NCBI RefSeq assembly: GCF_000060345.1
Contig: NC_008571.1
Coordinates: 3,166,501-3,230,500 of the forward strand
DNA from: Christiangramia forsetii KT0803
GTDB taxonomy: Bacteria > Bacteroidota > Bacteroidia > Flavobacteriales > Flavobacteriaceae
Direction: 5' to 3'
DNA length: 64,000 nucleotides
Under the pieces are notes generated by a model. It ran no database searches and was not told the origin of the DNA. It saw only the letters and a list, made by a program, of their open reading frames with translations. The translations under genes were made by a program, and so were the position numbers. Position 1 is the first letter of the stretch; each line of letters begins with the position of its first letter. Shown here piece after piece: positions 1 through 64,000 of this stretch.

Positions 1-559
1 GCAGCAAAATATCATTGTTCTGAAGTAACAGCTTTGCTAATTCAATCCTCATTCTCCAACCACCGGAGAACGTCTCTGTAAGCTTATCGAAATCACCTCT
101 ATCAAACCCAAGACCCTGAAGTACTTTTTCGGTCTCTCCTTCATAATTATATCCTCCAATGATCTCGTATTGATGGGTAATCTCACTAAGATCTTGTATT
201 AGGTCATTGTAAGATTCACTTTCATAATCTGTTCTGGTAGCCAGTTGCTCATTGATCACCGCCATCTTAGCTTCAAGCTTTTTAATTTCCTCAAAAGCCT
301 GATGAGCTTCGTCAATGACCGTTCTTCCTTTTTCAAAATCAAGATCCTGCTTTAGAAACCCAATTCTGAGCTCTTTCTCCTTGGCGATCTGCCCGGAATC
401 ATATTCCTGTTCTCCGGAAATAATCTTCAATAAGGTAGATTTTCCCGCACCATTTTTTCCTATAAGACCAACTCTGTCACCGGCACCAAGCCTGAAACTT
501 ACCCCCTTAAAGAGATATTCACCCTGAAAAGAAACCGAAAGATTATGAATATTAAGCAT
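1..559 (-). CDS. ABC-F family ATP-binding protein, N-terminal part (gene runs off the window)
   Basis: This is the first 186 residues of a soluble ABC ATPase of the ABC-F type, which has two ATPase domains in one chain and no membrane domain. The Walker A motif GKNGAGKST is at residues 34-42 and the signature SGGWRMR near residue 165; the Trp after SGG is usual for ABC-F proteins. The charged segment between them (EEIKKLEAKMAVINEQL) is an arm-like insert. The start MLNIHNLSVSF is the usual N-terminus of the family. The second domain and the stop codon lie beyond base 1. Family members act on the ribosome in translation or antibiotic protection; which member this is cannot be told from half a protein. 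It is divergent from the DUF983 gene. Confidence 0.9.
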   Translation of the reverse strand, partial: MLNIHNLSVSFQGEYLFKGVSFRLGAGDRVGLIGKNGAGKSTLLKIISGEQEYDSGQIAKEKELRIGFLKQDLDFEKGRTVIDEAHQAFEEIKKLEAKMAVINEQLATRTDYESESYNDLIQDLSEITHQYEIIGGYNYEGETEKVLQGLGFDRGDFDKLTETFSGGWRMRIELAKLLLQNNDILL

Positions 560-585
560 TAATGCATTTTTTTTGCAAAGATGCT

Positions 586-593
586 TAAATTTG
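586..593 (+). promoter_or_regulatory. Candidate -7 box TAAATTTG
   Basis: This matches the Bacteroidota -7 consensus TAnnTTTG. A start site about 6-7 bases downstream would be near base 600, which supports an internal start (609 or 612) for the DUF983 gene and not the earlier ATG at 573. No well-spaced -33 TTG is seen. Confidence 0.4.
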
Positions 594-608
594 CATTGCA
601 AAAAAAAT

Positions 609-998
609 ATGATGAGTCTTCTTAAGGGTACCAAGGTTTACAGCATTTTTACAGGCACATGTCCTGTATGTCAGGAAGAAAGCATGTACAGGCAAAATAA
701 CCCATATAAACTACGTGAAGTATTCGAGATGCATGAGCGTTGTAGCAATTGTGGTACTAAATATAAGATTGAACCGTCCTTCTTTTACGGTGCGATGTAT
801 GTTAGTTATGCTGTGGGAGTTGCTTTTTCTGTAGCAGCTTTTATAATCGCTTATGTTTTTCTAAATGCTACCCTGCTGGCGTCCTTTTTTACGATCGTGG
901 GAACATTGATTATTTTTATGCCTGTGATTATGCGGCTATCCCGTAATATCTGGATAAATTTTTTCTTTAGTTACAAAAAGAATTCGGGAAAAGCTTAA
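609..998 (+). CDS. DUF983 family membrane protein
   Basis: A small protein of about 129 residues that starts with two cysteine pairs (TCPVCQ and CSNCG) followed by two hydrophobic segments, the DUF983 layout. The CxxC pairs look like a metal-binding knuckle facing one side of the membrane; the function of the family is unknown. An upstream ATG at 573 would add 12 residues but lies before the likely transcription start, so I use the ATG at 609; the ATG at 612 is equally possible. The last four bases overlap the stop of the convergent oxidoreductase gene. Confidence 0.8.
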   Translation: MMSLLKGTKVYSIFTGTCPVCQEESMYRQNNPYKLREVFEMHERCSNCGTKYKIEPSFFYGAMYVSYAVGVAFSVAAFIIAYVFLNATLLASFFTIVGTLIIFMPVIMRLSRNIWINFFFSYKKNSGKA

Positions 999-2053
999 TT
1001 TGAATTATAGTGCTTTTTAGTAAAACGTTGCAGATTGATCTCCGGATCTAATGTTTTATTATCTTCGATATTTTTCAGCAAGGCGACTGCCATATTTGGC
1101 GCTATAAGCACTCCTCTACTTCCAAAACCATTACAGCAATACATATTTCCAATTTCGGGATGTGAACCTACCAGGGGCTTCCTATCAGACACAGCAGGAC
1201 GTATCCCTGCCACCTGATCTACCACTTCAAAATCACATATTATGATTTTATTTAATTCCTTCAGCAATTTTTCTTTGGCACCAATGGTAACTTCTGGTGT
1301 TTTATCCTGATTATCATAGGTTGCGCCCGCTTTATACAAATTATTTCCTAGAGGCATAAGGAACACTGAAGATTTTACAGCAAAATCAAGCTGAAGCTCT
1401 TCAGAATAAATGCTAATATATTCTCCTTTGTTTCCTCTGAGCGGTAAATAATTAAAAAACGGATTCTGTTTTAGCCCAAACCCTTCACAAAAAATAATGT
1501 TCCTGGCCTGAATATCTCCATATTCAAAATGACTATCATTGCACTTCAAAGCTGAATAATTAAAGCGTTTACTCTTAATTAACTTCTTCTCATTTAGATA
1601 GTCCCGATATTTATTCAATAGACTTTCAGTATCAATATTACCTGTTTTAAGAACCTTGCCTAAACCATATTCAGCCTTGAGATTAAGATTGGTGTTTTTT
1701 TGAATTTCAGGATCTAGAAAGGGAGCTAATTGAGGTCTATCCAGAGCAACAAACCAGTCATTTTGTTCTTCTACAGAATGAAATCTTCGATAGATATTCC
1801 ATTCATAAATTAACTTCGTATTTAATTTATGTTCCAGCTTTTTATAAAATGGAAGAGCTGTCTCCATCTGCTCTGCTGCATTCCACGCCGGGGTGAAACG
1901 TTTTAAAATAACCGGATTAAATATACCCCCGGCTACGTACGATGAGCTCTGTGAGTTATCCTCGAATACCACCAAAGATTTATTACGGTTCAAAAGTTCT
2001 TCTGAAACTGCCAGGCCACTTAGCCCCAGACCTACCACTATAAAATCCAACAT
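995..2053 (-). CDS. FAD-dependent oxidoreductase, DAO family
   Basis: The protein (352 residues) has an N-terminal dinucleotide-binding motif GLGLSG at residues 8-13 in a beta-alpha-beta context ending in VVFED, and a C-terminal segment CCNGFGSRGVLIAPNMA that resembles the FAD-binding end of glycine oxidase and D-amino-acid dehydrogenase proteins. It lacks a signal peptide, so it should be cytoplasmic. The DAO fold oxidises amines or amino acids; the substrate cannot be read from the sequence. It stands alone: its stop overlaps the convergent DUF983 gene by four bases and a terminator separates it from the gld block upstream. Confidence 0.8.
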   Translation of the reverse strand: MLDFIVVGLGLSGLAVSEELLNRNKSLVVFEDNSQSSSYVAGGIFNPVILKRFTPAWNAAEQMETALPFYKKLEHKLNTKLIYEWNIYRRFHSVEEQNDWFVALDRPQLAPFLDPEIQKNTNLNLKAEYGLGKVLKTGNIDTESLLNKYRDYLNEKKLIKSKRFNYSALKCNDSHFEYGDIQARNIIFCEGFGLKQNPFFNYLPLRGNKGEYISIYSEELQLDFAVKSSVFLMPLGNNLYKAGATYDNQDKTPEVTIGAKEKLLKELNKIIICDFEVVDQVAGIRPAVSDRKPLVGSHPEIGNMYCCNGFGSRGVLIAPNMAVALLKNIEDNKTLDPEINLQRFTKKHYNSN

Positions 2054-2096
2054 GGGTTAAAGATATTAAGGCTACTGAAGATTATCAAATAAGTAC

Positions 2097-2124
2097 AAAA
2101 AAAAAGACGCTCTAAAAGAGCGCC
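2097..2124 (-). terminator. Rho-independent terminator after gldN
   Basis: On the minus strand a GCGCTC/GAGCGt stem with loop TTTTA is followed by a run of about nine T. It lies 25 bases past the gldN stop and probably ends the gldKLMN transcript. Confidence 0.8.
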
Positions 2125-2148
2125 TTGATATTCTATTTTTATATGGAT

Positions 2149-3042
2149 TTAATAACTCCACATATCCTGTTCAAAATTCCTGATCTGTTCTTTTATACGT
2201 TGAGATTCCATTAGCTGCATAAAAGCATTATCGGCAATATACTCATCGATCTCGCGATCTCCCTGAACGTTATCTTCTTTATAGATGATCCCGTCAAATC
2301 TTCTGGAATTCAATAAATGGTCAAAAGAAATTACCTGTGAGGTATTACCGCCGGTAAAGACTTTCGCGTCATGCAGCACTTTTCTAGCATCTGGATACCA
2401 AACCCAGAATAATTCTACAAGATCAGTTTGACCTGAATCTATAAAGTTAACATCTGGTGCTACGGGAGCAATCCCTAACAATCGATATTTTAATTCAGCT
2501 AAACGCTTATCAAAATACCACATTCCACGAATATGATATTCAGCGATATCTGCAGCTCCAAGATCTCTTCGGTCTACAAATTGAGCATCTACTTCTTCAC
2601 CTGCATTATACTGTTCAATCCCAAGATCTGTAGTATCTACTTTAGATAAGGTTGCGCTGATGTCTTTAAGTGTACGCTTTTCCTTAAAATAAGAGTCTGC
2701 ATATACGTTTTCAATTTCACCTTGTTTGATCGCCCTTACCAGTACATCATAAAGGGATCTTCTACTAGAACCAATATTATTGGTATCAATTGGATAATAA
2801 AGTGGAAAATTCACTCTTTCATCAAGATCAATAATTTCCCAGGTTCCTTTAGACCAAAGAATATCACGATCTCCAACATAGCCGTATTCTAATGGTTTAT
2901 CCTCTTCATCTACCAAGGCCTGAGCTTCCGATTTCTTCCCAATTTCATCGGGTTTGTCGGCGTTCAGAATGTTTGCCTGACCGAAAGAAGAGACACCCAT
3001 CATCATCACAAAACCATATACAAAAATTTCTTTCAAGCTCAT
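2149..3042 (-). CDS. gldN: Gliding motility / type IX secretion protein GldN
   Basis: GldN (297 residues) is the periplasmic partner of the GldK ring in the type IX secretion system (T9SS). The N-terminus has a hydrophobic signal peptide ending near SSFGQA. The body has the family pattern of a WSKGTWEIIDLDERVN segment, an RRDLGAADIAEYHIRG segment and a C-terminal RNFEQDMWSY. It follows gldM after 11 bases, in the standard gene order gldK-gldL-gldM-gldN, so the four products should be made together. GldN and GldK form the outer-membrane-associated ring; GldL and GldM form the inner-membrane motor. Confidence 0.95.
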   Translation of the reverse strand: MSLKEIFVYGFVMMMGVSSFGQANILNADKPDEIGKKSEAQALVDEEDKPLEYGYVGDRDILWSKGTWEIIDLDERVNFPLYYPIDTNNIGSSRRSLYDVLVRAIKQGEIENVYADSYFKEKRTLKDISATLSKVDTTDLGIEQYNAGEEVDAQFVDRRDLGAADIAEYHIRGMWYFDKRLAELKYRLLGIAPVAPDVNFIDSGQTDLVELFWVWYPDARKVLHDAKVFTGGNTSQVISFDHLLNSRRFDGIIYKEDNVQGDREIDEYIADNAFMQLMESQRIKEQIRNFEQDMWSY

Positions 3043-3053
3043 TTTAAAAAAAT

Positions 3054-4595
3054 TTAGTTCGTAAGCTCTATCACTACAGGAGCTACTTTCTTAAGCTTAT
3101 AGCTAGAGTTTCCTGCAAGCGTAGCATTAATATCATAAATCTGAACTGACTCACCTCTACCTGCACGTCTCAACGCAGCTTTAGCTCTGTCATCTAACCT
3201 ACTTCCATTTACAATGATAGTTGGTTGTCCAGGTACTTTAAATTTAAAACTGGAAACGTTCAAGTTAAGATCGAAATCAAAATCTGGTAGATTTGCACCT
3301 ACAGTTGCAATTTCCAAACTGTTTCTTTGCATAGAAACAGCACCGTCTTCACCACGAATAGTTCCAACCGGTCTAGGAATATCCTTTACTCTAAATGTTT
3401 TCTTATCTGAGACAGATTTACCTCCAGGAAGCGTACCACTAACGCTAATAGTAACTTCTCTAGCCTGTAAAGTCGTAACATCCATCAAGTAATTTCCAGC
3501 TCCTCCGGCAGATCTCAACCCAGGGGCATTAGCACTTACATTGCTAACTCCAGGAATAGAAATCGTCATTGGGTTTTGAACTCCGCGATATACCACATTC
3601 ATTTTATCTGCAGAAATTACTGCCGAATTTGGTAGTGGAATAACGTTATAAGAATCAGAAATAGAAATGCTCTTTAATGAATCATTCTCCATATACTGAA
3701 GCTCTCCTGAAATCTTCTGTTCTCCAACATTTCCAGCAGGAAATTCTAACACTACCTGACCAGCCTGTGTATTTTCGATCTTCTTTCCGTTTATCACTAC
3801 ATTTTCAAATTGAAGTGTATTATCAAAACGACCTAGAACAACTTTTCCTGAAAAATTTTCCCCACTAAAAAAAGCGGGTTTGTCTGGAATAACAATTGCC
3901 TGATAGTTACTTAAGGATACATCACTTTGCAACTGACCTGAAAGCATGGAAGAAAGAATCTCACTTTCTGTGCTCTTTATATCGGCTTGCATCTGAGTTA
4001 ACTGCGTAATTGAAGCTACTAATGGAAATCCTTCAAAACGATATTTTAACCATGGCACTTTAGCCCCTTCTACATTCTCTGGTTCTGTTCCAAATTCCTT
4101 CTGCAGATTTACCTTTTGTGAGATAGTATTATATCCATCATCGAGAATTTCAGAAACACCGTTCCTGAATGTTTCTATCTGAGCTAAAAACTCTTCACCC
4201 CTAGGAGAAATTCTACCACTCTGGAAGAACATTTCATCCATCGCGCTAGATTGATCCATTGTTTCATAATTCTTAGGATCGTCTACAGAAGTTTTCAATT
4301 CATCTTTTACACCTTCTACGTAATTTGTAAAATTTGAAGACAATTCATGAATCTTATCAGCGTCTGCTTTAATGCTTGTGTATTTTGCCGGTTGCTCTTC
4401 AACTTTTGTAGCAAGACCAGCCATTAATGCATTATTCCTTTCCTCGTAATTTGCAGTAGAAGCAGTAAGCTTCTCATTCATTAATCCAAAAGCGGTAAGT
4501 ACCTCTTTGGACATATTTAGTGCCATCATGGCGATGAAAACCAGGTACATTAGGTTAATCATCTTCTGCCTTGGCGATTGTTTTCCGGATGCCAT
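3054..4595 (-). CDS. gldM: Gliding motility / type IX secretion motor protein GldM
   Basis: GldM (513 residues) spans the periplasm and couples the GldL proton channel to the outer-membrane GldK/GldN ring. A short charged N-terminus (KQSPRQKM) precedes a single membrane helix at about residues 12-32 (INLMYLVFIAMMALNMS), then a long periplasmic part with a helical segment followed by several beta-rich domains, as in known GldM structures. The usual length is about 510-520 residues. It is 50 bases downstream of gldL and 11 bases upstream of gldN. Confidence 0.95.
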   Translation of the reverse strand: MASGKQSPRQKMINLMYLVFIAMMALNMSKEVLTAFGLMNEKLTASTANYEERNNALMAGLATKVEEQPAKYTSIKADADKIHELSSNFTNYVEGVKDELKTSVDDPKNYETMDQSSAMDEMFFQSGRISPRGEEFLAQIETFRNGVSEILDDGYNTISQKVNLQKEFGTEPENVEGAKVPWLKYRFEGFPLVASITQLTQMQADIKSTESEILSSMLSGQLQSDVSLSNYQAIVIPDKPAFFSGENFSGKVVLGRFDNTLQFENVVINGKKIENTQAGQVVLEFPAGNVGEQKISGELQYMENDSLKSISISDSYNVIPLPNSAVISADKMNVVYRGVQNPMTISIPGVSNVSANAPGLRSAGGAGNYLMDVTTLQAREVTISVSGTLPGGKSVSDKKTFRVKDIPRPVGTIRGEDGAVSMQRNSLEIATVGANLPDFDFDLNLNVSSFKFKVPGQPTIIVNGSRLDDRAKAALRRAGRGESVQIYDINATLAGNSSYKLKKVAPVVIELTN

Positions 4596-4645
4596 GTCTA
4601 ATTAGTTATTTTGAAATTAATAAAACAGCTTAATTGAAAATTCAA

Positions 4646-5293
4646 TTAGACTCTTGGTTTTCCGTTCATTGCCGTTAACATTCCACCGTAAACATTATTT
4701 AACGATGCCATGTTATTTGCAAGTGAATCCATTTGCGTTTTTAGCTTCCCGGCATTATCAGCAACTTCCTGATTAACCTCTGCTTGCTTAGCGGCAGATT
4801 CTACCTGAGCTTTATAAATATTATTTAATGTTTCCATCTGAGCTGCGGCAACACTTAATTCTTCACTATACTTCTTTTGAGAAGCCATTGAATCTACAGT
4901 TGGGGCTATACCTTTAGCGGCTCCTTCAAAATTTCTAATACTATTTCCTAAAGAAGACATTAGGTTTGCATCTAGCTTAGCTTCTTTAAGCATTGCATCT
5001 AATTTCTTAGAAAGCATTCCATCAGCTTCATTTTCTTCTGCAATCACTGCATTTCTCTTTCTGCCTTCACCACCGGCAAGTTCAGGATATACTAACGCCC
5101 AATCCAAATCGTCATCTACAGGCTCAAATGCAGAATAAGCAAATACTAATGCTTCAACTACAAGTCCTAATATTAACATTGGATTTCCCCCAGGCCAGTG
5201 CATGATTTTAAATAGGGCTCCTAGAATAACCACGGATGCTCCCAGACCATACACCATATTGGTCACTTTTTTTGTTGATCTTGAATTTGCCAT
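4646..5293 (-). CDS. gldL: Gliding motility / type IX secretion motor protein GldL
   Basis: GldL (215 residues) is the cytoplasmic-membrane motor subunit powered by the proton gradient. Two membrane helices lie at about residues 14-33 and 38-58. The second contains an acidic residue inside the membrane (LGLVVEALVFAY), matching the glutamate thought to be essential for proton flow, and the first is followed by the KIMHWPGGNPM turn typical of the family. The C-terminal two thirds is a cytoplasmic helical region with many Asn, Gln and Ala. It sits between gldK and gldM. Confidence 0.95.
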   Translation of the reverse strand: MANSRSTKKVTNMVYGLGASVVILGALFKIMHWPGGNPMLILGLVVEALVFAYSAFEPVDDDLDWALVYPELAGGEGRKRNAVIAEENEADGMLSKKLDAMLKEAKLDANLMSSLGNSIRNFEGAAKGIAPTVDSMASQKKYSEELSVAAAQMETLNNIYKAQVESAAKQAEVNQEVADNAGKLKTQMDSLANNMASLNNVYGGMLTAMNGKPRV

Positions 5294-5353
5294 AACTCTA
5301 ATGTTTAGATTTTCTTAATTGATTTATTGATAGGTTTAAGTTCAAAATTTTAA

Positions 5354-6718
5354 TTATGGATTCTTTTGATTTAGGGTGACATCTGTTCCAAGATAATCCT
5401 GTACGGTTCTAAAACCAACGTAACTTCTTGCTGAATCCATATACTCATAATCCCTCGAGCTAACCTGAAGGAAGTAAGCAACATCTTTCCATGATCCTCC
5501 ACGCACAACTTTTCTTCTGTCTTCAGGATTGTTCACTGTTGGGTTCATTGTAGACATATATTCGTATGATCCCGGATCATAAGATGAATCTACCCATTCT
5601 GCCACGTTACCAGCCATATTATAAAGTCCGTAATCGTTTGGGTCGTAAGATTTTGCTTCTACTGTATATAAGGCCTGATCTGCAGCATAATCTCCCCGTA
5701 ATGGTTTGAAATTTGCCATAAAACAACCACGGTCGTTCAACGTATAAGGTCCACCCCAAGGATACGTAGCGCCTTCTAAACCACCTCTGGCAGCATATTC
5801 CCACTCTCCTTCCGTTGGGAGTCTATAAGTAGGTACGTTAGCATTTCCCTTTTCACGACGAAAGTCATTATGATATTTAGTTCTCCACTGAGTAAAAGCT
5901 CTGGCTTGTTTCCAGCTTACTCCAACTACAGGATAATCATCAAAAGCACTATGCCAGAAGTAATCATTGTGCATAGGCTCGTTGTATGAATAGTTGAAAT
6001 CTTTAATCCAAACTGTGGTATCAGGATAAATTGAAACTTCCTCAGTTTTTATGAAATTACTTCGTTTTCCCTGTGTTTTAGCAGCCGACTGAATATCCAT
6101 ATAAGAATATCTGAATTTCAGTTTCTTCACATCTATGGTACGTTGACCGTTATAAACCTCATCCATAGGGATATACATAGAGTCCATTACCTCAGCATAA
6201 TAAACATCTGGATAATCATTAGTATCCCAAACAATATCTATATCCTTATTCAATTTTCTATTTGCATAGTCATCGGTAGGACCACCCTGACCGTAAGAAT
6301 TAAGCATATACTCCTCATACGGCGTCATATTCCCTTCTTCAGCATCTGAAAAAGCATACTCTCCAATAGCATCATCTCCTGGAGTAGCCCCTTGTAATTC
6401 GGCCATTTTTGCCAGTTCAACGCGAACTATAGAATCCTTAACATAATCAACGAACTGCCTGTATTCAGAATTGGTGATTTCCGTTTCATCCATATAAAAA
6501 GAACGGACGGTAACCGTTTTTGGAGGTGCGTTTTTCTGCCCGGCTATATCATCATCAGATTTACCCATAACGAAGGCACCACCTGGAATTAATGTCATAC
6601 CATAAGGCTTCTCTGGATTCCACTTCTTTCCCTCTGCACCTACAAGCTGTCCACGATCGCCACCACCACAGCTCGAAAGCAAGGCTAGAACAGCAATGAG
6701 CGAAATATACTTCTTCAT
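5354..6718 (-). CDS. gldK: Gliding motility / type IX secretion lipoprotein GldK
   Basis: GldK (454 residues) is an outer-membrane lipoprotein of the T9SS core. The N-terminus MKKYISLIAVLALLSSCGGG carries a lipobox with the acylated Cys at residue 17. The body is a formylglycine-generating-enzyme-like (FGE-sulfatase) domain: MVLIPGG-type start (MTLIPGGAFVMG), WEYAARGG, NMAGNVAEWV and VVRGGSW are clear. The domain is structural here, as in other GldK proteins. It is the first gene of the block; a promoter candidate lies 37-67 bases upstream. Confidence 0.95.
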   Translation of the reverse strand: MKKYISLIAVLALLSSCGGGDRGQLVGAEGKKWNPEKPYGMTLIPGGAFVMGKSDDDIAGQKNAPPKTVTVRSFYMDETEITNSEYRQFVDYVKDSIVRVELAKMAELQGATPGDDAIGEYAFSDAEEGNMTPYEEYMLNSYGQGGPTDDYANRKLNKDIDIVWDTNDYPDVYYAEVMDSMYIPMDEVYNGQRTIDVKKLKFRYSYMDIQSAAKTQGKRSNFIKTEEVSIYPDTTVWIKDFNYSYNEPMHNDYFWHSAFDDYPVVGVSWKQARAFTQWRTKYHNDFRREKGNANVPTYRLPTEGEWEYAARGGLEGATYPWGGPYTLNDRGCFMANFKPLRGDYAADQALYTVEAKSYDPNDYGLYNMAGNVAEWVDSSYDPGSYEYMSTMNPTVNNPEDRRKVVRGGSWKDVAYFLQVSSRDYEYMDSARSYVGFRTVQDYLGTDVTLNQKNP

Positions 6719-6754
6719 AATTATCTTAGGTTAAGACATTTTGATTTACGGCAG

Positions 6755-6785
6755 TAAACCTATCTATTTATTTTTTAAAAAACAA
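6755..6785 (-). promoter_or_regulatory. Candidate promoter of gldKLMN
   Basis: On the minus strand TTG (6783-6785) is followed after 20 bases by TAGGTTTA (6755-6762), close to the Bacteroidota TTG / TAnnTTTG pattern. It lies in the 116-base gap between the arginase-like gene and gldK, so the gld block probably has its own start. Confidence 0.45.
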
Positions 6786-6834
6786 TATTTCAGATAAAAA
6801 TACAGTAAATCATCACAATGTCTGAATATAATTC

Positions 6835-7995
6835 TTAGACTTCGTTTTTTCTTTTGGCTTTATACCAGCGTTCTGGAATTACCTGATTGCACGCTTCAAG
6901 GTAATCTTCTTCGCTGCAAGGTAATAACGTATGCCGTTTTAATTTAGTATTAACAGTAGAGAGAAATGGAATTTCTATCCACCATCGCCCACTTACAGGA
7001 CTTTTAAAAAATACCAGCACCTCATCATCTATAGGCACCTGATACTTTATAAACTCTTTTTTTGCTGAAATAGTATTTTCATTAGTGCGATAATTTACAC
7101 CCTCAATAAAATACCAGATAATTTGAGAAACCAACATATTTGCAAGTTGCCCCAGATGACCCTGATATTCATAAACTCCAAAAGAAGATACTTTATCACT
7201 AATTCCAGCATACCGCGAAAGCGCACAGATCTCTCTCCCATTAAAACCATTGGGTGAATTAAAAAATTCTGTATTCGCTGATGAAGAATCTATCGCACCA
7301 AGATCCAGCCCAACCAGATTTGCATTCCTGAATATAGGCTCCATCAATGATATATCTGATGTTACTTCACCTAACCTATAGGCCTCAAAAAAGAGCCGTT
7401 CCATCAATTCAATTTCTTCCTGGGAATTGAAATAGGTTTGGTAGCCTATAGTTGAATAATTAAATAAATTATAAGGTTTGTCAACTACGATTTTTCCTAC
7501 ATAAGATTGACTGGAAATCATTTTTTCAGCATCGCCGAGATCAAATCTACTATCAATATTCACAAGATTAACCATCTGATCTAATTTATCATAGGCTCTA
7601 TACTGAGCATAAATAAGATCCTGACTTCCACCAATAATTACAGGTATAACATCCTGCTTAACTAGACTTTCAACGAGAGTTTGTACTGCGAAATACGTAT
7701 CCTCTACGGTTGCTCCCGGTTCAATATCACCAAGATCTGCTAATTTTAGCCTCCAATTTCCCGGATACAGACTATAAAACTGACTCCTAATTTGATAAAA
7801 ATCCGGAGACTCTGTCTTTCTTACTGCCATTCTATTTTCGCGAACACCAAAAATAGCCACATTCATCCCATCCATATCAGGAATTCCCGACTTTTCGGCA
7901 TGAATGCTTATTTGAGCTCCAATGGTTTGCTGATTTAAATGGCTAATCTCATCCAGCAAATCTTCATGAACCGGACTAAGAAAATCGAACTCCAT
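6835..7995 (-). CDS. Arginase/ureohydrolase-fold protein with degenerate metal site
   Basis: The protein (386 residues) has the ureohydrolase fold signature, as in arginase, agmatinase and formimidoylglutamase, but the metal ligands are changed. The first motif, normally GGxH, reads GGSQD (His to Gln). The DAHxD motif reads DSRFD (His to Arg). The SxDxD motif reads GLDLG (second Asp to Gly). Three of the six usual Mn ligands are therefore missing and hydrolysis is unlikely. The gene starts three bases after the topA stop, so the two are almost surely co-transcribed, and gldK follows 116 bases later. It may be a structural or regulatory pseudoenzyme; annotation as formimidoylglutamase would be misleading. 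Confidence 0.8.
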   Translation of the reverse strand: MEFDFLSPVHEDLLDEISHLNQQTIGAQISIHAEKSGIPDMDGMNVAIFGVRENRMAVRKTESPDFYQIRSQFYSLYPGNWRLKLADLGDIEPGATVEDTYFAVQTLVESLVKQDVIPVIIGGSQDLIYAQYRAYDKLDQMVNLVNIDSRFDLGDAEKMISSQSYVGKIVVDKPYNLFNYSTIGYQTYFNSQEEIELMERLFFEAYRLGEVTSDISLMEPIFRNANLVGLDLGAIDSSSANTEFFNSPNGFNGREICALSRYAGISDKVSSFGVYEYQGHLGQLANMLVSQIIWYFIEGVNYRTNENTISAKKEFIKYQVPIDDEVLVFFKSPVSGRWWIEIPFLSTVNTKLKRHTLLPCSEEDYLEACNQVIPERWYKAKRKNEV

Positions 7996-7998
7996 ATT

Positions 7999-10545
7999 TT
8001 ATTTCTTTTTGGTAGTTTTTTTAGCAGTCTTCTTTGAGGTGGTTTTCTTTGCAGCACTCTTTTTCTTAGCAGTGCTTTTCTTCTTAGCCGGCTTCTTTTT
8101 CTTTGTATTCTTTTCAATGATTGCCTGCACTTCCTCCAGCGTCAATTCATCGGCCTTTGTAGTTTTAGGCAACTCTACCTTTGTTTTGCCTTTAATCACG
8201 TTGAATCTACCCCATCTTGCTTTCTCTACTCGAATCCCTTCTTCTTCCCAGTGCTGTATTAATTTATCACGTTCTTTCTGAAGTTTATCCTCGATAAGCT
8301 GCTCAATATCATTATTTGATAGATTATCAAAATCATACTTTTTGTTCACATTAATGAACATATTATTCCATTTCAAATAAGGACCAAATCTCCCTACTCC
8401 TTTCTGGACCGGCATTTCTTTATACTCATAAATTGGGGCATCTGCCTTCTCTTTTTCCTTCACCAACTCCATCGCCCTTTCAAAATCAACATTTAAAGGA
8501 TCTTCTCCTTTTTCAAGAGAAACAAATTTCTTTCCAAATCTTACATAAGGACCATACCGGCCATTATTCACCTCTACAGCTTCCCCCTTATATTCCCCTA
8601 ATTTCTTCGGAAGCTGGAATAAATCCATAGCTTCCTCATAGGTTAGACTTTCCATATTCTGATCTGGGCTCAGGCTGGCAAATCTCGGCTTTTCCTCATC
8701 TTCTACACTTCCAATTTGAACCATCGGGCCAAATTTCCCTAATCTTACACTTACCGGTTTTCCACTTTCAGGATCCTCCCCCAGAATTCTTTCCCCAACT
8801 TCCCTATCTGCATTTTTAGCAACGTCCTGCACATGAGGATGGAAATCTTTATAAAATTCCTTCATCATTGCCGTCCATTCCTTATTTCCTTCAGCGATAT
8901 TATCAAAGCTTTCTTCAACTTTCGCCGTGAAATTATAATCCAGAATATTAGAGAAATGATTTACCAGAAAATCATTCACCACCATTCCTGTTGCAGTTGG
9001 AACGAGCTTACCCTTGTCACTACCAACGGTTTCGCTTAATTTTTTCTCAGATAACTTATCATTCTTCAGCTTAAACTGAACATAATCTCTTTCTGTCCCA
9101 TCTACTGAACCTTTTTCAATATAGTTTCTACTCTGAACCGTGGAAATTGTTGGAGCATATGTAGAAGGTCTTCCAATACCAAGTTCTTCCAGTTTCTTAA
9201 CTAAAGAGGCTTCAGTATATCTATACGGTGGTCTCGTAAACCTTTCTGTAGCTGTTATAAATTCGTTATTAAGCGGCTGTTGCACTTTTAAAGCAGGCAA
9301 CATTCCGCTTTGCTCTTCGTCTTCTTCATCGCTTCCTTCCAGATATACCTTGAGGAAACCATCAAATTTTAAGACTTCACCATTTGCTGTAAAATGATTG
9401 TCATGCTTATCCGCTTCAATTCTAACATTAGTTCTTTCCAGTTGCGCATCACTCATTTGAGAAGCGATCGCTCGCTTCCAAATTAAATCATATAAACGCT
9501 GCTGATCACGTTCTCCTGAAATTGAATGCTTCTGAAATCCGGTAGGTCGTATAGCCTCGTGAGCTTCCTGGGCACCTTTGGATTTACCTTTAAACTGACG
9601 TGTTTTTGAATATTTATCTCCGTAAGCTTTAAGAATTTCTTCTTTAGCTCCTTTTCTGGCATCTTCAGATAGATTCACACTATCTGTCCTCATATAAGTA
9701 ATATGCCCAGCTTCATATAAACGCTGCGCCAGGGTCATGGTCTTTCCTACTGAAAAATATAATTTTCTCGCTGCTTCCTGTTGAAGCGTTGATGTTGTAA
9801 ATGGAGGCGCCGGATTTTTCTTAGCCGGTTTCGTAGTAAGATCGGCAACTTTAAAATTAGCCCCAATATTATCTTTTAGAAACTTTTCAGCTTCCTCCTT
9901 TGTATCGAAATTCTTTGGAATTTTAGCTTTAAAAGATTTTCCATCTTCCGTAGAGAATTCAGCATCGATCCTATAAGAAGCCTGGGGATCGAAATCTTTA
10001 ATTTCACGCTCTCTTTCTACAATAAGTCGTACGGCTACAGACTGTACCCGACCTGCAGAAAGCCCGCCTTTCACCTTTCTCCAGAGAACCGGGGAAAGTT
10101 CATACCCTACTAATCTATCAAGAACCCGCCTTGCCTGCTGTGCGTTTACAAGGTTATAATCTATATCTCGCGGATTCTCTATTGCACGAAGTATTGCAGA
10201 CTTAGTAATTTCGTGAAATACAATACGTTTGGTCTTTTCTTGTGTTAACTTTAATTCTTCGGCCAAATGCCAGGCAATAGCCTCTCCCTCACGGTCTTCA
10301 TCACTCGCCAGCCATACCATTTCTGCATTCTTAGCAAGCCCTTTAAGCTTTTTGACCACATCCTTCTTATCTTTGGAAACTACATATTTAGGCGTGAAGT
10401 CCCCTTCTGTGTCTACCCCGATTTCTTTAGTGGGTAAATCGGCAATATGCCCAAAACTTGAAGCAACTTTATAGTCGGTTCCAAGAAATTTTTCAATGGT
10501 TTTAGCCTTCGCCGGTGACTCAACAATCACTAAATTCTTCGCCAT
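7999..10545 (-). CDS. topA: DNA topoisomerase I
   Basis: A type IA topoisomerase (848 residues from the chosen start) that relaxes negative supercoils. The Toprim domain begins at NLVIVESPAKAKTIEKFLG; the acidic DxDxD-type patch is SDEDREGEA; the catalytic Tyr is residue 284 in HITYMRTDS. The C-terminal part has no cysteine zinc fingers; it has repeated GRYGPYVRFG, GRFGPYLKWN and GKFGPMVQIG units, then a Lys/Ala/Thr tail of about 40 residues that should bind DNA non-specifically. I start at MAKNLVIVES, since an upstream ATG adding eight residues does not fit the family. It leads the operon with the arginase-like gene. Confidence 0.95.
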   Translation of the reverse strand: MAKNLVIVESPAKAKTIEKFLGTDYKVASSFGHIADLPTKEIGVDTEGDFTPKYVVSKDKKDVVKKLKGLAKNAEMVWLASDEDREGEAIAWHLAEELKLTQEKTKRIVFHEITKSAILRAIENPRDIDYNLVNAQQARRVLDRLVGYELSPVLWRKVKGGLSAGRVQSVAVRLIVEREREIKDFDPQASYRIDAEFSTEDGKSFKAKIPKNFDTKEEAEKFLKDNIGANFKVADLTTKPAKKNPAPPFTTSTLQQEAARKLYFSVGKTMTLAQRLYEAGHITYMRTDSVNLSEDARKGAKEEILKAYGDKYSKTRQFKGKSKGAQEAHEAIRPTGFQKHSISGERDQQRLYDLIWKRAIASQMSDAQLERTNVRIEADKHDNHFTANGEVLKFDGFLKVYLEGSDEEDEEQSGMLPALKVQQPLNNEFITATERFTRPPYRYTEASLVKKLEELGIGRPSTYAPTISTVQSRNYIEKGSVDGTERDYVQFKLKNDKLSEKKLSETVGSDKGKLVPTATGMVVNDFLVNHFSNILDYNFTAKVEESFDNIAEGNKEWTAMMKEFYKDFHPHVQDVAKNADREVGERILGEDPESGKPVSVRLGKFGPMVQIGSVEDEEKPRFASLSPDQNMESLTYEEAMDLFQLPKKLGEYKGEAVEVNNGRYGPYVRFGKKFVSLEKGEDPLNVDFERAMELVKEKEKADAPIYEYKEMPVQKGVGRFGPYLKWNNMFINVNKKYDFDNLSNNDIEQLIEDKLQKERDKLIQHWEEEGIRVEKARWGRFNVIKGKTKVELPKTTKADELTLEEVQAIIEKNTKKKKPAKKKSTAKKKSAAKKTTSKKTAKKTTKKK

Positions 10546-10695
10546 AAATCTGTTGGTTTGTAATTGCAAAAGTATATCAAATTTTTCTTCTGCCCATTAA
10601 ACTTGAACTAAAACCAGAATATCAGGCTTTAAAACACCTGAATATGATGCAATTCTGAAAGATAATTTTCCCAGGTACTACTTAAGAATACTGGT

Positions 10696-11712
10696 TTATT
10701 CAGTAAAATAAAATACCGAAGATGCGCCCGCAAGATCATATTTTAAATCCGGGGCAATATTTCCTGATATGGAAGTAGCATTATTAAAAGCAAGAACGCG
10801 ACCCCCATTATTTAAGGCTTCTGCTACAAAAATTACGTTATAATTAGCATTATAAACTACATTTACCGGATTCCCCAGCAGTGTATTTCCTCCAAAAATC
10901 CTTAACTGATCACTTGCTTCAATAAAACCTCCATTTGTTGCATTATTAAATTTCGCCTCAAAATTCTCGATAATCTGAAGCGCTCCATCTGAAGCGGACT
11001 CTGCCTCACCAATATCCGAAAGTACCATAATCCCCTTATCATAATCCAAACCGTGTGTCCTGATCAAACCCTGAAAACCAACAATTTTATCGGCAGTAAC
11101 TATTCTATTATTGGGATTTGATTCTATAAAATTTTTATACACCGCTACTTTATTAGTTTCATCTACAACCGCATAAAGATCTGAGCCAATAAATTCAAGA
11201 CCCCAAACCTTAAATTTTGTGATCAATATATTTCTAAGTACAAAACCTGATTCGGTTTTAATATACACGAACAGTCTTCCCTCCGGAGTAGTTTCATCTC
11301 CATCTAAATCTGTATTGTCTGAAACTACGTAAAACTGGCCATTTACGGCGAGGTCTCTTGGACTTTCAAGATTTGAAGTTCCAACAACCCCCATTTCCGG
11401 ATCTTTGGTTCCCCCGGCTCCAAGAGCTTTAATATTAAGGTAAGTTTCAATTCTATTGGAAGATCTTGAAATTATAGTAAACGCATCCTCTTCAGGAGAA
11501 AAGAAGAAACCTTCAACATCTGTGGAAGCAACAGAATAATTTGTTTCTACGCCATCGTTAATATCGTACCGACGCACCTGCCCGCTATGAGTAGTAGCAT
11601 ATAATTGCGCGGTATCTGATGTCACTACCTTATTATTTGGATTATCATCATTACCGCAAGACAGCAGTGAGAGCGATAGAATACTAAAAATAAAGAGAGG
11701 TGATTTATTCAA
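10696..11712 (-). CDS. Lipoprotein, probable beta-propeller (function unknown)
   Basis: The lipobox LSLLSCGND puts the acylated Cys at residue 19. The remaining 320 residues show repeating strands of the propeller kind (LYATTHSGQVRRYDIND, LESPRDLAVNGQFYVVSDN, LEFIGSDLYAVVDETNKVAVY, VFVAEALNNGGRVLAFNN), similar to NHL or SMP-30-like propellers. No catalytic residues are recognisable. It is a single gene with gaps on both sides; the cell-surface or periplasmic location follows from the lipobox. Confidence 0.75.
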   Translation of the reverse strand: MNKSPLFIFSILSLSLLSCGNDDNPNNKVVTSDTAQLYATTHSGQVRRYDINDGVETNYSVASTDVEGFFFSPEEDAFTIISRSSNRIETYLNIKALGAGGTKDPEMGVVGTSNLESPRDLAVNGQFYVVSDNTDLDGDETTPEGRLFVYIKTESGFVLRNILITKFKVWGLEFIGSDLYAVVDETNKVAVYKNFIESNPNNRIVTADKIVGFQGLIRTHGLDYDKGIMVLSDIGEAESASDGALQIIENFEAKFNNATNGGFIEASDQLRIFGGNTLLGNPVNVVYNANYNVIFVAEALNNGGRVLAFNNATSISGNIAPDLKYDLAGASSVFYFTE

Positions 11713-11843
11713 AATTATATTTTTTACGAATATATAACGAACAAAATATGATGATAGTTCAGTAGCGTTAAATATCTGTTATTTGAATCTATTTTAACGA
11801 AGAATCAGGAATCTATTTTCCATCTTAATAAAAAAAAAAGAAG

Positions 11844-12569
11844 ATGAAAAAGAAGGTAGCGGTGATTACAGGAGCAAGTAGCGGTATTGGAAAAGCCATC
11901 GCTGAGAAGCTTGCTGAAGAGAAAATGATCGTGGTTTTGGCGAGCCGGAATGTCGAAAAGCTTCACGAAATACAGGCAACACTTTCTTCTGAAAGTATGG
12001 TTCTGGAAATGGATGTAAGCAGCACCGAAAGTGTCACCAAAGGATTTAGTAAGATCATGGAAAAATACAACAGAATAGATCTTCTGGTAAATTCTGCGGG
12101 GATTATGCCTCTTACTTATTTGAAAAATCGTCATCTGGACGAGTGGTTATCTACCATCGAGGTTAATGTAAAAGGTACACTACGCTGTATTTACGCTGCG
12201 CTTCCAGGAATGAAACAACGAAAAGATGGTCATATTGTAAATATTGCCTCTGTAGATGGAAAAGAAATATTCGCAGGTGGAGCGATATACGGAGCCTCCA
12301 AAGCTGCTGTAATCGAATTATCCAGGGCAATGAGAATGGAATTATCTCCGGAATTTAATATTAGAATTACCGCTATAGAACCTGGAACTGTGGCAACAAG
12401 TTTACGAGAAGATATCACCGATGAAGAATTATTGAAGGATAAAAATTATGGCGGTAATGAAGCGAAACTTGAACCGGAAAATATAGCAGACGCAGTTTTT
12501 TATGCGGTTTCTCAACCAGATTCTGTAAATGTAAACGAACTATTAGTTAAGCCAACAGGAAAATCCTGA
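11844..12569 (+). CDS. Short-chain dehydrogenase/reductase (SDR)
   Basis: A classical SDR of 241 residues. The cofactor motif TGASSGIG is at residues 9-16, the NSAG motif (VNSAGIMP) follows, and the catalytic YxxxK is Tyr149/Lys153 with an upstream Ser (NIASVDG). The basic/acidic pattern after the second strand (LASRNVEK) suggests NADP(H). The substrate is unknown; the protein resembles YdfG-like clavaldehyde/serine dehydrogenase annotations. The short membrane-protein gene follows after 30 bases and both appear to end at the hairpin near 12.9 kb. Confidence 0.9.
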   Translation: MKKKVAVITGASSGIGKAIAEKLAEEKMIVVLASRNVEKLHEIQATLSSESMVLEMDVSSTESVTKGFSKIMEKYNRIDLLVNSAGIMPLTYLKNRHLDEWLSTIEVNVKGTLRCIYAALPGMKQRKDGHIVNIASVDGKEIFAGGAIYGASKAAVIELSRAMRMELSPEFNIRITAIEPGTVATSLREDITDEELLKDKNYGGNEAKLEPENIADAVFYAVSQPDSVNVNELLVKPTGKS

Positions 12570-12599
12570 ATTGGAAACAAACACTTTAAAATAAAAATT

Positions 12600-12836
12600 A
12601 TGGGAATAGGACATATTATGAAATTAGGAAGTAAATTCTTACTTAGAGGAGTTATTTACAAATCTGGTAAGAAAGCCGCGATCAAAGGCGGGAAAGTAGG
12701 GATAGGAATATTTTCCGTTCTTTATGCCGGTTATATGGCGTATACACTTTATAGCCTTCGAAAAGAAAGTATTGAAGAACAAAAGCAACTAGATGTAGAC
12801 AGAGGTTGGGATCGTGAGACTGTAAAAGATAATTAA
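12600..12836 (+). CDS. Small membrane protein, function unknown
   Basis: A 78-residue protein with a basic N-terminal half (KSGKKAAIKGGK), one membrane helix (VGIGIFSVLYAGYMAYTLYSL) and a charged C-terminus ending in DRGWDRETVKDN. I do not recognise the family. It starts 30 bases after the SDR stop on the same strand, with a good gap to a strong hairpin downstream, so it is likely co-transcribed with the SDR. Confidence 0.65.
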   Translation: MGIGHIMKLGSKFLLRGVIYKSGKKAAIKGGKVGIGIFSVLYAGYMAYTLYSLRKESIEEQKQLDVDRGWDRETVKDN

Positions 12837-12881
12837 TTGCGATTCACATCGCCCAAAGATTCACTCGTACCAATTTTAGAA

Positions 12882-12925
12882 ATTTCGGTATTCAATTCAT
12901 TATAACGAGAATTGAATACTGAAAT
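12882..12925 (+). terminator. Long hairpin after the SDR / small membrane protein pair
   Basis: A 17-base stem (ATTTCGGTATTCAATTC with GAATTGAATACTGAAAT, one G-T pair) and a 10-base loop, followed by ATTTTAAA. It is 46 bases past the small gene's stop and probably ends that transcript. Confidence 0.6.
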
Positions 12926-13016
12926 ATTTTAAAGACTATTGCCTATAATTACAATAATCCCTGATTTCAGTTTTACTCAGAACGCTGGATGTTAGCATTA
13001 AACTGTAGATTATGCT

Positions 13017-13427
13017 GAATTCGCCTTCTGGGTTGGAGACTGAGAAATTTCAATAAAAGTGATGAAAAGATCGGAGATAATCTGGTTGAAATTCAGAAGA
13101 AAATTGCATTATCAACGAGAATTGGAAAAGCGAAAAGGGGGATCGGGTAAAAGTTATAATTATTATGACCCTCTGGATAATACGTGGGATCAACTTTAGA
13201 TAAGCAACACCGGAAATATCCTTAAATTAAAAGGCCAGGCGAAATTGAACAGAATGGTATTAAAAAGTGGTCCTGCTAATGGTAAGAATGGCCAGTATTA
13301 CAACCAGATTACCTGGACTAAGAACCCTGATGGAAGTGTTACCCAAAACTGGGAAATTTACGACATGGCAGGAAATATCACCAGTAATGCCTTCATTGGT
13401 GAATATAGAAAGAAGGGGAGCGATTAA
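13017..13427 (+). pseudogene. Decayed gene of a secreted protein with an FWxGDW motif (DUF1579-like)
   Basis: Reading in three frames recovers one coherent protein: EFAFWVGDW at 13017-13042, then a shift; NFNKSDEKIGDNLVEIQK up to about 13099, then a shift; NCIINENWKSEKG to about 13138, then a shift in a run of G; SYNYYDPLDNTWDQL followed by a TAG at 13197-13199 where a Trp codon is expected; then the intact end ISNTGNILKLKG .. MVLKSGP .. WEIYDMAGNITSNAF .. to 13427. The FWxGDW start, the YNYYD and the QITW segments fit a family of small secreted Bacteroidota proteins that I recall, related to DUF1579. At least three shifts and one nonsense codon make function unlikely. A 60-residue open frame at 13245 is only the 3' remnant. 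Confidence 0.75.
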
Positions 13428-15466
13428 TCCTTGCTAAAAATATCCCCGGAATTTCCACCGAGACTCTGCCCCGAAGAAGAACTATCTTTATTGAAGTTTT
13501 TAATTCCCTTTTTTAACCAGCTATAATACTCATCGGCATCTGGTTCATAGCCTGAAGGGGCAATTAGCATTTCTTCCTCATGGTCTAAAAGCACATAATA
13601 AGGTTGCGCATTCGCCTTGTATCGAGTGATTTGAAAATCACTCCATTTATTACCTATACTCTCAATTTCCTTTCCGGTGGTCTCAGACACATATTGTTCA
13701 TTTTCCGGTAATTTTCTTTTATCGTCCACATACAAAGAAATCAATACTAGTTCCTCCTTTAGAGTTTGCAATATCTGGGGCTCGCTCCAAACACGTTCTT
13801 CCATTTTTCTACAATTCACACAGGCATGGCCTGTAAAATCGACCAAAATCGGTAGGTCTTTTTCTTTAGCATAAGCCAAACCATCTTCATAATCATGAAA
13901 AGATACGATGTCGTGAGGGCCATATTCGGCTCCATCAGGCAAACCTTCGCCCTCCGAAAATACAGTTCCTACTTTTGAATTCCCTATACCATCAGGTGAT
14001 TCGCTGTATTGAAGTGGTGGTGGAAATCCGCTAATCAATTTTAAGGGAGCACCCCATAAACCTGGAATCAGGTAGATTGTAAAAATCAATACCACCAAGC
14101 CTGTCATTAATCTACCCACTGAAATATGTTCTACTTTTGAATCGTGTGGCAATTGAATTTTTCCGAATAAATAAAGTGCCAGCATCCCGAATATTGCGAT
14201 CCAGATGGCAAGAAATATTTCTCTTTCTAAAATATGGAGCTGTAAAACAAGATCTGCATTAGATAAGAATTTAAATGCCAGGGCCAGTTCCAGGAATCCA
14301 AGTGTAACTTTTACCGTATTTAACCAGCCACCAGATCGTGGTAAAGAATTTAACCAGCCCGGGAAGGCCGCGAAAAGTCCAAAAGGAAGGGCGATTGCCA
14401 GGGAAAAGCCCAACATTCCTATAATTGGTGCGATTCCTCCTTTTGAAGCAGCTTCCACCAGTAAAGTTCCTACGATAGGTCCAGTGCATGAAAATGAAAC
14501 TATTGCCAGTGCAAGAGCCATAAAAAATATTCCTACTAGACCTCCCTTATCTGCCTTTGAATCGATCTTTGTCCCCCAGCTACTAGGTAAAACAATTTCA
14601 AATGCCCCCATGAACGATATTGCGAATATGACTAGAAGCACAAAGAATATTGTATTGAACCAGACATTTGTTGAGAGTGCATTTAATGCATCTGCACCAA
14701 AAATAACGGTCACCAGTGTTCCCAGTAAAACATAGATTACTACGATGGAAATTCCGTAGAAAGTAGCATTTTTTATCCCCGCAGCCCTGGATTTACTTTG
14801 TTTGGTAAAGAAACTTACAGTCATGGGAATCATGGGAAAAACACATGGAGTTAACAATGCCGCGAAACCGGAAAGAAAGGCTACTATAAATATTCCCCAG
14901 AAAGAGCGCTTCTCATCAGGATTGGCTAGTTCAACCTCGCCGGTATTTTCAGGGATCGCTTTAGTCGAATTATTTTCATGAGTGACTACCTCACCCCGAG
15001 CTTCTTCATTAATTACAAACTCAAAATTCTCCGTCTGAAAAATACAGGCTTCATCGTCACATACCTGATATTCAACCTTTGCATTAATGATTCCCAGACT
15101 TGTATCTGTAAGCTTTATCTTCTGAGTGAAAAAAGCATTGTTATTAAAATAGGAAAGATCCATTTCAAAAACGTTATCATATTCTGTGATAGGTTCACTT
15201 TCTTCTGTGTCTCCAAGTAACTCATACTTATCCCCGACCTCCTCGTAGATAAAAACTGTTGGCAAAGCTCCTCCTTCTGGCAAATGTTGAGAATATAAAT
15301 GCCAGTGATCTTCTATAAAAGCACTCATGATAAGTTCGTACTCGTCTTCTGAAATCTTATTTACTTCAGCCTCCCACTCCACAGGATCGTGAATCTGGGC
15401 CTGACCAAAGAAACCGGTGAGTATTACTAAAAAGAAAAGTCCTTTTTTAAGTAGATTATTTAACAT
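13424..15466 (-). CDS. dsbD: Thiol:disulfide interchange protein DsbD-like (cytochrome c biogenesis family)
   Basis: DsbD (680 residues) moves electrons from cytoplasmic thioredoxin across the membrane to periplasmic proteins. After a signal peptide (LFFLVILTGFFGQA) there is an N-terminal domain with the Cys pair VCDDEACI, then eight or so membrane helices with the LTPCVFPMIPMTVSFF and FSCTGPIVGTLL motifs that carry the two membrane cysteines, and a C-terminal thioredoxin domain with HACVNCRKME near residue 550. All three redox pairs are present. The stop overlaps the pseudogene end by four bases in convergent orientation. Confidence 0.92.
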   Translation of the reverse strand: MLNNLLKKGLFFLVILTGFFGQAQIHDPVEWEAEVNKISEDEYELIMSAFIEDHWHLYSQHLPEGGALPTVFIYEEVGDKYELLGDTEESEPITEYDNVFEMDLSYFNNNAFFTQKIKLTDTSLGIINAKVEYQVCDDEACIFQTENFEFVINEEARGEVVTHENNSTKAIPENTGEVELANPDEKRSFWGIFIVAFLSGFAALLTPCVFPMIPMTVSFFTKQSKSRAAGIKNATFYGISIVVIYVLLGTLVTVIFGADALNALSTNVWFNTIFFVLLVIFAISFMGAFEIVLPSSWGTKIDSKADKGGLVGIFFMALALAIVSFSCTGPIVGTLLVEAASKGGIAPIIGMLGFSLAIALPFGLFAAFPGWLNSLPRSGGWLNTVKVTLGFLELALAFKFLSNADLVLQLHILEREIFLAIWIAIFGMLALYLFGKIQLPHDSKVEHISVGRLMTGLVVLIFTIYLIPGLWGAPLKLISGFPPPLQYSESPDGIGNSKVGTVFSEGEGLPDGAEYGPHDIVSFHDYEDGLAYAKEKDLPILVDFTGHACVNCRKMEERVWSEPQILQTLKEELVLISLYVDDKRKLPENEQYVSETTGKEIESIGNKWSDFQITRYKANAQPYYVLLDHEEEMLIAPSGYEPDADEYYSWLKKGIKNFNKDSSSSGQSLGGNSGDIFSKD

Positions 15467-15643
15467 GAAATTGTCTTCCTGAAAGATGAAACTATATTTG
15501 AAACGGTTCCAAATTTAAGGAATTTAAACAATAATCTATTTCCAGATCGCAATGAATGATGTTCCAAAGAAATAGAACATTATTAATCAAAAAGGTAACG
15601 CAAGAAAAATGAAAATTGGAAAGAATATAAGAAACTCGAAAAT

Positions 15644-15790
15644 CTATCTATGCCTAAAATGCTTATCGATTCCTAAATGTACCAGGAGTAAATAAATCGA
15701 AATTAAAACCACGAGCACCGCTAAGACAATTGAAGCGTAGAAAAAGAAATTAACCATAACATCTGATACTTTAGGGACAGACAAAGGCAT
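15644..15790 (-). CDS. Possible 48-residue single-helix membrane protein
   Basis: Starting at MPLSVPKVSD, the frame gives one strong membrane helix (VNFFFYASIVLAVLVVLISIYLLL) and a basic tail HLGIDKHFRHR. The composition is that of a real small membrane protein, but there is no homology evidence and no ribosome-binding signal to judge by. A longer start at 15826 would add 12 polar residues. It may be a real gene upstream of dsbD or chance. Confidence 0.35.
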   Translation of the reverse strand: MPLSVPKVSDVMVNFFFYASIVLAVLVVLISIYLLLVHLGIDKHFRHR

Positions 15791-15911
15791 CGTTTCAGAT
15801 GAAAATGTATTCCAATTATATTTCACAAAAATACTCTGGAAGTAATCAATTGGTTGCTACAAAGCCTTATATTGTTACTGTTTTTCCAATAGCTGTTAAA
15901 TCCCCTAAAAC

Positions 15912-15948
15912 AAAAAAGCCTTCTTCCATCGTATGGAAAAAAGCTTTT
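15912..15948. terminator. Bidirectional hairpin
   Basis: AAAAGC .. TTCCAT CGT ATGGAA .. GCTTTT forms a stem with A and T runs on both sides, so it could stop transcription from either strand. It lies between the small membrane ORF and tRNA-Asp. Confidence 0.45.
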
Positions 15949-16044
15949 CATTGGTTAACCAAAATCCACACAACAAGGATTATAACTCGGTTAACTACAC
16001 ATCCCTGCTTCCAGGGACAAACAACACAACTAATCATTAGTGCC

Positions 16045-16072
16045 AAAAAAAGCCCCCCGAATAGAGGAGCTT
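16045..16072 (-). terminator. Terminator after tRNA-Asp
   Basis: On the minus strand AGCTCCT pairs with GGGGGCT (two G-T pairs) around a short loop and is followed by seven T. It is 14 bases past the tRNA 3' end. Confidence 0.6.
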
Positions 16073-16085
16073 CTTTGCAACTTTG

Positions 16086-16159
16086 CGGTCTGGACGAGAC
16101 TCGAACTCGCGACCCCCTGCGTGACAGGCAGGTATTCTAACCAACTGAACTACCAGACC
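16086..16159 (-). tRNA. tRNA-Asp (GTC)
   Basis: The minus strand folds as a full cloverleaf: acceptor GGTCTGG/CCAGACC, D-arm with AGTTGGTTAGA, anticodon stem CCTGC/GCAGG with loop CTGTCAC giving anticodon GTC, and T-arm GCGAGTTCGAGTCTCGT. The discriminator is G, the identity base for Asp. The CCA end is not encoded. It stands alone and is followed by its own terminator. Confidence 0.95.
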
Positions 16160-16245
16160 GTTGCGTTATTGCGAGGGCAAATATACGCCCCTTTTTAGAT
16201 TCACCAAACCTTTTTTAAAAATTTTTCAAACTAAAATTCAACCTC

Positions 16246-17175
16246 CTATCCAAACTTTTGTTTTTCAAGTAAATAAGCCGTCATAATATTATCAAAATTT
16301 TTATTGATATCTGCCTCGACATACTTTATACGGTATTTAGCGCATTGCATTTTTAGATCGGAAAGATATTTTTGAACCGCTTTTTTATAATTTTCCCTGA
16401 TATTATCTGAATATAGATCCACCTCAGCACCGGTTTCCACATCGGTAAATCTTCGCGGAGTATTTTCGAAATTGAAATTCAGTTCTCTTTTTTCATCCAT
16501 CACATGAAACAAAACCACTTCATGCCGGTTATATTTTAAGTGTCGCAGAGCTTCAAAAAGTTTCTCCTCATCGGCATCGGCCTGGAACATATCGGTAAAA
16601 AGAAATATTAGGGAACGTCTCCTTAATTTTTCGGCGATCTGATGTAAATAAGTATAAGTATCGGTATTAGTTCTTCGACCATTAGCCAATAGTGTCTCAT
16701 CTAGCTTATTTAAAAGCATATGATGATGCCGCTCACTGGACTTCTCTGGCGCGTAAAATTCAAATTCATCACTATATACACTTACGCCCACCGCGTCTCT
16801 CTGTCGCTTTAATATCTCCATAAGACAAGCCGACGCCAATACTGAAAATCCTATTTTATTTAGTGATGTCAGACTCTGTTCCTTAACCGACGGATAATGC
16901 ATCGAAGCCGAATTATCCAGAATAAGGTGACACCTTAAATTGGTTTCTTCTTCGTAGCGTCTCGTATAGAGTTTATCGGTCTTGGCAAACAGCTTCCAGT
17001 CAATATGCCTGGTGCTTTCACCGTTATTATAGATCTTATGTTCGGCAAATTCCGCAGAAAAACCATGAAACGGACTCTTATGAATCCCAGATATATAACC
17101 TTCCACCACCTGTTTCGCCAGGAGGTCGAGGTTTAGAAATCCGCCAGTTTCGTGAAGTTCTTTTTCTATTTTCAT
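16246..17175 (-). CDS. DUF58 domain protein (MoxR-associated, vWA-like)
   Basis: The protein (309 residues) contains the DUF58 core HIDWKLFAKTDKLYTRRYEE, followed by an integrin-type metal motif DNSASM at residues 87-92, so it resembles a von Willebrand A domain. DUF58 proteins usually sit beside a MoxR AAA ATPase and Bat proteins that act in envelope stress or protein maturation; here no such gene is adjacent, unlike the usual bat operon. It has no membrane helix. It is separated from trxA by a terminator and stands alone. Confidence 0.88.
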   Translation of the reverse strand: MKIEKELHETGGFLNLDLLAKQVVEGYISGIHKSPFHGFSAEFAEHKIYNNGESTRHIDWKLFAKTDKLYTRRYEEETNLRCHLILDNSASMHYPSVKEQSLTSLNKIGFSVLASACLMEILKRQRDAVGVSVYSDEFEFYAPEKSSERHHHMLLNKLDETLLANGRRTNTDTYTYLHQIAEKLRRRSLIFLFTDMFQADADEEKLFEALRHLKYNRHEVVLFHVMDEKRELNFNFENTPRRFTDVETGAEVDLYSDNIRENYKKAVQKYLSDLKMQCAKYRIKYVEADINKNFDNIMTAYLLEKQKFG

Positions 17176-17204
17176 AAGAAATATGAAAGTAGCTGTATTT
17201 TATG

Positions 17205-17236
17205 AATAAAAAAAGCCCCGCTATTTGCGAGGCTTT
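17205..17236 (-). terminator. Terminator after trxA
   Basis: On the minus strand AAAGCCTCGC / GCGGGGCTTT form a stem around loop AAATA, followed by seven T. It is 23 bases past the trxA stop. Confidence 0.85.
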
Positions 17237-17258
17237 AATATTTTATAAAAATCAGGTA

Positions 17259-17576
17259 TTACAATAACTGATCAATTGCATCAGCATAGGTTTGTTTTGG
17301 AGCTACTCCAACCTGACGTCCTACTACTTCTCCGTTTTGAAAAACAAGTACCGTAGGGATATTTCTAACACCGTATTTAGCAGCAAATTCCTGGTTTGCA
17401 TCAACGTCTAATTTCCCAACAACAGCTTTCCCTTCATATTCCGTACTAATTTCGTCAATAATTGGTCCAACCATTCTACAAGGTCCGCACCAAGCAGCCC
17501 AAAAATCTACCACTACAGGCTTATCACTTTTAAGTACCTGTTCTTCAAAATTTGCGTCAGTTATTTCAACAGCCAT
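17259..17576 (-). CDS. trxA: Thioredoxin
   Basis: A 105-residue classical thioredoxin with WCGPC at residues 29-33, the cis-Pro segment RNIPTVLVF and the buried Asp in VVVDFWAAW. It reduces disulfides in cytoplasmic proteins and would feed electrons to DsbD. I start at MAVEITDANF; a start at 17624 would add 16 residues that do not belong to the fold. A terminator follows at once. Confidence 0.95.
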   Translation of the reverse strand: MAVEITDANFEEQVLKSDKPVVVDFWAAWCGPCRMVGPIIDEISTEYEGKAVVGKLDVDANQEFAAKYGVRNIPTVLVFQNGEVVGRQVGVAPKQTYADAIDQLL

Positions 17577-17689
17577 AATTATGTTATTTTTTATGTTTTT
17601 AATTTGATTCGTAAAAGTAGTCAATAAAATAAATATTCCTTACACCACCAATATCGCATTTGACTATGAGCATATTGGTTCGTTTTATT

Positions 17690-17778
17690 TGGGGTCCTCC
17701 CCTCGCATGGGCTCGGGGTCGGGCTTTCGGCGCTACATGGTAGCATGCCTCAATCCCTGGCCTGCAAACCGGCCACTA
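17690..17778. repeat. GC-rich hairpin-forming element
   Basis: This stretch is much richer in G+C than its surroundings and contains several inverted repeats: GGC-GCTAC-ATG-GTAGC-AT-GCC (17730-17750 region), GGCC-N8-GGCC near 17758-17777, and CCCC/GGGG pairs at its start. It has no open frame. The 280-base gap between trxA and the DJ-1-like gene holds nothing else. From memory such blocks recur in flavobacterial genomes, but no second copy is in this window. Confidence 0.4.
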
Positions 17779-17855
17779 GAAATATGAATTTACTTTTTAT
17801 GAGATTATTCTAAGCCGTAAGGGGAAAAGCCAATATTTGTAAAAAAGTTAATACT

Positions 17856-18605
17856 ATGAAAAATACAGGTTTTTTAATAATCTTCATATTTACCACATTT
17901 CTGACTGGCTGTAATTCCGACAAATCAAATTCTTCAGATCAGCAAATCAGCAATAATGAAGTAAAATTAGATACTCTTACAAAACATTTAAAGCCATTTA
18001 AAGAGAATTTACCAAGTATAGGACTTATAATGTACAATGGGGTTCTACAAAGCGAAGTGATTGCCACTTCTGACGTTTTTTCCAAACCATCACAGGAAGG
18101 AGAACAGCTTTTTAACGTAATAACAATAGCCGAAACTGAAAACCCTATAACAACAGAAGAAGGAATAAGGATTCTGCCCGATTATACTTTTGAAAACTGC
18201 CCTAAACTGGAAGCTCTTTTTGTTCCCAGCGCTTATGACATGTATGCACAGGTTCACAACGAGAAAATCGTGAATTTTATAAAAGAAAAGAATAAAGAAA
18301 CTAAATATACGGTTAGCAATTGTGCCGGTGCTCAGTTAATTGGAGAAGCAGGAATTGCCAGGGGGCATAAAATTGTCACATGGATTGGCGGTGGAGAACA
18401 ACTTCAAAAAGATTATCCTGAATTAAAAGTCCAGAACGATAGTTTAGTCACTTATATAAAAGATGGTAAGTTCCTATCTTCAAATGGAAATTTAGCTAGT
18501 TATATTTCAGCATTGAATTTAGTGGAGATAATGACCAGCGCTAAACATAGGAAATTTGTAGAATCTTATTTATATCTGGATAGATTACAAAACTGGAAGG
18601 AATAA
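17856..18605 (+). CDS. Lipoprotein with a DJ-1/PfpI (glutamine amidotransferase-like) domain
   Basis: The lipobox FLTGCNS places the acylated Cys at residue 19. Residues about 50-225 form a DJ-1/PfpI fold: IGLIMYNGVLQSEV, then the nucleophile elbow SNCAGAQLIGEAGI with Cys156, then a GNLASYISALNLVEI end like that of the AraC-type GATase1 subgroup. The conserved acid near strand one (QSEV) is present. Most DJ-1 family proteins are cytoplasmic, so an exported lipid-anchored form is unusual. The role is unknown; repair of damaged molecules or ligand sensing in the envelope are possibilities only. Confidence 0.75.
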   Translation: MKNTGFLIIFIFTTFLTGCNSDKSNSSDQQISNNEVKLDTLTKHLKPFKENLPSIGLIMYNGVLQSEVIATSDVFSKPSQEGEQLFNVITIAETENPITTEEGIRILPDYTFENCPKLEALFVPSAYDMYAQVHNEKIVNFIKEKNKETKYTVSNCAGAQLIGEAGIARGHKIVTWIGGGEQLQKDYPELKVQNDSLVTYIKDGKFLSSNGNLASYISALNLVEIMTSAKHRKFVESYLYLDRLQNWKE

Positions 18606-18704
18606 ATACTTTTCTAAATTCAGAGATTATCGCAAAAATTTATAATCCTCCCTTCAAATTTCTTCTTTTTTCGCCAAATATTTCTTTCAGCTTTCCTCTT
18701 AACT

Positions 18705-18727
18705 CCTTCCCCTTTTTGGGGGGAAGG
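18705..18727. terminator. CCTTCCCC/GGGGAAGG hairpin between convergent genes
   Basis: An eight-base stem with loop TTTTTGG lies between the convergent DJ-1-like gene and dnaE. It may act as a shared terminator. The following GGCCGGGATGGGTTT resembles a common flavobacterial intergenic repeat. Confidence 0.4.
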
Positions 18728-18739
18728 CCGGGATGGGTT

Positions 18740-21700
18740 TTAGTTCAACTTATACATAAACTGCTCTTTCTCCAAGGCATCTATTAATTCCTGGGAGATC
18801 CTGATCTTATGCTTCCTGCTAGGCATTCTTAATTTCACCTGCTCCTCCATTTCATACACCACAAAGTTCAAATGACATTCGCCTTTATGAGACATAAAAG
18901 TATCTTTTAACCACTCGATCTTCTCATTTTTAAGATCATTAATGTTCAATTGAATCGTCAACTTTTTAGCATTCTTATCCATGATATCATGCAAAAGATT
19001 CATTTCCCTGAACTGAATTCTTGGCTCTCCTTTTTTCCCTGTATCTTTATTGGTCCAGCCTTCCTTCACAAAAATTTTCATATGAATGAAATTGTTCGGA
19101 ACAAAGAAATGCTTCATCCTTAAATACTCTTCCCCGAAAATTTTAAACTCGTAAGATTCATCATAATCTTCTACGGTGAAGATCGCCCAGCCTTTTCCAT
19201 TCTTAGAAACCCGGTGTTGCACATCCACCACCACACATCCAAGGGTTAATTCCCTGTTCACAACAGATTCAAGATCCCTGCAATCTGATAATTTACCATT
19301 ACTGAAATAGCTCATTTCGATCTTAAAGTCATCCAACGGATGTCCGGAAATATAGATTCCTACTACTTCTTTTTCCCGACGTAGTTTCTCCATGGTTCCC
19401 CATTCTTCACATCCCGGCACTTCCGGCTCTGGTATTTGAACATCACTGGCTTCTCCAAAAAGGCTCACCTGCGAAGAATTCTGGCTCTCCTGAAACTTCT
19501 GCGCATACTTCACCACCTTCTCAAGAAAACTCATCCCATTGCCATCATCATGGAAATACTGCGCTCTGTGCGTGTTTCCGAATCCATCGAAACCACCTGC
19601 CAGCGCAAGGTTTTCAAAAGCTTTTTTATTGGCAGATCTTAAATCTATTCTTTTAGCCATATCGAAAATTGACCGATACGGTCCTTCTTTTGTTTTTCTA
19701 TTCTCAACGATGGTTGCCACCGCTCCAGATCCTACTCCCTTAATTGCACCCATCCCAAATCGAACGGCGTTATCTTTATTTACCGAGAATTTATAATAAG
19801 ATTCGTTTACATCAGGTCCGAGAACATTTAGCTTCATACGTTTACATTCCTCCATAAAGAAAGTAACCGACTTGATATCATTCATATTATTGGAAAGTAC
19901 CGCCGCCATATATTCCGCAGGATAATGCGCTTTTAAATAGGCAGTTTGGTAAGCGATCCAGGCATAACAAGTGGAGTGCGACTTATTAAAAGCGTAGGAT
20001 GCAAAAGCCTCCCAGTCTTTCCAGATTTTCTCCAACACCTCTGCCGGATGCCCTTTTTCATTTCCACCCTCAATAAATTTAGGTTTTAGCTGCGCCAATA
20101 AAGCCACAAGCTTTTTACCCATAGCCTTTCGGAGCATATCGGCTTCACCCTTACTAAAACCTGCAAGCTTCTGCGACAAAAGCATTACCTGCTCCTGATA
20201 GACCGTGATCCCATAGGTTTCTTCCAGGTATTCCTCCATTTCCGGAAGATCATAAGAGATTTCCTCATCGCCATGTTTACGGGCAATAAAACTTGGAATA
20301 TATTCCATCGGCCCCGGACGGTATAGCGCATTCATGGCGATAAGGTCGTCAAAAACCGTAGGTTTTAAGGACTGCATGTGTTTCTGCATTCCCGGGGATT
20401 CATACTGAAATATCCCTACGGTCTCTCCTCGCTGGAATAACTTGTAAGTTTCCTCATCATCCAGCGGAAAACTATCCGGATCCAGATCTATATCATGTCT
20501 CCCTTTTACAATTTTTACGGTGTCCTTGATTAAGGTCAGTGTTTTAAGACCTAAAAAGTCCATTTTTAGTAGCCCCGCACTTTCCACTACCGAGTTGTCA
20601 AACTGGGTCACGTAAAGATCGGAGTCTTTAGCTACCGAAACCGGCACATAATTGGTAATATCGCCTGGAGTAATGATCACCCCGCAGGCGTGAATTCCTG
20701 TATTTCTTACTGAACCTTCCAGGATTCTAGCCTGGTTCACCGTTTCGGCTTCCAGGTCGTCTCCTTCAGAAATATTAAAAAGCTCGTTTATTTTCTCAAT
20801 TTCATCCCCGCGAAATTTAGACTTTATAGTCTTATCGTCCATAGCAAACAGCTTCCCGAGCTTGGTATTCGGAATAAGCTTTGCGATTCTATCAGAATCC
20901 ATTAAAGGAAGATCCAGCACCCTGGCCGTATCACGGATAGACGACTTCGCTGCCATAGTTCCGTAGGTGATGATCTGCGCTACCTGATTTGCACCGTATT
21001 TCTTGATCACGTAATCCATCACCCGGCTTCGACCTTCATCATCAAAGTCAATATCAATATCGGGCATACTCACACGATCAGGATTCAGGAAACGCTCAAA
21101 AAGCAGATCATACTTCATAGGGTCGATATTTGTGATCCAAAGACAATAAGCCACCACAGATCCCGCAGCCGAACCACGCCCCGGCCCTACCGAAACCCCC
21201 ATTTCCCTGGCTGCCCGAATAAAATCTTCCACAATAAGGAAATACCCAGGATAACCGGTGTTTTCAATAACCGATAATTCGAAATTTAAACGCTCTTCTA
21301 TTTCAGGTGTAATATCTGGATAACGCTTTTTCGCTCCTTCAAAAGTAATATGCTTTAAAAAGGCATTTTCACCTCTCTTTCCACCATCAGCCAGATCTTC
21401 TTCACTTAAAAATTCTTCAGGAATTTCGAATGCCGGAAGTAATACATCTCTGGCAAGCTCAAAAGACTCAACCTTATCTACAATTTCCTGAATATTACTA
21501 ATAGCATTTGGCAAATCTTTGAAAAGCTTCTTCATCTGGCTACCAGACTTGAAGTAATATTCAGTATTTGGTAGTCCGTAACGATAACCACGCCCGCGAC
21601 CTATTGGCGTTGCCTGTTTCTCGCCATCCTTTACACAAAGTAAAATATCATGGGCATTGGCATCTTCCTGCTTCCAATAATAGGTGTTATTGGTCGCTAT

Positions 21701-23125
21701 TAATTTTACGTCATGCTTTTTGGAAAATTCAACCAGCACAGGATTTACCCTGTTTTCATCTTCCTGATCATGGCGCATCATTTCAATATAAAGATCGTCA
21801 CCAAATTCCTCTTTCCACCAAACCAAAGCTTCTTCGGCTTGCTTTTCTCCTAGATTTAATATTTTACTTGGAACTTCTCCGTAGAGATTTCCGGTTAAAA
21901 CAATGATATCTTCCTTATATTCTCTAATGACCTCTTTATCTATACGCGGAACATAATAGAACCCATCGGTATAGGCTTTAGACGACATTTTCGCCAGATT
22001 GTGATATCCATTCTTGTTTTTGGCAAGCATCACTACCTGGTATCCGTTATCTTTTCTGCTCTTGTCTGCATGATTTTCACAAACAAAAAATTCACAACCT
22101 ACGATTCCTTTTAAAGGCTTTTTCAAGTCTTCGCCATTCTCCTCTGCAGTTGCGTTATGCTCTTTTACACTTTTATTATAGGTTCCAATTTCCTTTACAA
22201 AATGAAAAGCACCCATCATATTTGCATGATCGGTCAGGGCCACGGCATTCATATCTTCATCGGCAGCTGCAGCAATAAGATCAGGGATACTTATGGTAGA
22301 TTGTAATACCGAAAACTGGGAATGATTATGCAAATGGGCAAAAGGAACTTCATCTAGTTTCTCCAGGTTTTCCTGGATCTCCTCATTGGAAATATCATCT
22401 GAAGGCTGTTGTTTTTCCAGCCTTTTTCTAATCTTTTCTGAAGCTTTTTTAAGATTGATATGCTTCAGCCCGATTAGCTGGATTCTCTTCGGATTTGCTT
22501 CTGAAAAATTCTCAAAATAATCTACAGGAACATCCAGTTCCTCTATGGTATAAATCCTTTGGCGGATCAATTCAAGAAAACAACGTGTGGTTGCCTCTAC
22601 ATCGGCAGTGGCGTTATGCGCTTCACCAAAAGCTTCCTCAAAGAGAAATTCATGTAATTCGGTAAGAGTTGGTAATTTGAATTTACCTCCACGCCCTCCG
22701 GGGATCTTACACAGATTCGCCGTGACTTCGGTACAGGTATCCAGAACCGGCATTTCCTGAAGTGAATTTTCGAAGTCTCTACGAATGAATTCAGCACCCA
22801 TGATATTGAGGTCAAAACCAACATTCTGACCTACTACAAATTTTGATTTCTGTAGGGCTATATTGAACTTCTCCAGCACTTCATCTAAAGGCACTCCCTG
22901 CTCTTTGGCGAGATCTGTAGAGATCCCGTGAATACGTTCAGAATCATAAGGGATATCAAAACCATCGGGTTGAACCAGGTAATCCTGGTTTTCTATAAGG
23001 TTCCCCATTTCATCATGCACCTGCCAGGCGATCTGTATACATCTCGGCCAGTTATCAGAATCGGTTAATGGAGCATTCCAGTTTTTGGGAAGTCCGGTGG
23101 TTTCGGTGTCAAAAATGAGGTACAT
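18740..23125 (-). CDS. dnaE: DNA polymerase III alpha subunit with N-terminal 3'-5' exonuclease domain
   Basis: This replicative polymerase (1461 residues) begins with a DnaQ-like exonuclease: FDTETTGLP at residues 5-13, a second Asp motif in GFDLNIMGAEF, and HNATADVEAT near residue 170, giving an intact DEDDh set. A linker leads to the PHP domain (HLHNHSQFSVLQST near residue 270), the polymerase palm (GPGRGSAAGSVVAY, then PDIDIDFDD near 685-692), the helix-hairpin-helix and OB region, and a beta-clamp motif QVSLFG before it. Fusion of proofreading to DnaE at the extreme N-terminus differs from E. coli (separate DnaQ) and PolC (internal insertion). It is transcribed alone. Confidence 0.96.
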   Translation of the reverse strand: MYLIFDTETTGLPKNWNAPLTDSDNWPRCIQIAWQVHDEMGNLIENQDYLVQPDGFDIPYDSERIHGISTDLAKEQGVPLDEVLEKFNIALQKSKFVVGQNVGFDLNIMGAEFIRRDFENSLQEMPVLDTCTEVTANLCKIPGGRGGKFKLPTLTELHEFLFEEAFGEAHNATADVEATTRCFLELIRQRIYTIEELDVPVDYFENFSEANPKRIQLIGLKHINLKKASEKIRKRLEKQQPSDDISNEEIQENLEKLDEVPFAHLHNHSQFSVLQSTISIPDLIAAAADEDMNAVALTDHANMMGAFHFVKEIGTYNKSVKEHNATAEENGEDLKKPLKGIVGCEFFVCENHADKSRKDNGYQVVMLAKNKNGYHNLAKMSSKAYTDGFYYVPRIDKEVIREYKEDIIVLTGNLYGEVPSKILNLGEKQAEEALVWWKEEFGDDLYIEMMRHDQEDENRVNPVLVEFSKKHDVKLIATNNTYYWKQEDANAHDILLCVKDGEKQATPIGRGRGYRYGLPNTEYYFKSGSQMKKLFKDLPNAISNIQEIVDKVESFELARDVLLPAFEIPEEFLSEEDLADGGKRGENAFLKHITFEGAKKRYPDITPEIEERLNFELSVIENTGYPGYFLIVEDFIRAAREMGVSVGPGRGSAAGSVVAYCLWITNIDPMKYDLLFERFLNPDRVSMPDIDIDFDDEGRSRVMDYVIKKYGANQVAQIITYGTMAAKSSIRDTARVLDLPLMDSDRIAKLIPNTKLGKLFAMDDKTIKSKFRGDEIEKINELFNISEGDDLEAETVNQARILEGSVRNTGIHACGVIITPGDITNYVPVSVAKDSDLYVTQFDNSVVESAGLLKMDFLGLKTLTLIKDTVKIVKGRHDIDLDPDSFPLDDEETYKLFQRGETVGIFQYESPGMQKHMQSLKPTVFDDLIAMNALYRPGPMEYIPSFIARKHGDEEISYDLPEMEEYLEETYGITVYQEQVMLLSQKLAGFSKGEADMLRKAMGKKLVALLAQLKPKFIEGGNEKGHPAEVLEKIWKDWEAFASYAFNKSHSTCYAWIAYQTAYLKAHYPAEYMAAVLSNNMNDIKSVTFFMEECKRMKLNVLGPDVNESYYKFSVNKDNAVRFGMGAIKGVGSGAVATIVENRKTKEGPYRSIFDMAKRIDLRSANKKAFENLALAGGFDGFGNTHRAQYFHDDGNGMSFLEKVVKYAQKFQESQNSSQVSLFGEASDVQIPEPEVPGCEEWGTMEKLRREKEVVGIYISGHPLDDFKIEMSYFSNGKLSDCRDLESVVNRELTLGCVVVDVQHRVSKNGKGWAIFTVEDYDESYEFKIFGEEYLRMKHFFVPNNFIHMKIFVKEGWTNKDTGKKGEPRIQFREMNLLHDIMDKNAKKLTIQLNINDLKNEKIEWLKDTFMSHKGECHLNFVVYEMEEQVKLRMPSRKHKIRISQELIDALEKEQFMYKLN

Positions 23126-23243
23126 TCAGTAGTATTTTAAGCCTTTCAGAAGAAAATAGTGGGATTCAGCTCAGTGAATCATCCGGGCTAAAATAAGGAA
23201 CTTTATGCCTGAAATAAAACTTAGTTTTCAGGAATTATCAACC

Positions 23244-23291
23244 ATAAAAAAGCCTCACAAAAACCTGAAAATTCAGATGATCTGTGAGGCC
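23244..23291 (-). terminator. Terminator after the PA2169-type gene
   Basis: GCCTCACA and TGTGAGGC form an eight-base stem around a 23-base loop; on the minus strand it ends in TTTTTT. It lies 115 bases past the four-helix protein gene and before dnaE. Confidence 0.7.
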
Positions 23292-23405
23292 TGATACGAA
23301 CACTAAAAACTACTACTTCAATCAAACATTGCTCGCATCTTAGGGTTTAAATCTTTAGGCATCATCATTCAAGGATTAAATCTAAAGATCTTTATAATAG
23401 AAATG

Positions 23406-23852
23406 CTAAGCTTGCTTCTCAAGAGTTTTTACTTCATTTAAGGAAGCAACAATAGCATTTTTCTGTTTCATTAGAATATTTTGAGTAGAAGCCGGTAATT
23501 CTTTTTCTTTCATAACATCCTCATACTCTTCAACGGCAGATTTCTCTCCACGAATTGCCTCTTCCAACACAGATTCATCTTTATCATTTGAAAGACTCGC
23601 TTTTAGATTCATCCATGATCTATGCACATCTCCCTTTAGACTTGAACCTTTATCTGGATTTTCACCAAAATTTCTGATTTCAGATTTTAATTCATGTCCA
23701 AAATCATATCTCTCCTGTGCTCTCTGACTGAAAAAACTTTTAAGATCCTGTCTTTTTACTTTTTCCGCTGCCAATTTGTATCCTTTTTCAGCGTCATAAT
23801 TCTTTTCCAACAATTCATTTAACTTATTAGAAACTTCTTTTGAATAACTCAT
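23406..23852 (-). CDS. PA2169 family four-helix-bundle protein (DUF2383)
   Basis: A 148-residue, highly charged, all-helical protein with no signal peptide. The pattern LNELLEKNYDAEKGYKLAAE, FFSQRAQERYDFGHEL, EEAIRGEKSAVEEYEDVMK matches the ferritin-like PA2169/DUF2383 family. Members often carry pairs of Glu in the helices and are linked to general stress; the function is not known. The gene stands alone with a terminator on its 3' side. Confidence 0.8.
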   Translation of the reverse strand: MSYSKEVSNKLNELLEKNYDAEKGYKLAAEKVKRQDLKSFFSQRAQERYDFGHELKSEIRNFGENPDKGSSLKGDVHRSWMNLKASLSNDKDESVLEEAIRGEKSAVEEYEDVMKEKELPASTQNILMKQKNAIVASLNEVKTLEKQA

Positions 23853-24047
23853 AGCTTATTTTTTTTGGTTTTAGTTGAGTAAAGATAACATCAGAAAACC
23901 GTCTCAACAATCTATTTAACAGGGTTTAGCACTTATTAACCTCTTTTAACAGCGGGTAGTATTTTTAACCAAAATTCTTCCCAAAGAGCACATTTAGTAC
24001 ACTTTAATATAACTTCCAAAGCTTAATAGAATTAAACAATCAAAAGC

Positions 24048-24076
24048 TTGAAAATTAGAAAAATGTAGTATCTTTG
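24048..24076 (+). promoter_or_regulatory. Promoter of rpsP-rimM
   Basis: TTG (24048-24050), 18 bases, then TATCTTTG (24069-24076): an exact Bacteroidota consensus. The transcript would start near 24083, leaving a leader of about 40 bases that contains the hairpin GGGGT-CGAGA-ACCCC at 24094-24108 just before the rpsP start. Confidence 0.75.
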
Positions 24077-24122
24077 CCCACTTATTAATAACCGGGGTCG
24101 AGAACCCCAAAATTTAATTTTT

Positions 24123-24719
24123 ATGCCAGTAAAAATAAGATTACAAAGACACGGTAAAAAAGGAAAACCTTTTTTCTGGATTGTTGCTGCGGATACCCGC
24201 GCAAAAAGAGACGGTAAATTCTTGGACAAATTGGGAATCTATAACCCTAACACAAATCCTGCTACTATCGAATTAGATGTAGATGGAGCTGTTAAGTGGT
24301 TACAAAACGGTGCTCAACCAACAGATACTGCTCGTGCTATCCTTTCTTATAAAGGAGCACTTCTTAAGAAACACCTTGCTGCAGGAGTAGCAAAAGGAGC
24401 TTTAACTGAAGAGCAGGCTGAAGAGAAATTCAACGCCTGGATGGAAGAAAAAGAAGGAAAAGTTGATGCTAAAAAAGATTCTTTAGGGAAAGCTAAAGAT
24501 GAAGAAAAAGCAAAAGCTCTACAAGCTGAGAAAGATGCAAACGCTAAGCGTGAAGCTGAATTCAAAGATGCTGAAGAAGCAGAAGCTAAAGCGGCTGCTG
24601 AGGCTGAGGCTGCTGCAACTGCAGAAGCTACAGACGAAGCTACTGTTGAGCAGGCTGAAGAAGAGGTGGAAGCTGCAACTGCAGAAGAAGCTAAAACTGA
24701 AGACAAAAAAGACGCTTAA
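24123..24719 (+). CDS. rpsP: 30S ribosomal protein S16 with long charged C-terminal extension
   Basis: The first 80 or so residues are canonical S16 (MPVKIRLQRHGKKGKPFFWI, GIYNPNTNP, GAQPTDTARAIL). S16 is usually 80-90 residues; here it is 198, with a tail made almost only of Ala, Glu, Lys and Asp that should form a long helix or be disordered. Extended S16 proteins are common in Bacteroidota. The rimM gene starts 12 bases later, as in many bacteria where S16 and the 16S processing factor RimM are co-transcribed. Confidence 0.96.
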   Translation: MPVKIRLQRHGKKGKPFFWIVAADTRAKRDGKFLDKLGIYNPNTNPATIELDVDGAVKWLQNGAQPTDTARAILSYKGALLKKHLAAGVAKGALTEEQAEEKFNAWMEEKEGKVDAKKDSLGKAKDEEKAKALQAEKDANAKREAEFKDAEEAEAKAAAEAEAAATAEATDEATVEQAEEEVEAATAEEAKTEDKKDA

Positions 24720-24731
24720 AACAGCATTGCA

Positions 24732-25259
24732 ATGACTAAGGAAGAATGTTTCTATCTTGGAAAAATCGTTGCAAAATTTAGCTTTAAGGGAGAGGTGCTT
24801 ATTAAATTAGACACCGACGAACCTGAAACTTACACAGAAATGGAATCAGTGCTCGTTGAATACAACGATAATCTGGTTCCATTTTTTATTGAAAGATCTT
24901 ACCTGCATAAGAGCACTTTACTTCGTGCTAAATTTGAGGATATAGAAACAGAAGAAGACGCTGAAGATATGATTGGCGCCCATGTATATCTTCCGTTAAG
25001 CATGCTACCTAAGCTGCCCGAAGACAAATTCTACTTTCACGAGATCATTGGTTTTAATGTTATTGATGCCGAACACGGAAATATTGGAAAAATAGTTTCT
25101 ATCAATGATTCTACCGCCCAGGCACTATTTGAGATCGAGAAAGACGGAAAACAGATTCTTATCCCAATGAATGATGAATTCATTGAAAAAGTGGATAAAA
25201 AGAATAATACCGTAAGAGTGATCACTCCGGAAGGACTGGTTGAACTTTATTTAGGATAA
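24732..25259 (+). CDS. rimM: Ribosome maturation factor RimM
   Basis: RimM (175 residues) helps assemble the head of the 30S subunit and binds protein S19. The N-terminal beta barrel starts with CFYLGKIVAKFSFKGEVLIK, and the C-terminal PRC-barrel has YFHEIIGFNVID and ILIPMNDEFIEKVD, both family hallmarks. It follows rpsP by 12 bases under the same promoter. Confidence 0.95.
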   Translation: MTKEECFYLGKIVAKFSFKGEVLIKLDTDEPETYTEMESVLVEYNDNLVPFFIERSYLHKSTLLRAKFEDIETEEDAEDMIGAHVYLPLSMLPKLPEDKFYFHEIIGFNVIDAEHGNIGKIVSINDSTAQALFEIEKDGKQILIPMNDEFIEKVDKKNNTVRVITPEGLVELYLG

Positions 25260-25334
25260 CACCTCTTAATAAAGGACATTTTTTCTTCTTTTCACACTTC
25301 ACTCTCTAACTCTTTTACTTTTTTAAAGTCAACC

Positions 25335-25360
25335 GCCTTCGACTGCGCTCAGGCTGACAA
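25335..25360 (+). repeat. Dispersed repeat, class A
   Basis: One copy of CCTTCGACTGCGCTCAGGCTGACA, the class A repeat seen many times in this window. It lies in the 140-base gap between the convergent rimM and leuS genes. The flanks are AT-rich with CACTTCACTCTCTAACTC-like low-complexity sequence. Confidence 0.85.
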
Positions 25361-25400
25361 AAATTTTACACTGAACTTTTCACTATTCACTATTCACTCA

Positions 25401-28289
25401 TTAACCTACTATATTCACGATCTTTCCTGGCACCACGATCACTTTCTTAGGTGTACGCCCATCGAGCTGCTTTTGGGTACGCTCATCTGCCATTACTGTT
25501 TTTTCAATTTCCTCTTTAGACATATCCAAAGAAAGCTCCATCGTAAACCTCATCTTACCGTTGAAGGAAACCGGATAGTTCTTCATACTTTCTACCAGAT
25601 ATTTCTCTTCAAATTCAGGATATTTAGCGGTAGTAACCGATTCTGAATTTCCTAGCTTTTCCCAAAGTTCTTCAGCTATGTGAGGCGCATAAGGCGCGAT
25701 CAAAACAGCTAAAGGCTCCAGTATCTCACGACTATTACACTTCTGCGCAGTTAGTTCATTAACACAGATCATAAAGGTGGATACCGAAGTATTAAAACTG
25801 AATTCTTCAATATCTTCAGTCACCTTCTTGATTGTCTTATGAAAAGTTTTTAATGAATCTGCGGAAGCTTTTTCATCTGAAACAAAGAATTCCTCTCCGT
25901 CATAATAAAGTTTCCAAAGCTTTTTCAGAAAATTATGAACTCCAGTAATCCCTGCCGTATTCCATGGTTTCGCCTGCTCTAATGGCCCCAGAAACATCTC
26001 ATACATTCTTAAAGTATCTGCGCCATAGTCCTGACAGATCTCATCCGGATTTACAACATTATACTTGGATTTGGACATTTTCTCCACTTCCCTGCCAACT
26101 ATATATTTACCATCTTCAGTAAGAAATTTTGCATCAGCAAATTCAGGACGCCATTTTTTAAAGCCCTCGATATCCAGTTCATCAGAAGAGTTTACCAAAG
26201 AAACATCGGCATGAATCGGCTGAACATTATTTCCATTGATCTGATTTTTCGATACAAATACATTCTCTCCTTCCAGTCTGTAAACAAAAGCACTGGTTCC
26301 AAGGATCATTCCCTGGTTAATCAGTTTTTTAAAGGGTTCCTCAACTGTTAACCAGCCACGGTCATATAAAAATTTGGTCCAGAATCTTGAATACAGTAAA
26401 TGACCGGTTGCGTGTTCGCTACCTCCTATATACAGATCTACATTTTCCCAGTATTTCTGTGCTTCTTCAGAAACAAATCTGTCAGGGTTCCCGGCACCCA
26501 TATATCTGAATAGATACCAGCTGCTTCCCGCCCATCCGGGCATGGTGTTCAGTTCTAAAGGATAAATTCCGTTATCGTCTGACCCCTCGACTGCGCTCGG
26601 GGTGACATTCGAATTAGGTTCGTCATGCTGTCCCGAAAGCTTTCGGGATTGTTTCAGCACCTTATTTGAAACTACTTTATTATTTTTGGAATCCCAGGCC
26701 CAGTCAGTTGCATTTCCTAAAGGCGGTTCACCGGTTTCAGTTGGGAGGTATTTTTCCACTTCCGGTAACTTTAGTGGAAGGTATTTTTCATCGATCATTT
26801 TTGGAAGACCGTTTACATAATATACCGGAAATGGCTCTCCCCAATATCTCTGGCGACTAAACACCGCGTCTCTAAGTCTGTAATTCGTTTTTCCGTAACC
26901 CTGACCTGTCTTCTCAAGTTCCAGAATCACTTTATTTAAAGCCTCTTTATATTCTAGTCCGCTAAGGAAATCTGAATTTGCGATTACCGTGCCTTCTTTT
27001 CCCGCATAAGCTTCCTGAGAAACATCTACATTCTCGAAAATATTAGGAATTAGCAGGTCAAAATGTCTTGCGAAATCATGATCACGCTGATCTCCGCAAG
27101 GTACGGCCATCACCGCTCCGGTTCCATAGCCTGCAAGTACATAATCACCGATCCAGATCGGCACCGGCTTTTTGGTAAAGGGATGTTCAGCATAAGCGCC
27201 GGTAAATGCACCACTAATGGTCTTCACATCGGCCATACGCTCGCGCTCACTTCGTTTCGCACTAGCTTCGATATAGGCCTGAACTTCTTCTTTTCTGTCT
27301 TCCGTAGTAATCTTTTCAACAAGTTCATGTTCCGGAGCAAGCGTCATAAAACTAACTCCAAAAATGGTATCGGGTCTGGTTGTAAATACACCAATTTTGA
27401 ATTTTGAATTTTCAATTTTGAAATCGACGTGTGCTCCTACCGATTTCCCGATCCAGTTACGCTGACTTTCCTTTAAACTTTCGGTCCAGTCAATTTTATT
27501 AAGATCCTGGAGTAATCTTTCAGAAAATGCTGAAATCCTCATACTCCACTGGGTCATTTTCTTTCTTACTACCGGATATCCTCCGCGCTCTGAAACTCCG
27601 TTTACGATCTCATCATTTGCGAGTACAGTCCCAAGTTGCGGGCACCAGTTCACCTCAGCTTCCGCCAAATAGGTAAGTCGGTATTTTAAAAGAATTTGCT
27701 CTTTTTCATCTTCAGAACAAGCGTTCCAGTCATCTGCAGAAAATTTTTCGACATCATCATCACTAGCTGCATTTATTCTTGAGTTCCCTTCCGAAGTAAA
27801 AATCTCTTCAAGCTCAGTGATTGCACGGGATTTCTCCGCTTCCTGATCATACCAGCTTTCAAAAAGCTGAATAAAGATCCACTGCGTCCACTTATAATAA
27901 TCGGGTTCACTGGTTCTCACTTCCCGGCTCCAATCGAACGAAAAGCCAATCTTATCCAGTTGCTCCCGATAACGGGCAATATTATTTTCAGTAGTTACCG
28001 CGGGATGCTGACCGGTTTGAATAGCGTATTGCTCAGCCGGAAGTCCGAAACTGTCATACCCCTGAGGGTGCAACACATTAAAACCTTTATGCCTTTTGAA
28101 ACGAGCATAGATATCACTGGCAATATACCCCAGCGGATGTCCCACATGCAATCCCGCCCCCGAAGGATAAGGAAACATGTCCAACACATAATATTTCGGT
28201 TTTTCAGAATCGTTTGAGGCTTTGAATGTCTGGTTATCTGCCCAGTATTTCTGCCATTTCTCTTCGATCTTATTAAAGTGGTAACTCAT
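25401..28289 (-). CDS. leuS: Leucyl-tRNA synthetase with a repeat-derived in-frame insertion
   Basis: A class I synthetase (962 residues) that charges tRNA-Leu. The HIGH-type motif is in PSGAGLHVGHPLGY (about residues 42-55), the editing domain has FTTRPDTIFGV, the leucine site has NTMPGWAGSSWY, and KMSKS is at about residue 737. At about residues 543-571 the protein reads SRKLSGQHDEPNSNVTPSAV, which is the translation of dispersed repeats of classes B and A placed in frame between conserved segments (KVVSNK and YPLELNTMPGW). A second short stretch (FKIENSKFKI, near residue 290) comes from a simple AT-rich microrepeat. All catalytic motifs remain, so the enzyme should work. Confidence 0.96.
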   Translation of the reverse strand: MSYHFNKIEEKWQKYWADNQTFKASNDSEKPKYYVLDMFPYPSGAGLHVGHPLGYIASDIYARFKRHKGFNVLHPQGYDSFGLPAEQYAIQTGQHPAVTTENNIARYREQLDKIGFSFDWSREVRTSEPDYYKWTQWIFIQLFESWYDQEAEKSRAITELEEIFTSEGNSRINAASDDDVEKFSADDWNACSEDEKEQILLKYRLTYLAEAEVNWCPQLGTVLANDEIVNGVSERGGYPVVRKKMTQWSMRISAFSERLLQDLNKIDWTESLKESQRNWIGKSVGAHVDFKIENSKFKIGVFTTRPDTIFGVSFMTLAPEHELVEKITTEDRKEEVQAYIEASAKRSERERMADVKTISGAFTGAYAEHPFTKKPVPIWIGDYVLAGYGTGAVMAVPCGDQRDHDFARHFDLLIPNIFENVDVSQEAYAGKEGTVIANSDFLSGLEYKEALNKVILELEKTGQGYGKTNYRLRDAVFSRQRYWGEPFPVYYVNGLPKMIDEKYLPLKLPEVEKYLPTETGEPPLGNATDWAWDSKNNKVVSNKVLKQSRKLSGQHDEPNSNVTPSAVEGSDDNGIYPLELNTMPGWAGSSWYLFRYMGAGNPDRFVSEEAQKYWENVDLYIGGSEHATGHLLYSRFWTKFLYDRGWLTVEEPFKKLINQGMILGTSAFVYRLEGENVFVSKNQINGNNVQPIHADVSLVNSSDELDIEGFKKWRPEFADAKFLTEDGKYIVGREVEKMSKSKYNVVNPDEICQDYGADTLRMYEMFLGPLEQAKPWNTAGITGVHNFLKKLWKLYYDGEEFFVSDEKASADSLKTFHKTIKKVTEDIEEFSFNTSVSTFMICVNELTAQKCNSREILEPLAVLIAPYAPHIAEELWEKLGNSESVTTAKYPEFEEKYLVESMKNYPVSFNGKMRFTMELSLDMSKEEIEKTVMADERTQKQLDGRTPKKVIVVPGKIVNIVG
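26576..26664. repeat. Repeat insertion inside leuS (classes A and B, with a nested palindrome)
   Basis: Within the leuS frame lie CCTCGACTGCGCTCGGGGTGACA (class A) and GTCATGCTG..TTGTTTCAGCA (class B left hairpin) whose apex is interrupted by the perfect 18-base palindrome TCCCGAAAGCTTTCGGGA at 26631-26648. The same composite occurs outside genes at 51.3 kb. Confidence 0.85.
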
Positions 28290-28304
28290 TTTCTTTCTTA
28301 ACTA

Positions 28305-28388
28305 TTGGTCATTGCGAGGAAATGTAATGACGAAGCAATCTGCTCTGAAACTTGAGACTGCGTCGCTTTGCTCGCAGTGACGTTAATC
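28305..28388. repeat. Dispersed repeat, class D pair
   Basis: GTCATTGCGAGGAAATG..GACGAAGCAATCTGC and GAGACTGCGTCGCTTTGCTCGCAGTGAC lie as an imperfect inverted pair in the gap between leuS and panE. The 155-base gap holds nothing else. Confidence 0.75.
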
Positions 28389-28444
28389 ACTAATTGCCTG
28401 CAAAAATACAATTTTCAAGGACTTATGCGGAATGATTGGAAGTT

Positions 28445-29377
28445 CTATTCCTTTGTTTTTCGAGCTTCTTCTTCCATGGGTTTCAGGCACTCATAGATAT
28501 ATCTGTTCACTGGAGTTTCTATCCCGTATTTTTTACCCTCCTTGACAATATATCCATTAAAATTATATAGTTCCGAAGGTTTTCCATTCATAATATCACG
28601 TTGAGTAGAGGCGGTATTCCCTTTTGGCTGTGAATTTATGATCTCAAAAACCATCTCCAGATGTGTATCTTTAAGCGGAACTCCCTTCGCTTTGCCAACT
28701 TCAATGATCTCTTTGGCAGATTTTTTCATCATCCCAAAAAGATAGTCACTTTCCCTGATTTTATCGATAGAAACCCTTGTTAAACCTCCAATTCCGCTTA
28801 CGGTACAGATAAACATAAATTTCTTCCAGACCTCCAATTGAATATTTTCAGGTATTGAATTATCAATTCCAGCTTTATCAAAGATCTTTTTAAGCTCCAA
28901 AATTCTACCTGACTGTGAATTATCAATTTCTCCAAAGGTGATCTTTGGATCAAAAGCCGTGTGTTTAATTTTTGCCGGTTTTTCAATAAAACTAACCACG
29001 AAACAGAGTCCGGCGAGCACATTTTTTCCAGGAAGAATTTTTAGCAATTTCTCCACATTATCGGCTCCATTCTGCAAAGGAAGAATCATCGTGTTTTCTC
29101 CAATTATCGACTTTAATTCTTTTGCCACCGCAGGAATTTGCCAGGATTTTATTCCGAGGATTATTAGATCAGGTTTTGGAACTTCGGAAATTTCTGAAGT
29201 TGCGACTTTAAGTTTCACTTTAAAATTTCCGTTGATGCTTTCAACTTCAAGTCCGTGTTTCTGGATTTGCTTTAAGTGTTCTCCTCTGGCGATCATACTT
29301 ACGTTCAATCCTGCATTTGCCAGTTTTCCGCCAAAATATCCGCCAACGCCTCCAATTCCGTAAACTAAAATTTCCAT
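28445..29377 (-). CDS. panE: 2-dehydropantoate 2-reductase (ketopantoate reductase family)
   Basis: A 310-residue NADPH-dependent reductase. The N-terminal GIGGVGGYFGGKLA motif binds the cofactor, LGIKSWQ and LPLQNGADN are family motifs, and the helical C-terminal domain has VWKKFMFICTVSGI with the catalytic-type Lys and a SMQRDI-like segment (STQRDIMNG). The reaction makes pantoate for coenzyme A. Paralogues in this family act on other 2-keto acids, so the substrate is likely but not certain. Repeats flank it on both sides. Confidence 0.88.
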   Translation of the reverse strand: MEILVYGIGGVGGYFGGKLANAGLNVSMIARGEHLKQIQKHGLEVESINGNFKVKLKVATSEISEVPKPDLIILGIKSWQIPAVAKELKSIIGENTMILPLQNGADNVEKLLKILPGKNVLAGLCFVVSFIEKPAKIKHTAFDPKITFGEIDNSQSGRILELKKIFDKAGIDNSIPENIQLEVWKKFMFICTVSGIGGLTRVSIDKIRESDYLFGMMKKSAKEIIEVGKAKGVPLKDTHLEMVFEIINSQPKGNTASTQRDIMNGKPSELYNFNGYIVKEGKKYGIETPVNRYIYECLKPMEEEARKTKE

Positions 29378-29407
29378 AGATCTGTTTTTTCAAATTTAGG
29401 AAACTTA

Positions 29408-29676
29408 GGGTGATTCCGTCGCTTCGATCGGATGACCCCAAATTTAAATTATTCTATGTCACATTGAGCGCAGTCGAAATGGGACTTTCTACTTACCATG
29501 CTTCGACTGCGCTCAGCATGACAAACTACTCTGTAAAGCTTTGCGTCACCCTGAACTTGTTTCAGGTTTTGCAAGATGAGATGCTGAAACAAGTTCAGCA
29601 TAACGCTTTGGTGCTTCATAGAGCTTGTCAAAATGTTTTTTCGCGAAATCATCCTTCGACAGGCTCAGCATGACAA
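29408..29676. repeat. Cluster of dispersed repeats (classes A, B)
   Basis: The 400-base gap between panE and ftsX is mostly repeats: GTCACATTGAGCGCAGTCGA (A, about 29459), CATGCTTCGACTGCGCTCAG (A hairpin ATGCT..AGCAT, about 29498), GTCACCCTGAACTTGTTTCA with GATGCTGAAACAAGTTCAGC (B pair, about 29545-29601), and CCTTCGACAGGCTCAGCATG (A variant, about 29652). No gene is supported; small open frames here are translations of the repeats. Confidence 0.85.
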
Positions 29677-29780
29677 ATTAAATAAAAATAGAACCTTACC
29701 AATATTTTTAAAAGTTTAAACGTTTTAAAGATTAAGAAACCTGAACTTTCTTATTTTTACAAAAAATCTGAAGTCACTCT

Positions 29781-30659
29781 ATGACCACATCTTTTGAAAG
29801 GTATCAGAAACGCCGACTCATATCTTCTTATTTTTCAGTAGTTATCAGTATTTCTCTGGTATTGTTCCTATTAGGAATGCTTGGTCTTTTGGTTTTGAAC
29901 ACCAAAAAAGTCGCCGATCATTTTAAAGAACAAATCGCTCTTACAGTATATCTAAAAGATACCGCTAAAGAAGTCGAAATTGAACAATTGAAAAAGAGTC
30001 TCGCCATGGCAGATTACACCAAGTCTACCAACTACGTTTCTAAAGAGGAAGCTGCGGAAGCCCATAGCGAGGAAATAGGCGAGGATTTTATGGAGTTTTT
30101 AGGATATAATCCTCTTCAGAATTCTATAGATGTTTATATGAATGCCGACTTTGTATCTTCAGAACAGGTAGATAAGATTGCAGCAGACCTTACCGCTAAG
30201 AATTTTGTAGACGAGGTGGTTTATGATAAACCGCTTATCGCACTCTTGAACGACAATGTTAAAAAGATCAGTTTCTGGGTGTTAATAGCCAGCGCTGTAT
30301 TCACTTTTATCGCCGTATTATTGATAAACAGCAGTATTCGACTGGCCGTATATTCCAAACGCTTTATCATTAAAACCATGCAGATGGTAGGCGCCACCAA
30401 AGGTTTTATAAGACGCCCGTTTATCTGGCAAAGCGTAAAACTTGGACTTATAGGTGCAATTCTGGCATTAATAGGGATGGCTGCAGTTCTTTATTACCTG
30501 AATAAAAGTTTTACTGAACTCAATATTCTAGGAGATATAAAAATGATCGCTATTCTGTTTACCAGCATTTTCCTAATGGGAATTGTGATTACATGGATAA
30601 GTACGTATTTTGCAACTTCGCGTTTTCTTAATCTGAAAACAGATGAGTTGTATTATTAA
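29781..30659 (+). CDS. ftsX: Cell division protein FtsX
   Basis: FtsX (292 residues) is the membrane half of the FtsEX complex that activates peptidoglycan hydrolases during division. One helix near residues 20-42 is followed by an extracytoplasmic domain (VTVYLKDTAK-like start LTVYLKDTAKEVEIEQL) and three C-terminal helices with the KTMQMVGATKGFIRRPF motif that contacts FtsE. ftsE is not adjacent. It heads a plus-strand run of six genes with short gaps. Confidence 0.93.
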   Translation: MTTSFERYQKRRLISSYFSVVISISLVLFLLGMLGLLVLNTKKVADHFKEQIALTVYLKDTAKEVEIEQLKKSLAMADYTKSTNYVSKEEAAEAHSEEIGEDFMEFLGYNPLQNSIDVYMNADFVSSEQVDKIAADLTAKNFVDEVVYDKPLIALLNDNVKKISFWVLIASAVFTFIAVLLINSSIRLAVYSKRFIIKTMQMVGATKGFIRRPFIWQSVKLGLIGAILALIGMAAVLYYLNKSFTELNILGDIKMIAILFTSIFLMGIVITWISTYFATSRFLNLKTDELYY

Positions 30660-30717
30660 AATCCGCTCTAAGTATTAAGCTTAAAGCTTTTCACTTACAG
30701 CTTATAACTTTGAAAAA

Positions 30718-30981
30718 ATGAAAAAGGATAAGGAAATACAGAAAGGAGGCAGTTTTAACACCGGCTTCGTTTTCGGAAAGAAGAACTATACCTTCATGTT
30801 TATAGGGATGGGAGTGATCGCTCTGGGCTTTATTTTAATGTCTGGCGGTGGTAGCGAAGATCCGAATGAATTTAACGATGCGATCTATAACTTCCAAAGA
30901 ATTCGACTGGCACCGGCTTTGGTGCTGATTGGTTTTGCCATTGAGGTCTATGCCATTTTGTTGAATCCGAATAAAAAATAA
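30718..30981 (+). CDS. DUF3098 family membrane protein
   Basis: An 87-residue protein with two membrane helices (NYTFMFIGMGVIALGFILM and LAPALVLIGFAIEVYAILL) separated by a polar loop containing SGGGSEDPNEFND, the DUF3098 pattern. The function is unknown, but the gene is regularly found between ftsX and uppP in Bacteroidota, which suggests a link to the cell envelope. It starts 58 bases after ftsX and ends five bases before uppP. Confidence 0.88.
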   Translation: MKKDKEIQKGGSFNTGFVFGKKNYTFMFIGMGVIALGFILMSGGGSEDPNEFNDAIYNFQRIRLAPALVLIGFAIEVYAILLNPNKK

Positions 30982-30986
30982 AAGGT

Positions 30987-31781
30987 TTGGACATATTTGA
31001 TGCCATCGTCTTGGGAATTATCCAGGGACTTACCGAATTTTTACCCGTTTCTTCCAGCGGACATTTAGAATTAGGAAAAGCTATTTTGGGAGATACCAGT
31101 CTTCCTGAAGAATCCTTACTATTTACCGTAGTACTTCATTTTGCTACTGCTTTAAGCACCCTGGTGGTTTTCAGAAAAGATGTTTTTGAGATCTTTAGTG
31201 GTTTGCTGAAATTTAAATGGAATGAAGAAACTCAGTTTTCATTAAAAATCATCATTTCCATGTTACCGGCAGTAATTGTTGGTCTTCTATTTGAAGAACA
31301 ACTGGAAGCTCTATTCGGCGGAAATATTCTGTTCGTTGGCTTTATGCTTTTGATTACGGCGCTTCTTCTATGGCTTGCTGATAAAGCAAAAGATACCGGT
31401 AAAAAAGTAAGTTACCGCAATGCATTTATAATTGGAGTTTCTCAAGCCATCGCCATGTTACCGGGGATTTCCCGAAGTGGGGCTACCATTTCGACTTCCG
31501 TATTATTAGGAAATGATAAAACCAAAGCTGCAAGATTTTCCTTTTTAATGGTGGTACCTTTAATTTTTGGAAAGATTGCTAAAGATCTTATGAGCGGTGA
31601 ATTAATGGCAAGTTCCACAGATTTTTCTATTCTGGCAACTGGTTTTATAGCTGCTTTCCTTGCTGGCCTTGTAGCCTGTACCTGGATGATTTCACTCGTT
31701 AAAAAGAGTAAACTTTCATGGTTTGCTATTTATTGTTTTGTGGTGGGACTCGCGGCTATTATTTTTGCATATGCACAATAA
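30987..31781 (+). CDS. uppP: Undecaprenyl-diphosphatase
   Basis: UppP (264 residues) recycles the lipid carrier of cell wall synthesis by removing one phosphate from undecaprenyl diphosphate. The two signature motifs are present: GLTEFLPVSSSGHLELG near the start and MLPGISRSGATIS in the middle, with seven or eight membrane helices. The first codon is TTG (30987), with an AGG four bases upstream; no ATG gives the conserved N-terminus MDIFDAIVLGIIQG. The last 11 bases overlap truB. Confidence 0.94.
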   Translation: MDIFDAIVLGIIQGLTEFLPVSSSGHLELGKAILGDTSLPEESLLFTVVLHFATALSTLVVFRKDVFEIFSGLLKFKWNEETQFSLKIIISMLPAVIVGLLFEEQLEALFGGNILFVGFMLLITALLLWLADKAKDTGKKVSYRNAFIIGVSQAIAMLPGISRSGATISTSVLLGNDKTKAARFSFLMVVPLIFGKIAKDLMSGELMASSTDFSILATGFIAAFLAGLVACTWMISLVKKSKLSWFAIYCFVVGLAAIIFAYAQ

Positions 31782-32487
31782 GGAATTTACTCCAGAAGAA
31801 TTTAAAACCGGACAGGTATTACTTTTTGATAAACCCTTGAATTGGACCTCTTTTCAAGTTGTAAACAAAGTAAGATGGTTAATTAGAAAAAGTTGCAATA
31901 TCAAGAAAATCAAGGTTGGTCACGCCGGAACTTTAGATCCATTAGCGACTGGATTATTGATCATTTGCACCGGTAAATTCACTAAGACGATCCCGCAACT
32001 ACAGGGACTGATCAAAGAATACACCGGTACTTTTACTTTAGGCGCTACGACTCCATCATTTGACCTGGAAACCGAAATTGACCAGAAATTCCCCACAAAT
32101 CATATTACGGAAGAACTACTCAACGCAACTTCTAAGAAATTTATTGGCGAAATTGAGCAAACACCACCTGTATTCTCCGCTTTAAAGAAAGACGGAAAAA
32201 GACTTTACGAATATGCCCGGGAAGGCAAGGAAGTTGAAGTAAAGTCCAGAATGGTAGAAATTTCAGAATTTGAGATCGACTCCAAAAACTTTCCGAAGAT
32301 TGATTTTAGGGTGGTTTGCAGTAAAGGGACTTATATTAGAAGTCTTGCCCACGAATTTGGTCAGGCTTTGCATAGTGGCGCTCATCTTTCAGAATTAAGG
32401 AGAACCGCTATTGGAGATTATTCCGTAGAAAAAGCGATGGATATTGAATCTTTCGAAAAATTACTACCTTCACGAGAGACTAATTAA
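31771..32487 (+). CDS. truB: tRNA pseudouridine-55 synthase
   Basis: TruB (238 residues from the chosen start) makes pseudouridine in the T loop of tRNA. The catalytic Asp is residue 56 in GHAGTLDPLATGLL; LLFDKPLNWTSF and CSKGTYIRSLAHEFG are the other family motifs. I start at MHNKEFTPEEF, which overlaps the uppP end by 11 bases; an earlier ATG would add residues encoded inside uppP with no homology. Confidence 0.94.
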   Translation: MHNKEFTPEEFKTGQVLLFDKPLNWTSFQVVNKVRWLIRKSCNIKKIKVGHAGTLDPLATGLLIICTGKFTKTIPQLQGLIKEYTGTFTLGATTPSFDLETEIDQKFPTNHITEELLNATSKKFIGEIEQTPPVFSALKKDGKRLYEYAREGKEVEVKSRMVEISEFEIDSKNFPKIDFRVVCSKGTYIRSLAHEFGQALHSGAHLSELRRTAIGDYSVEKAMDIESFEKLLPSRETN

Positions 32488-32509
32488 GTCTACCGACGGT
32501 TAAACGAAT

Positions 32510-33238
32510 ATGGATTTTTTAGAGGATTTTTTCGACAGGCACAAGGCGCTTATTATCACTTCGTTGATATTTGCGATTTTGTTGCTGATTCTTTATAACT
32601 TTAATCTTGCCAATAATAATCAGGCAACTGCTGAAATGCTTGTAGATCTTGAGCAATTTAAAGCTGAAGAAGAAAAAGTACCGGATCCTGAAGAACAGGA
32701 AGAAACACCACAAAGAAATCCAAGGGATGTTCAAACGCATCAGGCATACAATCAGGATAAAAAGACTCGTGAAGCCGATTTTAAAAATCAACTAGACGAG
32801 ATATTCGAAAAGAACAGTGCTGAACATGAACAAGCTGAAAATGAAGATACAGAGGGTTCTGAAGGCAATTATGCTATTAACAGGAAAAATTCAGAAGAGA
32901 GAAATAAGCGTTCAGACGGAGATGATTCTTCAGAAGGAGCTTCCCAAAAATCTGCCGCTTACGATTACAGTTCCATTTCATTCTCCTTAAAAGGAAGACG
33001 TGCGGTTAAAATTCCAAATCCCGTATATACCTGTGATACCGCCGGAAAAGTCGTGATTAATATCACTGTAGATGCCAACGGTTATGTGGTAGATTCGGCT
33101 GTTAACAAGGGCAGTTCTACCTCCACCAACGAATGTCTTACAGATCGTGCTTTAGAATATTCGGCTGGCGCAAGATTTAGTAAACTGGCAGGCAGAAATT
33201 CTCAACCCGGAACCATCACTTATCATTTTAGATCTTAA
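32510..33238 (+). CDS. TonB-like energy transducer / periplasmic-spanning protein
   Basis: A 242-residue protein with one N-terminal membrane helix (ALIITSLIFAILLLILYNF), a long Glu/Gln/Asn-rich linker with a predicted coiled part, and a C-terminal domain of about 80 residues (NPVYTCDTAGKVVINITVDANGYV..ALEYSAGARFSKLAG) that resembles the TonB C-terminal fold. It has no Pro-rich linker, so it may span the periplasm in another way. It sits 22 bases after truB and six before tag. Confidence 0.75.
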   Translation: MDFLEDFFDRHKALIITSLIFAILLLILYNFNLANNNQATAEMLVDLEQFKAEEEKVPDPEEQEETPQRNPRDVQTHQAYNQDKKTREADFKNQLDEIFEKNSAEHEQAENEDTEGSEGNYAINRKNSEERNKRSDGDDSSEGASQKSAAYDYSSISFSLKGRRAVKIPNPVYTCDTAGKVVINITVDANGYVVDSAVNKGSSTSTNECLTDRALEYSAGARFSKLAGRNSQPGTITYHFRS

Positions 33239-33243
33239 TAATT

Positions 33244-33837
33244 ATGGCAGAAATCAAACGTTGCGGCTGGTGTGAAGGCGATCCACTTTATGAAGCATAT
33301 CACGATCATGAATGGGGCGTACCGGTTTTGGATGATGAAACTTTATTTGAGTTCCTCACTTTGGAGACATTTCAAGCGGGATTAAGCTGGATCACTGTTT
33401 TACGTAAACGAAACAATTTCAGAAAAGCTTTTGATAATTTCGATTATAAGAAGATTGCTCAATATAAAGATGCGAAAGTCACTGAATTAATGGGAAATGC
33501 AGGAATCATCAGAAACCAGATGAAGATCAGGGCTGCTGTGACCAATGCCAGGGAGTTTATGAAAATTCAGGATGAATTTGGCAGTTTTAGCAACTATATC
33601 TGGCAGTTTGTAGATGGCCAGCCAATTCAGAATGAGGTCGAAAATTATAAAAAAGCCCCCGCAACTACAGCACTGAGTGATAAACTAAGCAAAGATCTAA
33701 AGAAAAGAGGTTTTAAGTTCGTGGGTTCTACCGTGATCTATGCGCATATGCAGGCCACAGGTATGGTAAACGATCATCAAACAGATTGTTTTAGATATCC
33801 GGAGGTTAAAAAGCTTGGCGAAAAGATGAAAGGCTAA
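33244..33837 (+). CDS. tag: DNA-3-methyladenine glycosylase I
   Basis: Tag (197 residues) excises 3-methyladenine from DNA. It has RCGWC at the start and YHDHEWGVP next, and NDHQTDCFRY near the end: the Cys, His, His, Cys that hold a zinc ion in E. coli Tag are all present. The LTLETFQAGLSWITVLRKR block is the family's most conserved segment. It ends the plus-strand run. Confidence 0.95.
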   Translation: MAEIKRCGWCEGDPLYEAYHDHEWGVPVLDDETLFEFLTLETFQAGLSWITVLRKRNNFRKAFDNFDYKKIAQYKDAKVTELMGNAGIIRNQMKIRAAVTNAREFMKIQDEFGSFSNYIWQFVDGQPIQNEVENYKKAPATTALSDKLSKDLKKRGFKFVGSTVIYAHMQATGMVNDHQTDCFRYPEVKKLGEKMKG

Positions 33838-33846
33838 TCAATCTGG

Positions 33847-34278
33847 CTATCGTAGCTCTTCTAAAACAACATATTCAAAATTCGCCATTTGTATTTCTTT
33901 AGGACCATCCGGTCCCGTTACATCTATATTGTAAGTTTCTTTTATTCTATGAGAAACCGTACAATTGGAATTAGCTTCTAAAAACTCGCAGGGAATATCA
34001 TTATTAAGATAGAGCATGGTGTAGGTAGTTTCCGGATCATTCAAACGTCTTGTAGAAATCTTCGGAACACCCTTGACACCAAAACTTGACAAATTATTTA
34101 TCTGAATTTTATACTCCAGAGATTCGGTTTTATTCTCTTTGTCTACTTCATGTTTAAAATACAGAAGCTCTGCAGTGATATTTGCAATTTCAGGCTGTAC
34201 AAGGGTTTCATCGTCATTAGAATCGCAGGATAATATAAGGAAGGATAAGAAAATGATGATAAATATTTTAGCTCTCAC
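33847..34278 (-). CDS. Lipoprotein, function unknown
   Basis: The lipobox FLILSCDSN puts the acylated Cys at residue 18. The mature part of about 125 residues is beta-rich (LLYFKHEVDKENKTESLEYK, IQINNLSSFGVKGVPKI) and resembles an immunoglobulin-like fold. I recognise no family. Its stop is nine bases from the convergent tag gene, and it starts 50 bases downstream of aat on the same strand. Confidence 0.7.
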   Translation of the reverse strand: MRAKIFIIIFLSFLILSCDSNDDETLVQPEIANITAELLYFKHEVDKENKTESLEYKIQINNLSSFGVKGVPKISTRRLNDPETTYTMLYLNNDIPCEFLEANSNCTVSHRIKETYNIDVTGPDGPKEIQMANFEYVVLEELR

Positions 34279-34328
34279 GTTTTATATTTTAAGATGAAAG
34301 TAGCTAAAAAATGTATTGAAAAAACAGC

Positions 34329-34967
34329 CTAAATTAAAAATTTTAAAAATTCTATTCTATCAATTTCTTCAGCTCCAAGACTTTCTAAATGACTGGTGTA
34401 AATCTGGCAATCTATAAGCTTCACTCCTTCTTTTTCCAGTTTCTGAACCAATTTAATAAAGCCAAATTTCGAAGCATTACTTGCTTTAGAAAACATGCTC
34501 TCCCCGCAAAAAACTTTCTTATCTTTCAAATAAATACCATAAAGGCCTCCTACGAGCATAGAACCCTCCCAGACTTCAGTAGAAACTGCAATCCCTTCCT
34601 GATGCAATTTTAAGTAGTTCTCTTTAATCTCGGGGGTGATCCAGGTGCCATCCTGACCTTCTCTATTCACATTTCCGCAGGCTTCTATAACTTTTTCAAA
34701 TTCCTGATTGAAAGTTACCTGAAATTTATCCTGATTCAGGTATGGTCGCATACTTTTGGCAATTTTTAGATTCTCGGGAAAAAGCACCATCCTGGGATCT
34801 GGCGACCACCAAAGCACCGGCTGACCTTCATTATACCATGGGAAAATGCCTTTATAATATGCCTCCATCAATCTATCGGGACTAAGATCACGGGTTACTG
34901 CCAATAGGCCGTCTTCGTCAGCGAAACTAACGGGAGGGAATTTTTCTTGTGGATTTATAAAATACAA
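34329..34967 (-). CDS. aat: Leucyl/phenylalanyl-tRNA--protein transferase
   Basis: Aat (212 residues) adds Leu or Phe to proteins with N-terminal Arg or Lys, marking them for ClpAP. The motifs FPPVSFADEDGLLAVTRDLS, YYKGIFPWYNEGQPVLWWSP and GGLYGIYLKDKKVFCGESMF are all clear. The length is slightly short at the C-terminus against 230-residue homologues but the fold is complete. Confidence 0.94.
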   Translation of the reverse strand: MYFINPQEKFPPVSFADEDGLLAVTRDLSPDRLMEAYYKGIFPWYNEGQPVLWWSPDPRMVLFPENLKIAKSMRPYLNQDKFQVTFNQEFEKVIEACGNVNREGQDGTWITPEIKENYLKLHQEGIAVSTEVWEGSMLVGGLYGIYLKDKKVFCGESMFSKASNASKFGFIKLVQKLEKEGVKLIDCQIYTSHLESLGAEEIDRIEFLKFLI

Positions 34968-35069
34968 GTGCTTCTTTTGGGATTCTAAATAATATTGTCT
35001 TATTATTTTTTTCCATTGTTGAAAAAAGTAATCAAAAAAATCTAGGCTTACGAAGATGTATCTAAATTT

Positions 35070-35170
35070 TTCACTCGAAGCTTAAATTTTAGGAACTCGC
35101 TATGGAAGTTAACATTCAAAAATAAATTCATTTAGCTCAAACAGCCTAAAATTTTAAGGCTCTTTCGCTT
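35070..35170. repeat. AT-rich palindromic element
   Basis: The near-palindrome AGCCTAAAATTTTAAGGCT lies at about 35144-35162, and a related TTAAATTTTAGGAACTC lies upstream at about 35083. The block looks like an old dispersed element. The rest of the gap from 34967 to 35250 holds no gene I can support. Confidence 0.3.
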
Positions 35171-35251
35171 CAAATTTGTCGATAAATTTTCGATAGGCCA
35201 TATTAAAAATTACCTGAATCTAAATCTACTTTTGACCTTTATAAACAAACT

Positions 35252-35280
35252 AAAGTCCGGTGCAAACACAACCGGACTTC
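35252..35280 (-). terminator. Terminator after the DUF3127 gene
   Basis: AAGTCCGG and CCGGACTT form an eight-base stem with an 11-base loop. On the minus strand it lies about 120 bases past the DUF3127 gene and is followed by TAGTTTGTTT, a weak T run. Confidence 0.5.
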
Positions 35281-35285
35281 AATAT

Positions 35286-35400
35286 TTTTAAATCGAACTT
35301 CGACAAGCTCAGTTCTACATATTACTTAGAAAATGTCATCTCGAACGAATGTGAGAGATCTCAATAGATTTCTCCCGTTGGTCGAAATGACTGATAAATT
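35286..35400. repeat. Dispersed repeats (classes A and C)
   Basis: AACTTCGACAAGCTCAGTTC (A variant) and GTCATCTCGAACGAATGTGAGAGATCTC followed by GATTTCTCCCGTTGGTCGAAATGAC (C) lie directly after the stop of the DUF3127 gene. Confidence 0.7.
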
Positions 35401-35775
35401 CTAGAATGGAAGATCATCATAATCTTCTTCGTTCAAGTCGCTGGCTGGCTCAAACTGGTCTGGTGGCGGTACATTAGAACCTCCTGATGGCTGTTGCGCA
35501 GCAAGATTTTCAATTCTCCATCCCTGGATAGAATTGAAATATTTTGTTTCACCTTGTGGACTTACCCATTCGCGACCTCTAAGATTCACCCCAATTTTAA
35601 CCGGCTGACCTACCTGAAAAGCGTCCAGAAGACTGCATTTATCCTGAACAAATTCTATCATGATATGCTGAGGATACTGCTCCTCTGTAGTCACTACCAT
35701 TTCCCTTTTTTGAAAACCATTGCTTCCAAATGTTTTCGTTTCGCCAATAAGCTTAATTTTTCCCTGTACTTCCAT
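35401..35775 (-). CDS. DUF3127 protein with an SSB-like acidic tail
   Basis: A 124-residue protein with an OB-fold-like core (MEVQGKIKLIGETKTFGSNGFQKREMVVTTE is too strong to be chance, positions 1-31) belonging to DUF3127. The C-terminus has a flexible Gln/Pro-rich linker and ends in EEDYDDLPF, nearly the DDDIPF tip with which single-stranded DNA-binding proteins recruit repair enzymes. It may be a nucleic-acid-binding accessory protein. It is nine bases downstream of the flavin reductase gene. Confidence 0.82.
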   Translation of the reverse strand: MEVQGKIKLIGETKTFGSNGFQKREMVVTTEEQYPQHIMIEFVQDKCSLLDAFQVGQPVKIGVNLRGREWVSPQGETKYFNSIQGWRIENLAAQQPSGGSNVPPPDQFEPASDLNEEDYDDLPF

Positions 35776-35783
35776 TGTCTCGT

Positions 35784-36656
35784 TTATTTTGCTAATAATA
35801 TTTTCCAGGCATTTTCCGGCTGATCTTTCTCAAGATAAGTCTGTGCCTGTTTATGAATTTTTTGTGTATTTCCAGTTTTTACAAGTTCAGCATCTGTAGT
35901 ATTCGTTTTTAAAAACGTTTCAATTTCACCATTCTCAGGTAAAGCCTCTACATTTCCTAATTTTCCAAGATCATTTCCGGTTAACACACTGCTCGTTCTT
36001 ACATCTTTCGGCATTGAATCTACTCCAATTCCCAAAGTAGACAGAGGTTTAGGTACTTCAAACATTCCCATTTTAGCACGTGTATACCAGTTCCCTCCCA
36101 TTCGAGCCACCTGGTCTATTTTATGCTGATCTATAAATCCATCTTCATCAAGAATTTCCTCTTTTACATGCATTTTCACTACATGGCAAATCACCAAATT
36201 TCCTGCGCCGCCTTCAGTTCCGGTTTCAACGACCTCTTTGATCTTACATTCCAGCTGAACCGGGGATTCCGCTACGCGAAAAGGCTTTACCAGATCAGAT
36301 TTTAGCATAGTCAAACCTGATTTTTCAAATTCGTTCACTCCTTCGGCATATTCTGTACTAGAAAGGGACATCTGCTGAACAATATCATAATTCACAATAT
36401 TGATCACTACCTCATCTACGTTCTTAGCGTTTTCAAAAGTATGTTTAGTGGTATTGTCCCTTCCTCTTCTAGCAGGAGAAAAGATCAACACCGGTGGATT
36501 CGCACCAAAAACATTGAAAAAACTAAAAGGGGAGAGATTAGGATTTCCATCTTTATCAATAGTACTTGCAAATGCAATAGGCCTTGGACCTATGGCACCC
36601 AGAAGATATTGATGTAATTTCCCTACACTTACGTCCTTGGGTTCTATACTTAACAT
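35784..36656 (-). CDS. Flavin reductase-like domain protein
   Basis: A 290-residue protein with the FMN-binding split-barrel fold of flavoredoxin and flavin reductases: GAIGPRPIAFASTIDKDG, NLSPFSFFNVFGANPPVLIF and LECKIKEVVETG. About 80 extra residues at the C-terminus (after LTGNDLGKLGNVEALP) have no clear relation. No signal peptide is seen. Its substrate and electron donor are unknown. It shares an operon with the DUF3127 gene. Confidence 0.85.
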   Translation of the reverse strand: MLSIEPKDVSVGKLHQYLLGAIGPRPIAFASTIDKDGNPNLSPFSFFNVFGANPPVLIFSPARRGRDNTTKHTFENAKNVDEVVINIVNYDIVQQMSLSSTEYAEGVNEFEKSGLTMLKSDLVKPFRVAESPVQLECKIKEVVETGTEGGAGNLVICHVVKMHVKEEILDEDGFIDQHKIDQVARMGGNWYTRAKMGMFEVPKPLSTLGIGVDSMPKDVRTSSVLTGNDLGKLGNVEALPENGEIETFLKTNTTDAELVKTGNTQKIHKQAQTYLEKDQPENAWKILLAK

Positions 36657-36770
36657 AGATTAATTTTTGCCAAAGATAAAGAATCGAATAAGGAATGAAA
36701 AGCAATGCATTACAATAAAAATAGTTTTAAAACGCTTATATTTATTTTGCATTAAAAGCCGGAAGCATAC

Positions 36771-37919
36771 ATGAATCTACCCGACGAACGCAGCTTTAAT
36801 CGCTGGTTTATCATTATTTCCTGTTTTGTGGTCACCGCCCTGGTGCTCTGGAACACAAATATTTTTTTTCAACGCCTCAAAGAGGACGAACGGGCAAAAA
36901 TGAATATTTGGGCCAAGGCGCAGGAAGAACTTAGCAACGCTCCAGAAGATGCTGACCTAAGCCTCATTTTAGAAATTTTAAATAATAACACCACTATTCC
37001 TATCATCCATACAGATGAAAATGGGGAAGTTGCCTATACTACCAACCTTGACCCGACAATTCTTGAGGATACTGATAACATAAACGCTTATCTTAAGGAT
37101 TTGAAGGGAGAAAATGAGCCTATCATCATTGATCTGGGAGATGGACAGGTGCAATATTTATACTACGGAAACTCTCCTGCGCTTAATAAACTAAAGTATT
37201 ACCCTATTGGACTTACTCTGATTGGATTTCTATTTATCGGAGTCGTTTATTTCTTTTATACCACGACTAAATCCAGTGAGCAAAATAAACTTTGGGCAGG
37301 GATGGCAAAGGAAACCGCACACCAAATTGGAACTCCGCTTAGTTCTTTGATAGGCTGGACTGAAATTTTGAAAACTGAAAACATCAATCCTTCCTATGTA
37401 GAGGAAATGGAAAAAGACATAGACAGACTTAGAACCATTACGGAAAGATTTTCAAAAATTGGTTCTTCCCCTAATCTTAAAGAAACCGATATTGTAGCTT
37501 CTACCAAAGAGAGTTTTGAATATTTAAAAACCAGAAGTTCCAAGCTTATAGATTTTAGTATTCGTGCTCCACGGCAGCCTATCTGGGTTATGCTAAATGA
37601 ACAGCTTTACAGCTGGACCATAGAGAACCTTGTGAAAAATGCCATTGATGCGATGCGTGGGCGCGGAGAACTTCAAATTGAAATCAAACAGGATATGAAG
37701 CAGGCACATATCTATATTATTGATACTGGAAAAGGTATTGACAAGAATAAATACAAATCGATATTTGAACCAGGGCAAACCTCTAAAAAACGGGGCTGGG
37801 GCCTTGGACTTTCACTTGCCAGAAGAATTATTGAAGAATACCATAAAGGGAAGATTAAAGTTGCGAGAAGCGAAATCGGTAAGGGTACAACATTTCAGAT
37901 AAGTTTAAAAAAGCTCTAG
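36771..37919 (+). CDS. Membrane sensor histidine kinase
   Basis: A 382-residue kinase with two membrane helices (about residues 13-32 and 142-162) enclosing a small periplasmic sensor. The H box is AKETAHQIGTPLSS with the phosphorylated His at residue 184, the N box is ENLVKNAIDAM, and the G boxes are DTGKGID and GWGLGLSLARRI. There is no adjacent response regulator, so it is an orphan kinase. The stop overlaps the convergent thioesterase gene by four bases. Confidence 0.92.
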   Translation: MNLPDERSFNRWFIIISCFVVTALVLWNTNIFFQRLKEDERAKMNIWAKAQEELSNAPEDADLSLILEILNNNTTIPIIHTDENGEVAYTTNLDPTILEDTDNINAYLKDLKGENEPIIIDLGDGQVQYLYYGNSPALNKLKYYPIGLTLIGFLFIGVVYFFYTTTKSSEQNKLWAGMAKETAHQIGTPLSSLIGWTEILKTENINPSYVEEMEKDIDRLRTITERFSKIGSSPNLKETDIVASTKESFEYLKTRSSKLIDFSIRAPRQPIWVMLNEQLYSWTIENLVKNAIDAMRGRGELQIEIKQDMKQAHIYIIDTGKGIDKNKYKSIFEPGQTSKKRGWGLGLSLARRIIEEYHKGKIKVARSEIGKGTTFQISLKKL

Positions 37920-38329
37920 AATTCAGAGATTTTTTCTCGCATCCAATCGGGAATTGGAATCGTCTTTTTCTCCTCAAAATCGAAGCAAACCACCACATCT
38001 ATTCCTTCCGCACAAAGTTCCTCTTTTTCATTTAAAATGATGTGCTTTAAACCAAAACTGGTATTTCCAATAAAATCAAGCTTTGTTTTAACAATTGCAT
38101 TTCCGGGATAGTGAAGGGACTTTTTAAAATCACATTTTGTAGAAACCAACATGGTTCCCTGGTTAGAACTTTGATAAAATTCATGAATACCGGAAGCTTC
38201 CCAGAAATTAACTCTACCGCTTTGGAGATATCGCATGTATGAAATATTATTCACGTGTTCATACATATCCAGATCGCTCCAGTCTATTCTAATTTTCAGA
38301 TTTAATTTGAAAGCAGAAAAATTGGTCAC
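37916..38329 (-). CDS. Acyl-CoA thioesterase, 4-hydroxybenzoyl-CoA thioesterase type
   Basis: A 137-residue hotdog-fold protein. DWSDLDMYEHVNNISYMRYL holds the catalytic Asp and the HVNN turn of the 4HBT group, and KLDFIGNTSFGLKHIILNEK follows. It should hydrolyse an acyl-CoA; the acyl group is not known. It overlaps the HIT gene upstream by four bases (ATGA), so the two are translationally coupled. Confidence 0.88.
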   Translation of the reverse strand: MTNFSAFKLNLKIRIDWSDLDMYEHVNNISYMRYLQSGRVNFWEASGIHEFYQSSNQGTMLVSTKCDFKKSLHYPGNAIVKTKLDFIGNTSFGLKHIILNEKEELCAEGIDVVVCFDFEEKKTIPIPDWMREKISEF

Positions 38330-38721
38330 AGTTCAAGATTAGAATGGATAGCTTCAGCCAGATCTTTGAATTCCTGTTCGCTCATTTCCACATGATTCGA
38401 AAAGTCCATATCATTCATAGTATTCAGCGGAATTAGGTGAACATGCGTGTGCGGCACTTCTAAACCAACCACTGCCATCCCTACTCTTTTACAGGAAACA
38501 GTTTTTTCCAGTGCAATAGAGACACTCCTGGTAAAACGCATCAACTCCTGGTACATTTCTTCTTCCAGATCCCATATTTTGTTAACTTCCTTTTTTGGAA
38601 TACACAAAACATGTCCTCTTACATTAGGCCTAACATCTAAAAAAGCTAAAAACTGACTGTTTTCAGCTACTTTATAAGAAGCCACTTCTCCTTTTACAAT
38701 CTTTGTGAACAGTGTTGACAT
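38326..38721 (-). CDS. HIT family nucleotide-binding protein
   Basis: A 131-residue histidine-triad hydrolase. The HxHxH motif is PHTHVHLIPL, and the N-terminal FTKIVKGEVASYKV and FLDVRPNVRGHVLCIPKKE are standard. HIT proteins split nucleotide phosphoramidates or dinucleotides. The gene lies 97 bases downstream of greA on the same strand and may be transcribed from the greA promoter, or from one in that gap. Confidence 0.93.
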   Translation of the reverse strand: MSTLFTKIVKGEVASYKVAENSQFLAFLDVRPNVRGHVLCIPKKEVNKIWDLEEEMYQELMRFTRSVSIALEKTVSCKRVGMAVVGLEVPHTHVHLIPLNTMNDMDFSNHVEMSEQEFKDLAEAIHSNLEL

Positions 38722-38818
38722 AATTAGGTTGATTTTTAATAAAATTAAAGAATCCTTTTCTTATTTCCGAAATTACGGATGAAAGAAAAGGATTAATTTT
38801 TAACTGAAATGAACCTGA

Positions 38819-39295
38819 TTATTCTCTCCAGATCTCGATCACGTCAAACTTAACAGTTCCATTTGGAACTTCGATTTCGGCAGTATCCCCAACTTTCTTT
38901 CCTAGAAGACCTTTTCCTATGGGAGAATCTACTGAAATTTTTCCCGATTTAAGATCGGCTTCACTCTGTGCAACTAATTTATAGGTCATTTCTGCCCCAT
39001 TCGTTTGATTTTTGATCTTCACATGAGAATGTACCAACACTTTAGAAGTATCTAATTGCGATTCATCTATTACTCGTGCATTGGCAACAACTTCTTCCAT
39101 TTTAGAAATTTTCATTTCCAACAGGCCCTGAGCTTCTTTTGCGGCGTCATACTCGGCATTCTCACTCAAATCTCCTTTGTCTCTAGCCTCTCCAATTGCT
39201 TCAGAAGCTTTTGGTCGCTCTACATCTTTAAGATGATTTAATTCATCTCTAAGCTTTTTTAACCCTTCAGGGGTATAATAAGATACTTTACTCAT
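38819..39295 (-). CDS. greA: Transcription elongation factor GreA
   Basis: GreA (158 residues) rescues backtracked RNA polymerase by stimulating RNA cleavage. The coiled coil has ARDKGDLSENAEYDAAKEAQ with the acidic tip, and the FKBP-like end has SPIGKGLLGKKVGDTAEI. A consensus promoter is 193 bases upstream with a terminator-like hairpin right at the start of the predicted leader, so expression may depend on readthrough. Confidence 0.96.
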   Translation of the reverse strand: MSKVSYYTPEGLKKLRDELNHLKDVERPKASEAIGEARDKGDLSENAEYDAAKEAQGLLEMKISKMEEVVANARVIDESQLDTSKVLVHSHVKIKNQTNGAEMTYKLVAQSEADLKSGKISVDSPIGKGLLGKKVGDTAEIEVPNGTVKFDVIEIWRE

Positions 39296-39456
39296 AACTT
39301 TATCGTTTTAATATTTCGCGGCCAGTGGATTAGAGCCTCTGGAGCCGGAAAAATACCTTATAATGATTCTATTAATAATTGAATTCCTGAATGCGGAATT
39401 GCCCGGATCAAAAGTTTTTGGCTCTCCGGGTATAAACTATTGTATCATTAACTGAA

Positions 39457-39481
39457 AAAATCCCATTTCTAACGGGATTTC
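39457..39481 (-). terminator. Terminator-like hairpin in the greA leader
   Basis: On the minus strand AAATCCC / GGGATTT (loop GTTAGAAAT) is followed by six T. It lies only a few bases downstream of the predicted transcription start and about 160 bases upstream of greA. Transcripts stopped here would be about 30 nucleotides long. There is no gene upstream on this strand for which it could be an ordinary end. Confidence 0.6.
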
Positions 39482-39487
39482 TTTAAA

Positions 39488-39518
39488 CAAATGTAAGAAA
39501 TTTAATCTTTCGGAACAA
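39488..39518 (-). promoter_or_regulatory. Promoter upstream of greA
   Basis: On the minus strand TTG (39516-39518), 20 bases, then TACATTTG (39488-39495): a good Bacteroidota consensus. The predicted start is near 39481, directly before the hairpin. Confidence 0.6.
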
Positions 39519-39549
39519 TTATATTATTTTCGTTCCAACTCAATATTCT

Positions 39550-39978
39550 ATGAAAAAATTTTTAAGCTTACTAGTTGTTTTTATTGTTATTACAGCTTGT
39601 TCCGGATCTGATGATGAAATTCGAAATAATCCAAATTTGCCCGATCTAAATTTTAGATTTCAACTGAATCTTAGTTTCCCAGAATATAATGATCTTCAAT
39701 TTCCAGGAAATTCTTATGCCACTACTAACTATGGGATTAGAGGTGTGGTAATCTACAATATTAATAACTCACAATACACGGCTTTTGAACTTAGTGATCC
39801 CAATCATCCACCAAGTAACTGTTCAGGGATGACCGTTAATGGCGTAATCGCTACCTGTGGTTGTGAAGGGAATCAATATAATGTAATTACCGGAGAACTT
39901 GTAGAAGGGGATGGTCAATACACCATGAGACCTTACCGCGTACAGCGATCTGGCAACCAATTACAGGTTTTTAATTAA
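39550..39978 (+). CDS. Small lipoprotein with a Rieske-like fold, ligands altered
   Basis: The lipobox VITACSGS gives an acylated Cys at residue 17. The rest resembles the family of small Bacteroidota proteins with a Rieske-type fold: GIRGVVIYNINNSQYTAFEL, then DPNHPPSNCSGM, then ATCGCEGNQYNVITGE. Normal Rieske proteins have CxH and CxxH boxes; here the first reads DPNH and the second TCGCEG, with no His, so a 2Fe-2S cluster is unlikely. The role is unknown. It is divergent from greA, and shares its 3' hairpin with the TonB receptor gene. Confidence 0.65.
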   Translation: MKKFLSLLVVFIVITACSGSDDEIRNNPNLPDLNFRFQLNLSFPEYNDLQFPGNSYATTNYGIRGVVIYNINNSQYTAFELSDPNHPPSNCSGMTVNGVIATCGCEGNQYNVITGELVEGDGQYTMRPYRVQRSGNQLQVFN

Positions 39979-40019
39979 AAAAGCCTCCCCTTCAAAACCC
40001 TACATTTTGAAAAGGAGGC
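39976..40019 (-). terminator. Terminator of the TonB receptor gene (possibly bidirectional)
   Basis: GCCTCC..TTCAAAA / TTTTGAA..GGAGGC form a long stem. On the minus strand it ends in TTTTTT. It lies 20 bases past the receptor stop and directly after the lipoprotein stop on the other strand. Confidence 0.85.
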
Positions 40020-40039
40020 AGCTAAAATCCTTAAAGCTT

Positions 40040-42421
40040 TTAGAACTTTAAGGTTAAACCTAACAAAAAGTTAGTAGTGGCTTGTGGATAATACCCGGCT
40101 CCATCTAAAGTTTGTACTCCGGAAGGAATATCTTCATTAGGAACATTAAATGTGAAATAATAACCGTTGGAGACATATTTCTCATTAAAGATATTGTTCA
40201 CCAGACCCGTGATGACAATTTCTTTAAAGACCCAGGGCTGTTCCCAGCTATACTGTACATTAAAATCGTTTACAAAATAGCTATCAAGTTTAGAGTTTTC
40301 TGCTTCCACATTACTCATGAATTGTTCCCCAATATATTTAGAAAGGAGATTAAGTTCTAAACCATTAATTGGCTCATAGTTAAAAATATTTCCGGCAACG
40401 ATCTCCGGAGAATAAGAAATATCTGTGTTTCCATATTCCTGTAACTCTCCGTTAAAAGTTGAAACAAAATCTACGTTCTTATTCTGGCTCAAAGAAATAT
40501 TAGGTCTTACTGAAAACTTATCTGAAAGCCTAACTGTTGCATCTATTTCCAGTCCTAATCTATAACTGTTCCCGCTATTCTGGCGGATAAAGGCTCCCAC
40601 ATCATCAATTCCACCAGTAAGCACCAATTGATTTTGATAATCCATATAATACAGATTAGTGTTTACCTGAAAATTTTGAGAATTATGCCTCCACCCCAGT
40701 TCAAAATCATTTAATTCTTCTGGCTCAGGATCTCCATTCTCATAATCATTGCGGCTAGGTTCTCTATGCGCTTTTGCGTAAGACAGGTATAGCTGGTTAA
40801 AAGGATTGATCTCATAGGTAATTCCTGCTTTCGGATTAAAAAAGCTGAAGCTATCATCATTCAAGAAACTGGATTGATCGTCCAGCATGCCGTGAGTTTC
40901 ATAACTCACAGTTCTTAGCTGAAGGTCGGCATATCCGGCAAGTTTTTCAGTAATGGCGAAATTTGCTTTTCCATAGATATTGAAATCAGTTTTATCTGCC
41001 TGATTAAAATAATAGGGTTCATAAGGATCATTATTCCTGGCAAATCTTGTGTAGAGCACTTCCCCGAAATGATCGCCTTCATATCTATTCAATCCACCAC
41101 CAAGCGTCACATCCCAATTGGTATTTTCATAATTTAAACTGAAGACCGTTCCGTAGAAATGATTGTCCAGCCATTTTGTACCAACAATATCAGAGGTAGT
41201 CACTTCTTCCCCTTCTGCCACGAAGGTGGGCAATCCAAATTCTGCTAAATCTGCATCTTCATTGTACTCTTCATAGTAACCCCTTCCGTAGGTATAATGA
41301 AACGCGATATTTGAAGACCAGTTGCTATTATAGTCCTGGTTCCAAAGTAGCTGATAGTGATCCTGTTTATAATTATCGGTTTGATTATCGTAGAATTTAG
41401 TATTTCCATTCTCATCGGTATAGATTCCCGCAGGATTAAAAGTCCGGTCATTTTCCAGCGTTTCTTTATCTATCCCATACCATGCCTGGTAAGTGCGTTC
41501 GCTACCACCAAAAGTCAATGCTTTAATGAGTGTATTATCATCTACAAAAGTTCCTTGCAGAAAATAAGACTTTAAATCACTGCTTGCACGATCTATATAA
41601 CCATCGCTTTTAATCTTTGAAGCCCGTCCAGAAAAGGAAAAATGGTCATTAATAAGCCCGGTACTAAATTTCACCGTATGTTTAAAAGTATTGTAAGACC
41701 CTATACTATTGGCAATCTCACCTTGAGCTTCTTCTTTATAAGAATCGGTTAAAATGTTTAGGCTGGCACCAAAAGCACCTGCCCCATTGGTAGAAGTACC
41801 CACACCTCGTTGTAGCTGTAGGTTTTCTACAGATGAGGCAAAATCCCCCAAATTCACCCAAAAACTTCCCTGGCTTTCGGCATCATTATAAGGAATTCCA
41901 TTTATGGTCACATTAACTCTGGTGGCATCACTACCTCGAACGCGGATTCCCGTATAACCTACCCCGGCTCCGGCATCTGTAGTAGTAACCACATTGGGCA
42001 TATAACTCATCAAAACCGGGATATCCTGGCCCAGGTTTCGATCTTCGATTTCCTCATTACTAAGATTGCTGTAAGTAATAGGAGATTTCTCTGTTACCCT
42101 CACCGCAGAAAGGAAAACTTCATCTAATGATTCTTCAGCTCCCGAGAGGTCTATATTCAGCGTTTTATCTGAATCTATCACAACTCTTTTACTTTTCTGA
42201 TTTCCGAAGACAAAAACCACCGTGTACGTGCCATCTTCAAGGCTCAAAGAATAATTACCATCTTCGTCGGTAAGTGTTCCTGTTCCTGTACTTTTGATGT
42301 AAACCGAAGCTTCATTTAATGGAACTCCATTTTCGGTAACGGTACCCGAAAGTTTAAATTCTTGTGCATAGGCCTGTATGGAAAGTACTAGAAGACCTAC
42401 AAAAAATAATACATTTTTCAT
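40040..42421 (-). CDS. TonB-dependent outer-membrane receptor, predicted thiamine transporter
   Basis: A 793-residue receptor with a signal peptide (LFFVGLLVLSIQAYAQ), a carboxypeptidase-regulatory-like domain at about 20-100 (FKLSGTVTENGVPLNEASVY), a plug (VLMSYMPNVVTTTDAGAGVG, RGVGTSTNGAGAFGASLNI) and a 22-stranded barrel ending in TNFLLGLTLKF with terminal Phe. The thiamine assignment is inferred from the TPP riboswitch in its leader; the protein itself does not show the substrate. No SusD partner follows. Its transcript ends at the hairpin at 40.0 kb. Confidence 0.9.
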   Translation of the reverse strand: MKNVLFFVGLLVLSIQAYAQEFKLSGTVTENGVPLNEASVYIKSTGTGTLTDEDGNYSLSLEDGTYTVVFVFGNQKSKRVVIDSDKTLNIDLSGAEESLDEVFLSAVRVTEKSPITYSNLSNEEIEDRNLGQDIPVLMSYMPNVVTTTDAGAGVGYTGIRVRGSDATRVNVTINGIPYNDAESQGSFWVNLGDFASSVENLQLQRGVGTSTNGAGAFGASLNILTDSYKEEAQGEIANSIGSYNTFKHTVKFSTGLINDHFSFSGRASKIKSDGYIDRASSDLKSYFLQGTFVDDNTLIKALTFGGSERTYQAWYGIDKETLENDRTFNPAGIYTDENGNTKFYDNQTDNYKQDHYQLLWNQDYNSNWSSNIAFHYTYGRGYYEEYNEDADLAEFGLPTFVAEGEEVTTSDIVGTKWLDNHFYGTVFSLNYENTNWDVTLGGGLNRYEGDHFGEVLYTRFARNNDPYEPYYFNQADKTDFNIYGKANFAITEKLAGYADLQLRTVSYETHGMLDDQSSFLNDDSFSFFNPKAGITYEINPFNQLYLSYAKAHREPSRNDYENGDPEPEELNDFELGWRHNSQNFQVNTNLYYMDYQNQLVLTGGIDDVGAFIRQNSGNSYRLGLEIDATVRLSDKFSVRPNISLSQNKNVDFVSTFNGELQEYGNTDISYSPEIVAGNIFNYEPINGLELNLLSKYIGEQFMSNVEAENSKLDSYFVNDFNVQYSWEQPWVFKEIVITGLVNNIFNEKYVSNGYYFTFNVPNEDIPSGVQTLDGAGYYPQATTNFLLGLTLKF

Positions 42422-42479
42422 CCGTAATAAATTTTACGAATAAAAGGGGCGATTACTCTTCTTGTTTAAGTTTATAAAT

Positions 42480-42517
42480 AAAAAAATCCTGAAGCTGCCA
42501 TTTGGCAAAATCAGGAG
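42480..42517 (-). terminator. Attenuator (terminator) of the TPP riboswitch
   Basis: On the minus strand CTCCTGA..TGCCA AA TGGCA..TCAGGA forms a two-part stem followed by seven T, 59 bases before the receptor start codon and just after the aptamer. It is placed to stop transcription when thiamine pyrophosphate is bound. Confidence 0.8.
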
Positions 42518-42539
42518 TACATACACTGCGCTTTCACGC

Positions 42540-42608
42540 AATTCCCTTGGCAGCATTACCTGCCCAGGTTCATTGGGTATGATCTCAGCCCATTCGGGCA
42601 CCCCTTAT
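42540..42608 (-). promoter_or_regulatory. TPP (THI-box) riboswitch
   Basis: The minus strand carries the conserved THI-box parts in order: AAGGGGTGCCC, GGGCTGAGATCATACCC, GAACCTG, GGCAGGTAATGCTGCC and AAGGGA. It is followed by a terminator and then the TonB receptor gene, so intracellular thiamine pyrophosphate should repress the receptor. Confidence 0.95.
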
Positions 42609-42620
42609 GAGATTACGGCG

Positions 42621-42650
42621 CAAATGTAAGTTGCTTTTTTAGAAATACAA
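42621..42650 (-). promoter_or_regulatory. Promoter of the riboswitch / TonB receptor transcript
   Basis: On the minus strand TTG (42648-42650), 19 bases, then TACATTTG (42621-42628). The start would be about 42615, a few bases before the aptamer. Confidence 0.7.
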
Positions 42651-42658
42651 TACATTTG
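42631..42658 (+). promoter_or_regulatory. Promoter of the hybrid histidine kinase, face to face with the receptor promoter
   Basis: On the plus strand TTG (42631-42633), 17 bases, then TACATTTG (42651-42658). Its elements overlap those of the receptor promoter as an inverted repeat, CAAATGTA..TACATTTG. Confidence 0.55.
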
Positions 42659-42704
42659 AAGAGATTTGCCATATTTGGCTTAATTTTAGATTTAAACCTG
42701 AATA

Positions 42705-45146
42705 ATGTATAGTGCGAAACGCTCCATCACCGCAAAAGTAGTTACCGGATATGTAATTGTAGCCATTTTAGCAGCTCTTGCTGTTTGGTATGTCTATAAC
42801 CAGGTAATCGATTATTCTGAAATCGCTCAATCTAACACCGAAAATAACCGCCAACTTATTCTGGTTAGCGAAATAAGCACCAATCTAAACGAATCTGAAA
42901 ATACCAGTCGCCGACTTATTCAAACAGGTTCAGAAGAGGAATTAAAACTTTATAATTCCCAGATCGATACTATAAAATCCAAACTTAACAGGCTTGAAGA
43001 GATCTATCAAAATATAGATCTTGAAAATGAGGTGGACAGTATTAACAAGCTTCTGAATAAAAAAACTGAAAACTTAAAGGAACTTGTTGCCCTGAGGGAT
43101 ACCGATAGAAATACAAATTATTATTCTAAAGCTTTAAGTGAACTTAGAAATATTGATCAATCTTTTAAAGATTATAGTTATGAGAACAGATTCAGAAATC
43201 TTAAATCTTATCAAAAAGATATCCTGGTTAAATGGCTGGAATATTCAAAAGAAGATAATGAGGAGCGCATAACCACCCAACGTCTTGATTCTGTTGTGAA
43301 ATCTGTAAAAAGGGTTTTAACAGATCTTGAATTTGCTAACAGACAATTTCAGAATGAGGTAATCCAAAAGGAGAATGAATTATTGAACAATGATCTCATC
43401 CTGAATCAACAACTTCAAAGTTTATTGGCCGAACTTGAATTAAAAGAAAGGGAGAATTCAGTAGAAAGAGCTGAAATTTTTCAAAATATGCTAAATAAAA
43501 CTTCAAATATCATCTTTCTTGGAGGTTCAGTTATCCTGCTTATTATCCTCTATTTTATCATTAACATTATTGGAGATGTAACCCGAAGTCAGCGTTACAG
43601 AGTTCAGCTGGAAGAAGCAAAGGAGTTCGCTGAATCCTTACTAGCCAGTCGGGAGCAATTTATGGCCGCGATTACTCACGATCTTAGAAGTCCGCTTACC
43701 ACGGTAATGGGTTATACAGATCTTATTCAGAAAACCGATCTCAATGAAAAACAGAAGCATTATTTAACCCAAATTAAAAAATCTTCAGAATTCATCCTGA
43801 GACTTGTAAACGACCTTTTAGATCTATCCAAATTAGAGGCGGGAAAAATGCTGGTTGAGAAGCTTTCTTTCAACCCAAAAAACCTTATAAAAGATACGGT
43901 AAACAATATTATTCCTGCGGAAAAGAAAAAGGATGTAAAGATCCAAATCGAAGTTTCAAAAGAAACCAATGTTCAAATACAGAGCGATCCTTTCCGGATC
44001 AAGCAAATTCTGGCAAATCTTATCTCAAACGCCTGGAAATTTACAGAAAAAGGAAGTATTCTTATCGCTGCCAAACTTCAGGAAAGTTCTACTGAAAATC
44101 ATATTTTGGAGATCAGGGTGAAAGATTCAGGAATCGGAATTTCCAAGGAAATGCAAGCCAGCATTTTTGAGGAATTTTCCCAGGAGAATAGCAGTATTGA
44201 AAAGCGTTTTGGGGGTTCCGGGCTGGGGCTTGCCATCACCAAGAGACTTACCGAATTACTTGAAGGGAAAATAAAAGTAAATAGCGAACAGGGAAAAGGA
44301 AGTGAGTTTATTATTACTATTCCGGTATTAAAGCTTTCAGAAACCAGGGAAGAAGCAGAAAAAGAAGAAAATACCGAAACGATTATTGAAGAAAATAATT
44401 TACAAACTTCGGGAATGAGAGCTTTAATCGTGGATGATGAACCGGGACAGTTATCACTAACCATGGAAGTAGCGAAATCTATGGGGTTTGAAATTGAAAC
44501 TGCTGAAAATGGAAAGGAAGCCCTTGATCGACTTAAAAACACTGAATTTGATCTTGTGCTAACCGATATTCAAATGCCAATTCTTGATGGTTTCCAGCTT
44601 ATTAAAAACATTCGTACTAATGATGACCTTAAAGATCTTCCGGTAATCGCACTTTCAGGAAGAACAGATATCGCAAAAGACGTCTATAGACAATTAGGTT
44701 TTAACAACAAATTACTGAAACCCTATAAGCCTACTGAACTAAAGCAAAATATAGCCCAGTTACTGGAGGTAAAATATAAAGAAGAGGTGGCTTCCGAAGA
44801 ATCTCACAATGGCAACCTTAAATCTGAAAATTATGACCTCAGCGACATTTATGAATTCTCTGGCCATGACGATCAGGCAATGCAAACCATTATACAGGCA
44901 TTTCTCGAAGGAGCTGGCAGCAGCAGTTTAGAACTTGAAGTTGCTTACAAAGAAGGGGATATTGACAAAATGGGAAAATTAGCCCATAGAATGCTTCCTA
45001 TGCTACGACAAATGAAAGCAAATGAGGTTATACCAGTCCTTATAAAAATGGAATCCAAAGAGGAAGTAAAAAAATCTGAATTTATCTATTTTCAGAAAAA
45101 ACTGAAAGAATTAATGTCCAGCTTAGAAACCGATATTACAGTTTAA
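42705..45146 (+). CDS. Hybrid sensor histidine kinase with receiver and Hpt domains
   Basis: An 813-residue protein: membrane helix at about 9-30, a long periplasmic helical sensor rich in coiled-coil segments, a second helix at about 265-287, a HisKA domain with His325 in AAITHDLRSPLTT, an ATPase domain (NLISNAWKFTEKG, DSGIGIS, GGSGLGLAIT), a receiver with Asp621 in DLVLTDIQMPILDG, and an Hpt domain with His761 in KLAHRMLPML. It thus carries a full internal phosphorelay and needs an external receiver; the NtrC-type regulator that is convergent and overlaps its end by 11 bases is the obvious partner. The signal is unknown. Confidence 0.94.
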   Translation: MYSAKRSITAKVVTGYVIVAILAALAVWYVYNQVIDYSEIAQSNTENNRQLILVSEISTNLNESENTSRRLIQTGSEEELKLYNSQIDTIKSKLNRLEEIYQNIDLENEVDSINKLLNKKTENLKELVALRDTDRNTNYYSKALSELRNIDQSFKDYSYENRFRNLKSYQKDILVKWLEYSKEDNEERITTQRLDSVVKSVKRVLTDLEFANRQFQNEVIQKENELLNNDLILNQQLQSLLAELELKERENSVERAEIFQNMLNKTSNIIFLGGSVILLIILYFIINIIGDVTRSQRYRVQLEEAKEFAESLLASREQFMAAITHDLRSPLTTVMGYTDLIQKTDLNEKQKHYLTQIKKSSEFILRLVNDLLDLSKLEAGKMLVEKLSFNPKNLIKDTVNNIIPAEKKKDVKIQIEVSKETNVQIQSDPFRIKQILANLISNAWKFTEKGSILIAAKLQESSTENHILEIRVKDSGIGISKEMQASIFEEFSQENSSIEKRFGGSGLGLAITKRLTELLEGKIKVNSEQGKGSEFIITIPVLKLSETREEAEKEENTETIIEENNLQTSGMRALIVDDEPGQLSLTMEVAKSMGFEIETAENGKEALDRLKNTEFDLVLTDIQMPILDGFQLIKNIRTNDDLKDLPVIALSGRTDIAKDVYRQLGFNNKLLKPYKPTELKQNIAQLLEVKYKEEVASEESHNGNLKSENYDLSDIYEFSGHDDQAMQTIIQAFLEGAGSSSLELEVAYKEGDIDKMGKLAHRMLPMLRQMKANEVIPVLIKMESKEEVKKSEFIYFQKKLKELMSSLETDITV

Positions 45147-46488
45147 TACCGTATTGTTTCAATTTATTATAAAGTGTTTTTCGGTCTATGGAAAGCATTC
45201 TGGCAGCTTTACTCTTATTCCCACCAGTCTTTTCCAGCGCATCCAGAATTAATTGCTCCTCGTTCTTATTCTTAAACAGGCCATAATCATTTTCATTGGT
45301 ACGTGAAGAAGTTGCAATCTCATGGGGCAATACTTTTAAAGGGATAAGGTCATCCTGAGTTAAAAGTACGGCACGTTTTACCATATTCTTAAGCTCTCGA
45401 AGGTTTCCGGGCCAGTTATAGTTTTTAAAGGCATGAATAGCCTCATCTGTAAAACCAAGAATATTCTTTTCAAGATCTCCGTTTGCTTCATCTAAAAATT
45501 GATTCGCAAACAACATAAGATCTTCTTTCCTTTCCCTTAATGCAGGAACTTTAATAGAAAACTCATTTAATCTATGATAAAGGTCTTCTCTAAACTCCCC
45601 TTCTTTTACTGCTTCAGAAAGATCTTCATTGGTAGCCGTAACAACACGAATATCAACTTCTACCTCATTATTGCTACCTACAGGCTTAACTCTACGCTCT
45701 TGTAAAGCTCTTAATAATTGTACCTGAAGTTCATAGGTAAGATTTCCAATTTCGTCCAGAAACAGGGTTCCTCCATTTGCTGCTTCAAAATGTCCCGTTT
45801 TATCGTTAATTGCTCCAGTAAATGAGCCTTTAAGATGTCCGAAAAACTCACTGGAAGCGATCTCCTTCGGAATTGCTCCACAATCTACCGCTATAAAAGG
45901 AGCGGCATGCCTTTTACTCTGCAAGTGAATACTTTTAGCTATCTGTTCTTTTCCTGTACCACTTTCACCGGTCACTAAAACCGACATATTTGTAGGGGCA
46001 ACTAATTCTACATAATCACTTAGCCTTCTTGAAGGCTCACTCACCCCTTTAACCAGATCAAGATTTTCTGTTAGAGGGCCCCTGTTTTTCCTGGCAGGCT
46101 TAGGTTTTGAAACCACCGGAGCTACTTCATTGGTATGCAATGCATTTTCAATGGTTTGCAGAATAGATTCTGGTCTGAAAGGTTTGGAAACATAGTCGAA
46201 CGCTCCTTCTTTCATGGCATTTACAGCCATACTTATCTCTGCATAACTGGTCATTACAATAACCTGAGTAGACGGATTTTCTGCTTTTACATTCTTCAGA
46301 ATCTCTAATCCATCATTATCAGGTAACCTAACATCGGTTAAGACCAGATCAAATTTATTTGATGATATTTTTTTAAAGGCTTCAGAAGCTGAATAAACAA
46401 GAGTTACCTTATAATTCCTTTTCTCAAGAAAGGTTTTTAGCATGGTACCAAATGCTACATCGTCTTCAACAACCAAAACTTTAGACAT
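45136..46488 (-). CDS. Sigma-54-dependent response regulator, NtrC family
   Basis: A 450-residue regulator: receiver with phospho-Asp52 ([10 protein letters not shown]), AAA+ domain with GESGTGKE (Walker A), the sigma-54 contact loop written GSFTGA where GAFTGA is standard, GGTLFLDE (Walker B), and a FIS-type helix-turn-helix at the end ([20 protein letters not shown]). It should activate sigma-54 promoters when phosphorylated, most likely by the adjacent hybrid kinase. Ser in place of Ala in the loop is a natural variant. Confidence 0.95.
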
Positions 46489-46554
46489 AGATCAATTTTA
46501 AAAAGCTCAACAAAGGTAATAATCTTTAAATCATTAGGTTTTAAAAGAAAGCAT

Positions 46555-46588
46555 AAAAAAAGAGAGGTTGATGTGCAACCTCTCTTTT
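46555..46588. terminator. Strong bidirectional terminator
   Basis: AAAAGAGAGGTTG and CAACCTCTCTTTT form a perfect 13-base stem with a five-base loop, with A and T runs on both sides. On the minus strand it closes the structured non-coding stretch. Confidence 0.85.
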
Positions 46589-46823
46589 CTGACAATTTTG
46601 TGGTTATATAAATTGTCTAAAACTAATTCCCATTTAACAGACTTCTCAACATCTTGAAAAAATAAACAAGCAAAAAAGTGATTCTTAGTGTTAGTTTTCT
46701 GGTTGTTGTTTTCAGGATAGAACCTGAAAACAATCACTTTTTTGCGTGTTCACGGGGGTAGATTAACTACTTAACTCTTCATTGATCTGCTGTCCAGGAG
46801 TTGGTTTCTCCTAAAACGGACAT
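46555..46823 (-). ncRNA. Candidate structured RNA or long structured 3' UTR
   Basis: On the minus strand, straight after the stop of the small secreted protein gene, come four hairpins in a row: GTCC-N5-AGGAG/CTCCT-GGAC (46792-46821); an outer 12-base stem GCAAAAAAGTGA/TCACTTTTTTGC (46670-46681 with 46734-46745) enclosing an inner 11-base hairpin CCTGAAAACAA/TTGTTTTCAGG with loop TTCTAT (46706-46733); GACAATT/AATTGTC (46591-46617); and the 13-base terminator. There is no coding frame of quality. It may be a separate small RNA or the 3' end of the upstream mRNA. Confidence 0.4.
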
Positions 46824-47168
46824 CTATTCTTTAGACTCATCTAGATCATCTTCTTCAATCCAGTTACCATCCTGATCGATAAAAACCTTTTCGGTCTCAC
46901 CTTTCACATCCAGTTTAAGCTTGTAAACTTTCAAATCGCCTTCGCTCTTTACCCAGGCTTCAGAAGCAACCGCTCCATTATAATCTGTCATCACAGCATC
47001 TTTCACAGCTTGCGGTAATGCCATCACTTCAACAGAAGCAAATTCTTCCTGCTCCACTTCCATTTCCATTTCAGTCTCTACCTCTACTTCTTCCACTTGT
47101 GCGTGAAGATTATTAGTAGCAAAAAACATAGCTCCAATGGTCATAATACCTAATGCAATCTTTTTCAT
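46824..47168 (-). CDS. Small secreted protein, PepSY-like
   Basis: A 114-residue protein with a signal peptide (LGIMTIGAMFFATNNLHA), an extremely Glu/Val-rich stretch (VEEVEVETEMEMEVEQEE), and a domain LPQAVKDAVMTDYNGAVASE..VYKLKLDVKGETEKVFIDQDG that resembles PepSY-like/BLIP-like domains of Bacteroidota. It is periplasmic or surface exposed. The acidic repeat may bind cations. Function unknown. Confidence 0.75.
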   Translation of the reverse strand: MKKIALGIMTIGAMFFATNNLHAQVEEVEVETEMEMEVEQEEFASVEVMALPQAVKDAVMTDYNGAVASEAWVKSEGDLKVYKLKLDVKGETEKVFIDQDGNWIEEDDLDESKE

Positions 47169-47677
47169 AATTATTGTTTTATTGATCTATTTAGTTTGAT
47201 CTTTTAGTTATATCAAACACAATAGAATAATTATGCCATTTTCATCAATACACCCTAAACACCTATAAAACAAAGTGATATTAAATAATACAGTATTTAT
47301 TTCACAAAATATTATGTAGAAAGATGAGTATTCATTATTAATACTTGTGGAATTTAGTCCTCACCTCCATGAATTTTTTAGACTCTTTAAGTATCTCTAA
47401 ATGCTGTAAAATAGAAAAGACTCCAAAAGGAGCCTTTTCAATCCGAAAATCTAAATTATAAAACAGAATAAATTAGTTAGTTGATAATCTATTCCGTTCC
47501 CAATACTAACCTACTTAATACATTGTAAAAATCGTACCACTAACCAAAATACATAGAAGAACGCCTACTTATACTGAAAAATAGCATGTTAAATTTTTCA
47601 TCCTGAAATTACAGGTAGATAATTCCACAAAAAACATGTAGACCCTGCCTCATAATTGGGGAGTATTTCTACACTTT
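47169..47677. other. Non-coding gap of about 500 bases
   Basis: This AT-rich gap between the PepSY-like gene and arfB has no open frame of note, no dispersed repeat and, apart from the hairpin at 47415-47438, no structure I can point to. Confidence 0.5.
47415..47438 (-). terminator. Hairpin downstream of arfB
   Basis: On the minus strand AAAAGGCTCC / GGAGTCTTTT form a 10-base stem with one G-T pair and loop TTTT, followed by CTATTTTA. It is 240 bases past arfB, and could end the thiamine/arfB transcript. Confidence 0.5.
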
Positions 47678-48079
47678 TTACTTTAAGGGATCTTTTCTAT
47701 TTGCCTTAATTTCAGATTTTTTCTTTTTGGCTTTCAATCTTTTAATTTTTGAAGCCCTCGTAGGTTTTGTCTTCTTACGACGTTTAGGTTTTTTAAGTAC
47801 TTCTTTAATCTCAAAAAGGAAATTTTGAGTTACAATATCTTTATTGGTGTGCTGACTCCTGGAATCCTCACTATTCATCTTAAGAATCCCTTCTTTATTG
47901 ATCCTTCCCGATAACTTATTAAATATGCGTTTCTTTTCCTGATCAGAAAGCGCCTGAGAATTTTCAACATCAAAACTTAACTCTACTTTTGTTGCCGTCT
48001 TATTTGCATGCTGACCACCGGGACCGGAGCTTCGCACTGCTTTATAGTCCAGTTCAGTTAGAACGAATTCTTCATCCAT
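47678..48079 (-). CDS. arfB: Alternative ribosome-rescue factor / peptidyl-tRNA hydrolase ArfB
   Basis: ArfB (133 residues) releases stalled ribosomes by hydrolysing peptidyl-tRNA without a stop codon. The catalytic GGQ is at residues 21-23 in SSGPGGQHANKT, and the C-terminal tail is full of Lys and Arg (KPKRRKKTKPTRASK), which reaches into the empty mRNA channel. It begins one base after the DUF4301 stop, so it closes that operon. Confidence 0.94.
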   Translation of the reverse strand: MDEEFVLTELDYKAVRSSGPGGQHANKTATKVELSFDVENSQALSDQEKKRIFNKLSGRINKEGILKMNSEDSRSQHTNKDIVTQNFLFEIKEVLKKPKRRKKTKPTRASKIKRLKAKKKKSEIKANRKDPLK

Positions 48080-48080
48080 A

Positions 48081-49619
48081 TTATGAAGCCTGATGGGAGT
48101 CTTTCAATAGATCTGAAACTGTTTTAACAGGATTAAATGTTTCTACAGGAACTTCCACAAAAATGGTATTCCATTTTGCCATGCCTCCATTCCATAGACC
48201 GGGACGTTCTAGAGCCTTTAAGGCTTTTCCATACTTAGTCTTATCAGCGATAAAGCTCATTTCCTTATCTACATATCCAGGTAGATCGAAACCTTCTCCG
48301 TTATGATCTTTCAGACTACAAACGATATCTACCGGGTTAAAATGAGTTGATTCCCGCGCTGTTTTTGCCTGTTCTGGATTATCATTATCTATCTGAGCAC
48401 CTTCAATAATTTGAAGTGAGATTTCTCCATTTTTATCTTTTACAAGAAAAGGACCTCCTCCGGGTTCTCCCTCGTTTTTAACCATTCCGCATACTCTTAG
48501 CGGACGATGTAATTTCTCTTTCAGATCTTCAATAAATAAATCATGATTAGATGAGCTTTTAATGAAAAGCTCCTCATTTAAAAAACGCTGAATTTCATCC
48601 AATTTTTCAGAAGGTACATTTCCTTTTTCCAGGGTTTCTAAATACTTGAAAATTTGTTGCTGAACCTTGAAAAGCTTCCCTCCTAACATCTTTTTATAAT
48701 TCGCAACATTTTGCATTGCCTCTTCAGTTACCACATTGTCAATATTTTTAACAAAAACAATCTCTGCATCTAACTGATTTAGATTTTCTATCAAAGCACC
48801 ATGGCCTCCGGGTCTGAAGAAGAGGTCATTCTCTTCAGTTCTAAAAAGCTCAAAATTATTATCTACCGCGATAGTATCTGTCTTAGGATCCTGATAGGAA
48901 TATTCGATTTCAAATTTAACCCCGGTCTCGTTTTCTACTCTTTCCTGGATCTCTTTCCATTCTCCCTTAAATTTATCTTTATCTCCTTTTGCAACCGTAA
49001 AATGCAGTTTAGCAACTCCATTTACCTCAACATATTTCGCTGCTTCCAACAAGTGTTCTTCAAAAGCAGTGGCAGTATTCATATTATACTTATGAAATGG
49101 CACTAATCCTTTTGGAAGATTGCTTAAATACAAACCATCAGACTCCAAAATAGTCTTTACTAATATCTTATGCCTTTTATCGTTGGAAAGATCTTCATAA
49201 TCTGAATGATTCTTTTTAGCTCTCTCCACAGCGTGTTCATAAAATGGCAACTGCTCCATATGATTGAAAAAACGCTGAAGATCGGCATCCTGCTTTTTAT
49301 CAAGATAATCTCTTAAAGTATCATTTTCAGGATCAAATTCACCTGCAAAATTGTGCAATGCTTTGAACATTCTGGATGCCGCACCAGAAGCCGGTACAAA
49401 TTTCAGGATGCTGTGATTATCTTTTTCAGCATCATAAAAACTGATCAATTCTTTTTTACCTGCTGGCTCTATCCTGCTTATTCCATTTCCTACGGTCGCA
49501 GCTTCGGTAATATTCACCTTAATATTTCCTCGCTTAAAGATCTCCACCTGCTCCTCGACTTCTTGGGTTGAAAGCCCTTTCTCTTCAATCTGCAAAATAT
49601 CTTTTTGACTAAAATTCAC
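48081..49619 (-). CDS. DUF4301 family protein
   Basis: A 512-residue protein matching DUF4301, found mainly in Bacteroidota. It contains KFVPASGAASRMFKALHNF near residue 75, FRPGGHGALIENLNQLDAE in the middle and GGPFLVKDKNG later, which together look like a nucleotidyltransferase-type sugar-nucleotide fold. The biochemical role is unknown. It overlaps the NadR-like gene by 11 bases, suggesting a functional tie to the PnuC operon. Confidence 0.85.
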   Translation of the reverse strand: MNFSQKDILQIEEKGLSTQEVEEQVEIFKRGNIKVNITEAATVGNGISRIEPAGKKELISFYDAEKDNHSILKFVPASGAASRMFKALHNFAGEFDPENDTLRDYLDKKQDADLQRFFNHMEQLPFYEHAVERAKKNHSDYEDLSNDKRHKILVKTILESDGLYLSNLPKGLVPFHKYNMNTATAFEEHLLEAAKYVEVNGVAKLHFTVAKGDKDKFKGEWKEIQERVENETGVKFEIEYSYQDPKTDTIAVDNNFELFRTEENDLFFRPGGHGALIENLNQLDAEIVFVKNIDNVVTEEAMQNVANYKKMLGGKLFKVQQQIFKYLETLEKGNVPSEKLDEIQRFLNEELFIKSSSNHDLFIEDLKEKLHRPLRVCGMVKNEGEPGGGPFLVKDKNGEISLQIIEGAQIDNDNPEQAKTARESTHFNPVDIVCSLKDHNGEGFDLPGYVDKEMSFIADKTKYGKALKALERPGLWNGGMAKWNTIFVEVPVETFNPVKTVSDLLKDSHQAS

Positions 49620-50187
49620 GATCCTTATCTTTTAATAGTTGGTCAATTTTTTTCACTGCGTTATTTAAACGCTCTTCCCTGTTTCCTTTTAAAATGAAAT
49701 AAGGTTTTTGATGTTTATCCAGAGTATTCTGAAATCTTTGAAACATCCCTTCACGATCGTGAGGTTTATCTCTCAAATCATCTGGTGTCCAGGGAACATC
49801 AATATACGTCAAAAAGTAGAGATGATAATGGTTGTTTAACGCATGTTTAAGAAGTTGAGGATCGCAATAGCCCTCATAATAAGCTTCGGAATATACTTTA
49901 AGTTCCAGCAAGTCTGTATCGCAAATTAGCAGGTTATCTGCTTGTTTTGAAAGTTTGTTTTCGGCTTCCATCTGCCCTTCTGCGATTGGAATAATATCTT
50001 TAGGTTCACAGATGCGTTTTTCAGTATCCCAGACTCCTTGAAGATATTCCCGCATAAATTCTTTCACCATGGGCTCCTTGTAGTGACTGGCGAGATCTTC
50101 GGAGAGAGTGGTCTTTCCCGTAGACTCAGACCCGAAAAGGACAATTTTTATGCAGGACGCAGGTCGTTGCGCAAGTTTTTCTTCCAT
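49609..50187 (-). CDS. NadR-like AAA ATPase / nucleoside kinase
   Basis: A 192-residue P-loop protein with GSESTGKTT at residues 19-27, like the ribosylnicotinamide kinase domain of NadR, but without the NMN adenylyltransferase or DNA-binding domains. In thiamine-type operons such a gene may phosphorylate the vitamin; in nicotinamide-riboside operons it makes NMN. The thiamine-binding neighbour favours the former, but this is inference. It overlaps pnuC by 40 bases. Confidence 0.82.
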   Translation of the reverse strand: MEEKLAQRPASCIKIVLFGSESTGKTTLSEDLASHYKEPMVKEFMREYLQGVWDTEKRICEPKDIIPIAEGQMEAENKLSKQADNLLICDTDLLELKVYSEAYYEGYCDPQLLKHALNNHYHLYFLTYIDVPWTPDDLRDKPHDREGMFQRFQNTLDKHQKPYFILKGNREERLNNAVKKIDQLLKDKDREF

Positions 50188-50780
50188 GCTTTATAGCCGT
50201 ATATCGCAATTATTGTGAATACCAAATATTGCAGACTGGTAAAGGTAAGACCTTTATAAAAGTAGAGTGGTACAGAAATAATATCTCCTATAATCCAGTA
50301 AATCCAGTTTTCGATTTTTTTCTTAGCCATTAACCACATCCCCACAAAGAAAATCGCTGTGGTTACCGTATCTATATAAGCGGTCCAGTTATTCCATTTG
50401 TCAAAATATTCGTAGACCGCAAACACAAATAATAAGGTTCCCAAAAAAATAAACACAGACTGAAATTGTTCCTTTTTAGTAGTGCTTGTAATAGGGGTAT
50501 AATGCTCTGGATCTACTTTTCGGGTCCAGATATACCAACCATAGATGCTCATGGAGAAATAGTAAGCGTTGATCATCATATCTCCTAGCAATTGCCACTG
50601 CCATAACAGATACACAAAGATCAATGTGCTCACAATACCGGTTGGGTATACCAGAATATTATTTTGCTTGGAATACCAAACCGATAGAAATCCGAAGATT
50701 ACCGCAATGATTTCGAGAATTATAAAAAGTGTTGGATAATCTGAATACTGACTAAAGAAATAATCAAAAATCGGCTGCAT
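50148..50780 (-). CDS. PnuC family vitamin transporter (probable thiamine, PnuT)
   Basis: A 210-residue membrane protein with seven predicted helices. WNNWTAYIDTVTTAIFFVGMW and WIYWIIGDIISVPLYFYKG are the family motifs for the substrate channel. PnuC carries nicotinamide riboside and PnuT thiamine by facilitated diffusion, with trapping by a kinase. Here the upstream gene is a thiamine-binding protein, so PnuT is more likely. It overlaps that gene by 17 bases. Confidence 0.85.
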   Translation of the reverse strand: MQPIFDYFFSQYSDYPTLFIILEIIAVIFGFLSVWYSKQNNILVYPTGIVSTLIFVYLLWQWQLLGDMMINAYYFSMSIYGWYIWTRKVDPEHYTPITSTTKKEQFQSVFIFLGTLLFVFAVYEYFDKWNNWTAYIDTVTTAIFFVGMWLMAKKKIENWIYWIIGDIISVPLYFYKGLTFTSLQYLVFTIIAIYGYKAWKKNLRNDLRPA

Positions 50781-51024
50781 ATTCGCTACGGTCAGATTTC
50801 ACGATCTTTACGTACATAAGTCCGCGGTCTATCGCTTCAAATGCATTTTTGATCTCTTTATTTAACAATCCCATTACCTCATCATAATCTCCATAAACCT
50901 GGGTACTCAGTGGGTTTTCTTTCACTGTAAGTCCCGACTCTCTCATTTTTTTGATGAAATTAATGATCGCCGGTTCATAATTATCCTGAATGGGCGTAAG
51001 TGTAAGTTCTACTGATATGTTCAT
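50764..51024 (-). CDS. Thiamine-binding protein (MTH1187/YkoF-like)
   Basis: An 86-residue ferredoxin-like protein of the MTH1187/YkoF (DUF77) type: MNISVELTLTPIQDNYEPAI and LSTQVYGDYDEVMGLLNKEI. Family members bind thiamine or its pyrimidine. It is the first gene of the PnuC operon. The likely -7 box (TAACTTTG on the minus strand at 51043-51050) is so close to the start that there is no room for a riboswitch. Confidence 0.85.
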   Translation of the reverse strand: MNISVELTLTPIQDNYEPAIINFIKKMRESGLTVKENPLSTQVYGDYDEVMGLLNKEIKNAFEAIDRGLMYVKIVKSDRSEYAADF

Positions 51025-51042
51025 TGAATTCTATTTTCCAAC

Positions 51043-51050
51043 CAAAGTTA
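51043..51050 (-). promoter_or_regulatory. Candidate -7 box TAACTTTG of the thiamine-binding/PnuC operon
   Basis: An exact TAnnTTTG match 19 bases before the start codon on the minus strand; no clear -33 element. The transcript would have a leader of only about a dozen bases. Confidence 0.4.
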
Positions 51051-51119
51051 GCCAAAACTGAATGGAATTTTAGATAATTGAGAATGAACAATTGAAAATT
51101 GATAATCCGGAGGAGATAA

Positions 51120-51435
51120 TTAGGCTCTTCACATGGAAGAATTTCTTGAAATATGGAATTATTGAAAGGCCTTCTTCCTATAATTTCGAAGAAGTGAAGC
51201 GACTGAGAAATCTCTTTTTAAAATACAATTTCTTATAGATTTCTCCCTTTGGTCGAAATGACAAAAATTTCCAACCTTAAAGACATCCTGCGACTGCGCT
51301 CAGGATGACATACCGTAAGACCGTCATGCTGAACCTGATTCAGCATCTGTTGAGACCCTGAAACGATCCCGATAGCTATCGGGACAGGGCGACGATAAAA
51401 CATTAATATATTTGCGATTATTGCAATGAGCTTGT
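51120..51435. repeat. Dispersed repeat cluster (A, B, C) with nested palindrome
   Basis: The gap from 51024 to 51448 contains GATTTCTCCCTTTGGTCGAA (C), CCTGCGACTGCGCTCAGGAT (A), GTCATGCTGAACCTGATTCA (B left) and CCCTGAAACGA..CAGGGCGACG (B right) whose apex is interrupted by the palindrome TCCCGATAGCTATCGGGA (51367-51384), then a short A-like GAGCTTGTCGAGGTG. No gene is supported. Confidence 0.85.
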
Positions 51436-51447
51436 CGAGGTGCTTTA

Positions 51448-51834
51448 CTATTCCATGGAATGAATCCCGATCATATTGCCTTCGGTATCCTTAGCGAGAC
51501 TTATAAAACCATATTCCCCAATAGACATTTTCGCCCTTTCCACCTTTCCCCCGGCATCTTTTATCCTCGATTCTTCCACACTACAATCCTCACTGAAAAA
51601 GTAAACAATAGTACTATTCTTTCCTACGTCCATTCCTTTCATATAAACCAAAGCTCCTGAAGCCTTACCCTTAGATTCCATATCCCCAGGAAACCCGAGC
51701 ATTTTTATTTCCTCGTCGGTGGGATCTCCTATTTCAGATAATTCCGTTTTAAATACTTGCTCGTAAAAAGATTTGGCCCGATTAAGATCGTTTACATAGA
51801 TCTCAAACCAAACGACCGGATTTTCAATATTCAT
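51448..51834 (-). CDS. VOC family protein (glyoxalase/bleomycin-resistance fold)
   Basis: A 128-residue protein with two beta-alpha-beta-beta-beta units: VVWFEIYVNDLNRAKSFYEQ and ISLAKDTEGNMIGIHSME. The metal ligands of glyoxalase-type proteins are only partly visible (Glu in EIYV, His in GIHS). It resembles YdcJ/PhnB-like VOC proteins of unknown substrate. Repeats flank it on both sides. Confidence 0.85.
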   Translation of the reverse strand: MNIENPVVWFEIYVNDLNRAKSFYEQVFKTELSEIGDPTDEEIKMLGFPGDMESKGKASGALVYMKGMDVGKNSTIVYFFSEDCSVEESRIKDAGGKVERAKMSIGEYGFISLAKDTEGNMIGIHSME

Positions 51835-51979
51835 AATTATTTAATTTATGGTTGATTACCATTAAATTTAAAACTAATTAATGAATTTCGAGCTTATAGG
51901 CATTTGGAAGAAGTAAAACGATTAAGGTTTTTCATGGGTATATTTTTCTTAGAGATTTTTCCCTGCGGTCTAAATGACA

Positions 51980-52036
51980 AAAATTTTCAACCTTTGACAT
52001 CCTTCGACTGCGCTCAGGATGACAAACCGGAAGATC
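51980..52036. repeat. Class A repeat next to the tandem array
   Basis: CCTTCGACTGCGCTCAGGAT at about 51999, preceded by TTTCCCTGCGGTCTAAATGA (class C variant at about 51957). They stand directly before the 477-base tandem units. The stretch 51835-51955 holds nothing recognisable. Confidence 0.75.
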
Positions 52037-52512
52037 GTCAAGCTGAACTCGTTTCAGCATCTGTTGAGACCCTGAAACGAGTTCAGAGTGACGAATTGAT
52101 TTCTCAATAATTCACGGTAAATAGAATGATGGAGTTTTTTTCATAGAAATGCCTTCGACTACGCTCGGGCTGACAAAGTATCCTCATTTCGAAGAAATGA
52201 AATGACTAAGAAATCTGTTTTCAAATTTGATAGCGTCCTCAGTTTCGACTTCGGGACCCGTAGGCGAAAGAAGCGTTAAAAAAGAATTGCTGTTTGACCA
52301 AAGGGAGTTCAATTCTTTTAGCTTCCGAGCCGTAAGGGGTGAACAAGAAAATGAAGACTAGATTTTTTGTTTCTTTTTCAGCAATGGAAAAAGAAAAGAA
52401 GGTAATTGAAGATCAACTATGAGATTGCGTCACTGCGTTCGCAATGACCGGAAAAACAATGAGCAGAAGAAGAGATTTCTCCCTGCGGTCGAAATGAACA
52501 CACGAAAAGGTA
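52037..52512 (+). repeat. Tandem unit 1 of about 477 bases (composite repeat)
   Basis: The unit runs: B pair, AATTCACGGTAAATAGAATG, class A, TTTCGAAGAAATGAAATGAC, the core element (52235-52399), class D (GCGTCACTGCGTTCGCAATG) and class C. It is followed without gap by a nearly identical second unit. The core has a 10-base stem AAAAGAATTG/CAATTCTTTT around CTGTTTGACCAAAGGGAGTT. No coding function is supported. Confidence 0.9.
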
Positions 52513-52990
52513 GTCATGCTGAATTTGTTTCAGCATCTGTTGAGACCCTGAAACGAGTTCAGGGTGATGGATTGATTTACTAATAATTCACGGCAAATAA
52601 AATGATGTAGTTTTTTTTCATAGAAATGCCTTCGACTGCGCTCAGGCTGACAAAGTATCCTCATTTCGAAGAAATGAAATGACTAAGAAATCTGTTTTCA
52701 AATTTGATAGCGTCCTCAGTTTCGACTTCGGGACCCGTAGGCGAAAGAAGCGTTAAAAAAAAATTGCTGTTTGACCAAAGGGAGTCCAATTCTTTTAGCT
52801 TCCGAGCCGTAAGGGGTGAACAAGAAAATGAAGACTAGATTTTTTGTTTCTTTTTCAGCAACGGAAAAAGAAAAGAAGGTAATTGAAGATCAACTATGAG
52901 ATTGCGTCACTGCGTTCGCAATGACCGGAAAAACAATGGGCAGAAGAAGAGATTTCTCCCTGCGGTCGAAATGACATCGTGATTTGAGTG
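52513..52990 (+). repeat. Tandem unit 2 of about 477 bases
   Basis: This is the second copy, differing from unit 1 by a few percent point changes and one extra T in a T run (for example ACTACGCTCGGG versus ACTGCGCTCAGG in class A, and loss of a G in the core stem). The core spans 52712-52876. A further partial B pair follows to 53048. Confidence 0.9.
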
Positions 52991-53048
52991 TCATACTTAA
53001 GCTCTTTCAGCATCACAACATTAGACCCTGAAACAAGTTCAGGGTGAC
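52991..53048. repeat. Partial third B repeat
   Basis: GTCATACTTAAGCTCTTTCA (degenerate left half) and GACCCTGAAACAAGTTCAGG (intact right half) end the array six bases or so before the pcrB-like stop. Confidence 0.75.
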
Positions 53049-53055
53049 GAATATT

Positions 53056-53772
53056 TTAAGAATGAAAATCATCATTTTCAAAAGCAGTTCCAATCACCAC
53101 CAGATCGGCTCCCGCATCATAGGCTAACTGAAGTTGCTGTATGCTGCGAACACCACCACCCACAATAACCGGAATATCCAATGCTGTTTTTACCGCCTGA
53201 ATTATTTCAGAAGAAATTGAAAATTTCGCACCGCTTCCCGCTTCCAGATAAATAAGCTTTTTTCCTGAATACTGGCCAGCAAGTGCCGTATTTACAATTT
53301 GTTGAATATTATTTTGAGCTAACGGGATCGTATTGCTTACTTTCTGAACCGACGTTTCCTTTCCACCATCAATCAAAATATAACCTGTTGGGATGATCTC
53401 AAGATTGGTATTCCTTATCTTTTCTACAGAGCGTACCTGTTGCTCTATTAAAAATTCAGGATTTCTTCCGGAGATAAGGCTCAAAAATAGCAGAGCATCT
53501 GCATGAGAAGATATCTGACTGTGATCTCCCGGAAAAAGTATAATTGGTAATCCGCAATAATTTTTAACGATACTTACCACTTCACAAGTTCTGCCTTTTT
53601 CTACCGTACTACCGCCCACAAAAATATGCGTCGCATTTTCTGGCAATTTCTGAATGAATTGAGAAGCTTTAGTATCATCAAACTTATCGGGATCTATTAA
53701 TACCGCCAGCATTTTTCGATTTTCATAAGCTGCCTGCTGAATCTCCTCCAGATAACTTTGAACTTCGATCAT
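53056..53772 (-). CDS. Geranylgeranylglyceryl phosphate synthase family protein (PcrB/GGGPS)
   Basis: A 238-residue TIM barrel: LAVLIDPDKFDD (phosphate and glycerol site), IFVGGSTVEKG, LFPGDHSQIS, YLEAGSGAKF, VIVGGGVRS and ADLVVIGTAFE match the GGGP synthase family. In archaea the enzyme makes the ether-lipid precursor from glycerol-1-phosphate; bacterial members use various prenyl chains. The product in Bacteroidota is not settled. It overlaps the phosphopantetheinyl transferase gene by one base (stop TGA/start ATG). Confidence 0.92.
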   Translation of the reverse strand: MIEVQSYLEEIQQAAYENRKMLAVLIDPDKFDDTKASQFIQKLPENATHIFVGGSTVEKGRTCEVVSIVKNYCGLPIILFPGDHSQISSHADALLFLSLISGRNPEFLIEQQVRSVEKIRNTNLEIIPTGYILIDGGKETSVQKVSNTIPLAQNNIQQIVNTALAGQYSGKKLIYLEAGSGAKFSISSEIIQAVKTALDIPVIVGGGVRSIQQLQLAYDAGADLVVIGTAFENDDFHS

Positions 53773-54419
53773 CAGGCTTTCGACTTAGAATTGGAAGGCT
53801 TAACATATACGCAGGTGAAATTCTCAAATTCCAGAAAATTTACATCAAACCAGTCATCGATTCCATTATAGCGAACATGAGTGGTTGTTATAAAATCATC
53901 GAAGTCAAAATCGGTTACATTAATATGTTGCAGAAAACCAACTCCGGGTTGAGCGATTAGTTTATAAACCGATTCTTTGGCACCCCACACAATGGTCAAT
54001 TTTCGAATTAAAGCTTCCTCATTGGCCAGGGTATGATATTCGTCCAGCGGCGTAAATTTATGGGCAATTTTCAGGATCTTGTTTCGCTGTTTTTCGATAT
54101 CAATTCCTACATCCTTATCACTGATAATAATCGCAGTAAAATTGAAAGAATGAGTTATGGATATATACTTATCATCTTTTAAATGCGGTTTCCCATCATC
54201 TCCATAATAAAGATCGTGATCTACATATCCTGCTTTAGCCATTAAATGCCTGATACTCATAAATCCACGACGATGAATTTCAGATTTCATCCCATCAACT
54301 CTTTTCTGGCAATGCTCGGTTAATTCAATTCCATCAGAGAGCCATTCAAAAGATTCTTCCACCTTCCAAATGAAGACTTTAGTATGTTCGTCAACTGTTA
54401 TAGTTTTATAAAGAGGCAT
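53772..54419 (-). CDS. 4'-phosphopantetheinyl transferase
   Basis: A Sfp-type transferase of 215 residues that adds the phosphopantetheine arm to carrier proteins. The Mg-binding motif VGIDIEKQ and the [10 protein letters not shown] motif are present. I start at [11 protein letters not shown]; an upstream start would add 18 residues that overlap the ahcY promoter. It is divergent from ahcY and translationally coupled to the GGGP synthase gene. Confidence 0.9.
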
Positions 54420-54439
54420 AAAATTTCTAAGCTTTTCCT

Positions 54440-54447
54440 TATTTTTG
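54440..54447 (+). promoter_or_regulatory. Candidate -7 box TATTTTTG of ahcY
   Basis: A TAnnTTTG match followed by CAG, 36 bases before the ahcY ATG. A matching -33 TTG is not evident. Confidence 0.5.
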
Positions 54448-54483
54448 CAGTCACAAAAATTGCTAATATTCAAATATAATAAT

Positions 54484-55800
54484 ATGTCGACTAAAACAGT
54501 ACCGTATACCGCTTATAAAGTAAAAGATATTGAGCTTGCTGAATACGGACGCCGGGAAATAGAACTTGCCGAAGCTGAAATGCCAGGTTTGATGGCACTT
54601 CGTAAAGAATATGGAGCATCTAAGCCTTTAAAAGGAGCGAGAATTGCGGGATGTTTGCATATGACAATTCAAACTGCGGTTCTTATTGAAACTCTTGTAG
54701 AGCTTGGAGCAAATGTTACCTGGAGTTCATGTAACATTTTTTCTACTCAAGATCATGCTGCTGCTGCTATTGCTGCTGCCGGAATTCCGGTTTACGCATG
54801 GAAAGGACTTACTGAAGAGGAATTTAACTGGTGTATCGAGCAAACACTTTTCTTCGGAGAAGATCGTAAGCCATTGAATATGATCCTTGATGATGGTGGG
54901 GATCTTACCAATATGGTGCTGGATGAATATCCAGAACTTGCTGAAGGCATCAAAGGACTTTCTGAAGAGACTACCACTGGAGTTCACAGATTGTATGAGC
55001 GCATGAAAAAAGGAACACTTCCTATGCCTGCCATCAATGTAAACGACTCGGTTACTAAATCGAAATTTGACAATAAGTACGGATGTCGTGAAAGCGCAGT
55101 AGATGCGATTCGTCGTGCTACCGATGTGATGCTTGCTGGTAAACGTGTGGTTGTTTGTGGTTATGGTGATGTTGGTAAAGGAACTGCACAATCTTTTAAA
55201 GGTGCTGGTTCTATTGTAACCGTTACTGAAATTGACCCTATTTGTGCATTACAGGCGGCGATGGATGGTTTTGAAGTGAAGCAACTTGAAACGGTGCTTC
55301 CTAAAGCAGATATCGTGATCACAACTACCGGAAATAAGGATATTGTTCGTCCAGAGCATTTTGAAGCGATGAAAGATAAGACGATCGTGGCCAATATTGG
55401 TCATTTTGACAATGAGATCGCTGTTTCCTGGTTAAATGAAAAGCACGGAGATTCTAAAGTAGAGATCAAACCTCAAGTAGATAAGTATACCATCAATGGG
55501 AAGGACATTATTCTTCTTGCTGAAGGTCGTTTAGTAAACCTTGGTTGTGCTACAGGTCACCCAAGTTTTGTAATGAGTAACTCATTTACAAACCAGACGC
55601 TGGCACAAATAGAACTTTGGAAAAATACCGATGAATATAAAAATGAAGTTTATATGCTTCCGAAGCATTTAGATGAAAAAGTAGCAAAACTTCACCTGGA
55701 AAGAATCGGTGTGGAGCTTACAGAGCTTAAACAAGACCAGGCTGAATATATCGGGGTAACGGTTGAAGGGCCTTACAAACCTGAATATTACAGATACTAA
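54484..55800 (+). CDS. ahcY: S-adenosylhomocysteine hydrolase (adenosylhomocysteinase)
   Basis: A 438-residue NAD-dependent enzyme that splits S-adenosylhomocysteine to homocysteine and adenosine, clearing the product of methylation. [49 protein letters not shown] (NAD site) and the terminal PYKPEYYRY are diagnostic. I start at [11 protein letters not shown]; the ATG at 54445 lies inside the promoter. The codon pattern is strongly biased, as expected for a highly expressed gene. Confidence 0.97.
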
Positions 55801-55834
55801 AAATAGATCTAAGACTTTAGATTTGAGATATTAG

Positions 55835-55865
55835 AAATAGCCCCGCATTTTGCGGGGCTATTTTA
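55835..55865. terminator. Bidirectional terminator between ahcY and the Dabb gene
   Basis: AATAGCCCCGC / GCGGGGCTATT with loop ATTTT, followed by TTTA on the plus strand. It lies between two convergent genes and overlaps the stop of the Dabb gene. Confidence 0.85.
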
Positions 55866-56267
55866 TGTCTTTTTAATTCCTACCGAATCATAGACCACCA
55901 CTTTTTTCCAAAGATGTTCAGACTCTTCAATGAATTTGAGATGGGCATCCTCCTTTTGATATAGATCCTGCTCTTCTTTAGATGAAAAACTTAAGATAAG
56001 CGAATAAGTAAAACTTCCATCAACTACTCCCCTGGGTGTGCCGGCAGGCACACCAATAAATTTAGTTTTGGCATATTTACTCACAGATAAGAACTTCCTC
56101 AAAGATTGCTCAAAAGCTGTGCGATCTTCAACTTTATCGGGATTATTTAACCAGAAATAAACTACATGTGTAAAGCTAGGATCAAGTTTCTTATCCATTT
56201 TTTGGGCGGTAAGACTTTGGCAGCTAATAATGATTATTACTGCGAGCAACAAGTTTCTAATTTTCAT
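55863..56267 (-). CDS. Exported Dabb (stress-responsive A/B barrel) protein
   Basis: A 134-residue protein with a signal peptide (LLLAVIIIISCQSLTAQ) and a Dabb domain: FTHVVYFWLNNPD, GVPAGTPRGVVDGSFTYSLIL and LYQKEDAHLKFIEES. Dabb proteins form dimeric alpha-beta barrels; some are monooxygenase-like, most have no known reaction. A Cys in the signal region (ISCQ) could make it a lipoprotein. Confidence 0.85.
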   Translation of the reverse strand: MKIRNLLLAVIIIISCQSLTAQKMDKKLDPSFTHVVYFWLNNPDKVEDRTAFEQSLRKFLSVSKYAKTKFIGVPAGTPRGVVDGSFTYSLILSFSSKEEQDLYQKEDAHLKFIEESEHLWKKVVVYDSVGIKKT

Positions 56268-56462
56268 GATATTATAATTTAACTCCTATAAATATATGCA
56301 GCATTAAGTTGAAATTAAAATTTAACCCGAGAAAGAAACCATGAGCTTTAACATAAAAATCCTAAGCCATTTGTTTAAAATTACCAGGGTCAATTAGGCT
56401 CTATCCATATTTATTTAAATGAATGTAAATTGAAAGTATAATTTTCAAAAACCGGAAAGGTG
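56268..56462. other. Non-coding gap
   Basis: An AT-rich gap upstream of the Dabb gene with no repeat or open frame of note. Confidence 0.4.
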
Positions 56463-56495
56463 AAAAAAGCCCCACATTTTGCGCGGGGCTTTTTA
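56463..56495 (-). terminator. Terminator after the PEGA lipoprotein gene
   Basis: AAAAAGCCCC / GGGGCTTTTT around GCGCAAAATGT; on the minus strand it ends in six T. It is 26 bases past the PEGA gene. Confidence 0.85.
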
Positions 56496-56520
56496 TTTAG
56501 GCTAGTTATAGATACAAACC

Positions 56521-56988
56521 TTATTCAGCTTTTACCAGTTGACCTACCTGCTCCCATTCCGGATCTATATTCATGCTTACGCTTATATGAATATCTGTAT
56601 CGTTTAAATTAACAGCAGTAGACGGGATTAAATTAGAACTAAGTTCATTCGGGGTTAGCTTATACATGGCTCCGGTAATAGGGTCGACCACAAGACCTAT
56701 TAAACCTCCAAAAATCACATTTCCAATATACCACTCATTGAATTTTTTGGAGAGTGTAGTTTCATAAGTCTGGTAACCTTCCATTTTGATAAGCACCTGA
56801 TATTTCTGATTTCGTTTAAGTTTCTTCTCCACAGGTGTTTTCCCAATCGGAATTTCATTAATGTAAACGGTAGCAGCCTTAGGTTCAGAATTAAATTTTA
56901 CGGTTTGTTTGGAACCCGATACAATAGTGGCACAACTTTGAAGAACTAAGAAAGCTGCCAATGGAAGGATTTTAAATAGATTTTTCAT
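56521..56988 (-). CDS. PEGA-domain lipoprotein
   Basis: A 155-residue lipoprotein with lipobox VLQSCATIV (Cys at about residue 19). FNSEPKAATVYINEIPIGKTPVEKKLKRNQKY is a PEGA repeat split over residues 31-63, a small beta domain that binds to cell-surface layers. A hydrophobic segment (IGNVIFGGLIGLVVDPITGAMY) follows. It is 21 bases downstream of another lipoprotein gene, probably one operon. Confidence 0.85.
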   Translation of the reverse strand: MKNLFKILPLAAFLVLQSCATIVSGSKQTVKFNSEPKAATVYINEIPIGKTPVEKKLKRNQKYQVLIKMEGYQTYETTLSKKFNEWYIGNVIFGGLIGLVVDPITGAMYKLTPNELSSNLIPSTAVNLNDTDIHISVSMNIDPEWEQVGQLVKAE

Positions 56989-57009
56989 TAGTAATTAAAA
57001 TTAGGTTAG

Positions 57010-57390
57010 TTAATCAAGAGTTAATTGGTGTTGTGGTAGTGTCGTTACATTTCCGCTATAACGATATAAATCTAAATTTAGCCGGTAGCAACTGCTCCAG
57101 ATATCTGGATTCTTTTTCTCCACCACTTTTACAATATTGGCTCCATTTTCTCTGGCACTAATCCGGGCTTGATTCATAATACTGTTGAAACTACAATCGG
57201 TAGAAAATCCTGAATCCTGAAACTTTAAACTTCCAATTTTTATCAGGCCATTTGGAAGTTGATGCTCCATATCTAATAACGCAACTTTCTCTTCAGAAGA
57301 TAATTTAGGTTGTGAGTTGGTAAGATTAGATTTGATTTTGGGACTACAACTTACCAGCCCCAAAAGCAGTAAAATAAATAGTTTTTTCAT
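57010..57390 (-). CDS. Lipoprotein, function unknown
   Basis: A 126-residue lipoprotein with lipobox LGLVSCSPK (Cys at about residue 15). The part GLIKIGSLKFQDSGFSTDCSFNSIM .. ARISARENGANIVKVVEKK (read as two segments) resembles small envelope proteins with a conserved Cys pair and a SHOCT- or YajI-like alpha-beta fold. I do not recognise the family. It precedes the PEGA gene in the same transcript. Confidence 0.7.
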   Translation of the reverse strand: MKKLFILLLLGLVSCSPKIKSNLTNSQPKLSSEEKVALLDMEHQLPNGLIKIGSLKFQDSGFSTDCSFNSIMNQARISARENGANIVKVVEKKNPDIWSSCYRLNLDLYRYSGNVTTLPQHQLTLD

Positions 57391-57552
57391 TTCATAAATA
57401 ATGTCTTATACTCCTACTCATAAGGCTTTTCGGTTACGCCCCGTTTAAAATGGTCACTGGACTCCAAAGACGAATTTATATCAAAAAAGCTTTCGTTTTA
57501 CACGCAACAGTTAATTTTTTTGATTGCTCTTAAAGTATCATAAACTAATAAA

Positions 57553-57662
57553 ATGACGTCATTCTGAACTTGTTTCAGAATCTCATAATATTAAAGATCA
57601 CTACAGCAAATAAGACCCTGAAATTGAAGATTCGACGGAGTGAAAAAAGTTCAGGGTGACGG
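57553..57662. repeat. Class B repeat with a nested insertion
   Basis: GTCATTCTGAACTTGTTTCA (left half) and GACCCTGAAA..AAGTTCAGGGTGACG (right half). The apex of the right half carries an extra TTGAAGATTCGACGGAGTGA segment of about 24 bases. The 390-base gap between the lipoprotein and DUF885 genes has no coding frame. Confidence 0.8.
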
Positions 57663-57780
57663 GATAATTATTAGAGAAAAACCGGATAGACATTAATTCT
57701 ATTTTTCATTTTAAAGAGTCATTTTTAAAAGCCGAAGGATGATTTTTTTTATCTTAGTTAAGTACATCAAAAAATTAGAC

Positions 57781-59577
57781 ATGCTTAAAAAAATAATACT
57801 ACCGGTTTTCATCGCTCTGAGCCTTATAGGCTGCAAAAATGAAAATTCAGAATCTTCAAAAGAAAATGATACAGCTAAGGTGAGCGCTAAATTCGACGCT
57901 ATTCTCAATAATTATTATGAAGATGGTTTAAAGCTGAATCCAATTTCAGCAACCACGTCTGGTGACATGCGTTATAACGATCAATTCCCGAATTTTCTTT
58001 CTGAGGAATATGAAGATAGCTTAAGGAGTTATTATACCGAATACAGGGAGAAAGCAAATTCTATAAATGATGAAGATCTTAGTGAGACCGAAAAAATGAG
58101 CAAAGAAATTCTGCTTTGGGAATGTGACATAAACCTTGCTTCTATGGAATTTAAAAAATCTAAATACATGCCTATAGACCAGATGTGGTCTGTAAACCTG
58201 TTTATGGGTCAGTTAGCAAGTGGTGTTGGAGCACAACCATTTAAAACTGTGGAAGATTATGAAAACTGGCTAAAACGTGTGGATGGTTTTCTTACCTGGA
58301 TGAATTCTGCTGAAGAGAATATGCGAGAAGGAATGGAACAGGGTTATGTTTTACCCGCTTCCCTCATTCAAAAAGTAATTCCGCAAATGAAATCTATGAC
58401 CAGTTCTAATGTTGAAGATCACTTATTCTACGGACCTGTAAATAATTTTCCTGATAATTTTTCCGAAGAAGAAAAAGAAAGACTTACTGAAAGTTACAAG
58501 AAAATGGTTCAGGAAAAAGTGATTCCTGCCTATAAAAAAATGCATTCCTTTATGAAAGATGAATATCTTCCTAAAGGTCGTGAGTCTAGCGGAATTGCTG
58601 ACATTCCTGATGGTGAGAAATATTATAGACACCAGATAAAGCTATACACCACGACCAATATGACTGCAGAAGAAATTCATCAGCTTGGGCTGGATGAAGT
58701 AGCGCGAATTTCAAAAGAAATGGAAAAATTAAAAGAAGAAGTTGGTTTTGAGGGCGATCTTAAATCATTTTTCAATCATGTTCGGGAGAATAAAGAGATG
58801 ATGCCGTTTACAAAGCCTGAAGAGGTGATCGCGAATTTTGAAGAGATCCACGAGACTATGAAACCAAATATTGACAAATTGTTTAGTGTGACTCCAGAAA
58901 CAGATTTTGAAGTTAGAAGAACTGAAGAGTTTCGTGAAAAATCTGCAAGTGCCGAATATAACCCGGGATCTTTAGACGGTACCAGGCCGGGAATTTTTTA
59001 TGTTCCTATCCCGGAGGCATCGAGCTACAATATTTACAGTGATGAGTCTTTATTTTTGCATGAAGCGATTCCCGGGCACCACTACCAGGTTTCTTTAACT
59101 CAGGAAAATGAAGAACTGCCAGATTTCAGAAAAACCCTTTGGTATAGCGGTTATGGTGAAGGCTGGGCTTTATATTCTGAATCTTTAGGAAAGGCATTGG
59201 GACTTTATACAGATCCTTACCAGTATTTTGGTACGTTGGGAGCTGAAATGCATCGTGCTGTTCGTCTGGTAGTAGACACCGGTTTGCATAGCAAAGGCTG
59301 GACACGTGAGGAAGCCATTCAATATTCTTTGGAGAACGAGGCAGAACCTGAGGCTAGTGTGATCTCAGAAATTGAAAGATATATGGCTAATCCCGGGCAG
59401 GCGTTATCTTATAAAATAGGCCAGTTGAAAATTCAGGAGTTAAGAGAAAAAGCAAAATCTGAATTGGGCGACAAATTTGATATCAGGGAATATCATAAAG
59501 AAGTTCTTGAAACCGGTTGTGTTCCATTGCAATTATTGGAAAGTAAAATTGATAACTGGATTGCTGAAGCTAAATAA
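57781..59577 (+). CDS. DUF885 lipoprotein (predicted metallopeptidase)
   Basis: A 598-residue protein with lipobox LSLIGCKNE (Cys at residue 18 from this start). The C-terminal half has LHEAIPGHHYQVSL, an HExxxxHH-type zinc site, and WYSGYGEGWALYSE, both typical of DUF885. The family resembles M2/M32-type peptidases; the substrate is unknown. I start at MLKKIILPVF since the upstream ATG at 57739 would spoil the signal peptide. A class B repeat follows. Confidence 0.9.
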   Translation: MLKKIILPVFIALSLIGCKNENSESSKENDTAKVSAKFDAILNNYYEDGLKLNPISATTSGDMRYNDQFPNFLSEEYEDSLRSYYTEYREKANSINDEDLSETEKMSKEILLWECDINLASMEFKKSKYMPIDQMWSVNLFMGQLASGVGAQPFKTVEDYENWLKRVDGFLTWMNSAEENMREGMEQGYVLPASLIQKVIPQMKSMTSSNVEDHLFYGPVNNFPDNFSEEEKERLTESYKKMVQEKVIPAYKKMHSFMKDEYLPKGRESSGIADIPDGEKYYRHQIKLYTTTNMTAEEIHQLGLDEVARISKEMEKLKEEVGFEGDLKSFFNHVRENKEMMPFTKPEEVIANFEEIHETMKPNIDKLFSVTPETDFEVRRTEEFREKSASAEYNPGSLDGTRPGIFYVPIPEASSYNIYSDESLFLHEAIPGHHYQVSLTQENEELPDFRKTLWYSGYGEGWALYSESLGKALGLYTDPYQYFGTLGAEMHRAVRLVVDTGLHSKGWTREEAIQYSLENEAEPEASVISEIERYMANPGQALSYKIGQLKIQELREKAKSELGDKFDIREYHKEVLETGCVPLQLLESKIDNWIAEAK

Positions 59578-59618
59578 ATTTTAAAAATATAGTAGAAAGT
59601 CCGCTTGAAACTTTAACC

Positions 59619-59672
59619 GTCAAGCTGAACTTGTTTCAGCTTCTTGAGATCCTGAAACAAGTTCAGGATGAC
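59619..59672. repeat. Intact class B repeat pair
   Basis: GTCAAGCTGAACTTGTTTCA and GATCCTGAAACAAGTTCAGG: two adjacent hairpins in the gap between the convergent DUF885 and dioxygenase genes. It may act as a shared terminator-like structure. Confidence 0.85.
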
Positions 59673-59699
59673 AGTATTCGAAAATTTCATACACGCTTT

Positions 59700-60320
59700 C
59701 TATTTATAATATGGTATTCCCTTACCAAGAATAAAATCACGTTCAATCAATTTCATATTTCCGATATTTTGCAACTTAACCACTCCCTCACTTCCACGTG
59801 GAGGATCTTCCATATGATGACCAGTCAGTAAAGGATCATCATCAAAAAAATAGGCCGATAAATAATAGTACTTTCCATCAGGTTCGAGAATAAACGGATG
59901 GATATGCGCCGGATTTCTACCATCGGGATAACTTCCCGGTACCTGCGTATAAAAAGTATAACGCCCGTTTTTGTCAGTTTTTATCCAGCCTCGAATATAG
60001 CCATGTCTTTTAGCCCAACTCTCCTCTTTTCCAGTAGTGGGATAGATTCCTTCGGCATTGGTATGATGAATATAAAGCACAACATTTTCAGCAGGAGTTT
60101 TGCCATCACCTTTATATACAGTGCCGGTAATTTTCAGTTTATTTTCTGCGGAAGCAAATTCAGGAAGTGTATCTACAGCATTAAGATCTTCATCTCCATA
60201 TTCCAGCACAGCTTCGCAACCTTCACATGGCCCGCCAACCAATTGATATTTCTTTTCCTGAGATTGGGCGCAGGAAAAGAACAGGAAGGAGCAGCTCAAA
60301 ATGATGATTCGAAAATTCAT
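59700..60320 (-). CDS. Intradiol ring-cleavage dioxygenase-like lipoprotein
   Basis: A 206-residue protein with lipobox LFFSCAQS (Cys at residue 17). After the signal comes an intradiol dioxygenase domain: LKITGTVYKGDGKTPAENVV, HTNAEGIYPTTG, GYIRGWIKTDKNGRYTFYT, and NPAHIHPFI with the two His of the iron site; the Tyr ligands are in GIYP and GRYTF-type positions. The substrate is unknown. Secreted members of this family exist, so a surface location is plausible. Confidence 0.88.
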   Translation of the reverse strand: MNFRIIILSCSFLFFSCAQSQEKKYQLVGGPCEGCEAVLEYGDEDLNAVDTLPEFASAENKLKITGTVYKGDGKTPAENVVLYIHHTNAEGIYPTTGKEESWAKRHGYIRGWIKTDKNGRYTFYTQVPGSYPDGRNPAHIHPFILEPDGKYYYLSAYFFDDDPLLTGHHMEDPPRGSEGVVKLQNIGNMKLIERDFILGKGIPYYK

Positions 60321-60507
60321 AAGAATTTATTTATTTAAAAATACTTAAAAATTGATTATCAGTCAATTAACCCGTATTTCTAAGCCTTTAAATTGATAAC
60401 TGGTGAAATCAACAGGATTTTTGACCTTTTGATCAAAAACGTAAATATCATAACTTATAATTACCTGTTTTTAAGTAAATTAGAGTATAACCAAAAATCA
60501 AAATATT

Positions 60508-61008
60508 ATGAAATTATTAAAATTTTTACCGCTTTTCGCACTACTGTTTATATACAGTTGTAATGATGCTGAAAAGAAAGAAACCGATGATATGGACGAT
60601 ATGGCAGAACAGGCTGAAATTCGTGATCCTGCAGAATCAAACAAGCAATGGATAGATTCCTGGAATAGCAATGATGTCGCTACCCTGGACAGCCTTACCT
60701 CTTCTTCTGCCGTACTATATATGGAGGGAGGGAGTATGAGTAGTGATAGCATCCGGGCGTGGTATAAAAATGCAGCCCCTATGATGAAAGCACTTAAAAC
60801 ACAGCCTGAAGCAAACTATTCCGGAAAGGATATTGCCTATGAGGCCGGGACTTATAGTTATCAGATCAAAGGAGATAGTTTGAATAACACCTATAATGGC
60901 GCTTATACTCTAATTTGGAAAAAAACTAATAATGACTGGAAATTGCAGGTGATGAATATCACCGATAAAGCATCAGATTCAACAGCTACTGAAATGGAAG
61001 AAGAATAA
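60508..61008 (+). CDS. NTF2-like lipoprotein
   Basis: A 166-residue protein with lipobox FIYSCNDAE (Cys at residue 18), a Glu/Asp-rich linker and an NTF2-like/DUF4440 domain (NKQWIDSWNSNDVATLDSL, SDSIRAWYKNAAPMM, GAYTLIWKKTNNDWKLQVM). Such domains form a cone-shaped pocket for a small molecule. The ligand is unknown. It ends in a long acidic tail. Confidence 0.82.
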   Translation: MKLLKFLPLFALLFIYSCNDAEKKETDDMDDMAEQAEIRDPAESNKQWIDSWNSNDVATLDSLTSSSAVLYMEGGSMSSDSIRAWYKNAAPMMKALKTQPEANYSGKDIAYEAGTYSYQIKGDSLNNTYNGAYTLIWKKTNNDWKLQVMNITDKASDSTATEMEEE

Positions 61009-61031
61009 ATATTAAACCTGAAATATTTATT

Positions 61032-61072
61032 AAAAAAGAAAGCTCGTTCAAAATGAAGGAGCTTTCTTTTTA
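61032..61072. terminator. Bidirectional terminator
   Basis: AAAAAGAAAGCTC / GAGCTTTCTTTTT with a 13-base loop, between the NTF2-like gene and the convergent small gene. Confidence 0.85.
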
Positions 61073-61075
61073 TAT

Positions 61076-61309
61076 CTAATTCAATGAAGACTGAAAATTT
61101 CGCATCATCTTATAAATACATTTAAAAACGTATTTCCGTTTCTTCCTCGAAGGGCTTTTTTCAAACCGGAATTTAATAAATTTTCCACCCGGTTCATCAT
61201 TTGAAAACTGATAATTTGTACCGTCAAGAACAAATCGTGTCTTTTCAGAAAAGATAAAATCAGATACATATTTCTTTACCAACCTGCGTTTACCGGAAGA
61301 GCCTTTCAT
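61076..61309 (-). CDS. Small basic protein, function unknown
   Basis: A 77-residue protein starting at MKGSSGKRRLVKKYVSDF, very rich in Lys and Arg (SPSRKKRKYVFKCIYKMM). An upstream ATG at 61336 would add nine residues. I recognise no family. Charge suggests RNA or DNA binding, but nothing more can be said. It ends four bases from the shared terminator. Confidence 0.5.
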   Translation of the reverse strand: MKGSSGKRRLVKKYVSDFIFSEKTRFVLDGTNYQFSNDEPGGKFIKFRFEKSPSRKKRKYVFKCIYKMMRNFQSSLN

Positions 61310-61497
61310 ATTGTTTGGTTTTTGGTTAGGAAACATTTAAGGTACGAAAAAATAAATTGTATCTAAACTTCAAAATCAAAGTCAATTTTTTATTATCTCT
61401 TATCTCCGAAATTTTCTCAAATTCGTAGCATCATCCATGAAGTTGGATAGTGTAACTTTAAGACCAATCAAAAAATTAAAATTTCAATTATAATTCC

Positions 61498-61896
61498 ATG
61501 AAAAAATTCATCGATAAACTCGCTTATATCCATATTCAGGACAAAAAAATTCTTATGAGTTTGAGTAAGGGGAAATCTACCTGGTATATTCCCGGTGGAA
61601 AGAGGGATAAAGATGAATCTGACACAGAAGCTTTAGAGCGAGAGGTTGAAGAAGAACTTTCTGTAAACCTTATTTCAGAAAGCTTTATTAAATATGGAGT
61701 ATTTGAAGCTCAGGCTCATGGCCATCCTGAAGGAACCGTGGTGCGTATGACGTGTTATACGGCTGATTATAAGGGTATGTTGAAAGCAGCTTCTGAAATT
61801 GCAAAACTGGAATTTTTCCCATATTCCAGAAAGTCTGAAAGTTCACCTGTAGATCATCTCATTTTTGACGACCTCAAAAAGAAAGGCCTGCTCTAG
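61498..61896 (+). CDS. NUDIX hydrolase
   Basis: A 132-residue protein with the Nudix box GGKRDKDESDTEALEREVEE (the GX5EX7REUXEEXGU pattern). The N-terminus IDKLAYIHIQDKKILMSLSK is the strand before it. It hydrolyses a nucleoside diphosphate linked to some group X; the substrate is not predictable. It is 114 bases upstream of dinB. Confidence 0.9.
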   Translation: MKKFIDKLAYIHIQDKKILMSLSKGKSTWYIPGGKRDKDESDTEALEREVEEELSVNLISESFIKYGVFEAQAHGHPEGTVVRMTCYTADYKGMLKAASEIAKLEFFPYSRKSESSPVDHLIFDDLKKKGLL

Positions 61897-61968
61897 GTTT
61901 TCAGGCCTATTCCAAAATTACCAATTAGTTTTAACGCTCCTTCTACATCTTCAACCAAAATAATTTTA

Positions 61969-61988
61969 TAATTTTGGAATATTTCCAA
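61969..61988 (+). promoter_or_regulatory. dinB promoter box overlapped by a palindromic operator
   Basis: TAATTTTG (61969-61976) fits TAnnTTTG. It overlaps the perfect inverted repeat TTGGAA-TAT-TTCCAA at 61974-61988; a further half-site TTCCAA lies at 62002-62007, four bases before the start codon. A repressor bound here would block the promoter. The regulator is not in the window. Confidence 0.5.
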
Positions 61989-62010
61989 TTAAAAGGATTT
62001 ATTCCAATTT

Positions 62011-63231
62011 ATGAGTATTACTAAATCTATAATTCATCTGGATCTGGATACTTTCTTTGTTTCCGCAGAACGAAGAGAGCATCCTGAATTAAATAAAAAA
62101 CCCGTTATAGTTGGCGGACTCGGAGATCGTGGCGTAGTGGCTGCCTGTAGTTATGAAACCAGAAATTTTGGAGTACACTCCGGAATGCCCATGAAGGTAG
62201 CCCGGCAGTTATGTCCGGCGGCTACGGTTATTAAAGGAAATGCCTCGATCTACACTAAATTTTCTCATGAAGTGACTGAGGTGATACGTAGTAAGGTTCC
62301 TTCTTTTGAAAAAGCCAGCGTAGATGAGTTCTATGCAGATCTTACCGGGATGGATCGTTTTTTCGGGATCAACCAGTTTGCCAAAGAACTTCAGCAAAGT
62401 ATTTTAAAAGAAACCAGGTTACCTATTTCATTCGGACTTTCCCAAAATAAAATAGTTTCCAAGATCGCTACCGGGGAAGGCAAACCCTATGCTCAAAAGA
62501 TCATTGATCCGGGCACCGAAAAGAATTTTCTTGCTCCGCTTCCCGTAAATAAGATCCCTATGGTGGGCAATAAAACTTTTCAGAAATTACTAAATCTTGG
62601 AATACGAAGAATTGAGACTATACAAAAAATGCCTGTGGAAGTCCTGGAAAGTGTTCTGGGAAAAAACGGGCGTACCATATGGAAAAGAGCTCACGGGATC
62701 GATAATCCTCCGATTATCCCTTTCCACGAGCGAAAATCTATCTCGACAGAACGTACTTTTAACCGCGACACCATAGATATGGTTCGGTTGCATGCAACCC
62801 TGGTGGCGATGGCTGAAAGTCTTGCTTACCAGCTGAGACGAGGAAATAAGCTAACCTCGAACGTAAGTGTGAGGATACGATATTCAGACTTTCAGACCTA
62901 TAGTAAACAGGCAAAAATTTCTTATACCAGCGCCGACCATATTCTTATCCCAAAAGTAGAAGAATTGTTCAAACAGCTTTACTCGAGGCGAATGCTTATA
63001 AGACTTATCGGTGTTCGTTTTAGCGGACTCGTAGGCGGGCATTATCAGATCAATCTTTTTGATGATTCTGAAGAGATGCTCAGTCTCTATAATTCGATGG
63101 ATAAAATAAAAAAACGTTTTGGGGAGCATAGTGTGATGCGTGCCGTTAGCATGGATGTAAAAACGATCGGAAGAATGGGAAATCCGTTTAACGGTGAGCC
63201 TCCGGTGGTGCTTGCGCATAGAAAGCAATAA
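62011..63231 (+). CDS. dinB: Y-family DNA polymerase IV
   Basis: DinB (406 residues) copies damaged DNA. The palm has HLDLDTFFVSAERRE and KASVDEFYADLTGMD with the catalytic acids; CSYETRNFGVHSGMPM is the finger motif; LFGIRRIE-type HhH follows (LLNLGIRRIETIQKMP). A beta-clamp motif QINLFD lies near the end. With the dnaE paralogue that follows, it fits the translesion cassette known in many bacteria. Confidence 0.95.
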   Translation: MSITKSIIHLDLDTFFVSAERREHPELNKKPVIVGGLGDRGVVAACSYETRNFGVHSGMPMKVARQLCPAATVIKGNASIYTKFSHEVTEVIRSKVPSFEKASVDEFYADLTGMDRFFGINQFAKELQQSILKETRLPISFGLSQNKIVSKIATGEGKPYAQKIIDPGTEKNFLAPLPVNKIPMVGNKTFQKLLNLGIRRIETIQKMPVEVLESVLGKNGRTIWKRAHGIDNPPIIPFHERKSISTERTFNRDTIDMVRLHATLVAMAESLAYQLRRGNKLTSNVSVRIRYSDFQTYSKQAKISYTSADHILIPKVEELFKQLYSRRMLIRLIGVRFSGLVGGHYQINLFDDSEEMLSLYNSMDKIKKRFGEHSVMRAVSMDVKTIGRMGNPFNGEPPVVLAHRKQ

Positions 63232-63279
63232 ATAGACAGTAGATTTTAGACGTTAGACTTTAGATTCTGAGATTTTTCC

Positions 63280-63560
63280 CGATGATTGAGACACCAAAAA
63301 TGAGAATGTCACGTCCTCAGTTTCGACTTCGGGACCCGTAGGTGAGGAAAGCGTAAAAAAAGAATTGCTGTTTGACCGGAGGGAGTTCAATTCTTTTAGC
63401 TTCCGAGCCGTAACGGGTGAACAAGAAAATGAAGACTAGATTTTTTGTTTCTCCTGAGCGAAGTCGAAGGATTCATCAATGGAAAAAGAAAAGATAGAGA
63501 GCCTACCCTCCAAGGTGGAAGTATCACTCTATAGATGCTGAAACAAGTTCAGCATGACAA
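63280..63560 (+). repeat. Core repeat copy 3 with a nested class A repeat, plus a class B hairpin
   Basis: The core element (63313-63493) matches those in the tandem array, including the stem AAAAGAATTG/CAATTCTTTT. Within it, TTTGTTTCT is followed by CCTGAGCGAAGTCGAAGGA (inverted class A) where the other copies read TTTTCAGCA. Further on GATGCTGAAACAAGTTCAGC is a class B right half. This fills the 367-base gap between dinB and the second dnaE. Confidence 0.85.
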
Positions 63561-63597
63561 AAAAGAAAAATGATAACTGATAATTATTGATTGATCG

Positions 63598-64000
63598 TTG
63601 TACTTAAACTGCCATACATACTATTCACTCCGCTACGGCACCATGCCTACAGTAGAACTGTGTGAATTGGCGAAAAAAAACGGAGTAAAACAGCTCGCAG
63701 TTACCGATATTAATAACACCTCAGCCTGCCTGGAATTTTTAAAAATAACCAGAAGAACCAATCTCAAAGCGCTTGTAGGAATAGATTTTAGAAACGGAGC
63801 AGATCAACAATATGTGGGAATTGCCAAGAACAATACAGGCTACCGGCAATTAAACGAACATCTTTCAAATTATATTCACACCCATAAAGAATTTCCTGCT
63901 CAAGCCCCTCCTCTGCCGGACTGTTTTATTATTTATTCATTAGAAAAAGTCATCAGTCAGAAAAAAAAAGATTTTCGGGAGAATGAGTTTATAGGAATTT
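63598..64000 (+). CDS. Second DNA polymerase III alpha subunit (DnaE-type), N-terminal part
   Basis: Translation from a TTG codon gives (L/M)YLNCHTYYSLRYGTMPTV, the start of the PHP domain of a DnaE polymerase, followed by ELCELAKKNGVKQLAVTDIN and KALVGIDFR, all expected. No exonuclease domain precedes it, unlike the first dnaE in this window. The only ATG (63643) lies 15 codons inside the PHP motif and cannot be the true start. The gene runs off the window. Position after dinB suggests the error-prone partner of translesion synthesis. Confidence 0.85.
   Translation, partial: MYLNCHTYYSLRYGTMPTVELCELAKKNGVKQLAVTDINNTSACLEFLKITRRTNLKALVGIDFRNGADQQYVGIAKNNTGYRQLNEHLSNYIHTHKEFPAQAPPLPDCFIIYSLEKVISQKKKDFRENEFIGI

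Follow-up and report, generated by a model that had tools for sequence, protein, structure and literature searches.

A terminator-like hairpin directly behind the greA promoter in Bacteroidia: a probable attenuator resembling GraL in layout

Organization of the greA locus

The window, that is, the whole 64,000-nucleotide stretch analyzed here, belongs to the 3.8-Mb, single-contig genome of Christiangramia forsetii KT0803 and carries greA on its minus strand (38819–39295; ATG at 39295). The gene encodes a protein of 158 residues with the GreA_GreB_N and GreA_GreB domains and the catalytic loop GDLSENAEY, in which the acidic pair of E. coli GreA (D41/E44) is present (residues matched by eye). 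A preliminary description of this DNA had proposed, on the minus strand, a promoter consisting of TTG, 20 bases, and a box, followed by an AAATCCC/GGGATTT hairpin with six T about 160 bases ahead of greA. Indeed, the minus strand from 39518 to 39454 reads TTG-N20-TACATTTG-TTTAAA-GAAATCCCGTTAGAAATGGGATTTTTTC, and all of these elements lie where they had been placed. The TTG (39516–39518, −33 element), conserved in the study genus, precedes by a spacing of 20 bases a −7 box TACATTTG (39488–39495) that exactly matches TAnnTTTG, the sigma-A consensus of Bacteroidota (PMC7366714, PMC9723704); judged by these elements, the promoter ahead of greA is of the σA type. In F. psychrophilum, TAnnTTTG spans −12 to −5 (PMC9723704), and this placement predicts a transcription start at an A (39483, minus strand), a hairpin beginning at about +3, and a terminated RNA of about 29 nt.

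Behind the −7 box, six bases (TTTAAA) lead into a predicted hairpin, GAAATCCCGTT-AGA-AATGGGATTTT (39457–39481, minus strand), with an 11-bp stem and a 3-nt loop. Its T6 tract (39455–39460) pairs in part with the run of A in the 5′ arm, and the whole span of hairpin and T6 (39481–39455) ends 159 bases ahead of greA. The 28-nt hairpin region has a predicted folding energy of −10.6 kcal/mol (z, −3.86), and none of 200 shuffled sequences was equally stable. The next gene upstream (39550–39978, plus strand), encoding a 142-residue putative lipoprotein as inferred from its signal sequence and giving no Pfam match, points away from greA and is preceded by its own probable −7 box, TATTTTCG (39525–39532, plus strand; one mismatch to TAnnTTTG). 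Since this neighbor is divergent, the window terminator serves no other gene, as the preliminary description had maintained. A generic promoter and terminator scan of the window found neither the greA promoter nor the hairpin, because it searched for promoter hexamers of the E. coli type and looked for a tail only past the stem, which holds most of the T run.

Conservation of the layout

greA was present in 98 of 99 genomes in the relatives search and in 148 of 149 genomes sampled from the class, and 139 greA upstream regions from 63 families were usable. In a strict scan, which demanded that a terminator-like hairpin start no more than 22 nt from a TAnnTTTG-like box, 112 of the 139 loci were positive, representing 52 of the 63 families of the class Bacteroidia, in contrast to 12 of 209 intergenic regions that carry such a box upstream of other genes (Fisher p ~4e-50, a value that treats related genomes as independent, the family count being the more honest figure). 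The control set was drawn from 464 kb of DNA of the window and of relatives rather than from whole genomes; within it, 39 of 717 TAnnTTyG sites (greA included) were followed by any terminator-like hairpin. Thus, the comparison among relatives that the preliminary description had suggested finds the hairpin in the same position throughout most of the class. The median spacing was 4 nt from box to stem and 38 nt from stem to ATG, and TAnnTTyG itself occurred within 420 bases upstream of greA in 132 of the 139 loci. By eye, the layout can also be recognized in most of the 27 loci missed by the scan, where loops are longer or the box is degenerate, whereas it appears truly lost in at least five (L033, L078, L098, L111, and L132). 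At L078, L098, and L132, no recognizable promoter–hairpin pair precedes greA, and in two of them the upstream gene closely precedes greA; these apparent losses are possible natural tests of the attenuator.

Neither of the two GreA/GreB-family paralogues of the window genome has the box or the hairpin, and among seven paralogue regions of relatives, one (L196) shows a box followed by a weak hairpin. On these sequence comparisons, the promoter–hairpin layout is specific to greA. Several loci outside the class also have a hairpin and T tract before greA; they were left uncounted because an upstream gene ends nearby in some. At six of these outside loci (L177, L178, L182, L184, L187, and L190), greA is preceded by strong GTAAAGTCAGC/GCTGACTTTAC terminators, several of which directly follow a TACATT-like box. 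It is possible that the layout extends beyond Bacteroidia.

Terminator signature and position relative to greA

Hairpins were also picked with no T criterion, in 119 of the 139 loci. In the eight bases behind the stem core of these hairpins, the fraction of T was 0.75 against a background of 0.33, with A on the other side at 0.47. Across the class, the hairpin is predicted to start at about +1 to +10, with about 0–2 nt of RNA before it at the median spacing. A stem at the extreme 5′ end of the predicted mRNA stands where stems that shield a message from 5′ decay act, and the often weak stems (about three G–C pairs in Flavobacteriaceae) would suit such a role. A purely stabilizing hairpin that causes no termination is nevertheless improbable, because the T tract, so clearly enriched on one side, would be superfluous for protection. 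The signature points instead to an intrinsic terminator at the beginning of the greA transcript.

In 111 of the 112 positive loci, no exact TAnnTTTG was found between the hairpin and the start codon, so that the only visible greA promoter precedes the terminator; in 17 loci with a divergent neighbor, fewer than 60 nt separate the hairpin from the ATG. The neighbor is divergent in 54 of the 112 loci (23 of them in the study genus), where no other gene could consequently use the terminator. The upstream gene is codirectional in 56 of the 112 loci, its stop codon lying a median of 14.5 nt before the −7 box, and there the hairpin may end the upstream gene as well. These 56 loci are what recommends the view that the hairpin belongs to the upstream gene, as nothing more than its 3′ terminator, with the greA promoter in front of it by chance. 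As a general explanation, this is very improbable in the face of the 54 divergent loci and of at least three loci (L055, L058, and L060) in which, by eye, a separate terminator stands ahead of the promoter. At the window locus, it is ruled out by the divergent neighbor.

Promoter, hairpin, and T tract would also make up a complete tiny transcription unit, and GraL, the greA leader of E. coli, acts in trans too (PMC6829880). We nevertheless regard a stand-alone gene for a trans-acting small RNA, with a separate greA promoter further down, as very unlikely: the 111 loci with no second exact box and the median gap of 38 nt leave such a promoter unseen, and the leader sequence is unconserved between families, contrary to what a shared trans-acting RNA would need. 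A terminator on greA's own transcript, placed between its promoter and its start codon, accommodates these observations better.

Joint divergence of the hairpin arms

Within the study genus, the stem pairs do not vary and hence carry no information on structure. Between families, on the other hand, the arms are unrelated (AAATCCC/GGGATTT, AATCTCG/CGGGATT, AAATCCTC/GAGGATTT, GAGAGTCCCGC/GCGGGATTCTC, and AACGCC/GGCGTT). Outside Flavobacteriaceae, the two arms of a locus paired at 98% of core positions, a figure biased upward by the selection of hairpins for pairing; the fairer measure is the swap test, in which randomly exchanged arms paired at 51% and never above 60% in 1000 shuffles. These results show that the arms diverged together. 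Alignment A3 shifts three stems (L029, L038, and L050) by one column, and pairs were therefore counted on hairpin-anchored arms, a procedure that leans towards pairing. Within Flavobacteriaceae, the stems show CG/UG/UA and GC/GU exchanges, and G–U pairs are common (at one position in 23 of 24 study-genus genomes), which argues for RNA rather than a DNA operator. On the leader of the study genus, RNAalifold returned the terminator stem and otherwise fragments only. An operator for a dimeric repressor just behind the promoter, although the palindrome occupies the classical position (+1 to +25) and its pairs do not vary in the study genus, is scarcely credible, given arms that differ wholly between families but remain complementary, frequent G–U pairs, and a T tract on one side only.

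Comparison with known leaders

The arrangement had been called GraL-like in the preliminary description, with the suggestion of early termination in a phylum far from E. coli. The layout is indeed real, class-wide, and greA-specific, and the sequence comparison supports early termination in a greA leader of such a distant phylum; a close kinship with GraL (Rfam RF01769) was not supported, as there is neither an Rfam match nor the pre-hairpin segment of about 19 nt. Common to both are an intrinsic terminator, recognized by sequence, between promoter and greA, and the expectation of a short leader RNA. In E. coli, the hairpin starts 22 nt past the −10 box and has the tail AT7, with about 19 nt of RNA before it that are needed for full autoregulation (PMC6829880), whereas Bacteroidia leaders, with their median box-to-stem gap of 4 nt, have no counterpart to this segment. 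The promoters also differ (Bacteroidota sigma-A here, sigma-70/sigma-E for GraL), and an array of short leader RNAs formed by imprecise termination is a feature of E. coli. The RF01769 covariance model (Enterobacteria greA leader) scored 127.5 bits on the E. coli locus as a positive control and gave no match in the window or at five Bacteroidia greA loci; a search of Rfam at the greA leader, at the gathering threshold and at E up to 5, returned nothing meaningful. Thus, the Bacteroidia leader is, by its sequence anatomy, GraL-like but outside the family RF01769.

Attenuators of greA/rnk were predicted in Proteobacteria, bacilli, and Clostridia by Naville and Gautheret in 2010, this gene family being seventh in their attenuation ranking (PMC2965389), and Bacteroidetes are absent from the main text of that paper. 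These attenuators share with the present leader a 5′ terminator ahead of greA, found in many lineages, but the examples given have antiterminators, for which the Bacteroidia leader has no room. Closer in this respect is the rimP-leader of the same study, a short terminator with no visible antiterminator before rimP-nusA-infB, for which feedback by a polymerase-bound factor was proposed (PMC2965389); it differs in the gene and in its stem, GGGc/gCCC, which is conserved, unlike the freely varying greA stems of Bacteroidia. Our literature search, incomplete in coverage, found no paper on a greA leader terminator in Bacteroidetes, and an earlier description is possible.

A model for the attenuation of greA

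Collectively, the best explanation is attenuation of greA by a promoter-proximal intrinsic terminator that is GraL-like in its working, and we consider this likely from sequence and conservation. Transcription of greA would begin at the sigma-A promoter, and the first transcribed bases would encode the terminator; polymerase leaving the promoter would synthesize about 25–40 nt and, on reaching the U tract, either release a very short leader RNA or read through into greA. It is quite likely, again from sequence and conservation, that the terminator sets the share of initiations that become greA mRNA. This suggests that Bacteroidia, as E. coli, limit GreA through many transcription attempts aborted at about 30 bases.

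What would govern the choice between release and read-through is constrained by the position of the hairpin. Starting at about +3 in the window and at a median of 4 nt from the box over the class, it leaves no room for upstream RNA forming a competing antiterminator structure; lying at the RNA 5′ end, it likewise leaves no space for a translated leader-peptide ORF. With no antiterminator and no ribosome yet involved, the decision would have to rest with polymerase and its bound factors. GreA itself would be the most economical signal, since it acts on promoter-proximal backtracked polymerase; in E. coli, Gre factors relieve sigma70-dependent backtracked pauses 10–20 bp from promoters (PMC7876045). 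More active GreA would then make termination more frequent and so complete a negative feedback loop, as in E. coli, where GreA amplifies GraL termination and cleavage-active GreA is required (PMC6829880). The E. coli effect was seen in vivo and not in vitro, and it needs an unidentified extra factor or is indirect (PMC6829880). By this analogy, negative feedback of GreA on its own leader is a fair conjecture in Bacteroidia, on which we would not quite rely; the feedback could run in either direction, and a strong promoter damped constitutively, with no feedback, also fits the sequence evidence.

More tentatively still, a minimal terminator in the first bases of a transcript might be a direct sensor of Gre activity, terminating or allowing escape as polymerase exits the promoter, and needing neither antiterminator nor ribosome nor ligand; the same circuit might have arisen independently in several phyla, the study genus adding a second layer by a downstream structured RNA. 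The interest of the Bacteroidia leader lies in its simplicity. For E. coli GreA autoregulation, an accessory factor has been invoked and pre-hairpin sequences complicate the picture, whereas in more than 100 sampled species of Bacteroidia the transcript begins, in a stripped-down version, with hairpin and U tract alone. Should this leader prove to terminate transcription and to respond to GreA, one could test directly what the circuit minimally requires, and it would be a clear case of one gene's regulatory layout recurring in distant phyla with no shared sequence.

Spacer of the study genus and other elements of the window

In the 24 study-genus genomes, the spacer from terminator to ATG measures about 150–165 nt. 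In the window, it holds a putative three-way junction, P1/P2/P3 (model R1; 39353–39454, minus strand), and a further predicted stem-loop, P4 (39310–39357, minus strand). A model of its first 103 positions had one match in its own genome and none in 119 other sampled genera of the family. Fold predictions give a moderate stability (mean z, −1.7); pairing survives sequence change in P3 and, with less clarity, in P2, and P1 barely varies. Overall covariation was only slightly above that of shuffled sequences, and for this reason we do not claim a three-way junction. The spacer may be a genus-specific regulatory RNA, which we offer as a lead from modeling and not as a result.

Directly before the greA ATG, at 39296–39311 (minus strand), and in many Flavobacteriaceae, there is a conserved AAACGATRAAGTT-like sequence and no Shine–Dalgarno sequence; the former is possibly a translation-initiation signal. 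Elsewhere in the window, Rfam matches were obtained for the S16-Flavobacteria ribosomal protein leader (24084–24118, plus strand), a DUF805 RNA (57407–57472, minus strand), and a tRNA (16086–16159, minus strand). In addition, the minus-strand ORF starting at 47168 has a terminator-like hairpin (GAAAAGGCTCCTTTTGGAGTCTTTTC) beside a degenerate TAnnTTTG-like box.
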